Assembly (NCBI GenBank): GCA_002796305.1
Contig: PCWZ01000078.1
Span: 1 to 32,511 of the forward strand
Reading direction: 5' to 3'
Origin: Deltaproteobacteria bacterium CG11_big_fil_rev_8_21_14_0_20_49_13
Lineage (GTDB): Bacteria > UBA10199 > GCA-002796325 > 1-14-0-20-49-13
DNA: 32,511 nucleotides
A model generated the notes under the pieces. That model searched no databases. It saw nothing but the letters and a program-made list of their open reading frames with translations, and had not been told where the DNA came from. Numbering within the stretch: the first letter of the stretch is position 1; each line of letters starts with the position of its first letter. A program made the translations under genes and the position numbers. This document shows positions 1 to 32,511 of the stretch, in pieces.

Positions 1-2985
1 CGCTATCGCTACTAATTCGGCCTGATCTTTTATGCCGTAGTCTTGGATACGGGCTGAAGTCCCCCTTCCATTCTGCACGGCGGCTATCTTCGCTATTTTT
101 ATTCGGTCGGTTTCTTTAATGATACCAAACTGTTTGATATGCTTAGAAATTGCTTTACTATCTTTACTAGCGATCGCTGTTGCTATTGCAACAGGGGCGG
201 TTTGGTTGGTTATCCCAAAATCCCCTATATGTTCTGCGACAAATTTGGGGTCTGTTTCGACCCTGGCCATCGCATTTGCTATTTTATCTGCCTCCGTTAC
301 TCCATAACTTAAGTCCGTTCCCGGAGGGGTGACTGCGGTTGTTTGAACTGCCGCAGTTGGTGTTGCGGTCGCATCTGGATGCACTAGATCCCCGCCTGCG
401 CGTGGATGACTGGTCTCGTCGGGATGACGGACTTCCCCCTCTCCCTGGCCTCCGGACTTATCTACGATGCCTCTTCTATCCCCGGCTATCGCTTCGGCAA
501 CCGCTCCCACTTTTAATCCGCCGCCGGCTAGACATACTAATACGGTTTCTAAAACCTGATTCAATGTCATCACGTCATAGTTGCCATTAAACGCTTCACG
601 TACGTATTGATCGATCATCTCTTCAGATATCTCAACACCTGTGTCTCTTAAAAATGTAAACGCGGATCGAGAACCATTTACCGTATACCTGCGCCATACG
701 TTCTCGATTAAATTCCTGCCGCCTCCCGCTGTCGCCGGCAGCAAGCCTGTTATCGCCATCGATAAACCAGTCGCTACCGCATCCTTTAGCCAGTCCTCGA
801 ATGTAGTTGACGTTATCCCAGCTTGATCTGTTGCTCTTCCCACTATATTCTCCATAGTTGAGCTATACGCTCCAAGCCCAAATCCACGCAAAGATCTTGT
901 AACCCACGAAACGGTTTCTGCGCCAGCGCCTGCCGCCCCAGCTCCTATTCCTGAGCCTTTTAACGCCATGCTCAAAACAACTATCTCGAGCGTCGTCTGA
1001 AGCAGATTTATCGACGCCTCGATGCCGTCCACTTCGGCAGATTCCAACCCATTGTAAATTACACGATTCTCTCTTAACTCCCTTATCAAAATCGATATCG
1101 CCTTGTTTATGTCTTCACTGCTTTCAGCTCCCATTAATTTCCCTTTTATCAATCGCAGCGCCAAACACGCCCGCCTTATCTCTACTATATCTCCCATGCT
1201 TCTTGCTTCTTCTGCGTTAGCGATTAATCTCGATAAAGCGCCGTGGCTCTTGTACTTGTACCATAACGCAAATCTCGTCTCGTCAAGCGCTCCCGCAAGA
1301 TTTGATATCATGGCGCTTAAATCTTTATCTCTTGCCTTCGGCTCACGATTATCTATTACTGCTTCTCCCATACCTTTGGCATGATAAACAATATCTGCGA
1401 CATAGATAAGACGGTCTAACGATTTCCTGTAGGACGGCGAAATACCAGACATTATCGAAGATAAACCCCTTGCCAGATCTCGATCGATTCGCGACCCGCC
1501 TGACTTATCCATAAGAAGCCTAAATCCAGAACCTTCTACCAAAAAGTTAAGCCGCTGATTTAAAAATTTGCGCAATTTTTCTAGATATTTATCAAATTCC
1601 TCTTCGCTCTTTACCTTGCCTAAAGATTCCCTTAATTCTCTTGCACTTTTTTCTACGTACCCCCTTAAACTGCTTCTAATTCCCTTGTCTATGCTTGACC
1701 AATAACTTTCGGCCCTGGCAAGTTCTTCTAATTCCGCCAAATTGCCTTCTATCTGATCCTTAAGCTTTGCGCTCTTTGGCTTTCCTTCTGCTTTATATCC
1801 CGTTGCCTGTATTCCAATCTCTTCCAATATCCCTAACGCCGCAGTTCCAGCCTTGGCAACGTTATGTCCGGTCTCCGCCCAGTTAAAATAGTTTATTGTC
1901 GATATATAATCGCTAATCCCCTCGATTCTTTCGGTAGAAACATATGCTTTTGAAACTCTGCCAACAGCTTTGATTAAATCTGATCTGATTTGAAGCTTGT
2001 ATTTGTCGTCTAAAATTATTCCGGCCAGCCGCCTCCTGCCGCTCTCGCTATTTATCGACCTCTCTACTATCGCGTCTTCGTCTATATCTATCATTTCCGA
2101 TATGAAATCGCGGGCTAAATCACGCAAATCTGTGAACAAAATATATGAAACCGCTTTTCCGCTCGCACGACCGTAAAGCACCTCAAAAAGCGGCCCAAAA
2201 CGAGGCTCTTTTAGCAAAGACGCGTAAGGCGTCCTAAAACTCATGTTATCGTTCAACTCCGCCTGCTCTATTAAAAATTTCCTGAACTCGCTAAATCCAA
2301 GCTTCCCGACATCTTTTATGCTTACGGCTCCGGTGTGATCTACGATACCCCAAAGAACTTCCTCTATATCGTCCAACGTTTGCTCTAACAGAAAATCACC
2401 TACTCCTCTCTTCAGATGGTAGTAATCTGCAAACCTGACCGCTACATCATTTATTGTTTTCAGGATGGGTGCTTTTCTTCCAAAAAGTGCCGGCACTCCA
2501 GACATTGCCTTTTTCGCCAGCAAATTCGCGGCCCCGCTCGTAGCGGCTTTCACATACTTATCGCTCTCCCGCCATCTATAGCTTTCCAAATCCACCAAAC
2601 TTTTCCACGATATCAACTCTGCCGGCAAAGCATCTTTATAAACCAACATCAAACCCGCAAGCTCGTGCCATGATTTATCAAGAGCTATCAAATCGATATT
2701 GCCGCTCTCAACCCCTTCAACCATGATGCACAATATCTTGGGCGTTACTTCGGCCAACAATTCCTGCAAACGCGAAAAATCGCTAGGATCAATTTCAAAA
2801 TACTCGCGAACGGAAAGCGAGCTTTTAGCTCCAAAATATAGATTAACAAGCATTTCTATATGCCGACGAACTCCTTCCGGCAAAATCAAAAGACGGCCCT
2901 TAAGCTCTCTCAAATTGCCTTCAGAAAATATCTGTTGCTGATAAAAATTCAACACAGATTGATTTGTCGTTTTGTTGACGGACAT
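1..2985 (-). CDS. Giant alpha-helical protein with C-terminal ~30-residue repeats (C-terminus beyond window)
   Basis: Translating the minus strand from ATG at 2985 gives 995 codons without a stop, reaching base 1 exactly in frame. I do not recognise the family. Residues 1-640 are predominantly helical and charged. About 650-780 is Gly/Ala-rich and hydrophobic (for example GSGIGAGAAGAGAE), possibly membrane-interacting. About 845-890 is a low-complexity linker containing a short interspersed repeat. From about 890 there are tandem ~30-residue units ending in FG or YG (HIGDFG, HIKQFG, RIQDYG) with an IA..AA core; three are visible and a fourth is cut by the edge. No signal peptide is evident. 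No convincing Shine-Dalgarno precedes the ATG, and a transposon end lies only 11 bases upstream, so the true start may be disturbed. Codon use is AT-richer than the housekeeping block. A secreted effector or surface protein is possible but unproven. Confidence 0.8.
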   Translation of the reverse strand, partial: MSVNKTTNQSVLNFYQQQIFSEGNLRELKGRLLILPEGVRRHIEMLVNLYFGAKSSLSVREYFEIDPSDFSRLQELLAEVTPKILCIMVEGVESGNIDLIALDKSWHELAGLMLVYKDALPAELISWKSLVDLESYRWRESDKYVKAATSGAANLLAKKAMSGVPALFGRKAPILKTINDVAVRFADYYHLKRGVGDFLLEQTLDDIEEVLWGIVDHTGAVSIKDVGKLGFSEFRKFLIEQAELNDNMSFRTPYASLLKEPRFGPLFEVLYGRASGKAVSYILFTDLRDLARDFISEMIDIDEDAIVERSINSESGRRRLAGIILDDKYKLQIRSDLIKAVGRVSKAYVSTERIEGISDYISTINYFNWAETGHNVAKAGTAALGILEEIGIQATGYKAEGKPKSAKLKDQIEGNLAELEELARAESYWSSIDKGIRSSLRGYVEKSARELRESLGKVKSEEEFDKYLEKLRKFLNQRLNFLVEGSGFRLLMDKSGGSRIDRDLARGLSSIMSGISPSYRKSLDRLIYVADIVYHAKGMGEAVIDNREPKARDKDLSAMISNLAGALDETRFALWYKYKSHGALSRLIANAEEARSMGDIVEIRRACLALRLIKGKLMGAESSEDINKAISILIRELRENRVIYNGLESAEVDGIEASINLLQTTLEIVVLSMALKGSGIGAGAAGAGAETVSWVTRSLRGFGLGAYSSTMENIVGRATDQAGITSTTFEDWLKDAVATGLSMAITGLLPATAGGGRNLIENVWRRYTVNGSRSAFTFLRDTGVEISEEMIDQYVREAFNGNYDVMTLNQVLETVLVCLAGGGLKVGAVAEAIAGDRRGIVDKSGGQGEGEVRHPDETSHPRAGGDLVHPDATATPTAAVQTTAVTPPGTDLSYGVTEADKIANAMARVETDPKFVAEHIGDFGITNQTAPVAIATAIASKDSKAISKHIKQFGIIKETDRIKIAKIAAVQNGRGTSARIQDYGIKDQAELVAIA
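376..430. repeat. Short interspersed repeat in frame inside the giant gene
   Basis: The plus strand reads GATCCCCGCCTGCGCG, then GTGGATGAC, then TCGTCGGGATGACGG. This is the GATCCCCG.../GGATGAC style of widespread bacterial palindromic repeats. It falls in the linker between the helical domain and the ~30-residue repeats, where the giant protein reads HPDETSHPRAGGDL, and it keeps the frame. Boundaries are approximate. Family assignment is by resemblance only. Confidence 0.5.
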
Positions 2986-2995
2986 AATAAAAAAA

Positions 2996-3019
2996 GGGGT
3001 CAGGCTTTCCTAATTAGCT
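2996..3019. repeat. REP/RAYT-type terminal motif, copy 1
   Basis: The motif GGGGT followed by CAGGCTTTCCTAATTAGCT lies just upstream of a Y1-transposase remnant. The same 19 bases recur at 30774-30792. A related, diverged form (GGAGTCAATCTTTTTCCTAG) follows the remnant from about 3172. I read these as ends of a REP-associated element. Confidence 0.55.
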
Positions 3020-3067
3020 ATTGACAAAAATGTGCCTACGTAAAAAGGGGGCATAGCCATACGCCGT

Positions 3068-3172
3068 ATGACACGCAAGCCGCGAATAGAATTTCCGGGG
3101 GCTTTTTATCATATCATTGTGCGTGGAAATAACAGGCAAAAGATATTTGCCGACGATGAGGACTATAAATAG
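3068..3172 (+). pseudogene. N-terminal remnant of REP-associated tyrosine (Y1) transposase
   Basis: ATG at 3068 opens 34 codons ending in TAG at 3170. The peptide includes PRIEFPGAFYHIIVRGNN and IFADDEDYK, the characteristic start of IS200-like Y1/RAYT transposases, which are normally about 200-250 residues. The His-hydrophobic-His motif and the catalytic Tyr are missing. An element-end-like sequence follows the stop directly, so this looks like an internally deleted element rather than point-mutation decay. It cannot encode an active enzyme. Confidence 0.75.
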
Positions 3173-3187
3173 GAGTCAATCTTTTTC

Positions 3188-3904
3188 CTAGTTGAAATTA
3201 GGGAAATAGTGTTTTAAAAAAACGTTTTTAGGATCCCTGTTTTCTTTTTCAGACGATCCGAACGTTTTTTCTCTGTCACCATCCCCCGTAGCCTCCCTGT
3301 TTATCTCTTCCTCTGTCACACGGCCACCGCTATCTGAACATCTCCTCTCAAATCCCTGAGCAATTTGCTTAGATTGGTACCCAACATTGCCATCTGCCCC
3401 TTTGTGATACACGCTTCCCCCGACCTCGCCCGCGGCTTGCTGAATCGGAGCCTCCTGTACCGTTGTATCCGACGAACATGTCTTGCTCCCTGTAAATCCT
3501 TCCTTCACAGCATATCTCACGATGATCTTGTTCAGCTCCTCTGCCACCTCCGGCCCAACTGTGTTCCGAAAATCCTCGATACTCGTGTGATCGATCGTCT
3601 CCGCCGTCCCATCCACGCCGCACAACAAGCGCACCCCGGCATGATACCTTACCGTCTCTTCCGTCTTCCGGTCTGTCAGCCCGTCCATCGTCTGCATAAT
3701 AAATGCCCCAAGATGCAACCGCAGATTGAGCGACGCACCACGGTTGATATCCGTAAGCTTCTACCGATGCCGGTTCGCTACTTCCGCTAGTTCTACCTAC
3801 GGTAAGCATTCGCTGAGCGCCCGATACTTCCTCTCCTCCGGAACGTAGACTCCGACCGTCTTCATGTGCGAAAATAAATTCTTCTGATGTATCCCTTTCA
3901 TCAT
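3188..3904 (-). pseudogene. Degenerate DDE transposase (DUF772-type N-terminal half)
   Basis: Read from ATG at 3904, the frame gives a transposase N-terminus (HMKTVGVYVPEERKYRALSE) broken by in-frame TAG codons at 3799-3797 and 3763-3761. It then runs through RYHAGVRLLCGVDGTAETID, DFRNTVGPEVAEELNKIIVR and SSDTTVQEAPI, which fit the DUF772 region plus the first catalytic Asp of IS4/IS5-like enzymes. After about 3440 the frame becomes Gly/Arg/Lys-rich and unlike a transposase, indicating a frameshift. The C-terminal half with the other D and E residues is missing. The stop is at 3188. No inverted repeats were recognised. Confidence 0.7.
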
Positions 3905-4160
3905 AGTTGTCATAGCGCCTCCCCATGTTTGTTTGCTCTCTGTGGTTTTCGAACTTCATCTTGACAATTTTCGTGCCAAGAGTAGCGTTTAGGTGAAGCT
4001 CTTATTTTTCAATAGGTTGCGAATTGCGCCATGTGGCAGTGTTCAGATTTCAGAACAGATTACATGTCCGGAATTAGGGATTCCGAACAGACAATGTATT
4101 TTATGAGCAACTTTTGGTGTCGTTCTGCCGATAATAGTAGTAAGAGGTGTAAGTATATCT

Positions 4161-4895
4161 ATGCCAGTAGACAAGGTCCCAAATATCGGAATAGGAATAT
4201 CTCCGAACTTTCTTGCGCGCGTGATCGCGACCGCGGGATACATTGGTGATTCTTCCGAGGTCCGCGCAAAACTGCGTAAACTTCTTGGCGATCCAAAACC
4301 GGAGGAGCTCGACCTCGATTCCATACCCCCGGAGATAGCTGCGCTCTTTGCAGAAAAAGGGACGCTTCAAAAGATAAGAAAGAAACTTGAGTCGATCACC
4401 AAGAAACAGGCCAAACGCCTTGCCGCTACCAAGGGCCGCACCGCGTGTGTAGATGAAGACGACATTGTTTATGTAGGCGTCGATTTCCTAGAAAAGTATA
4501 AGGACAGAGAAGACCTGCTTGCCGGGATCATGGCCCACGAATGGGGACATATGGTGTCGCCGCTGCCTTCTGAAGAGGAGCTCACGGGAAATTCATATGA
4601 TGAGCTGATGGCCATTCGCCGCGAAGACGAAGCCAACGCAGACGGCTTTGCCGGAAGGATGCTCTATTTAATGGGCTATTCGGTAGAGGACATGGTCGAG
4701 TTTCTAAAGAACCTCGAAAAGATCGAAAAGAAGATCGTTAGCAAGAAATATCATCCGGTAGATATAAGAGAGGCTATTCTAAACGAGGCCTTCGCCGCGC
4801 AGAAAAGGAGCCAAGATTCCGCTCGCAAGCTCTTGATCCACGCCGGACTCGGCTTCAGCCATGTTCTAAAGAGCAAGCTTATCGGCGAAGGATAG
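4161..4895 (+). CDS. M48-like zinc metallopeptidase, soluble
   Basis: This 244-residue protein carries HEWGH at 126-130, a gluzincin HExxH zinc site, and EANAD at 157-161 as the likely third ligand (ExxxD, as in M48/Ste24-type enzymes). No signal peptide or membrane segment is visible, so it is probably cytoplasmic, unlike HtpX and BepA. Residues 30-95 are a charged helical N-terminus; the C-terminus is helical. AGAGGTG lies about 9 bases before the ATG. It converges on cutA with two bases between the stops. The substrate cannot be told. Zinc-peptidase assignment is strong, exact subfamily moderate. Confidence 0.75.
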   Translation: MPVDKVPNIGIGISPNFLARVIATAGYIGDSSEVRAKLRKLLGDPKPEELDLDSIPPEIAALFAEKGTLQKIRKKLESITKKQAKRLAATKGRTACVDEDDIVYVGVDFLEKYKDREDLLAGIMAHEWGHMVSPLPSEEELTGNSYDELMAIRREDEANADGFAGRMLYLMGYSVEDMVEFLKNLEKIEKKIVSKKYHPVDIREAILNEAFAAQKRSQDSARKLLIHAGLGFSHVLKSKLIGEG

Positions 4896-4897
4896 GC

Positions 4898-5212
4898 TTA
4901 TCTCGTGCTATCGTAGATCCATTTCAGATAATCAGGCAAGCCATCGGCAATATCCATGGCTATCGATTCGGGGCATTCGTATGAATGGAGCTTTTTAAGC
5001 TCTTTCTTGATCTGACCGAATAGCTTCTTTTGGGACTTCATAATCATTAAGACTTCGGGTTCGTCGAATATCTTCCCCTTCCACCTGTAAATAGAGCGGA
5101 GCTTTGGGACCATGTTTACGCATGCAACGAGTTTTTTGCCGACAAGCGCCTTGGCTATTCTTGCCGCCTCTTTCTCGGAAGGGGCCGTTGAAAAGATAAT
5201 GATATGCCTCAT
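4898..5212 (-). CDS. cutA: CutA-like divalent-cation tolerance protein
   Basis: The 104-residue protein starting MRHIIIFSTAPSEKEAARIA matches the CutA1 family, about 100-115 residues, which forms very stable ferredoxin-like trimers and is linked to copper or other metal tolerance. Family hallmarks include LVACVNMVPKLRSIYRWKGK and EVLMIMKSQKK; the C-terminal region has HSYECPESIAMDI. A longer reading frame opens at 5326, but those extra 38 residues do not belong to the family and overlap the divergent methyltransferase gene, so ATG 5212 is preferred. No clear Shine-Dalgarno precedes it. Confidence 0.9.
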   Translation of the reverse strand: MRHIIIFSTAPSEKEAARIAKALVGKKLVACVNMVPKLRSIYRWKGKIFDEPEVLMIMKSQKKLFGQIKKELKKLHSYECPESIAMDIADGLPDYLKWIYDSTR

Positions 5213-5279
5213 GGGAAGATATATGCGTCTAAAATAAGCTGTTGTCGAGCAAGAAGTTAAGGAGTATAATCGCCGATTG

Positions 5280-5768
5280 ATGATCGAGTTTAAGACCATA
5301 GTGATCGGCACGATCCTTCTTTTCATAGCACTTGTTGCGGGGCCCTATTTCGCGGTTCAGCTTGATTACCTCGCCCCCCCGATACCCCTTGGCTGGTTCA
5401 AGTATTTCGGCGTTCTACTCATGCTGTTCGGAGCCCCCCTTGCGGCCTACTGCTCGTTCCTGCTCCTTGTCCCGGGCAAAGGGCATCCGGCACCCTATTC
5501 GTCGCCCGACGGAATGGTCGTGGCGGGACCCTACAGATACATGCGAAATCCGTTCATACTTGGATGGCTTTTGATACTCTGGGGAGAGGTTATCTTCTTA
5601 AGATCGGTACCGCTCCTTTTCTACGCGGTGATACTTTCGCTTTGCGTACACTTTTGGGTCATGGCCTTTGAAGAGCCTTCGCTAGAGGACAGGTACCGCG
5701 ATGAATATAAAAGGTATAAAGCTTTGGTGCCTAGATGGATACCTCGTTTCGCGAAAAAAATCCAATGA
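5280..5768 (+). CDS. ICMT/PEMT-like membrane methyltransferase
   Basis: This 162-residue membrane protein has about four transmembrane segments and the family signature GPYRYMRNPFILGW followed by EEPSLEDRYRDEYKRYKALV and a VPRWIP end. These features define the isoprenylcysteine O-methyltransferase / phospholipid methyltransferase superfamily, which uses S-adenosylmethionine at the inner membrane. Bacterial members rarely have known substrates. Both TTG 5277 and ATG 5280 are in frame; AAGGAG at 5259-5264 sits 12 or 15 bases away, so either could be used. It is divergent from cutA, with a 67-bp gap. Confidence 0.8.
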   Translation: MIEFKTIVIGTILLFIALVAGPYFAVQLDYLAPPIPLGWFKYFGVLLMLFGAPLAAYCSFLLLVPGKGHPAPYSSPDGMVVAGPYRYMRNPFILGWLLILWGEVIFLRSVPLLFYAVILSLCVHFWVMAFEEPSLEDRYRDEYKRYKALVPRWIPRFAKKIQ

Positions 5769-5787
5769 CCAATGAATATCCAAATCT

Positions 5788-5810
5788 CAATGCCCAATTA
5801 TTGGGAATTG
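5788..5810. terminator. Candidate bidirectional hairpin
   Basis: Arms CAATGCCCAAT and ATTGGGAATTG form an 11-bp stem with one mismatch between two convergent genes. There is no strong U tract on either side, so termination is plausible but not certain. Confidence 0.4.
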
Positions 5811-5823
5811 AAACGTTGTGATG

Positions 5824-6345
5824 TTATTCGTCATTGTGATTTGGCCGTTGGGATTTCTCCTTGATCATATCACGAAGCGTTGCCACCGCCTCAAGCCACT
5901 CCTTTGAGCCCGCCAGAAGATCTTCGGCCTTGTCAAGTATTCCGCTTGCCTGCTCATATTTTTCCAGCTCGAACTCGGAACGGGCAAGGTAATAATAGGC
6001 AATGCCGTTATTGGGATCGATATTGATAGCTTCCTGAAACTGCTTCTCGGCGACCTCAAAATTTCCGGCGGCCATCTCTCTTCTACCCTCTTCAACCACC
6101 TTGACCGATGCACGGGCCTTTGGAGTCGAGGCTATCATCAAGGGCTTGGGCTCGGGGCGGATCACCTCTTTCTTGGCGCCGGTCTCCTCCACTCGCTCTA
6201 TTTTGGGCTTGGAGATAAAGCGTTTGGGCGCAGATTTATTGGAAACTCCGGCACAGGCGGAGAGAAGCAGGAGGCATGAAGCAAGAGGCAGAATCAGTTT
6301 CCAAATATTTTCTTTAGAAGACCTGTGGCAGGATGTAACGCGCAT
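5824..6345 (-). CDS. TPR-containing lipoprotein
   Basis: The 173-residue protein has a basic N-terminus, a hydrophobic segment and a lipobox LSAC with the acylated Cys at residue 31. A Lys/Pro-rich linker follows to about residue 75, then TPR-like repeats (GNFEVAEKQFQEAINIDPNN, AYYYLARSEFELEKYEQA) at about 85-150. It should be tethered to the outer or inner membrane, facing the periplasm, as a protein-protein scaffold. Its start overlaps the 3' end of the PBP gene by 52 bases, implying translational coupling and possibly a role in cell-wall synthesis (inference). ATG 6345 is the only good start before the signal sequence. Confidence 0.8.
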   Translation of the reverse strand: MRVTSCHRSSKENIWKLILPLASCLLLLSACAGVSNKSAPKRFISKPKIERVEETGAKKEVIRPEPKPLMIASTPKARASVKVVEEGRREMAAGNFEVAEKQFQEAINIDPNNGIAYYYLARSEFELEKYEQASGILDKAEDLLAGSKEWLEAVATLRDMIKEKSQRPNHNDE

Positions 6346-8687
6346 GGTTCGTTGGGTTCCGATCCTTCTACGAATGGTTCGAACGACGTCTCGGGACAGT
6401 TCTTCGTCGCGAGCTGTCCGGTTTCCGGGTCGATATTTACCAGAATCACATCGCCCGGTCGAGCAAAATCTTCCTGATCGTTGCCAACATAATCCCTCAT
6501 GAAAGAGGCCCAGATGGGAAGCGCCGCACGAGCGCCGCTCATATTTATCCGGGCGTTGTCATCATACCCGACCCACGAAAGGGCCAGAAGTTGCGGCGCA
6601 AATCCCACGAACCATGCATCGCGATAATCACTTGTGGTCCCTGTTTTACCGGCGGCTATGCCTTTAAATCCAAGTCTCCTCGCCGAGGCCGCGGTGCCGT
6701 GGTCCACAACACCCTTCATAACGTCGGTTGTAAGATAAACAGGGCCTGCGTCGGAAACTCGTTTCATTTCAATCGAACGTTTATCAAGTACTTTTCCGTC
6801 CTTATCGACTATGGTTATGATAGATATCGCCTCTGCCTTGACACCTCCGTTGGGAAATACCGTATAGGCCGAGGCAAGCTCCAAAGGCGTTACCTCAAAG
6901 GATCCGAGCGAAAGACTTGGCACCGCCATGAGGTCACTCTTTATCCCGATATCGCGCGCGGTCTTGACGACGTTATCAAGCCCCGCCTCTATAGCTAGTT
7001 TCGCCGTTGCAATGTTATAGCTCTGTTCAAGCGCCTTGCGCAATGTGACACGCCCGTGCTCCTTTTTGTCATAGTTTGACGGCGTCCAATCCTTCCCCGC
7101 CGCCTCTACCGTGAAGGCCTTGTCTTCAACATAGGTGGATGGCGCGAACGGGGTCTTGCTCCTCTTGGGGTCGAAGGCGGTAAGATATACGAACGGCTTG
7201 AAAGTGGAACCGGGCTGCCTCTTTGCAAGTGTCACGTGATTGAACTGGCTCGAATAGAAATCTCTGCCGCCTACCAGCGCCCTTATGTAACCCGTCTGTG
7301 GTTGAATGACGACGAGAGCCGCTTCAAGGGGGCCCTCGTGGTCCTTGGGAAGGATCGAGGCATAGGTTGTTTCAAGTTTTTTGAGCCCGTTATCCACAGC
7401 CGATTCGGCATCGAGCTGGGCGGTCATGTCGATCGTAGTGAATATTTTAAGCCCTTCGCTCTCAAGCACGTCGGCCGGATAAAGGTCGACTATCTGCTGT
7501 TTGACGAAATCTATAAAATAAGGCGCCTTTACCGGCTGAGTGGTTCTTTCAGGCGGATTTATGGCCTCGGCCTTGGCGTCGGCAAGCTCTCGCGCGGTGA
7601 TGAGATCTTCGCTATACATCTTATCAAGGACGAAATCGCGGCGGACGCTCGCCTTTTCTTTATGCTTGAATGGCGAATATTCGCTCGGGGATCTTATCAT
7701 GCCGGCCAAAAGCGCGCATTCGCCAAGCGTTAGTTGGTCCACGTTCTTTGCAAAATAGAGCTTCGAGGCCTCTCCCACCCCCATAACGCTGGAACGTCCG
7801 CGCTGGCCCAGGTATATCTCGTTCAGGTATGCCTCGAGTATCTCGGCCTTTGTGTGCCGGCGTTCGAGTATCATCGCAAGGAGCGCCTCGTTTATCTTTC
7901 TTGTGAACGTCTTCCTGCTGTGAAGAAAATAGTTTTTAACAAGCTGTTGCGTGAGCGTCGAGCCCCCCTGAACTATCCTCATCGCAAAGAGGTCCTTCAC
8001 CGCCGCGCGCGCTATGCCTGTTGGGTCCACACCCTTATGTTTGAAATAACGTTCATCTTCGATAAGGACGACCGCCTCGATAAGATGCTGCGGCACCTCT
8101 TTCATTGTGACAAGGGTGCGGTCCTCCATCTCATCGGAAAAAACGGGGGCGATAAGCTCCGGCTCCAGCCTCACCGTTGAAAGTTCTTCCTCATTTGTAA
8201 TATTATTTATCTTTGAGACCGTTTCGCCGTCGAGCGTAAGCCTTATGGAAAATCCTGTGAACTTATCGTCCGGATAATCAAAATCGTGGAGATAGATGTC
8301 GATATAACCCTTGCCGAACGCGTAGTCGCCGGGACCGGTTATCTTATCGCCAGTGTCCCGGTAACCAAGGCGGTTTAGCTTTAGTTGTAGACCCTTATGT
8401 AAAAGGCCCACGCCGGGGTAAAGATATTCGGCATCGGAATATACCTTTGAAGGTATCTTCCATTTCTGCGAAAGTTCAAAACGCTGTTCTATTGAACGGG
8501 TGAGGTGGTTCAGATACCAGACGCCGAACAGGGTGAAACATACGGCAAAAAATACAGTTATTTTCAGCCACTTCCAGATCTTCTTGATCTTTGCCTTCTT
8601 TGCCTTTTCGGATCGTTTTGGCGAGAGCCACATATTAGAAACGGTATAACAGATATTTTCCCAAAATGAAATAAATTCCGTGGACAC
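6294..8687 (-). CDS. Bifunctional class A penicillin-binding protein (PBP1B-like)
   Basis: This 797-residue peptidoglycan synthase has an N-terminal cytoplasmic tail, one membrane anchor at about 42-59 and a UB2H-like region at 75-180. The glycosyltransferase 51 domain has EDERYFKHKGVD (catalytic Glu210), GGSTLTQQLVKN (241-252), RKINEALLAMILE and EILEAYLNEIYLG. The transpeptidase domain has STFK (Ser494, Lys497), SYN (556-558) and KTGT (681-684). All catalytic motifs are intact, so it should polymerise and cross-link glycan. GTG 8687 is preferred because GGGGAGA lies about 12 bases upstream; ATG 8633 (residue 19) has no such site. It follows pfk by 23 bases and overlaps the TPR lipoprotein gene. 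Confidence 0.95.
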   Translation of the reverse strand: MSTEFISFWENICYTVSNMWLSPKRSEKAKKAKIKKIWKWLKITVFFAVCFTLFGVWYLNHLTRSIEQRFELSQKWKIPSKVYSDAEYLYPGVGLLHKGLQLKLNRLGYRDTGDKITGPGDYAFGKGYIDIYLHDFDYPDDKFTGFSIRLTLDGETVSKINNITNEEELSTVRLEPELIAPVFSDEMEDRTLVTMKEVPQHLIEAVVLIEDERYFKHKGVDPTGIARAAVKDLFAMRIVQGGSTLTQQLVKNYFLHSRKTFTRKINEALLAMILERRHTKAEILEAYLNEIYLGQRGRSSVMGVGEASKLYFAKNVDQLTLGECALLAGMIRSPSEYSPFKHKEKASVRRDFVLDKMYSEDLITARELADAKAEAINPPERTTQPVKAPYFIDFVKQQIVDLYPADVLESEGLKIFTTIDMTAQLDAESAVDNGLKKLETTYASILPKDHEGPLEAALVVIQPQTGYIRALVGGRDFYSSQFNHVTLAKRQPGSTFKPFVYLTAFDPKRSKTPFAPSTYVEDKAFTVEAAGKDWTPSNYDKKEHGRVTLRKALEQSYNIATAKLAIEAGLDNVVKTARDIGIKSDLMAVPSLSLGSFEVTPLELASAYTVFPNGGVKAEAISIITIVDKDGKVLDKRSIEMKRVSDAGPVYLTTDVMKGVVDHGTAASARRLGFKGIAAGKTGTTSDYRDAWFVGFAPQLLALSWVGYDDNARINMSGARAALPIWASFMRDYVGNDQEDFARPGDVILVNIDPETGQLATKNCPETSFEPFVEGSEPNEPCALHPATGLLKKIFGN

Positions 8688-8710
8688 ACGCGGTGGGTCT
8701 CCCCGGATGA

Positions 8711-9802
8711 TTATCCGAAGAATGTGCCTAAGGACTTGGCGGTCCTTATGAGCTCGTGATCGGGCGGGACGGTCTTTAATTTACCTATCGCGTCGAGAAG
8801 GGATGAGTCCTTTATCTCGCCTCCTTTGAGCCCCACCATCCTGCCGAATTTGCCTTCAGCGACGAGCGCGGCCGCCGCGGCGCCAAAGCGCGTAGCAAGG
8901 AGCCTGTCGAACGCGGTCGGAGTGCCGCCCCTCTGAAGATGACCGAGAACGACTATCCTGGATGAGACGCCGGTCCTCTGTTCTATTATGTCGGCGACGT
9001 ATTTGCCGATGCCGCCGAGTCTTATGGGATCGGGGCTGTCCTCTATCCTCTGCCTAACAACAAGGTCCCTTCCCTTTTCGTGGGCCCCTTCTGCAACGAC
9101 GACTATCGAAAAACGTCTTCCCGACCCTCTGCGATCGTTTATCGTCTCAATTACGGCGTCCATGCTAAATGGCATCTCAGGTATCAGGACAACGTCTCCC
9201 CCTCCTGCAAGTCCGCCTCGGAGGGCAAGCCATCCGGCGTAGCGCCCCATTACCTCAACGACCATGACCCTGTGATGCGACTGCGCGGTGGCATGAAGAT
9301 TGTCTATGGCGTTACTTATGACCTGGACCGCCGAATCGTGGCCGAAGGTCAGGTCGGTGGCGTTAAGGTCGTTGTCTATCGTCTTTGGAACTCCGACCAC
9401 CGGAAGCCCCATCTTCTCCAACTTGTGCGCAACGGTCAATGTGCCGTCACCGCCTATCGCAACAAGGGCGTCTAGCCCCCACTTCTCAAAATTCTCCGCG
9501 ACCTTTTTCGAAACATCTTTTTTAACTGCCTTGCCCCCTTCGATCACCGCATACTCAAAAGGGTTTGCCGTGTTGGAGGTGCCAAGTATGGTTCCCCCGA
9601 CGGCAAGGATGTTGGAAACGCTCGAGTAGATTAGGTCCTTCGCCCTTCCTTCTATCAACCCCTCGTATCCGTCCTCAATCCCCAGCACGGTCATTCGGTG
9701 GTCGTTCATCGCCTTCTTGGCAACTGCCCTGATGACCGCGTTTAACCCCGGGCAATCACCGCCGCCGGTCAGAACGCCTATTCTTTTTATAGTTTTTTTC
9801 AT
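8711..9802 (-). CDS. pfkA: 6-phosphofructokinase, group III-like, predicted ATP-dependent
   Basis: The 363-residue protein carries GGGDCPGLNAVIRAV near the N-terminus, GGDG at 117-120, PKTIDNDL from 139 with catalytic Asp143, and MGRYAGWLAL. It phosphorylates fructose 6-phosphate. In this family a Gly at the second signature position (GGDG) goes with ATP use, while the Lys in PKTIDND is typical of group III and PPi enzymes; the pair fits the ATP-using branch of group III rather than the allosteric E. coli type (inference). ATG 9802 overlaps the upstream stop by four bases (ATGA), so it is translationally coupled to the acyl-CoA synthetase gene. Confidence 0.93.
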   Translation of the reverse strand: MKKTIKRIGVLTGGGDCPGLNAVIRAVAKKAMNDHRMTVLGIEDGYEGLIEGRAKDLIYSSVSNILAVGGTILGTSNTANPFEYAVIEGGKAVKKDVSKKVAENFEKWGLDALVAIGGDGTLTVAHKLEKMGLPVVGVPKTIDNDLNATDLTFGHDSAVQVISNAIDNLHATAQSHHRVMVVEVMGRYAGWLALRGGLAGGGDVVLIPEMPFSMDAVIETINDRRGSGRRFSIVVVAEGAHEKGRDLVVRQRIEDSPDPIRLGGIGKYVADIIEQRTGVSSRIVVLGHLQRGGTPTAFDRLLATRFGAAAAALVAEGKFGRMVGLKGGEIKDSSLLDAIGKLKTVPPDHELIRTAKSLGTFFG

Positions 9803-11949
9803 AGTATCACCCTCGCATCCAATGCAACCCCCCCCTTGCCTTTGTGAAGCAGATAGAACGGGTTCATGTCTATCTCTTTTATCTCGGGAAAATCGGTGGC
9901 AAGTCTGGAGAGCCTTAATAGGGACTTTTCTACAACGTCCGTATCGTAAGGCTTTCCGCCGCGCGCACCTTTGAGTATGGAATAGCCTTTAAGCTCTGTG
10001 AGCATCTCGCCCGCCTCGACATGATCGAACGGACAGACCCGAACACGTGAGTCCTTCAATATCTCCACAAATATTCCGCCAAGACCCGCAAGGACCGTGG
10101 GACCAAAGTTCGGGTCCATCTTTGTGCCAAGGATGAGCTCGCATCCGTCCTTTAACATCGGCTGGACCAGAACACCTTCTATGCCATCCCCGCGAAAGCG
10201 GGGACCTCTCTCACCCGCTCTAGGTCCATGCTTCCGCAGGGATGACAGTGCGCGAGAAGCGCCTTTCATCATCTCCTTATATGCATCCACAACATGTTCA
10301 TCTCCCCTTATGTTCAAATGAACCCCGCCAAAGTCGGTCTTGTGGGATATTTCGTTCGACACTATCTTCATAACGACCGGATAGCGGAACTTCTTCGCCG
10401 CCCTAACTGCTTCGTCCGCACTCCTGGCCAACACACCGTCAACCACAGAAATTCCATAAGCCTTGAATATGTCCATAGCCTCATGGATCAGCGGATTTCT
10501 TTTTTGTTTTTTGCAAAGCTTTATTACCTTAGCCACTCTTGCCTTGGCACCCTTAGGAACGCTGGCGCTCTTCTCCGAAACTGAATGCCGCTTTTCACAC
10601 TGACGCCTCCAAAAATCGCGGGACCTCGCCATGGCGTACATGGTCGCCGAAGGGACCGGAAAGATCGGGAACGATACGTCCTTTCTGAGACGTTGGAACT
10701 CGTCCTCGTCGGTGGCAACGCACACGCCGACAGGTTTGTTATATTTCTTGGTAAGTTCGGAGATGTTCTTTAGAAGGCTCCTCGTCATCTCCCCCTCTTC
10801 CGCGCTCAAGTAAATGTGCATGAACACGACCCCGTCCACATTCTTCTGCTGCAACATCTTTTCTATAATCTTTATGTACATGCCGTAATCAAAAAGGTCG
10901 CCTACATCTATGGGGTTGGTTATCTTTATAACGTTCCCGCGCATCTTCTTTTCGATATTCTTCTTGAGGGCCTCGCTCAAAGGAGCAAGCTCAAAACCAA
11001 CGTTTTCCGAAATATCTGCCGCAACTATGGCGTACCCCCCGGACCTTGAGATAATGGCCAGATTGTTGCCTTTAAGCGGCGGCATTGGAAGTATCTTAAG
11101 CGAATTAAGTATCGACTCCTTGTCCCTGACGCGAATAATGCCGCACTGTTTGAACGCTGCGGAGACCACCGAATCGTCGCTGGAAAGAGAGGCGGTGTGA
11201 GTGGCGGCTATCGACCTCGCATGGGTCCCTATGTTCGCCTTGTGGATAATGATAGGTTTTTTTGAGCTCCTTGCAAGCTCCATCAGACGCTTGCCGTCGC
11301 TGATCCCCTCCAGATACATGGCGATAATATCGGTCTCGTCATCTTTCAGATAATATTCAAGCATGTCGTTCTCGTTCACGTTTATCCTGTTGCCGATGCT
11401 CGCAAATTTAGAAAGACCCAAACCCTCGTTCTTGAAGATGGTCAGATACGAAAAACCGACCCCTCCGCTATTGGTTATCACCGATATCTTGCCGCGCTTG
11501 AACGTGTCCTTCATTCCCAGGAACGAGGTCATGAGCCCGGAATAAATATCCATGGTCCCGATGCAGTTGGGGCCGATAAAGCGGATACCGTGTTTCTTTG
11601 CCACCCTTACTATCTCGTCCTCTATCTTGCGGCCGCTCTCGCCATATTCCCTGAATCCTGCCGATTCTATGATGACGTGTCGAATACCCTTTTTGCCGCA
11701 GTCCTCCACGATGGCCGGAATGGTCGGCGCCGGCGTCAAAATCACCGCCAGCTCAATCGGGTCCTCTATCTCCATTATGGAGTTGTATATCTTCCGGCTG
11801 AAAAGGGTCCCCTCTTCCCTTCCGACCTGATAGATTATCCCCTTGAAGCCGAACTCCAAAAGGTTCGCGACGATGTTCTTTGAAAGATTCCTCGGCGATT
11901 CGGAAACGCCGACGACAACCACGCTTTTTGGTCTGAAGAATTTCTCCAT
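9799..11949 (-). CDS. NDP-forming acyl-CoA synthetase, fused alpha-beta subunits
   Basis: The 716-residue protein begins with a CoA-binding Rossmann domain (RPKSVVVVGVSESPRN). Next is a succinyl-CoA-ligase-like region with SGGVG at 161-165 and a likely phosphorylated His251 in ARSIAATHTASLSSDD. From about 490 it has an ATP-grasp domain (EAMDIFKAYGISV, SHKTDFGGVHL, VLVQPM). This architecture converts acetyl- or acyl-CoA plus ADP and phosphate to acid, CoA and ATP, conserving energy in fermentation. A palindromic repeat adds about 21 residues near 569-589. It is first in a minus-strand run with pfk, PBP1 and the TPR lipoprotein, and lies 46 bp from the divergent Crp/Fnr gene, a plausible regulator. 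The substrate acid is unknown. Confidence 0.9.
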   Translation of the reverse strand: MEKFFRPKSVVVVGVSESPRNLSKNIVANLLEFGFKGIIYQVGREEGTLFSRKIYNSIMEIEDPIELAVILTPAPTIPAIVEDCGKKGIRHVIIESAGFREYGESGRKIEDEIVRVAKKHGIRFIGPNCIGTMDIYSGLMTSFLGMKDTFKRGKISVITNSGGVGFSYLTIFKNEGLGLSKFASIGNRINVNENDMLEYYLKDDETDIIAMYLEGISDGKRLMELARSSKKPIIIHKANIGTHARSIAATHTASLSSDDSVVSAAFKQCGIIRVRDKESILNSLKILPMPPLKGNNLAIISRSGGYAIVAADISENVGFELAPLSEALKKNIEKKMRGNVIKITNPIDVGDLFDYGMYIKIIEKMLQQKNVDGVVFMHIYLSAEEGEMTRSLLKNISELTKKYNKPVGVCVATDEDEFQRLRKDVSFPIFPVPSATMYAMARSRDFWRRQCEKRHSVSEKSASVPKGAKARVAKVIKLCKKQKRNPLIHEAMDIFKAYGISVVDGVLARSADEAVRAAKKFRYPVVMKIVSNEISHKTDFGGVHLNIRGDEHVVDAYKEMMKGASRALSSLRKHGPRAGERGPRFRGDGIEGVLVQPMLKDGCELILGTKMDPNFGPTVLAGLGGIFVEILKDSRVRVCPFDHVEAGEMLTELKGYSILKGARGGKPYDTDVVEKSLLRLSRLATDFPEIKEIDMNPFYLLHKGKGGVALDARVIL
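10183..10246. repeat. Palindromic repeat inserted in frame in the acyl-CoA synthetase
   Basis: The ends GCCATCCCCGCGAAAG and CTTCCGCAGGGATGAC are imperfect inverted repeats of each other around a short centre. On the coding strand the element reads LRKHGPRAGERGPRFRGDG, the kind of Arg/Gly peptide given by Rickettsia-palindromic-element-like and related repeats. It lies between two conserved stretches of the ATP-grasp domain and preserves the frame. Confidence 0.8.
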
Positions 11950-11995
11950 AAGTATCCCCTTGATTAATGGTTAAGACCGCATTAGATAAACAAAT

Positions 11996-12718
11996 ATGCC
12001 AATTGTCAATGGCCTTCAAAAAAGCAGGCTCTTTTCCGGCCTTTCAAGGGATGAACTGGATAAGATGGCCTTGATAGCAAGGGCGAAGAAATACTCCGAC
12101 GGAATGCTTATTTTCAATCAGGGTGATGAGGCGAGGGGCATATATATAATCGTCGGGGGCGCGGCAAAGATATTTCAGCTCTCTCCCGAAGGGAAGGAAC
12201 ACCTTCTCCACACCTTTCATGAGAACGATTGTTTCGGCGAGGCGGCGGCGTTCGGGATGGGGATATTCCCTGCAAACGCCGAAGCGGTCGATGAGACAGA
12301 GCTCATATTCATACCCGTAAAGGAGTTCAAAGACATACTTTTGAACAACCCGCAGTTGTCGGTCAAGATCATCGGAAATCTCTCGATGCTCCTGCACGTT
12401 ATGGTCGAGCAGATCCATTCCCTGACGCTCAAAGACGCCACGACAAGGATAGCTGAATATATCCTGTCGCTCGTAAAGAATAGAACGTCCGGCGAAAAAG
12501 TTTCCGTTGAGCTCCCGCTCAAAAAGGGGGAGCTTGCCTCGCAATTAAATATCACACAGGAGACTTTTTCACGCGGGCTTCAGCGCCTGCGCGCACAAAA
12601 ACTCATTAAAGTGGAAGGCAAGATGATAACCATTGAGGATCGTTGCGCTTTAGAGAATTTGATTTCCGTCAAATCTCGCATGGTTGCATGGGCTGTCACT
12701 AGGCCCCACTTACCCTGA
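11996..12718 (+). CDS. Crp/Fnr-family transcriptional regulator
   Basis: The 240-residue protein has an N-terminal cyclic-nucleotide-binding-type beta barrel (LIFNQGDEARGIYIIVGGAA, FGEAAAFG near 80-87) and a C-terminal winged helix (LPLKKGELASQLNITQETFS at about 173-192, then RGLQRLRAQKLIKVEGKMI). At the position of the cAMP-phosphate-binding Arg-Ser of E. coli CRP it has Phe91-Pro92, so it probably does not bind cAMP. It also lacks an FNR-type N-terminal Cys cluster. The signal is therefore unknown. It is divergent from the acyl-CoA synthetase operon across 46 bp. No Shine-Dalgarno is visible, so it may be leaderless. Confidence 0.88.
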   Translation: MPIVNGLQKSRLFSGLSRDELDKMALIARAKKYSDGMLIFNQGDEARGIYIIVGGAAKIFQLSPEGKEHLLHTFHENDCFGEAAAFGMGIFPANAEAVDETELIFIPVKEFKDILLNNPQLSVKIIGNLSMLLHVMVEQIHSLTLKDATTRIAEYILSLVKNRTSGEKVSVELPLKKGELASQLNITQETFSRGLQRLRAQKLIKVEGKMITIEDRCALENLISVKSRMVAWAVTRPHLP

Positions 12719-12802
12719 TTGGCGGCCCCATCTGGAACAAAGTTCGAACCTATTTTCACCATTTGTGGCCATTATAAAAGGAGGCCGCTTTGAAAATAAT
12801 GC

Positions 12803-12840
12803 TTGACAGGATTGCTTTTATGCACTAGTTCGTGAGTGCA
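12803..12840 (+). promoter_or_regulatory. Promoter with TrpR-box-like operator, copy 1
   Basis: TTGACA at 12803-12808, a 17-bp spacer and TAGTTC at 12826-12831 form a promoter. The palindrome TGCACTAGTTCGTGAGTGCA (12821-12840) covers the -10, the predicted start site and the first base of the trpR-like ATG. Arms are TGCACT and AGTGCA around eight bases, the same spacing as in E. coli TrpR operators. A bound repressor would block initiation, implying autoregulation. Confidence 0.75.
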
Positions 12841-13118
12841 TGAAAGATGCATGGAAGAAAGAGTTGGCAAGGATGGTGGCTTCGGCAAGAGGAGCTAATG
12901 AGGCAAATGTTTTGTTAAAAACCTTATTAACACCGGCTGAACACGGGGAATTGGCAAAACGGTGGCAGATAGTTTGTGGGCTTATCGGGGGTGTTCCGCA
13001 AAGGGTGATTCGAGATAAGCTTTCGGCATCAATTGCCACGATTACGCGTGGCTCAAGAGAGTTGAAATATGGAAACGGTATTTTTCAAAAGTTCTATAAA
13101 CGATTGCAGGGGCAATAA
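12840..13118 (+). CDS. TrpR-family repressor, copy 1
   Basis: This 92-residue protein matches the Trp repressor superfamily from about residue 28: LLTPAEHGELAKRWQIV, then QRVIRDKLSASIATITRGS as the helix-turn-helix. Aligned with E. coli TrpR, the tryptophan-contacting Thr44, Arg54 and Arg84 are kept (Thr31, Arg41, Arg70); Ser88 is Glu74. An aromatic amino acid or similar ligand is possible but untested, and YerC/YecD-like relatives have unclear ligands. The ATG lies at the operator edge, so the transcript is probably leaderless. A paralogue (21903-22190) is more than half identical by eye and has the same neighbour. CAGGGGC/GCCCCTG at the 3' end (about 13109-13134) could be a weak attenuator. 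Confidence 0.85.
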   Translation: MKDAWKKELARMVASARGANEANVLLKTLLTPAEHGELAKRWQIVCGLIGGVPQRVIRDKLSASIATITRGSRELKYGNGIFQKFYKRLQGQ

Positions 13119-13155
13119 AACCCGCGGCCCCTGTATGTTTACACACTCATTTTTC

Positions 13156-13180
13156 CACATCTGGTGGGCGTAACGCCCAA
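13156..13180 (+). promoter_or_regulatory. Conserved leader hairpin, copy 1
   Basis: CACATCTGGTGGGCG then TAACGCCCAA lies 64 bases before the Cys-protein ATG. It folds as TGGGCG-TAA-CGCCCA. Copy 2 (21851-21875) is nearly identical over this block at almost the same distance while the surrounding leader has diverged, which suggests a cis-acting RNA or a protein-binding site. Confidence 0.6.
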
Positions 13181-13244
13181 TCATATTCTCGTTGTCATTC
13201 TATTTTTCATTTAACCGTAACAACAATTTTAAGGAGGACTTTTT

Positions 13245-13616
13245 ATGTCTACAAAATGTGTCACAAGAGAAGTTGCTACATATTATGCCAGACCACCATG
13301 TTTCCCAAGCGGTTATGAGAGCGATGGTAAGTGCTATGGATCAACAACCATTACGGAATGCGGCATCAGCGTACCCATTTCTGGAAATGACGAGTATAGA
13401 AAAGTTGCGGCGCTTACAGGTTTCCCGGATGTGCTCAGTGAAGAAGATGCCTTTAGGTTTCTTTGCGCAAAAAGTGTCGCTGAGCGAGAGATTTCTTCAA
13501 GAACAGGCATATACGATTTTATCGTAGACTTGATGTTCGGACGCGAATATACGGAAGAAACTATCCGCGGCAACGAACTGTTCAAAGCAGGGTATCATTT
13601 CGATCATTTCTACTGA
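13245..13616 (+). CDS. Cys-containing protein of TrpR cassette, copy 1 (ends at premature TGA)
   Basis: The 123-residue product has Cys5, Cys19, Cys30, Cys39 and Cys74. The first four form a spaced N-terminal cluster with a PPCF motif, possibly metal-binding or redox (inference). It shares TREV, EYRKVAAL-like, VLSEEDxFRFxCAK, ASRTGIY-like and FGREY stretches with the 182-residue copy at 21240-21788. Family not recognised; no signal peptide. Start ATG 13245 has a strong AAGGAGG about 8 bases upstream. It ends at TGA 13614-13616, where copy 2 has Ala, and the paralogous sequence continues in the same frame after it, so the gene is split by a nonsense codon or TGA is read through. Confidence 0.75.
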   Translation: MSTKCVTREVATYYARPPCFPSGYESDGKCYGSTTITECGISVPISGNDEYRKVAALTGFPDVLSEEDAFRFLCAKSVAEREISSRTGIYDFIVDLMFGREYTEETIRGNELFKAGYHFDHFY

Positions 13617-13634
13617 GAAGGAAGATATGACAAT

Positions 13635-13838
13635 ATGGACCTAAATGCTCTCAGGAATCGAGCAAGACAATTTGTGGAACAAGCTCAGACCGTAGCTGAA
13701 AAATCGGCAGAGAAACCAATTGATTGCAGTGGTGTGCCATTTGGTAAGAATGTGCACTGCGACCAGGTCAATTATGGTATGACCTTATTCGATTCATGCA
13801 ATGGTCGCCGTTGTAGTGATTATCACTACGAAGAATGA
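13635..13838 (+). pseudogene. In-frame C-terminal part of the Cys-containing protein, copy 1
   Basis: This 67-codon stretch starts MDLNALRNRARQFVEQAQ and aligns with NLRALRNRAKQFVERAQ of copy 2, in the same frame as the gene upstream and separated from it by one TGA and five sense codons. It has four further Cys residues (DCSG, HCDQ, SCNG, RRCSD). Translation reinitiation at ATG 13635 is possible: GAAGGAAG lies about 10-17 bases upstream. The extreme C-terminus differs from copy 2. Confidence 0.55.
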
Positions 13839-13856
13839 TGTGGATTTATTCAGATG

Positions 13857-13897
13857 GCCGGAGAGGTGGCCAACATCCTCCTCTCTGGCATTTTCTG
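13857..13897 (+). terminator. Intrinsic terminator-like hairpin after cassette copy 1
   Basis: GCCGGAGAGG (13857-13866) pairs with CCTCTCTGGC (13880-13889) with one G-T pair, followed by ATTTTCTG. It resembles the terminator of cassette copy 2, which uses the same GCCGGAGAGG arm. Confidence 0.65.
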
Positions 13898-14290
13898 ATA
13901 TTGAATTATAACCACAAGACGGAGTCAAGATTTACAGGGGTGACGGAAACGCTACAGTTTTGGGTGTGTGCGTTTTGTTCGGATCTGACAATTTCAACAT
14001 GTCAGCGTTTGATTAGGCCTTTAGCTCAGGTAGTGGTATAAGAAGGCATGAAATCGCCCAAAAACAGGGTCAAAAAACCATATCATGAAATGGGCCTGCT
14101 GGACTTTCAAAACCACTTTCCTGTCAAAAGTTGATAAAGTTTATGAGGACTTGCAACCTTTTTTCAAGAAAAGCTCATTTTCCAGATCCGAACTTAGCCT
14201 CAGTTTCCACTCAAGGCATATATACATACGTGCGGACACGTTGGCCGCACTGAATGGATGGAAAGAGGCTATGATTGTAAGTGAGGTTAA
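13898..14290. other. Intergenic stretch without a supported gene
   Basis: A 98-codon frame opens at 14085 on the plus strand (MKWACWTFKTTFLSKVDK). It matches nothing I recognise, runs through the terminator at 14291-14331, and has no clear ribosome-binding site. It may be a decayed gene. TTTAGCTCAGGTAGTGGTA near 14021 resembles a tRNA D-arm, but no complete cloverleaf follows. Confidence 0.4.
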
Positions 14291-14331
14291 CCCGACTTCC
14301 GCCCCCAGTTGCGGAAGTCGGGCTAATTTTA
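14291..14331 (+). terminator. Strong intrinsic terminator
   Basis: CCCGACTTCCGC (14291-14302) and GCGGAAGTCGGG (14311-14322) form a perfect 12-bp stem with an 8-base loop, followed by CTAATTTTA. It insulates the GTPase gene from the upstream cassette. Confidence 0.85.
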
Positions 14332-14402
14332 TGCGGTGCTTGCATAAAAAAACATCTTCTGCTAGAAATTACCGGATTTAAAAAACCTTAAAAGGATACT
14401 TT

Positions 14403-15713
14403 ATGACCAAGAAAAGAGTTTTGATCATGGGCGCGGCAGGAAGGGACTTTCACAATTTCAACGTCTTCTTCAGAAACAACCCCAACTACGAAGTAATGGG
14501 CTTCACGGCAACGCAGATCCCGAACATCGAAGGGAGAAAATATCCGGCAGATCTTTCGGGCCGCCTTTATCCAAGGGGAATTCCCATTCATTCAGAAAAG
14601 ACGCTTGCCGATCTTATAGCCAACGAAAAAATTGATGAGGTCTTCTTTTCATACTCGGACGTCTCTTACGAAACGGTGATGCAAAAAAGCGCCATAGCCC
14701 TTGCGGCGGGCGCCGACTTCACGCTCCTCTCCTCTCTTCACACCCAGATAAAGTCGACCAAACCAGTTGTTGCCGTATGCGCGGTGAGGACAGGTTGCGG
14801 AAAGAGCCAGACCTCCAGAAAGATCGTCTCAACCCTCAAAAAGAAGGGAAGGAAGGTGGTGGCCATACGTCATCCGATGCCCTACGGCGCCCTGACAGAG
14901 CAGATAGCCCAGAGATTCGCCAGCTATAAGGACATGGACGACCACAAGTGCACGATAGAAGAGCGCGAGGAGTATGAACCTTACATCGACGAAGGATTGG
15001 TCGTTTATGCCGGCGTTGATTACGAAAAGATCTTGCGTCAGGCCGAAAAAGAGGCCGACGTTATCATTTGGGACGGCGGAAATAACGACGTTCCGTTCTA
15101 CGTTCCGGACCTGCACATAACCGTTCTTGACCCGCTACGCGCCGGGCATGAGAGAAAGTATTACCCCGGCGAGGTCAACTTTATCGATGCCGACGTCCTT
15201 GTTATAAACAAGTACGAACAAGCTAACAAAGAGCAACTCGACACGCTTCTTGCAAATATCCGCGAATGCAACCAGAGCGCGCTCATCATAAACGGCGCCT
15301 CCAAGTTAACGGTCGAAAACCCAGCGGCGATAAAGGGAAAACGCGTCCTTGTAATTGAAGACGGCCCAACTCTCACCCACGGGGGCATGAGCTTTGGCGC
15401 CGGGGTCGTTGCCGCCAAGGAGTTCGGGGCGGCTGAACTCGTTGACCCAAGGCCCTACGCCGTTGGTTCGATAAAGAAGGCCTATCAGCAATATCCTCAC
15501 ATGGGAAATCTACTCCCAGCCTTAGGTTATTATAAGGATCAGCTAAACGACCTGGAAGAGACGGTCAAGGCAACTCCGTGTGATGTGATACTGGTCGCAA
15601 GCCCAATAGATATCCGCAGGGTCATCAAGCTCGACAAGCCTGCAATGAGGGTCCGCTACTATATCGAAGAGATAGGTAATCCGACATTCGAAGACGTTCT
15701 GGCAAAGTTCTAA
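14403..15713 (+). CDS. COG2403-type GTPase, cyclic 2,3-diphosphoglycerate synthetase-like
   Basis: The 436-residue protein starts with a Rossmann-like segment (KRVLIMGAAGRDFHNFNVFF, FTATQIPNIEGRKYP) and has a P-loop AVRTGCGKSQTSRK around Lys134-Ser135. Later blocks include DVIIWDGGNNDVPFYVPDL, VLVIEDGPTLTHGGM and VDPRPYAVGSIKKAY. The family includes archaeal cyclic 2,3-diphosphoglycerate synthetase, but most bacterial members have no assigned function, so a general nucleotide-dependent ligase or GTPase call is safer. AAAGGA lies about 8 bases before the ATG. It stands alone between a terminator and a weakly preceded hypothetical gene. Confidence 0.88.
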   Translation: MTKKRVLIMGAAGRDFHNFNVFFRNNPNYEVMGFTATQIPNIEGRKYPADLSGRLYPRGIPIHSEKTLADLIANEKIDEVFFSYSDVSYETVMQKSAIALAAGADFTLLSSLHTQIKSTKPVVAVCAVRTGCGKSQTSRKIVSTLKKKGRKVVAIRHPMPYGALTEQIAQRFASYKDMDDHKCTIEEREEYEPYIDEGLVVYAGVDYEKILRQAEKEADVIIWDGGNNDVPFYVPDLHITVLDPLRAGHERKYYPGEVNFIDADVLVINKYEQANKEQLDTLLANIRECNQSALIINGASKLTVENPAAIKGKRVLVIEDGPTLTHGGMSFGAGVVAAKEFGAAELVDPRPYAVGSIKKAYQQYPHMGNLLPALGYYKDQLNDLEETVKATPCDVILVASPIDIRRVIKLDKPAMRVRYYIEEIGNPTFEDVLAKF

Positions 15714-15766
15714 AATACTTTAAATGATGTAAATTTTGACGCCGCCGCCTGTTATTATCGTTCTAC

Positions 15767-16138
15767 GTGTTAGAATTCTTATCCGACCTACTATTATGTT
15801 TGCCTAACTCACTGAACGGTTTTAAACGCGGCGATTTCGTGAAAAGATTCCTTGAGATACTAAGATCGCTAGAAACGACGCCTTCGGACGGATGCCTGTT
15901 CTTAAGATGCCTGCTGGACAGTACCATGAAGACGTATGGTCCGGTGATAAACTTTGCTAACAGAGACATAGCAGAAAGGTTCAGGAACTATTTTGCGTCA
16001 CACAGGACCGATCCCCCTTACCAGTCGATCTATTTGAAGGGCCTTGATAACGCGCTCGGCCCGATGCTTGACCTGCGCTACGCAGACCTTACAGATCCAC
16101 AAAGGAACACCCTCAATCGTGAAGTTCAGAGGGATTAG
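15767..16138 (+). CDS. Hypothetical protein, 123 aa
   Basis: No family was recognised. It starts at GTG 15767 (LEFLSDLLLCLPNSLNG after the initiator), since no in-frame ATG occurs upstream. It is a soluble, probably helical protein with a mixed charge pattern. No Shine-Dalgarno is visible, so it may be leaderless. Its 3' end overlaps the convergent membrane-protein gene by 26 bases. Codon use resembles the surrounding housekeeping genes, which favours a real gene. Confidence 0.55.
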   Translation: MLEFLSDLLLCLPNSLNGFKRGDFVKRFLEILRSLETTPSDGCLFLRCLLDSTMKTYGPVINFANRDIAERFRNYFASHRTDPPYQSIYLKGLDNALGPMLDLRYADLTDPQRNTLNREVQRD

Positions 16139-16739
16139 CGTATGGCTTGATACCGTCCCAAACGGCGCCGATGAAGAGAACTATTAGAGCGCCTGTGTAT
16201 ATCCAGAGTCCATAGAAGTTTGGCTTCATTGTAAAACCAATGCCTAGCGCAGGAAAGATTGGAATGATCAGAACCGCCAGAGACCATCCCCAATTGAATT
16301 TCTTGGTCCTTAGCCATCTTACGAGAAATACAATGAGGGCAATGGCGCCTATTATGGCGATGGCTGAAAGCCTTGCCATCTTCATTGCGTGGATATGACT
16401 CGTTGTTCCGAACTCCTCTTTAAGAGCACTTATTACAAGGCCGCCCCAAATGCCTGAGTTCCAGACGGAAAGGAGGGCCAAGAACCCGAAGAGGAACTTA
16501 AACGACCTTGTGCAATGCTCCGGCCTTAAAAGCCACGCCACAATGATGGCGTAGAGAGGGACCAAGAGCAGAAGAAGGCCGGTATTGAGGGAGGAGAGCG
16601 AACTTGTTGCAAAGCTCTTAATGGAGTCGAGTATGAGTAGCTCAAAACCGCTGCCGACCCTGTCGCAGGCCTTTAGCCATGGCAGAAAGAACGCCACGAT
16701 ACAGACCAGCCCGAAAATCGAAAATATTTTTCTCTTCAT
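16113..16739 (-). CDS. Hypothetical integral membrane protein
   Basis: The 208-residue protein has about six hydrophobic segments, beginning with FGLVCIVAFFLPWLKAC and including TGLLLLLVPLYAIIVAWLL, ARLSAIAIIGAIALIVFLV, SLAVLIIPIFPALGIGF and TGALIVLFIGAVW. The Cys after the first segment is not in a clear lipobox. Family not recognised. Its ATG directly follows the nfo stop with no gap, so it should be co-translated with nfo; whether it relates to DNA repair is unknown. Confidence 0.7.
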   Translation of the reverse strand: MKRKIFSIFGLVCIVAFFLPWLKACDRVGSGFELLILDSIKSFATSSLSSLNTGLLLLLVPLYAIIVAWLLRPEHCTRSFKFLFGFLALLSVWNSGIWGGLVISALKEEFGTTSHIHAMKMARLSAIAIIGAIALIVFLVRWLRTKKFNWGWSLAVLIIPIFPALGIGFTMKPNFYGLWIYTGALIVLFIGAVWDGIKPYANPSELHD

Positions 16740-17648
16740 TTATATATCCCCCACTATTTTTCTTATGATCCTCAGGTTCTTCTTGTCGTTAGCGTCGTTA
16801 TCCACTTTTGGCGTTTCCAGGACAAAGGGGACATTAAAGAACCTCTTGTCCCTTAGTAACATAGTGAAGGCATCAAGTCCAATATATCCCTTGCCTAAAT
16901 TTTCGTGCCTGTCGACCCTGCTCCCAAGGTCCTTGGCCGAGTCGTTCAGGTGTATCGCAAGGAGATTTTCTATTCCGATAAGATCGTCGAAGCTTTTCAT
17001 GGTGGCGACGTAACCCTTTTTATCCCTTATGTCGTAGCCGGCGGCAAATATATGGGCGGTGTCCATACAGACGCCTATCCTTTTCATGTATTTCGCGGGA
17101 AGCCTTTTGAATATCTCGTCAAAATGTTCGAACTTGTAACCCATGCTTCGGCCCTGTCCGGCCGTTGTCTCTAGGGCTATTTTGACGCGGAACCCCTCTG
17201 TATCGTCGATGAGCTCTTTGAGAGACTCTACTACCTGCACGATACCGACTATCTCGCCCGCCCCTTTGTGGGAACCGGGATGGACCACAATAAAAGGGAG
17301 CTCTAAACTTTCCGCCCTTTTTAGCTCCTGCATCATCGATCTCATTGAGAGGCCGTGAACCCCATCTTCGGCCGTGGCCAGGTTTATAAGATAACCCGTG
17401 TGTGAAAAGGCGAGCCTAACCCCTTGGGCAGAACATTCATTTTGAAATCTTACGATGTCGGCCTCCAGAAGAGGCGTCGCTTCCCACTGGTTGGAGTTCT
17501 TGGTGAATATCTGGATGGTGTTGCAATGAAGCGCCCCGGCACGACGCGCGGCCTCAAAAAGGCCGCCGCTGATAGAAAAATGGGCACCCACCAACCTTGA
17601 CAGGCGCCCATCTACTGTTTTGTCAACTTTTCTGGTCATTCTGAGCAT
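16740..17648 (-). CDS. nfo: Endonuclease IV (AP endonuclease)
   Basis: The product cleaves the phosphodiester bond 5' of abasic sites in base-excision repair. All nine zinc ligands of the trinuclear site are present: His83, His123, Glu160, Asp196, His199, His233, Asp246, His248 and Glu278, in motifs VVHPGSHKG, ALETTAGQG, CMDTAHIFAAGYD and RVDRHENLGKGYIG. It is full length (302 as read, about 285 typical). The first ~17 residues (MLRMTRKV...) come from an interspersed repeat and are outside the family, which starts near LVGAHFSISGG. The original start may therefore be TTG or GTG at about 17594-17591, with ATG 17648 or 17639 recruited by the insertion. No start has a good Shine-Dalgarno. The next gene starts immediately after the stop. 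Confidence 0.93.
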   Translation of the reverse strand: MLRMTRKVDKTVDGRLSRLVGAHFSISGGLFEAARRAGALHCNTIQIFTKNSNQWEATPLLEADIVRFQNECSAQGVRLAFSHTGYLINLATAEDGVHGLSMRSMMQELKRAESLELPFIVVHPGSHKGAGEIVGIVQVVESLKELIDDTEGFRVKIALETTAGQGRSMGYKFEHFDEIFKRLPAKYMKRIGVCMDTAHIFAAGYDIRDKKGYVATMKSFDDLIGIENLLAIHLNDSAKDLGSRVDRHENLGKGYIGLDAFTMLLRDKRFFNVPFVLETPKVDNDANDKKNLRIIRKIVGDI

Positions 17649-17727
17649 AGCGAAGAATCGCGCTTGTAAAATTGCATACGGGAGATCCCTCGACTCGTCC
17701 GCTCACGCGGACATCGCTCAGGTCACT
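17635..17727. repeat. Interspersed palindromic repeat between nfo and a SWIB-like gene
   Basis: The plus strand runs from GGTCATTCTGAGC...GCGAAGAATC to GAGATCCCTCGACTC...CGCTCAGGTCAC. This is the familiar GTCATTCTGAGCG/CGCTCAGAATGAC style of bacterial repeat with imperfect inverted ends. One end supplies the apparent start codons of nfo; the other contains the TGA of the SWIB-like gene. Confidence 0.7.
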
Positions 17728-17878
17728 TCTTCGAGAGCTTGTTCTTCTTGACATAGGCCCAGATCTTCTTTGTCATTTCGCTGGGGCCGATCGGTGCTAC
17801 TCCGAACACTTTCTCTATCGGGTCCTTACACCCCTTAAAGTTGATGGTGTACCCGCCGAACGCTTTTTTTGCTGCCAT
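17723..17878 (-). CDS. Small protein with truncated SWIB-like domain, 51 aa
   Basis: ATG 17878 follows AAGGAGG with ideal spacing (AAGGAGGAATTTTATG). The protein begins MAAKKAFGGYTINFKGCKDP and ends with PSEMTKKIWAYVKKNKL, which resembles the central helix of SWIB/MDM2 domains (typical kLWxYIKknnL). It lacks the C-terminal half of that domain, and its stop codon lies within an interspersed repeat, so the gene may have been truncated by the insertion. SWIB proteins in bacteria are small and often chromatin- or topoisomerase-associated; function here is unknown. Confidence 0.7.
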   Translation of the reverse strand: MAAKKAFGGYTINFKGCKDPIEKVFGVAPIGPSEMTKKIWAYVKKNKLSKK

Positions 17879-17922
17879 AAAATTCCTCCTTTTGTGTCCG
17901 GCCGCCTTCGCGACCGGGACGG

Positions 17923-18058
17923 TTAGCTTCGCTTAAGTTCGATCTGAATATATCCCTTTTTACGACTCCTGTAAACTAAAAAGAAGCAGATGATCGCTTC
18001 TACAAATCCGGCAAAAATAATGACCAATATCCATGCAACCAGGAAATTTTCTCGCTCA
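17923..18058 (-). CDS. Possible small membrane protein, start unclear
   Basis: One minus-strand frame encodes a convincing transmembrane segment (FLVAWILVIIFAGFVEAIIC) followed by a basic tail, RSRKKGYIQIELKRS, stopping at 17923. No ATG or GTG opens it: the frame is closed by a TAA upstream, and the nearest ATG with a plausible leader (18123) is in another frame. It may use a rare start (CTG or TTG) or be a frameshifted remnant. It lies just upstream of the SWIB-like gene on the same strand. Confidence 0.35.
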
Positions 18059-18163
18059 TCTCTATTCTCTCCCGCGCCAGAATTTCTGCGAAGAGATTAA
18101 AGCTCTCACAATTCTTTTCATTATGCGCCCCCTTCGCTTTGCCTCTTGAAGATATCAAAAATA

Positions 18164-19006
18164 TCAATGTATGTCATATGAAATACCGTCGGATTCAATG
18201 GTGACGTTGCCTAAGATGTTTGCCTTGTCCACGAACTCGTTCTTTAGCCAGCCTCGCTCTGTCTGGAAGATCTCAATATCGTTCTGAATAAGGCGCTTGA
18301 TGACCGATAGGTGAGGATGCCAGTAGTCGTTATTATTTCCTACTGAGATGATCGCCGCCTCAGGAGAGGTCAGCTCCAAAAACCCTTGATTGGTAGATGT
18401 ATTGCTTCCGTGATGGCCGACATGCAGAACGTCGATATCGCCGGCGAGCTCCCCCAGATGGGTTTCCATGTCTATCGTTGTGTACGGAGCTTCTCCCCCG
18501 CCGCCGGGCAGGTCGCCGGTCACGAGATATTTAAAGCCTCCGAAAGATATGAGAAGCCCGGCCGAGCTTTCGTTATCGTTCTCACATTCGACCTCAAACC
18601 CATCGATATATTCGCAATCTTTTAGAAGCGTTTCGATGCGAACATCACCGCCCAGATAAAAGAGATCGCCTGATTTGAATTCGGTAGGAGGTATTCCGAC
18701 ATTTTCCATGTCGCCGTTGTGGTCCGAATCATCGTGCGTAATAAAAAGGTATTTGATATTAATTCCGCCTAACCTATCTTTAAGGCTCCCCTTTATCCCT
18801 GTATCGATAAGAGCGGCCTCTCCTTCGGGAGACATAACAAGCTGGGACGCCCCCTCGCCCACATCTAAAACCACTATTTTTAGAAGTCCGTCGCTGCTGC
18901 CAGATAGCGCTGGATTTCTTTCTTTTACGTCCGGCCCCTTTGCCACATTCCACGAGCTTCCGCATGATGAGATGAGCGCGCATATTATTATGACTATTTG
19001 TCTCAT
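18164..19006 (-). CDS. Lipoprotein MBL-fold hydrolase, ComEC C-terminal-domain-like
   Basis: The 280-residue protein has a short signal peptide with lipobox LISSC (Cys15) and a metallo-beta-lactamase fold: LDVGEGASQLV, ALIDTG, THDDSDHNGDM (His91, Asp95, His96), LVTGDL and HVGHHGS. The HDDSDH variant of HxHxDH and the overall pattern match the soluble domain of ComEC/Rec2 proteins, which has nuclease or phosphodiesterase activity. Here it is a free-standing secreted protein, so a surface nuclease-like role is possible (inference). It is divergent from the exported protein at 19263. Start codon ATG 19006 has only a weak upstream site. Confidence 0.82.
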   Translation of the reverse strand: MRQIVIIICALISSCGSSWNVAKGPDVKERNPALSGSSDGLLKIVVLDVGEGASQLVMSPEGEAALIDTGIKGSLKDRLGGINIKYLFITHDDSDHNGDMENVGIPPTEFKSGDLFYLGGDVRIETLLKDCEYIDGFEVECENDNESSAGLLISFGGFKYLVTGDLPGGGGEAPYTTIDMETHLGELAGDIDVLHVGHHGSNTSTNQGFLELTSPEAAIISVGNNNDYWHPHLSVIKRLIQNDIEIFQTERGWLKNEFVDKANILGNVTIESDGISYDIH

Positions 19007-19043
19007 GTGAAATGACCTAGCAAGATTCGTGCCAGAAGTAGAT

Positions 19044-19159
19044 CGGTTAGCAGGTTAATAGATTTGCAGGCCGGCGGGTTCATAACAAGTTGATCTATAA
19101 GGAAGCTCTGCCTTTTAACCTGTTAACCTGAAAAACCACCAACCTGTTAACCGTTTTTT
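19044..19159. repeat. Nested direct and inverted repeats between divergent genes
   Basis: AACCTGTTAACC occurs at 19117-19128 and 19141-19152. CGGTTAGCAGGTT at 19044-19056 is the inverse of AACCTGTTAACCG at 19141-19153 with one mismatch, and the latter is followed by TTTTTTA. It could be a regulator-binding cluster or a long-loop terminator. Confidence 0.4.
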
Positions 19160-19232
19160 ATAAGTGACGTAAATTGGACACATTGTCCTGCCCCGGTGAA
19201 CAAATATAGTCAACGATTTCAATGATGCTAAC

Positions 19233-19248
19233 TTGGCACGATGTTTGC
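19233..19248 (+). promoter_or_regulatory. Sigma-54 type -24/-12 promoter
   Basis: TTGGCACGATGTTTGC has GG at 19235-19236 and GC at 19247-19248 with exactly ten bases between, matching the TGGCACG-N4-TTGC consensus. Transcription would begin near 19260, only about three bases before ATG 19263, implying a leaderless message or a later start codon such as ATG 19284. Confidence 0.55.
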
Positions 19249-19262
19249 TTAAGGTGAATGGC

Positions 19263-19850
19263 ATGAGGCTTAAAATATTCATCATGGCGTTCCTTGTCGT
19301 TTCTCGAATTGGGCAGGCGGGCACCGTCCAAATGACCCTGCCCGACATCTCCGTTGTTCACAAGATGGCGCTCAACTACGCAAGGATCAATCCCGAAGAC
19401 CTCTCTGACCTTAAAAGGCGTTCGCGCCGGGCGGCCATCCTTCCCACCTTTCAAATAGGAGCCAAAAGGGCCATCCAGAACAACGTGAACGTTGCAATAG
19501 ATGACAATGTCTCCGTAACATCGGCGGGGACAGAGATAGGCCCCACCACTTCCAACATTAAGCAGGACTCCAATGATGATATTTCGTTAGAGGTAAAAGC
19601 CGTCTGGTCGTTAAATGAGCTCATCTACAATCCCGACACGATAGACGTAACTCAGGAGGCCCGATATCAGATGCGTGAGCGAAGGCTGTTGCTCGCCGAG
19701 GTGAACAAGAGATATTTCGAGCTGGAGAAATTGATCAAATTCCCCGATCCTAAAGAAAGCCCCAAAAAGATGGACCTTTTAAAGGATGAATTAATAGCCG
19801 ACCTAGACGCCATGACCGGCGGCTGGTTCGGTGAGCAGATCGACAGGTAG
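19263..19850 (+). CDS. Exported hypothetical protein, TolC-like helical character
   Basis: The 195-residue protein begins MRLKIFIMAFLVVSRIGQAG, a signal peptide with cleavage likely after the AG. The mature part has a block SLEVKAVWSLNELIYNPD followed by QEARYQMRERRLLLAEVNKR and YFELEKLI, reminiscent of outer-membrane efflux-type helices, but it is too short for a TolC monomer. Family not firmly recognised. A reading from TTG 19233 exists, but that codon is inside the sigma-54 site. AAGGTGA lies 7 bases before ATG 19263. It converges on a 56-residue gene. Confidence 0.7.
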   Translation: MRLKIFIMAFLVVSRIGQAGTVQMTLPDISVVHKMALNYARINPEDLSDLKRRSRRAAILPTFQIGAKRAIQNNVNVAIDDNVSVTSAGTEIGPTTSNIKQDSNDDISLEVKAVWSLNELIYNPDTIDVTQEARYQMRERRLLLAEVNKRYFELEKLIKFPDPKESPKKMDLLKDELIADLDAMTGGWFGEQIDR

Positions 19851-19855
19851 AACGG

Positions 19856-20026
19856 CTACTTCTTCTCTTCCTTGTCGTTCTCTGCCACGAACTTTTTGAT
19901 CTCGTCCAGCGTTTCAAGGATCATCTTGGCCTTGGTCAGTCCGAAAGAGAACGGGAACTTGTCCGTTTCGTTCCTTTTTATCACAAGCATCGGATTGCCT
20001 TTGTATTCGGATCTTTCGATTATCAT
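19856..20026 (-). CDS. Small conserved-looking protein, 56 aa
   Basis: ATG 20026 is preceded by AAGGAGACTACC, a good Shine-Dalgarno. The protein starts MIIERSEYKGNPMLVIKRNE, continues with PFSFGLTKAKMILETLDEIK and ends in a charged tail (NDKEEKK). The pattern of a beta-rich start and a helical end is common in small uncharacterised deltaproteobacterial proteins. No function can be given. It converges on the exported protein with five bases between the stops. Confidence 0.7.
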   Translation of the reverse strand: MIIERSEYKGNPMLVIKRNETDKFPFSFGLTKAKMILETLDEIKKFVAENDKEEKK

Positions 20027-20089
20027 GGTAGTCTCCTTAAGTTGTGCGCCTGCATAAATTATTTTTCCGTGTTTGTCACCAAAATACCC

Positions 20090-20128
20090 CCCTAAAAGCC
20101 CCTTTTATAAAATAATTGCCTTTTAGGG
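20090..20128. repeat. Inverted repeat upstream of the small gene
   Basis: Perfect 9-bp arms CCCTAAAAG (20090-20098) and CTTTTAGGG (20120-20128) surround an AT-rich 21-base centre. It may be an operator or a weak terminator. The rest of 20129-20255 holds nothing I can support. Confidence 0.4.
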
Positions 20129-20255
20129 CACCTTTTGCTAGGTGCTCCCATTGCCCACTGCGAGCGAGAACATGGTTTTGCCAGTTCGAGCGAGAGGGGT
20201 TTGGGAAAAACGGCAAGCCTTGGAGCCGGTCGTTCCCCCCCCCATTTAAATAAAC

Positions 20256-20522
20256 GCTCCCTTCGTCTAGCGGTCTAGGCTGGCACGAACGGCCTAGTGA
20301 GTGCCAGGCGAGGCGGGCGCAGCCAGTGGCTGAAAAGTGAGGGAGCGGCCCGGCGACCGAACGTCAGCCCGCCGAGTCGGCTCCATAGAACGGCGACGTT
20401 CAGGAGCTGTTCGGAGGAGGAGCCCTCTCAAGGCTAAGATCGCGGGTTCTGACCGAGACAGGGGACCCAACCTTTGGTTGGGTGGGCGAGGGCGCGACAG
20501 CGCGGAAAGGAGAACCCCGCAG
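20256..20522 (+). pseudogene. tRNA-Glu copy split into three exact pieces
   Basis: Three segments identical to the intact tRNA-Glu downstream occur in order: 20256-20279 (acceptor and D-arm, 24 nt), 20421-20449 (anticodon arm to T-loop, 29 nt) and 20512-20522 (T-arm 3' side, 11 nt). Between them are GC-rich inserts of 141 and 62 bp; the first begins with a CTGGCAC...GTGCCAG hairpin. Four bases (ACAT) and the 3' acceptor strand are missing. It cannot mature as a normal bacterial tRNA. Confidence 0.8.
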
Positions 20523-20578
20523 CCTGGAGTTTTTTTGACAACTTTGTGATTAGTATATCGACCCGTAAAACGGTCAAT

Positions 20579-20655
20579 GCTCCCTTCGTCTAGCGGTCTA
20601 GGACATAGCCCTCTCAAGGCTAAGATCGCGGGTTCGAACCCCGCAGGGAGCGCCA
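20579..20655 (+). tRNA. tRNA-Glu (CTC), CCA encoded
   Basis: The cloverleaf is complete. Acceptor GCTCCCT pairs with AGGGAGC; the anticodon stem TAGCC/GGCTA holds loop CTCTCAA with anticodon CTC, which reads GAG; the T-arm is GCGGG-TTCGAAC-CCCGC; and CCA is encoded at 20653-20655. A split copy lies upstream and an interrupted 3' fragment lies at 25506-25622. Confidence 0.95.
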
Positions 20656-20840
20656 AGTGACAACTGGTAGAACCCATGCTGGGATGTAAGTCCGGCGTGG
20701 GTTCGCCATGGTCGCTAGCACAGAAGCCGCGCCAAGCGCGGCTTTTCTGTTTGTGCACTTCTCGAAATCTCGTCTGGTCGAAACTGAAACCCCAAGGCAC
20801 CTGTAGAACCTGATGGGTTCGACCGATTTTCAAAACCCTT
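20656..20840. repeat. Diverged ~190-bp repeat downstream of tRNA-Glu, copy 1
   Basis: This stretch (TGACAACTGGTAGAACCC near its start, CTGATGGGTTCGACC near its end) aligns with 25623-25805, which follows another tRNA-Glu 3' end. It contains a hairpin with arms GAACCCATGC and GCGTGGGTTC. Open frames on either strand here look like shadows of structured DNA rather than genes. Confidence 0.6.
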
Positions 20841-20880
20841 GGGACGGTAAGGACGGCTAGGACGGTAAAAGACTAACTTT

Positions 20881-20930
20881 CCACTGCCACACTTCACCTA
20901 AAGTCAGGTGGAGCGGTGGGGAGTTTTTTT
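20881..20930 (+). terminator. Intrinsic terminator downstream of tRNA-Glu
   Basis: CCACTGC...TTCACCT pairs with AGGTGGA-GCGGTGG around AAAGTC, leaving a small bulge, followed by GGAG and TTTTTTT. Related GTGGAGCG and CGCTCCAC segments recur just downstream. Confidence 0.65.
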
Positions 20931-20984
20931 CAGACGCTCCACTGGTCCACCACCTTTTAGAGTGGAGTGGAACAGTGGAGAGTT

Positions 20985-21173
20985 TCACCACTCCCCGTGA
21001 ATCCACGGGGAGCCTTCATCTTCATAAAGATTCTTGCGAGGCAGTTCCTTCTTGGGAGTAATCGCTATCTTCTCCGGCTCCTTCTCTTCTTTCTTCTTCT
21101 TGCCGGTCTTGCAGATGACAGTGAAGATGAATCCGATAGGCAATAGACCCCAAATACCATTCCAAATATCCAT
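20985..21173 (-). CDS. Possible small membrane protein, 62 aa
   Basis: The frame has an N-terminal hydrophobic segment (IWGLLPIGFIFTVICKTG) followed by a Lys/Glu-rich tail (KKKKEEKEPEKIAITPKK). It lies after the terminator of the Cys-protein gene, and no Shine-Dalgarno is visible. Its last codons overlap a strong palindrome, CTCCCCGTG/CACGGGGAG at 20994-21013. Family not recognised; it may be a real single-pass protein or chance. Confidence 0.4.
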   Translation of the reverse strand: MDIWNGIWGLLPIGFIFTVICKTGKKKKEEKEPEKIAITPKKELPRKNLYEDEGSPWIHGEW

Positions 21174-21186
21174 ACCGCGTCAGTCA

Positions 21187-21219
21187 GATAAAACCGGAGA
21201 GGATGCTTGCCCTCTCCGG
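21187..21219 (-). terminator. Intrinsic terminator after cassette copy 2
   Basis: On the minus strand CCGGAGAGG and CCTCTCCGG form a perfect 9-bp stem with an 8-base loop, followed by TTTTAT. It corresponds to the terminator at 13857-13897 of cassette copy 1. Confidence 0.8.
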
Positions 21220-21239
21220 CTATCCTGAAACAAATAAGA

Positions 21240-21788
21240 TTAGCGCCCACAAAGCGGGAAACCATGTCTGTCTTTGAATAGGCAACGGCCACGAGAATCG
21301 ACCTCAAAAAGAGATGGTCTTCTTGGCTGTGTTTTTCCGTCAAGGTCTTGGGCACGTTCCACAAATTGTTTTGCCCTATTTCTAAGGGCGCGCAGATTCA
21401 GACTGTCATAATGTTTTTTTGCGAGAAAATAATCGAAGTGATATTTTACCTTCATCAGTTCGTTGTCGTGAATAACTTTCTCTATGTATTCGCGTCCAAA
21501 TATAAAGTTTACCATAGAATCGTATATGCCTGTTCTTGAAGCAATCTCTTTTTCGGCGATGCCTTTGGCGCAATAGAATCTAAAAACATCTTCTTCACTC
21601 AACACATAAGTAAACCCGGACATTGCCGCTACTTTGCGAAATTCATCGCTGGATTCATTAGAAATCACAACGCCGCATTCCACATCGGATCGATAGCCAG
21701 CACATCTGCCAGTACCGTCATCGAAAGGGAAGCATGGCGGCTTTGCGTACATCGTTGGCACTTCCCGAGTAATGCATTTTGTAGACAT
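21240..21788 (-). CDS. Cys-containing protein of TrpR cassette, copy 2 (full length)
   Basis: The 182-residue protein has Cys5, Cys19, Cys29, Cys38 and Cys73 at positions matching copy 1, plus Cys in a GRCLF and a PLCGR C-terminal motif. Conserved blocks are MSTKCITREV, YAKPPCF, EFRKVAAMSGF, VLSEEDVFRFYCAK, ASRTGIYDSM and LRALRNRAKQFVERAQ. It is soluble and not recognisable as a known family; metal binding by the N-terminal Cys cluster is a guess. A perfect AAGGAGG precedes the ATG, and a conserved leader hairpin lies 63 bases upstream. The same-strand neighbour upstream is a TrpR-family regulator, and a terminator follows. Confidence 0.85.
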   Translation of the reverse strand: MSTKCITREVPTMYAKPPCFPFDDGTGRCAGYRSDVECGVVISNESSDEFRKVAAMSGFTYVLSEEDVFRFYCAKGIAEKEIASRTGIYDSMVNFIFGREYIEKVIHDNELMKVKYHFDYFLAKKHYDSLNLRALRNRAKQFVERAQDLDGKTQPRRPSLFEVDSRGRCLFKDRHGFPLCGR

Positions 21789-21850
21789 AAAAATACCTCC
21801 TTAAAATTTTGATTAAAATAAACGAACAAACAGATTTTAATTGGATGCAT

Positions 21851-21875
21851 TTGGGCTTACGCCCACCAGATGTGA
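21851..21875 (-). promoter_or_regulatory. Conserved leader hairpin, copy 2
   Basis: The minus strand reads CACATCTGGTGGGCG then TAAGCCCAAA, folding as TGGGC-GTAA-GCCCA, a stem with a GNRA-like loop. It is nearly identical to 13156-13180 and sits 63 bases before the Cys-protein start. Confidence 0.6.
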
Positions 21876-21902
21876 AGATCGGTAATGATGGATAGAGAAA
21901 TG

Positions 21903-22190
21903 CTAGCGGGTTTGGCGAACCTCAAGCCTTTTGTAGAATTTTTGAAATGTACCGTTTCCATACTGTATTTCTCTCGATCCTCGCGTCACTGTGGCAATCG
22001 AGGCTCCCAGCTCTTTTTTGATCTCCCTTTGCGGAACTCCTTCAATAAGCCTCTTTACAATCTGCCAGCGCTTCGCCAGTTCCTCGTACTCCTTTGGTGT
22101 CAGAAGCACTGATAATAACTCCTTGATTTCCACCTTGGTTTTTGCGGAAGCAAAAAGTTCAATTAATTCTTTTCTCCAACCGTCCTCCAT
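21903..22190 (-). CDS. TrpR-family repressor, copy 2
   Basis: This 95-residue protein has LLTPKEYEELAKRWQIV and the helix-turn-helix QREIKKELGASIATVTRGS. Like copy 1 it keeps Thr31, Arg41 and Arg70 (E. coli TrpR Thr44, Arg54, Arg84) and has Glu74 at the Ser88 position. ATG 22190 aligns with the start of copy 1 and lies one base from a TrpR-box-like palindrome. The predicted start site is at or next to the ATG, so the message should be leaderless. The next gene on the strand is the Cys-containing protein. The ligand is unknown; autoregulation is the best-supported prediction. Confidence 0.87.
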   Translation of the reverse strand: MEDGWRKELIELFASAKTKVEIKELLSVLLTPKEYEELAKRWQIVKRLIEGVPQREIKKELGASIATVTRGSREIQYGNGTFQKFYKRLEVRQTR

Positions 22191-22191
22191 A

Positions 22192-22229
22192 TGTACTCAT
22201 CGACTAGTACACGGGTTCGTACCTGTCAA
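22192..22229 (-). promoter_or_regulatory. Promoter with TrpR-box-like operator, copy 2
   Basis: On the minus strand TTGACA (22229-22224), a 17-bp spacer and TAGTCG (22206-22201) align base for base with copy 1. The palindrome TGTACTAGTCGATGAGTACA (22211-22192) has arms TGTACT and AGTACA around eight bases, close to the E. coli trpR operator core GTACT-N8-AGTAC. A further GTAC half-site lies in the spacer. Confidence 0.78.
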
Positions 22230-22297
22230 GTGTTTTTTCCTTCATTATACCTAAAATTTTTCTATACTATTCTAAACCACCATGTTAGAATGGTTCT

Positions 22298-23494
22298 ATG
22301 AAAATAAACCGCAACATAATCAAAAGGTTAGAAGCGGAATTATCGGAACCGAAGATCTCGATTCTGCTTGGGGCGAGGCAGGTCGGAAAGACAACGCTAT
22401 TGCATGACATCGAGGAGATAGCCCAAAAAGATGGCAAAAAAACCGCATTCTATGATCTGGAATCAAGCGCTGACCTGATGAAGCTGTCCGGCGATCAACA
22501 ATCTGTCATCGATCAGATCCTGTCAGGCGGCGATGTCGTTTTTATCGACGAATTCCATTATCTGAAAAACGCTTCGAAGATTTTTAAGGCCATATACGAT
22601 CAAAAGGCACCGGTAAAGATATTTGCGACAGGTTCATCGTCGATGGAGATTCACAAACACTTGAAGGAAAGCCTTGCGGGTCGGTTTTATAGAACGATGA
22701 TCTTTCCGTTGACCCTTTCTGAGATAGAGCAGATTCCAAAGACAAACATCGGCGATTATTTGCAGTGGGGAGGGCTTCCTGAACTTGCTCACTGCAAAAC
22801 AGATGATCAGAGATCAAACATCCTAGAAAATATTGTCAGCACCTACATAACAAAGGATATAAAAAGTTTGATCAGGGAAGAAAATATTCGCGGTTTCAAT
22901 ACCATGCTCTATCTGCTTGCGTCCAATCAGGGCTCTCTGGTTGTAAAATCGGAAATAGCAAGAGAGGTAGGGATCAGCGAGCCAACAGTTTCAAGGCATC
23001 TGGAAATACTGAAACAAACTTATGTATGCCACATGCTAAACAGTTTCTCAGGCAACCTTGGAAACGAGTTGAAGAAATCCATTAAATCGTATTTTTTCGA
23101 TATCGGAATTAGAAATTGCCTAGTAAAGGATTTTAGACTGTTTACTGCTAGAGAAGACAAGGGAACACTAAATGAGACATTTGTTTTCCTACACATGTAC
23201 AGGCAACTTAAGCCGAATATGGAAATCAGATTTTGGCGAACCAAAAAAGGAGAAGAGGTCGACTTTATTTTGATCAAAAACAGGGTACCGGTACCGGTTG
23301 AAGTGAAATCGAATTTAAAAGACTGTTCAATCCCATCGGGTATGAAGGCTTTTTTGCGAGCGTATCCGAAATCGCCCTTTGGGATCGTATTTAATGAAAC
23401 ACAAGAAAACACCTGTGAATTTGAAGGAAAGCCAATATATTTTCAAAACATCAGCAAAGCCGAATCAGTTGAATATTTACAGACAGTTTTATAA
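22298..23494 (+). CDS. AAA_14 / DUF4143 family ATPase
   Basis: The 398-residue protein has Walker A GARQVGKTT (25-33), Walker B VVFIDEF (80-86) and a sensor-like FATGSSS. A winged-helix region (SEIAREVGISEPTVSRHLEI, about 224-243) comes next, and the C-terminal DUF4143 domain carries EEVDFILIKNRVPVPVEVK, a PD-(D/E)xK-like core. The family is common in bacteria and archaea and is often mobile, with no settled function. The start ATG 22298 lacks a strong Shine-Dalgarno. It stands alone, divergent from cassette copy 2 across 107 bp. Confidence 0.88.
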   Translation: MKINRNIIKRLEAELSEPKISILLGARQVGKTTLLHDIEEIAQKDGKKTAFYDLESSADLMKLSGDQQSVIDQILSGGDVVFIDEFHYLKNASKIFKAIYDQKAPVKIFATGSSSMEIHKHLKESLAGRFYRTMIFPLTLSEIEQIPKTNIGDYLQWGGLPELAHCKTDDQRSNILENIVSTYITKDIKSLIREENIRGFNTMLYLLASNQGSLVVKSEIAREVGISEPTVSRHLEILKQTYVCHMLNSFSGNLGNELKKSIKSYFFDIGIRNCLVKDFRLFTAREDKGTLNETFVFLHMYRQLKPNMEIRFWRTKKGEEVDFILIKNRVPVPVEVKSNLKDCSIPSGMKAFLRAYPKSPFGIVFNETQENTCEFEGKPIYFQNISKAESVEYLQTVL

Positions 23495-23726
23495 GGTTCT
23501 ACTATTGCGCCTTAAGGAGCGCCAATATTTGTCATACATGCTCAATTTTAACCTTTCGTGGCGCATTTATACTTTGCACACTGTGCCCCTGATAGTCGAA
23601 GCCATATCCCTTTAATGATATATATGTGGGTTTTGAAAACTGTAGCCAAAGTCGGGTTTGAAAAGTGAAAGAGCAGATTTAGCTTGAACATTTTATGCGA
23701 GTAAGTATATAAGGACCGCAAAGGTA
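23495..23726. other. AT-rich intergenic stretch
   Basis: No supportable gene is present. Short GGTTCTACTAT and TTTGAAAA motifs occur, and a weak TATATAAGG lies before the small ORF at 23727. Together with 23805-24134 this gap holds two terminators and a MITE. Confidence 0.4.
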
Positions 23727-23804
23727 ATGAAAATGAATATGTTACGGATCACATCGCATCTACCGCATAGCCATCACAAGAATGGAGGCGGAGTGGTCCA
23801 TTAA
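23727..23804 (+). CDS. Possible 25-residue His-rich peptide
   Basis: ATG 23727 follows AAAGGTA and encodes MKMNMLRITSHLPHSHHKNG, then GGVVH and TAA. Two intrinsic terminators follow within 100 bases, so a short transcript is likely made here. It may be a small peptide or just part of an RNA. Confidence 0.3.
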   Translation: MKMNMLRITSHLPHSHHKNGGGVVH

Positions 23805-23828
23805 GTTTTTGTATAAACGGTTAACATG

Positions 23829-23859
23829 GCCCACCCGCTAAATGTGGGCTTTTTATTTT
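23829..23859 (+). terminator. Intrinsic terminator
   Basis: GCCCAC (23829-23834) pairs with GTGGGC (23844-23849), followed by TTTTTATTTT. Confidence 0.8.
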
Positions 23860-23870
23860 CTGCATTGAAG

Positions 23871-23900
23871 CCCACCTCAACTGGTGGGTTTTTTATTTTT
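23871..23900 (+). terminator. Second, tandem intrinsic terminator
   Basis: CCCACC (23871-23876) pairs with GGTGGG (23883-23888), followed by TTTTTTATTTTT. It is tandem with the one at 23829. Confidence 0.8.
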
Positions 23901-23917
23901 TAACGAGGAGGTGTCTT

Positions 23918-24112
23918 ATGGGGTTTGTCCCCAGATCACATAGGTATTCAAAAAATTGTTTAGGAACCTCTGAAAAATTGAATTATTTACCATTCGTCCT
24001 GAGCGTGTCGAAGGACGAGCTCTTACATTTCAACACTTTGACCGTTTATGGTTCGACAAGCTCACCACGAACGGTCAATTTTTCAGAGGTTCCTTTAATG
24101 AGTTATTGTTAA
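23918..24112 (+). CDS. Small ORF extended in frame by a MITE
   Basis: ATG 23918 has a strong upstream GAGGAGG. As it stands the frame encodes 64 residues starting MGFVPRSHRYSKNCL and ending MSYC. Removing the 131-bp element and one 4-bp target duplicate (135 bp, 45 codons) leaves a 19-residue frame with the same end. The middle residues come from the repeat. A short original peptide with a strong translation signal is plausible; its function is unknown. Confidence 0.35.
   Translation: MGFVPRSHRYSKNCLGTSEKLNYLPFVLSVSKDELLHFNTLTVYGSTSSPRTVNFSEVPLMSYC
23963..24093. mobile_element. 131-bp MITE with 19-bp terminal inverted repeats
   Basis: GGAACCTCTGAAAAATTGA (23963-23981) is the exact inverse of TCAATTTTTCAGAGGTTCC (24075-24093). 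Both ends are flanked by TTTA (23959-23962 and 24094-24097), a 4-bp target duplication. The inside holds CCATTCGTCCTGAGCGTGTC and GGTTCGACAAGCTCACCACG, typical of a common bacterial interspersed repeat. It has no coding capacity of its own. Confidence 0.9.
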
Positions 24113-24134
24113 CCAAAAAAATAGGGAGAATAAA

Positions 24135-24587
24135 ATGACAACAAAAAATAGAATCGAAGTATCCAATTTTAAGAGCGATATTATGACAATTCCTTCAGAT
24201 CCACAGGTAGAGCCAATGTGTCGATTCGGTAACCAGCTTAAGCTGGAGAACGAAGTCCTTACGATCAAAGTTGCTTCCGAGGCATGGAAATCGCGCTACT
24301 ATTCGATGTGTGAATGGACTACAGCCAAAATAGACATGAACGGACTAATGACGTACGACAACGGCAGGCAACTATATTTTTCAAATCGGGAACGTGTCCT
24401 CTTCTTCGATGAAAAATGCCCAACACTTCCATCAAAGAGAGACTTCTTGTTCAGAGTGATAGTTGCCGGCATAGAATCGGCTGCCTACAAACTGAGGAAA
24501 GAAGGACGTCAAGAGAATGCATCCTTACTTAATCAACTCAGCAAAATACTCGCTACTGATTTGCTAAAAGCCATCTGTGTTGATTAA
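24135..24587 (+). CDS. Hypothetical protein, 150 aa
   Basis: No family was recognised. ATG 24135 follows AGGGAG with good spacing. The protein is soluble, starts MTTKNRIEVSNFKSDIMTIP, has a beta-like middle (LKLENEVLTIKVASEAWKSR, ERVLFFDEKCP) and a helical C-terminus (SLLNQLSKILATDLLKAICV). A hairpin follows the stop. It lies in the AT-rich accessory island between a MITE and a toxin-antitoxin pair. Confidence 0.65.
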   Translation: MTTKNRIEVSNFKSDIMTIPSDPQVEPMCRFGNQLKLENEVLTIKVASEAWKSRYYSMCEWTTAKIDMNGLMTYDNGRQLYFSNRERVLFFDEKCPTLPSKRDFLFRVIVAGIESAAYKLRKEGRQENASLLNQLSKILATDLLKAICVD

Positions 24588-24601
24588 CTTCTGGCTGAGG
24601 G

Positions 24602-24636
24602 GCGGTGGGGCATTACGCTCCACCGCTTACTCTTTA
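24602..24636. terminator. Hairpin between convergent genes
   Basis: GCGGTGGGGC (24602-24611) and GCTCCACCGC (24617-24626) form a 10-bp stem with loop ATTAC. An imperfect T-rich tail (TTACTCTTTAT) follows on the plus strand. Confidence 0.6.
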
Positions 24637-24643
24637 TATAGCA

Positions 24644-25009
24644 TCACGCCGCCAGATTGAACTCTATCGTATCATAAGGAACAATAGGAGTCTTCACTTC
24701 GCGCCCTGAGACCTGTGTCGTCCTGACCTTGATAGCTCCAACTTCTTCGAAGAAAAGAATAACCTTATTTAAATTAGACACGTCTATCTTGATAATCTTG
24801 GCTAGTTCGTAGATAGACTTTGGCTTAAAAACCAAAATGTATTTTAAGATGTAGATGTTTTTCACAAAACGATCAAAGTCATTTTTGCTGTCAAAACTGA
24901 TTTCGTAGTGAGGTTCAGCAGCTTTCTTTTTTTTAGCCCTTTTAAAGGCTTTTGCAAAATCATCGAGAACTTCATCGGATGTCTTTAATGATATAATTAA
25001 GCGCTTCAT
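24644..25009 (-). CDS. TumA-like antitoxin / HVO_A0114-type HTH regulator
   Basis: The 121-residue protein has a C-terminal winged helix-turn-helix (PKSIYELAKIIKIDVSNLNK, then VILFFEEVGAIKVR) typical of COG4190/HVO_A0114-like DNA-binding proteins, which accompany TumE-type toxins. Its N-terminus (LIISLKTSDEVLDDFAKAFK) resembles the family lead-in. It overlaps the toxin-like gene by four bases (ATGA) in toxin-first order. It probably binds the operon promoter and neutralises the toxin (inference from family). Confidence 0.75.
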   Translation of the reverse strand: MKRLIISLKTSDEVLDDFAKAFKRAKKKKAAEPHYEISFDSKNDFDRFVKNIYILKYILVFKPKSIYELAKIIKIDVSNLNKVILFFEEVGAIKVRTTQVSGREVKTPIVPYDTIEFNLAA

Positions 25010-25245
25010 ATCTTCACCTCCATGTTTATTAAAACCAGTTTTTTAAAGTCCTTTATCAGTTTTTTTTCATCAATGTATTCATACGACAATTCCTGATCGT
25101 TTATATGTATATGAGGCCCCTTTGGATGATGATTATCCATAAGGACTTGTTTTCCAGTTTTAGGTTCAGTCAATATGAGCCCGTATTTCACGCCTTCCGG
25201 ATACCTTGCAGATTTACTCACATCGTAAATCTCCATTTCCAACAT
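25006..25245 (-). CDS. TumE-like toxin (DUF6516)
   Basis: The 79-residue protein contains KYGLILTEPKTGKQVLMDNH, HPKGPHIHIND, YEYIDEKKLIKDF, the hallmark of small DUF6516/TumE-type toxins paired with an HTH antitoxin. Family length is usually 100-120, so the N-terminus may be short. ATG 25245 or the internal ATG three codons later could start it; neither has a strong Shine-Dalgarno. Upstream repeats of ACCAAT may be operator sites. The toxic activity of the family is not fully defined. Confidence 0.7.
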   Translation of the reverse strand: MLEMEIYDVSKSARYPEGVKYGLILTEPKTGKQVLMDNHHPKGPHIHINDQELSYEYIDEKKLIKDFKKLVLINMEVKI

Positions 25246-25268
25246 GTAAACGGGCCTTGTGCCAGTAG

Positions 25269-25383
25269 ACCAATGTCGCTTTCATATTGGTTGAATAATA
25301 CCAATATTGCGGTGGAATGTCGAGTATAATTTTGCTTACGACTTCGATTTACAATACGTCGGTATTTATTCATAACTACCGAC
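25269..25383. promoter_or_regulatory. Inverted repeats upstream of the toxin-antitoxin pair
   Basis: ACCAAT (25269-25274), ATTGGT (25286-25291) and ACCAAT (25300-25305) form repeated half-sites near the operon start. Farther up, GTCGGTA (25358-25364) and TACCGAC (25377-25383) are inverted. Toxin-antitoxin operons are commonly autoregulated through such sites; which are used is unknown. The rest of 25246-25459 holds no gene I can support. Confidence 0.4.
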
Positions 25384-25459
25384 ATTATGTAACCCTGATA
25401 TCAATATCGACATAAATCGGTTCTACTATGGGGTTCGCGTAGTGACTGACTGGGAGCGC

Positions 25460-25497
25460 AAAAATGGCGGTGACCCTTTAGGGTTGCCGCCATTTTT
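25460..25497. terminator. Strong bidirectional terminator
   Basis: AAAAATGGCGG-T-GACCC and GGGTT-G-CCGCCATTTTT form a long near-perfect stem around TTTA, with A and T tracts at the base so it can work in both directions. GGGAGCGC, as in the tRNA-Glu 3' end, lies immediately upstream. Confidence 0.8.
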
Positions 25498-25505
25498 TTG
25501 CTTTT

Positions 25506-25622
25506 GGGTTCGAACGTCCGCCAAAGGCGGACCTGTTCGACGACCGAGGCCGGGTACCCGCCAAGCGGGTGGCCGAGGAAGTACCCGAAGACGAGAGCCG
25601 GAGGGTGCCCCCGCAGGGAGCG
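25506..25622 (+). pseudogene. tRNA-Glu 3' fragment interrupted in the T-arm
   Basis: GGGTTCGAAC (25506-25515) and CCCCGCAGGGAGCG (25609-25622) match the T-arm and acceptor end of the intact tRNA-Glu, separated by a 93-bp insert rich in hairpins (GTCCGCC-AAA-GGCGGAC; GGGTACC...GTACCC). No 5' half is present. It is followed by the same diverged flank as the intact tRNA. Confidence 0.7.
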
Positions 25623-25805
25623 CTGAATGACAACTCGTCAAACCCTCGTCCTGATGTATGAGGGACGGTGGTTCGCGAGAGTCATTATTCTACTGGTCGC
25701 GCAGGACGCAAGCTCTCTGTTTCGCCACTTCTGAAAATCACGTCAGAACTAACTCGGAACCCTGATTGACCGTCTGAACCCTAAGGGTTCGACCCCTCGA
25801 CGCGT
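25623..25805. repeat. Diverged ~190-bp repeat downstream of tRNA-Glu 3' end, copy 2
   Basis: It aligns with 20656-20840 through ATGACAACTCGTC, CACTTCTGAAAATCACGTC, CGGAACCCTGA and GAACCCTAAGGGTTCGACC. The repeat brackets the island at 20.66-25.6 kb. 25806-25975 holds no gene I can support; it includes a run of Gs near 25917. Confidence 0.6.
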
Positions 25806-25975
25806 TTACCTTCGGTGAACTTGCTCGGTATAGGTTGGGTCCTTCCTTAGGATTCCGGAGTATCTGAGGAACGACCCATACCCGTGCCATCGTGGACAAA
25901 GTGGAATATGTTTTACGGGGGGGGAGGTCACAAGAAAGTCGATTAATTCTGCCAATAGGGAATAAAACCACACCG

Positions 25976-27673
25976 GTAACTGGTCAGCGAATATCAGCTT
26001 TCAGCCATGAATGAGGGAATTTGTCCTTGGAAAAGCCCGCGCAGCGCCTCTGTTGGGCTCACGTCGTTTTTTCTGCAGGTTGATAGAAAGCTGCGCACTC
26101 GGCAAAAAACCCTGGCGCCATCCATCGAACGGAAACAACCCGAAATCTTTTGCTGCACCTTGGTCATTCTCAAATCATTCTCACCCTGATTATTTGTGAA
26201 GGGCACAATAGCTTCGGTCATGAAACGCAGGGTGTCCGATTCGAAGTCTCTTAACCGTTCGAGCAAGTTGCGAGAAAATGTTTTCTTCTGCCGCCCGCGT
26301 TTTCCTGATTCCCTGGGCATTGGCAAAGGACATTCCTTATCTCCCTGCATCAGGATCTCCCTATATTGCTCGCAATAACCTGCGATCGTTTCTTTTGAAA
26401 GCACCCCGTTTGCGGCTGCCACCACCCTATTGAGATCGAGCAGCAGCTGTTTCAAGTGCCCCACCCACAAGTGATTATCTTCTTCGATCACTCGTGTGAG
26501 CTCCCGAAGATGATGTGCATTGCAGAGCACGTGGACGACATCCTTATACCTATAATAGGATTTCCAATGATCATGACAGAGATAGCCTGTGTAAAAGGGA
26601 AGCACGCCCATGCGGTCCATCGCCTCCTTCCCACGTTTTTCATCAGCATGATACAACGTGACCTGCCCTTTCGAAAGATTGTGGAGCCAGACCTTCTTGC
26701 CGCCAATGTTGATCCCCGTCTCGTCTGCATGATTGAGAGGGGATTTTAAAAGTTTTTCGCGGGCCCACGCCTCAAATGGTTCAAGCCGCTTAAAGGCATC
26801 CTCGTTGAAATTCGAGATTGAGCCCTTGGAAATTGTCAGCCCGACTTGATCCGTAAAATGATTCTGCACTCGCAGGAGCGGAATCAATTGAAACTGTGAG
26901 AGATATACCGACTCTGCCTTTACCCCAAAACCGTATTGGACAGCCTTGGTAACACCTTCGGGAAATGTCGCAACGTACCGATTTCCACAATCATCTTCCA
27001 ATGCCTCAGCTCTATATTCAGTGACATGCAATTTGACCTGCACATCAAAGACTTGCCGGCTTTCGTATCCAGCGTTCCGGTAGTTTTTCTTTTCGCCTGG
27101 AAGTGTGCGCCGATCAATAGAGAGTTCTGTAATAGTATCCTGCGTGTCTATCTTTGTCAGCGTGCAGCCATCGTGCCCCGCTTGTCCGCCGGGCTTTCGC
27201 TTTTGATCATCTCCTTCGGTCTTTGCTTTCCGCAATCGATTCGGATCCTGCGACGGTGGCTTATGACTGTTGCGGCTGTTGCGCCCCATACGACTTGCCA
27301 GGATGGAAACTAGAAGCATGACAACTTCAATGGCGGCACGAAGGGCTGGGGAAATATCCTTCTCTTCTTTCAATAGGCGCCCAACCTTTTCGAGAGCCTC
27401 TTCAATATTGATGTGCTCAACAACCATACCCCCTTACACCACAGCTTTTGAATACTGGTTTTGAAGCCCATATTTCGCTCTCAGAAGGCGAAAATAACTA
27501 AGACAGGGCGCAATGTCGATGCTGGCTTTTGTGTTGAAGGGGAGTCGTCTGTGCTCGCTTTAGGGAGCATGCAAATGCGATGTTCAAAAAACAAAATCCA
27601 ATGACGTTTCCCCTGCAAAACCATGTCAAGCTATTTCTGCTTCACATCATAAATAAATTCGCTGACCAGTTAC
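25976..27673 (-). mobile_element. IS66-family element (ISBst12-like, single transposase)
   Basis: The ends are inverted repeats: GTAACTGGTCAGCGAAT at 25976-25992 and its inverse at 27657-27673, giving 1698 bp. It carries only the large transposase and no tnpA/tnpB, as in the ISBst12 subgroup. The 8 bp flanking each end (CCACACCG and CATAATCA) do not match, so no target duplication is visible. Confidence 0.88.
25994..27427 (-). CDS. IS66-family transposase (TnpC type)
   Basis: The 477-residue DDE transposase has an N-terminal coiled-coil and zinc-finger-like region (NSRNSHKPPSQDP, KRKPGGQAGHDG), the first Asp in HADETGINIGGKKVWLHN (Asp235), the second in CHDHWKSYYRY (Asp286), CNAHHLREL, and the Glu in FTNNQGENDLRM (Glu416) followed by QQKISGCFRS. 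All catalytic residues are intact, so the element may be active. About 246 bp of non-coding DNA separates the start from the right end. Confidence 0.93.
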   Translation of the reverse strand: MVVEHINIEEALEKVGRLLKEEKDISPALRAAIEVVMLLVSILASRMGRNSRNSHKPPSQDPNRLRKAKTEGDDQKRKPGGQAGHDGCTLTKIDTQDTITELSIDRRTLPGEKKNYRNAGYESRQVFDVQVKLHVTEYRAEALEDDCGNRYVATFPEGVTKAVQYGFGVKAESVYLSQFQLIPLLRVQNHFTDQVGLTISKGSISNFNEDAFKRLEPFEAWAREKLLKSPLNHADETGINIGGKKVWLHNLSKGQVTLYHADEKRGKEAMDRMGVLPFYTGYLCHDHWKSYYRYKDVVHVLCNAHHLRELTRVIEEDNHLWVGHLKQLLLDLNRVVAAANGVLSKETIAGYCEQYREILMQGDKECPLPMPRESGKRGRQKKTFSRNLLERLRDFESDTLRFMTEAIVPFTNNQGENDLRMTKVQQKISGCFRSMDGARVFCRVRSFLSTCRKNDVSPTEALRGLFQGQIPSFMAES

Positions 27674-27699
27674 CATAATCAATAAAATACTGACATCGC

Positions 27700-28482
27700 C
27701 TATAATGAACTTTCAATAAAACTCTCCTTTTCTTTATCGTCATGGGGCTTCCTGAAAATAAATAAATGCTCATGCATAATGAGATAGAAGTCGTATTTTT
27801 CAACCATAGACCGCCATTTGGGTGTTGTCTGACAGTTGTGCTGAACCTTTATGATATCCTCTTTAAGTATAAACCCATTAGTTAAGAAAAGTCGCATCAG
27901 GTTGTAGGCAATGGGTACAAAGTGGCGCTTCCTTCTAGTGTCACCAATAAGGATACCGCAGTAGCGATCGGGCTTAAGAACTCGATAAAACTCTCTCACC
28001 GCAGGTTCAAATACCATTAAAAATTTTTTGAGACTGCCTATGTTTGAAACGTCATCCGCGATTTTACCTTCGGAATACTTGATTATATTAAGATAAGGGG
28101 GATGAGTTACAATCAGGTCAATCGAGTTATCAGTAATTCCCTTAAGGCTTCTAGCATCCCCCACATAACAGTCTTGTTTGGAATTATTATCAGCCTTGAA
28201 TTTTAAGTTCTCATTAGTCAGTTTTACTGCGGCGGGATTAATGTCTATACCTATGGCATTCCGATTAAGAAGTTTGGCCTCAATAAGGGTTGTCCCAGCG
28301 CCAACCATAGGGTCCAGTATAAGATCGCTCTCCTTCGTAAATTTTAAGATCACATTACGAGGTATTTGGGGCGCCCAGTTACCCCTATATTTTGGATTGT
28401 GTGTGGCCCATGAGCCCCGCTTAGGGAAAGACCAGACAGTAGTGGTTTCATTTTCAAAGGATTCTTCAGAATTGTCATTCAT
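27700..28482 (-). CDS. Second DNA methyltransferase of DpnII-like system
   Basis: The 260-residue protein has an SAM-binding motif DPMVGAGT (57-64) followed by the IGIDINP acidic strand and a catalytic HPPY (127-130) after DLIVT. The motif order (SAM site before catalytic site) and HPPY mark it as an amino-methyltransferase (N6-adenine or N4-cytosine), and it does not look like DpnA. The N-terminal WSFPKRGSWATHNPKYRGNW is typical of a COG0863-like subgroup. It overlaps the endonuclease stop by four bases, so it is the last gene of the restriction-modification operon. Target specificity is inferred only from context. Confidence 0.85.
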   Translation of the reverse strand: MNDNSEESFENETTTVWSFPKRGSWATHNPKYRGNWAPQIPRNVILKFTKESDLILDPMVGAGTTLIEAKLLNRNAIGIDINPAAVKLTNENLKFKADNNSKQDCYVGDARSLKGITDNSIDLIVTHPPYLNIIKYSEGKIADDVSNIGSLKKFLMVFEPAVREFYRVLKPDRYCGILIGDTRRKRHFVPIAYNLMRLFLTNGFILKEDIIKVQHNCQTTPKWRSMVEKYDFYLIMHEHLFIFRKPHDDKEKESFIESSL

Positions 28483-29411
28483 AAACCGTCAACCACTATT
28501 CTTTCCAACACACCATTTTCAAGCATGGCAAGAGAAAGGAGGTAGTCGTTGTTGTTAAACGTTTCCAGTAAAGGCCGATGCGTTGTTCTCCATCCAACAC
28601 CATCAGTGACCCAGATGAACTTATAACTCGCGTTCTTAATAGTATTATTAAGCTGTTTATATTCTCCGGCGGTGGCTTTAAGTTTAGAGCCACCCCCGCC
28701 ATAATAGTTTGTCTCTATAAGGTAGAGATCCTTCAAGCTCTTAATGACAAAATCATAACGCCTTGATGATTTATCAACGGGCACACTCACTCCGAACCTG
28801 TCCATAATTTCAGTAGCGTTGGCTTCCTTAAGGTACTTCAAGCCATGTCTTTTACAGATATCGGCGATAAAGAATTCTGTAACGTCTTCCATAGCATGTC
28901 CAGAACGATTTTTACGACCATTACTATCCAGACCCGCTTCGACACCGATTACGTAATCAACTACGTTTTTGATCCTCTTCTCGGTGAAAAGCCTTTTTAA
29001 CCCCGATTTGTCCACAAAAGTTATAATTTTCTTAATGTCACTCTCAGTGACCGAGGTAATATCAAAGTTGTACTCCTCGTAAACAAATCTCTTCTTTGAG
29101 TAGTCGGCTAAAATACTGAAGTTTTTGGTATTAGACCCATCTCTTACAACAAGCAATGGGATGGTAGAGGCTACGGCTGGATGATTTTTCAGAAGGTATT
29201 CTAACTCTTTTTCAAAATCACTCTTACCAATTAAATAATTTAGGATATTTAAATTTACCTCGACATCTTTGACATTTCCGAAGACCTTATCCCAATTTAC
29301 AAAATACGACCAGACGAGGAGTGACGGCTTCAGGTTGTCAATGACGTAGCGAAAAACACTATCTGCATCACCACATTTCAACAACTCATTGTAGATCTCT
29401 AAGTATTTCAT
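28479..29411 (-). CDS. DpnII/MboI-family type II restriction endonuclease
   Basis: The 310-residue protein has the family blocks NRSGHAMEDVTEFFI, SRRYDFVIKS and LYLIETNYYGGGGSKLKATA, with the catalytic acidic residues Asp220 and Glu233 of a PD-(D/E)xK-like fold. DpnII and MboI cut unmethylated GATC, so the same target is expected. ATG 29411 is preferred over TTG 29414: AAGGGTG lies 5-7 bases before it and overlaps the stop of the upstream methylase gene. Base composition is AT-richer than the housekeeping genes, suggesting transfer. Confidence 0.88.
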   Translation of the reverse strand: MKYLEIYNELLKCGDADSVFRYVIDNLKPSLLVWSYFVNWDKVFGNVKDVEVNLNILNYLIGKSDFEKELEYLLKNHPAVASTIPLLVVRDGSNTKNFSILADYSKKRFVYEEYNFDITSVTESDIKKIITFVDKSGLKRLFTEKRIKNVVDYVIGVEAGLDSNGRKNRSGHAMEDVTEFFIADICKRHGLKYLKEANATEIMDRFGVSVPVDKSSRRYDFVIKSLKDLYLIETNYYGGGGSKLKATAGEYKQLNNTIKNASYKFIWVTDGVGWRTTHRPLLETFNNNDYLLSLAMLENGVLERIVVDGL

Positions 29412-29420
29412 CAAACACCC

Positions 29421-30338
29421 TTAGTAATTTGTTACAAGGATTTCACTTATGTGAATACGCCTCGAAGCGTTACAATTGATTAATCTTTTAGCTTTAATAC
29501 GAATCATATTAAATCCTTCGTAAAGCTTGTCAAAAAAATCATCGTTCGGGTCTTCGTTCTTTGGGTCCGAATTGCTAAGCATAATTTTAACCCCACGCTT
29601 ACTGCTTAGGGTTTTAGTGAGTCCAGCCAACCTTTTTTGCTCTCCATCATCAAATATATTAGCCATGTATGAAGTAAAATTAGAGGTCTTATTTAATGGC
29701 CTATACGGGGGATCAAAATACACAAATGAATTGGGCTTAATTTGTTTTTTCACTACAGCAAAGTCTTCATTTGTAATGACTGCCTTTTGAAGCAATTCAC
29801 TGACGGCAAGCAAGTTCTCCTCATTGCAAATTAAAGGGTTTTTGTACCGTCCAAACGGAACATTAAAATTCCCACTGGCATTTACTCTATAAAGGCCGTT
29901 AAAACAGGTGCGGTTTAGGAAAATCGTTTTTGCCACTCTGGTGGGAATTTCTTTATGACTAAGTTGTTTTGATTTATTGGTTCCACTGACTTCATTGTAC
30001 TCGCAGCGGACCTGATAATAAAAATTCGACTGCTCATCGCCGTTCATCTTATGATACTTATCCTCAAGGCTTCTGAGATGTTTGATGACCGACCCCACAT
30101 CCTTTTGAATCGCTGAATAACAGAGATAAATTTCAGGATTAAGTTCATTAAGATAAGCCTTTTCAATCTTACAGTTTTGCATCACCCAAAAGAAAACAGC
30201 ACCGCCACCCAAAAATGGTTCATAATAGTGTTTTATGATGCCTTTGCCGTTTAACTCTTTAGGGAAATGACCTTGAAATTGCTCAAGTAATTGCCCTTTA
30301 CCCCCCGCCCACTTCAAAAATGGCTTTGCCTGATACAT
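29421..30338 (-). CDS. Dam-like N6-adenine DNA methyltransferase (DpnM-type)
   Basis: The 305-residue protein has FLKWAGGKGQLLEQ at the N-terminus, EPFLGGGAVFFW, and DPPYRPL (Asp209-Pro-Pro-Tyr212), the D12-class alpha methylase signature shared with Dam and DpnM, which methylate GATC adenines. An upstream ATG (30359) exists, but AAAGGAG lies directly before ATG 30338 (AAAGGAGAACATATG), so the shorter start is chosen. It is the first gene of the M-R-M operon, with 9 bases to the endonuclease start. Confidence 0.92.
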   Translation of the reverse strand: MYQAKPFLKWAGGKGQLLEQFQGHFPKELNGKGIIKHYYEPFLGGGAVFFWVMQNCKIEKAYLNELNPEIYLCYSAIQKDVGSVIKHLRSLEDKYHKMNGDEQSNFYYQVRCEYNEVSGTNKSKQLSHKEIPTRVAKTIFLNRTCFNGLYRVNASGNFNVPFGRYKNPLICNEENLLAVSELLQKAVITNEDFAVVKKQIKPNSFVYFDPPYRPLNKTSNFTSYMANIFDDGEQKRLAGLTKTLSSKRGVKIMLSNSDPKNEDPNDDFFDKLYEGFNMIRIKAKRLINCNASRRIHISEILVTNY

Positions 30339-30407
30339 ATGTTCTCCTTTATGAATCATTTCCCGATTTATTTCAAGCCTTATGGCTAAATCATTTCTGC
30401 TTTGATT

Positions 30408-30768
30408 CTATTTCACTTCCAGCCTCATCTCGCTCGATCCGCCCTTATTATCCATCGCCATCATCCCCGCAATCTCCCATTTATCTACGGCCCACTTCAT
30501 CTTCAGGCCTTCGGGGAACAGCTTAGCTAGAGCGTTACAGGCTTCATTGGGCTTCTTTCTTAGGATGTCAGTCAGTTTCTTGAACTTTTCCTTCATCGTG
30601 GCCGGTAGAGCATAAACTTTTTCCTGTTGTAACGCCTTGAACTGCTTGATCTGGTATCGCAGTAAGCGCTCGCGTTTTTCTTTTACATCAATAGTCTCAA
30701 GGATCGTCTTTGATTCTCCGCCTTTCATCACCGCTTCAGCCAAGTTCTTTAGTTCAATTTCAGTATTT
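30408..30768 (-). pseudogene. C-terminal tail of a serine recombinase
   Basis: The frame from about 30768 to 30408 reads ELKNLAEAVMKGGESKTILE, ERLLRYQIKQFKALQQEK and ends SSEMRLEVK, resembling the C-terminal coiled-coil end of large serine recombinases. It has no resolvase catalytic domain. Its 5' side is cut exactly at the REP-type motif (30769-30792). An internal ATG at 30743 could start a short product, but no function is likely. Confidence 0.5.
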
Positions 30769-30792
30769 GGGGGCAGGCTTTCCTAATTAGCT
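30769..30792. repeat. REP/RAYT-type terminal motif, copy 2
   Basis: GGGGG followed by CAGGCTTTCCTAATTAGCT matches 3001-3019 over 19 bases. Here it separates two recombinase-tail remnants, and no transposase is attached. Confidence 0.6.
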
Positions 30793-30845
30793 TATACTTC
30801 CATTTTCATCTCGCTCGCTCCGCCCTCGTTATTCATCGCCGCTCT
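30790..30845 (-). pseudogene. Second recombinase C-terminal remnant
   Basis: The minus strand encodes AAMNNEGGASEMKMEV then a stop, matching AMDNKGGSSEMRLEVK of the tail at 30408. This suggests two related recombinase genes or a partial duplication at one site. Confidence 0.5.
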
Positions 30846-30857
30846 TTTAGGTTTCAT

Positions 30858-30891
30858 TTGACTTTATGAAGGACTTTATGTAAACTTTATG
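30858..30891 (+). promoter_or_regulatory. Promoter with three ACTTTATG repeats
   Basis: TTGACT (30858-30863), a 17-bp spacer and TAAACT (30881-30886) form a promoter. ACTTTATG occurs at 30861-30868, 30873-30880 and 30884-30891 (steps of 12 and 11 bases), about one helical turn apart. The Fic protein's own winged helix could bind here. Transcription would start close to ATG 30896. Confidence 0.55.
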
Positions 30892-30895
30892 CAAG

Positions 30896-31912
30896 ATGAA
30901 TATTTACAAGCCAATATTTCAGCCAACCGCGCATCTTTATAAGCTTCTGGAACAGATAAGCGCTGTGCGCGAACGGGTGCAGAATTCTCTCATAAAAGTT
31001 CCTTGGGTGCCATCGCTGGTTATAGAAGCGCGTGCAAGGCTTGTCTGGGGGTCAACGGCGATTGAAGGTTGCACGCTGTCGCTGGAAGCTGTTCAGGGGT
31101 TACTGGAAGGAAAAGAGGCCATTGGGTATCCTGGTCGCGATGTCCAAATGGCGAAGAACTACATCAAGACTCTTTCATGGATCCAGAAATGGGAAAAGCA
31201 TGCCATCGTGAAAGAGGCCGACATATTTAAACTACATGCAATTTTAGCCGAAGGGGCTGTCGATGAAGGGCCAGCTGGATCATATAGAAAGCAGAATGTA
31301 AGAGCAGGTCTGCACGTCGCCCCAAATTGGAAAGAAGTCCCAAAATTGATGCAGGGATTGCTGACTTGGTTGAATGAACCGGCAAAGCAACTACCGGCTA
31401 TATTCTCTTCAGCAATTCTGCATTTAAGATTCGTTGAGATCCATCCTTTTAGAGATGGCAATGGAAGACTTGGCCGCCTTCTTGCCACATGGGAACTGTA
31501 CCGCAAGGGGTTTGATCTATTACACATATTTGCACTGGATGAAGTCCTTCTGGAACACCGAGAATTTTATATCAAGAATCTGCAAAGGGGTCAGGTTGAA
31601 AAAGAGGATCTCGGCGGCTGGCTAGAATTTATTGCAGAAACCATTTTAGAGACATTAGAGCGGATCGAAAAACGGATCACGGCCATTGGCATGGTCGATA
31701 AAAAGCCAATATCATTAACTATGCGACAGGAGAAGCTTCTAAACATTCTACGTGAGAAAGGGCAATTGAGCATTAGCGATATTGCGTCCTCTTTAAAAAT
31801 CACGGTGCCTGGTGCACATTATGTTATGAAACCGCTTTTACAACATGGCCTCATAACAAGATTGGGATCACATAAACAAACGCGTTACGTTTTAACCTCC
31901 CAAAATAAATAG
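30896..31912 (+). CDS. Class II Fic-domain protein with C-terminal winged helix
   Basis: The 338-residue protein has the catalytic loop HPFRDGNGRLGR (183-194), intact for AMP transfer, and an N-terminal inhibitory helix motif STAIEG (53-58), the (S/T)xxxE(G/N) signature that restrains class II Fic proteins. The C-terminal region (LLNILREKGQLSISDIASSL, about 290-309, then LLQHGLITRLG) is a winged helix-turn-helix, suggesting autoregulation through the repeats upstream. It AMPylates or otherwise modifies an unknown target. ATG 30896 lies 5 bases after the third ACTTTATG repeat; no strong Shine-Dalgarno. Confidence 0.93.
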   Translation: MNIYKPIFQPTAHLYKLLEQISAVRERVQNSLIKVPWVPSLVIEARARLVWGSTAIEGCTLSLEAVQGLLEGKEAIGYPGRDVQMAKNYIKTLSWIQKWEKHAIVKEADIFKLHAILAEGAVDEGPAGSYRKQNVRAGLHVAPNWKEVPKLMQGLLTWLNEPAKQLPAIFSSAILHLRFVEIHPFRDGNGRLGRLLATWELYRKGFDLLHIFALDEVLLEHREFYIKNLQRGQVEKEDLGGWLEFIAETILETLERIEKRITAIGMVDKKPISLTMRQEKLLNILREKGQLSISDIASSLKITVPGAHYVMKPLLQHGLITRLGSHKQTRYVLTSQNK

Positions 31913-31948
31913 TTCGACAGTTGCACGCTTGGGAGCGCCATTATGCAA

Positions 31949-32099
31949 ATTCCGCTGATGTTGGCAGGTGATTCCGCTGATGTCGACACCCCTGTGACAT
32001 ACTGAAGAACTGTTGCGTGGGTGCTAACATACCCTGCCTGCATCATGTCGACGGGCACCCAGATTAGGCAATTTATGGGCACTTGAAATTAGGCAATTT
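31949..32099. repeat. IS21-type terminal repeats
   Basis: ATTCCGCTGATG recurs at 31949-31960 and 31971-31982. GGGCAC-N4/5-ATTAGGCAATTT recurs at 32053-32074 and 32077-32099. Such tandem sites near the tip are usual for IS21 elements. The first pair seems to come from a different IS21 member than the istA beside it, suggesting nested or abutting ends. Confidence 0.6.
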
Positions 32100-32139
32100 T
32101 GATGACCTGAACTGACCTCACTTTAAAAGAGGAGGCCAG

Positions 32140-32511
32140 ATGAACAGGAAATCAAATATGCAGCAAGAACAGATCGTCGCTCTATTTATCGCCGGGGAGT
32201 CCATTCGCAACATATCAAAAAGACTAGGGATTCACCGAGATACGGTGAGAGGCTACATCAAAGCGCGAGGTTTTTTAATCAAACGGGGGCGGCCAGCCAA
32301 AACCGGCAATTTAACCGTAAGGGTGCCCGCCGGGTTCTGCGACCGATCCACCCCAGCAATCGACATCGCAATCTCTATGTGAACCGTATCGCGAGTTTAT
32401 TGAAGAGCGTCTTTCTCGCGGCATGGACGCCTATTATGTCTGGTACGATCTTAAAGTCGAGACCAGCTTTAGCGCTGGCTACGATTCGGTCAAGCGATTT
32501 GCCCGCAAGAT
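32140..32511 (+). pseudogene. istA: IS21-family istA transposase, frameshifted and truncated by window edge
   Basis: ATG 32140 has GAGGAGG upstream. The first frame gives QIVALFIAGESIRNISKRLG and IHRDTVRGYIKARGF, the DNA-binding helix-turn-helix of IstA. After about 32320 the homology passes to the next frame: SLCEPYREFIEERLSRGMDA, then YYVWYDLKVE and GYDSVKRFARK to the edge. The first frame stops at 32382. A one-base change near GTAAGGGTGCCC explains the switch; programmed frameshifting is unlikely for istA. The catalytic domain is beyond the window. Confidence 0.8.

Follow-up and report, generated by a model that had tools for sequence, protein, structure and literature searches.

The sequence at 20256-20522 of the window (the whole stretch of 32,511 nt that was analysed) is very probably a non-functional, twice-interrupted duplicate of the neighbouring tRNA-Glu(CTC) gene, in which insert 2 is a degenerate copy of a dispersed, probably mobile double-hairpin repeat and insert 1 is a separate sequence. 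This reading explains the odd split tRNA without invoking tRNA splicing in bacteria.

The split tRNA-Glu copy

Three fragments of tRNA-Glu(CTC), of 24, 29 and 11 nt, are collinear with and identical to the intact gene 323 bp downstream and together cover 64 of its 77 nt. The features are as follows.

20256-20279, + strand: tRNA-Glu piece 1 (acceptor 5' strand to D-stem 3' strand), an exact match to 20579-20602
20280-20420, + strand: insert 1, 141 nt, GC-rich, in place of the tRNA bases ACAT by comparison with the intact copy
20421-20449, + strand: tRNA-Glu piece 2 (anticodon arm to T-loop C56), an exact match to 20607-20635
20450-20511, + strand: insert 2, 62 nt, a degenerate double-hairpin element at T-loop 56^57, from the R2 model and BLAST matches to copies behind other tRNAs
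20512-20522, + strand: tRNA-Glu piece 3 (T-loop G57 to position 67), an exact match to 20636-20646
20579-20655, + strand: intact tRNA-Glu, anticodon CTC (ARAGORN; Rfam RF00005, 63.4 bits)

The earlier note had described three exact, ordered pieces separated by inserts of 141 and 62 nt, and alignment to the intact tRNA confirmed this anatomy. In a whole-genome search, the 24-nt and 29-nt matches were far above chance (E values of 1e-5 and 5e-8, respectively). The GC contents of insert 1 and insert 2 are 68% and 66%, compared with 47% for the window. The split copy lacks the four tRNA bases ACAT that link the D-stem 3' strand to the anticodon stem in the intact gene, and insert 1 occupies this place. 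The junction of insert 2, between C56 and G57 of the T-loop, is clean, and comparison with the intact copy revealed no target-site duplication there. Piece 3 is followed by AG-CCTGGAG-TTTTTTT in place of the acceptor 3' strand AGGGAGC, which is missing.

The multi-intron bacterial tRNA that the earlier note had implied did not hold up. The collinearity of the three exact pieces would suit a tRNA gene with two spliced introns, but the absence of tRNA bases and of the acceptor 3' strand contradicts an intact product, and an intact gene of the same anticodon adjoins, making this explanation extremely unlikely. ARAGORN called the intact copy but did not call a tRNA in the joined pieces, with or without ACAT. 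No Rfam intron family matched the window at the gathering threshold, the models of self-splicing group I and group II introns included, and none was among the matches with E values up to 10 in 20000-20900. The tRNA-splicing endonuclease (PF01974) had no match in the 96%-complete host genome and was found in all four archaeal controls. Together, the missing parts, the unrecognised joined pieces and the lack of PF01974 and of an Rfam intron led to the rejection of an intron-bearing tRNA. The host genome has 41 tRNA genes above the Rfam threshold, including the intact Glu(CTC) gene. The split copy resembles the disrupted (intron-containing, split or permuted) tRNA genes of archaea and eukaryotes in that a tRNA sequence is broken by inserts, but it differs from them in having no splicing endonuclease, no complete tRNA and an intact gene alongside.

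The double-hairpin repeat family

Insert 2 gave short BLAST matches to loci located just behind other tRNA genes in the genomes of relatives. A first covariance model, R1, was built from five copies, including the one in the window, and has a consensus structure with compensatory changes; the second model, R2, was built from 43 copies and contains no window sequence. A MAFFT alignment of the cores alone misaligned hairpin 2 and was kept out of model building. The element has the layout YGA, hairpin 1, AAG, hairpin 2, with a core of ~65-70 nt. R2 matched the window twice, at 20412-20520 (insert 2; 43.9 bits, E = 3e-14) and at 25502-25616 (a fuller copy; 82.8 bits, E = 6e-29). In insert 2, hairpin 1 is kept, and hairpin 2 has lost ~11 nt, the left strand of its outer helix. 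Insert 2 is therefore a degenerate copy of the double-hairpin element in which not both hairpins are intact.

Within the class, the family was detected in 19 of 46 genomes with R1 and in 20 of 46 with R2 at E values of 1e-6 or below, the best matches reaching 1e-39. The number of copies per genome ranges from 0 to at least 78, the latter in G004. Among 70 distinct copies, 95.6% of the cells were paired, compared with 73.3% after shuffling, and 343 cells had double changes, compared with 89 (a level reached by none of 500 shuffles) and with 42-70 when the partners were slid, although these counts lean somewhat to the structure because the alignment was fitted to R1. The fold z-scores of three full tRNA-linked copies were -4.9, -4.2 and -3.3, and that of a fourth was -1.6. 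The family had no match in Rfam, and no description of the element was found in the open-access literature. The double-hairpin repeat family is real and hairpin-forming, and it is apparently undescribed.

A pattern scan of GTDB genomes located the core in Deltaproteobacteria-labelled MAGs of the group, in Omnitrophota, in Elusimicrobia and in one Chlamydiae MAG, and all eight of the genomes tested among these finds have 4 to 20 copies each. Several little-studied phyla are thus shown to carry a structured repeat family. Outside the class, many copies are located at the centres of palindromes (CCCCTTA^core^TAAGGGG), as in the Chlamydiae MAG, or in frame within genes. The reading frames of IspD (ispD), LeuRS (leuS) and DinB continue through the core, with Pfam domains on either side. 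IspD and LeuRS are essential proteins, and, judged from the reading frames, the cores within them would give them extra peptides, in the manner of Rickettsia palindromic elements. In G014, copies at L044, L058 and L076 are located right behind flagellar sigma-28 promoter-like sequences (..GCCGATAA), in stems with CTATAG ends and without a tRNA.

Association with tRNA genes and interrupted copies

By hand count of the fetched copies outside G004, 28 of 62 (~45%) have a tRNA on the same strand no more than 60 nt away, a percentage that is approximate for the class because the copies were partly picked by score. All but two of the 28 are downstream of the tRNA (26 copies), mostly by 40-50 nt and past a terminator-like hairpin. 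Many or most of these downstream copies have 10-26 nt after the core that exactly repeat the 3' part of that same tRNA, from T-loop position 57/58 to the tRNA end. The tRNAs linked to cores are those for Glu, Ser, Gln, Ala, Pro, His, Arg, Leu and Asp. In the host genome, five of the seven copies have one of the 41 tRNA genes at a distance of 60 nt or less, for which the rough chance is below 1% per copy, and a sixth, at 25502, bears a tRNA-Glu 3' end. In G004, most copies are located away from tRNAs.

The tRNA-linked form has the order terminator, partial reverse complement of the T-arm, GGTTC, core, and GAATCC leading to the acceptor end. Before the core, partial inverted complementarity to the T-arm and acceptor strand reached significance in about half of 20 tRNA-linked units at most, and the same units only partly bore out the idea that the whole 3' half of the tRNA is generally present as an inverted copy. 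A tandem array of three units is located behind tRNA-Ala(CGC) in G040 (L072, 1135-1758); each unit consists of a terminator, a T-arm-like hairpin, a core and a tRNA 3' end, the core of the middle unit being longer and different. An intact tRNA between short inverted repeats was observed in the host genome (L066) and in G002 (L031, 2840-2950), with the repeat pairs TTATCGCCTTAG/CTAAGGCGATAA and AACCGGCGAT/ATCGCCGGTT.

The earlier note had proposed a comparison with other tRNA loci of the genome, and this revealed a like anatomy at tRNA-Arg (L067), where tRNA positions 1-56, a core and GAATCC lie directly upstream of the intact tRNA-Arg. Two tRNA-Glu copies of G004 (L079, L080), each upstream of the intact gene, have the core in the D-loop. 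A tRNA-Gln copy (L235) and a tRNA-Glu-like copy (L234) of Omnitrophota have the core inside and the intact gene immediately downstream. Interrupted tRNA copies of this kind thus adjoin an intact tRNA of the same kind. The clean core junctions in tRNA copies are at the T-loop centre (56^57), in the D-loop or in the anticodon-arm region, and the intact neighbour serves as an empty site for comparison. The concentration in the T-loop, the duplicated tRNA ends and the built-in empty site make the insertion site and mechanism directly testable.

The earlier note had made its claim depend on the pattern in relatives, and this was found in part: the split copy is absent from the syntenic locus of G001, and the joint of insert 1 is present in G002, a genome of another genus. 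There, insert 1 and its flanking tRNA pieces are 95% identical over 181 nt (L031, 2644-2783), at a tRNA-Glu locus that is non-syntenic and has no other homology around. The pfkA gene is only ~69-72% identical between the two genomes. The G002 copy of insert 1 was the only one found in the class. Insert 1 is unrelated to the double-hairpin family, and its differences between the window and G002 are not visibly compensatory; from these comparisons, both recent movement and constraint are possible.

The host genome is a draft in 92 contigs, which leaves room for an assembly chimera. Where insert 1 is concerned, misassembly alone is an unlikely cause because G002, a separate genome of another genus, has the same joint of tRNA piece, insert 1 and tRNA piece. 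The anatomy of insert 2 is repeated at another tRNA of the host genome and in other phyla, and a chimera is highly improbable as an explanation of the whole.

At the syntenic tRNA-Glu(CTC) of G001, a core unit is located directly behind the tRNA. In the window, the matching unit sits at 25502, past ~5 kb of inserted DNA, and the following features were recognised there.

25452-25460, + strand: tRNA-Glu acceptor 3'-end remnant GGGAGCGCA, at the end of the ~5 kb region, with the adjoining 90 nt shared with G004
25502-25616, + strand: fuller element copy with a tRNA-type left part (R2, 82.8 bits)
25609-25623, + strand: tRNA-Glu(CTC) 3'-end tail, tRNA positions 61-75, from the tail match

The ~5 kb region, from 20656 to about 25460, is absent from the syntenic G001 locus, and a sequence 91% identical to its final 90 nt is found in G004 next to the tRNA-Glu(CTC) of that genome. 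Its genes encode a Trp-repressor-like protein, an AAA_14/DUF4143 ATPase, an HVO_A0114-like protein and others without a Pfam match. The region is probably an integrative element of tRNA-Glu. A gene pair, encoding a Trp-repressor-like protein and a protein starting with MSTKC, occurs twice in the window, at 12840-13616 and 21240-22190, ~8 kb apart and in opposite orientation.

The tRNA-linked units could also be relics of the attachment sites of elements that recombine in the T-loop (of the tyrosine-integrase type), the duplicated tRNA 3' ends being attR. The tails that start exactly at T-loop 57/58 and reach the tRNA end, the tandem units behind tRNA-Ala and the ~5 kb between tRNA-Glu and the copy at 25502, with its end common to G004, are consistent with such an origin. 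However, one core is found at at least nine kinds of tRNA, each with its own tail, which a single attP would not produce; the units have no integrase, and cores are also located at sites without a tRNA. We therefore regard this origin as rather unlikely. The units share with integrative elements at tRNA genes an intact tRNA, a duplicated 3' part downstream and a breakpoint in the T-loop, but unlike those elements they are only ~150-200 nt long, gene-free and without an integrase, with the same core at many tRNA kinds.

The strong covariation, the conserved place 40-50 nt downstream of tRNAs of many kinds in different families and the high identity of insert 1 between genera relative to that of pfkA would each be expected of a functional structured RNA or an RNA-processing signal tied to tRNA genes, with the split copy as a selected tRNA-derived noncoding RNA. 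Against this, cores also occur in frame in protein genes and inside other palindromes, and the copy number per genome varies from 0 to at least 78. Insert 2 lacks half of the outer helix of hairpin 2, the differences in insert 1 are not visibly compensatory, and the syntenic G001 locus is without a split copy. The fold z-scores of the whole split region were only -1.9 and -1.5 on the two strands. A functional RNA is quite unlikely on this evidence, and a mobile repeat is the preferred reading of the double-hairpin family.

Probable mobility and comparison with known elements

The clean junctions, the dispersed and unrelated contexts, the G040 array and the variation in copy number indicate that the double-hairpin repeat is probably a mobile element, and we infer that it is non-autonomous, like the Rickettsia palindromic elements. 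The element may prefer hairpin or loop DNA as a target, as suggested by junctions at the T-loop (TTC^GAA) and at the centres of other palindromes. Insertions at tRNA sites would survive only with an intact duplicate, either pre-existing or made by the event, which would lead to the pairing of intact and split tRNA copies. More tentatively, the tRNA-linked form might arise when the tRNA 3' end is duplicated by fold-back or template switching; the partial inverted T-arm and acceptor-strand complementarity found before the core in part of the units hints at fold-back replication. It is conceivable, although doubtful, that the family is a distinct miniature mobile element that targets the T-loop centre, survives there by duplicating the remainder of the tRNA and has moved from phylum to phylum with no recognised transposase.

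The core had no match in the phage or plasmid collections and none by pattern in viral contigs, and a viral search with a protein of the window also gave no match. Across the class, neither Y1 transposases nor reverse transcriptases tracked the copy number, and no partner was found among them.

The family works like known palindromic elements, and the targeting of tRNAs together with the duplication of tRNA ends is its unusual part. Rickettsia palindromic elements are short, dispersed, hairpin-forming repeats that are tolerated in frame in protein genes, as PMC10969869 describes them. The repeats studied here share with them, by description, the in-frame copies (in IspD, LeuRS and DinB), but differ in their core of ~65-70 nt rather than about 150 bp, in their two hairpins and in their host phyla. 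They also have a strong preference for tRNAs with duplicated tRNA parts, which is unmentioned for the Rickettsia elements in what PMC10969869 says of them. The DHE/RHE of mitochondria, according to the account in PMC2800124, are two-hairpin repeats in intergenic regions and RNA genes, e.g., rnl and rns. The likeness is again one of description, and the tRNA-duplicate anatomy is found only here as far as PMC2800124 describes those elements.

REP sequences, in the description given by PMC3733652, are palindromes of 20-40 bp, most of them with a GTAG or CGTC tag at one end. The family resembles the REP/RAYT system in being palindromic and present in many copies, and Y1 transposases are common in the class, but unlike REP it has two hairpins, a core of ~65-70 nt and no GTAG/CGTC tag at the ends. 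Copies of the element are present in G016, which is 98% complete and had no Y1 match. The T-loop insertions also differ from MITEs in showing no target-site duplication when compared with the intact copy.

In G004 (C8; L215, 794-1204), a Y1-type transposase gene appears to be interrupted by two cores just after the HFH motif, and this is the only place where a Y1 gene and a core are found close together.
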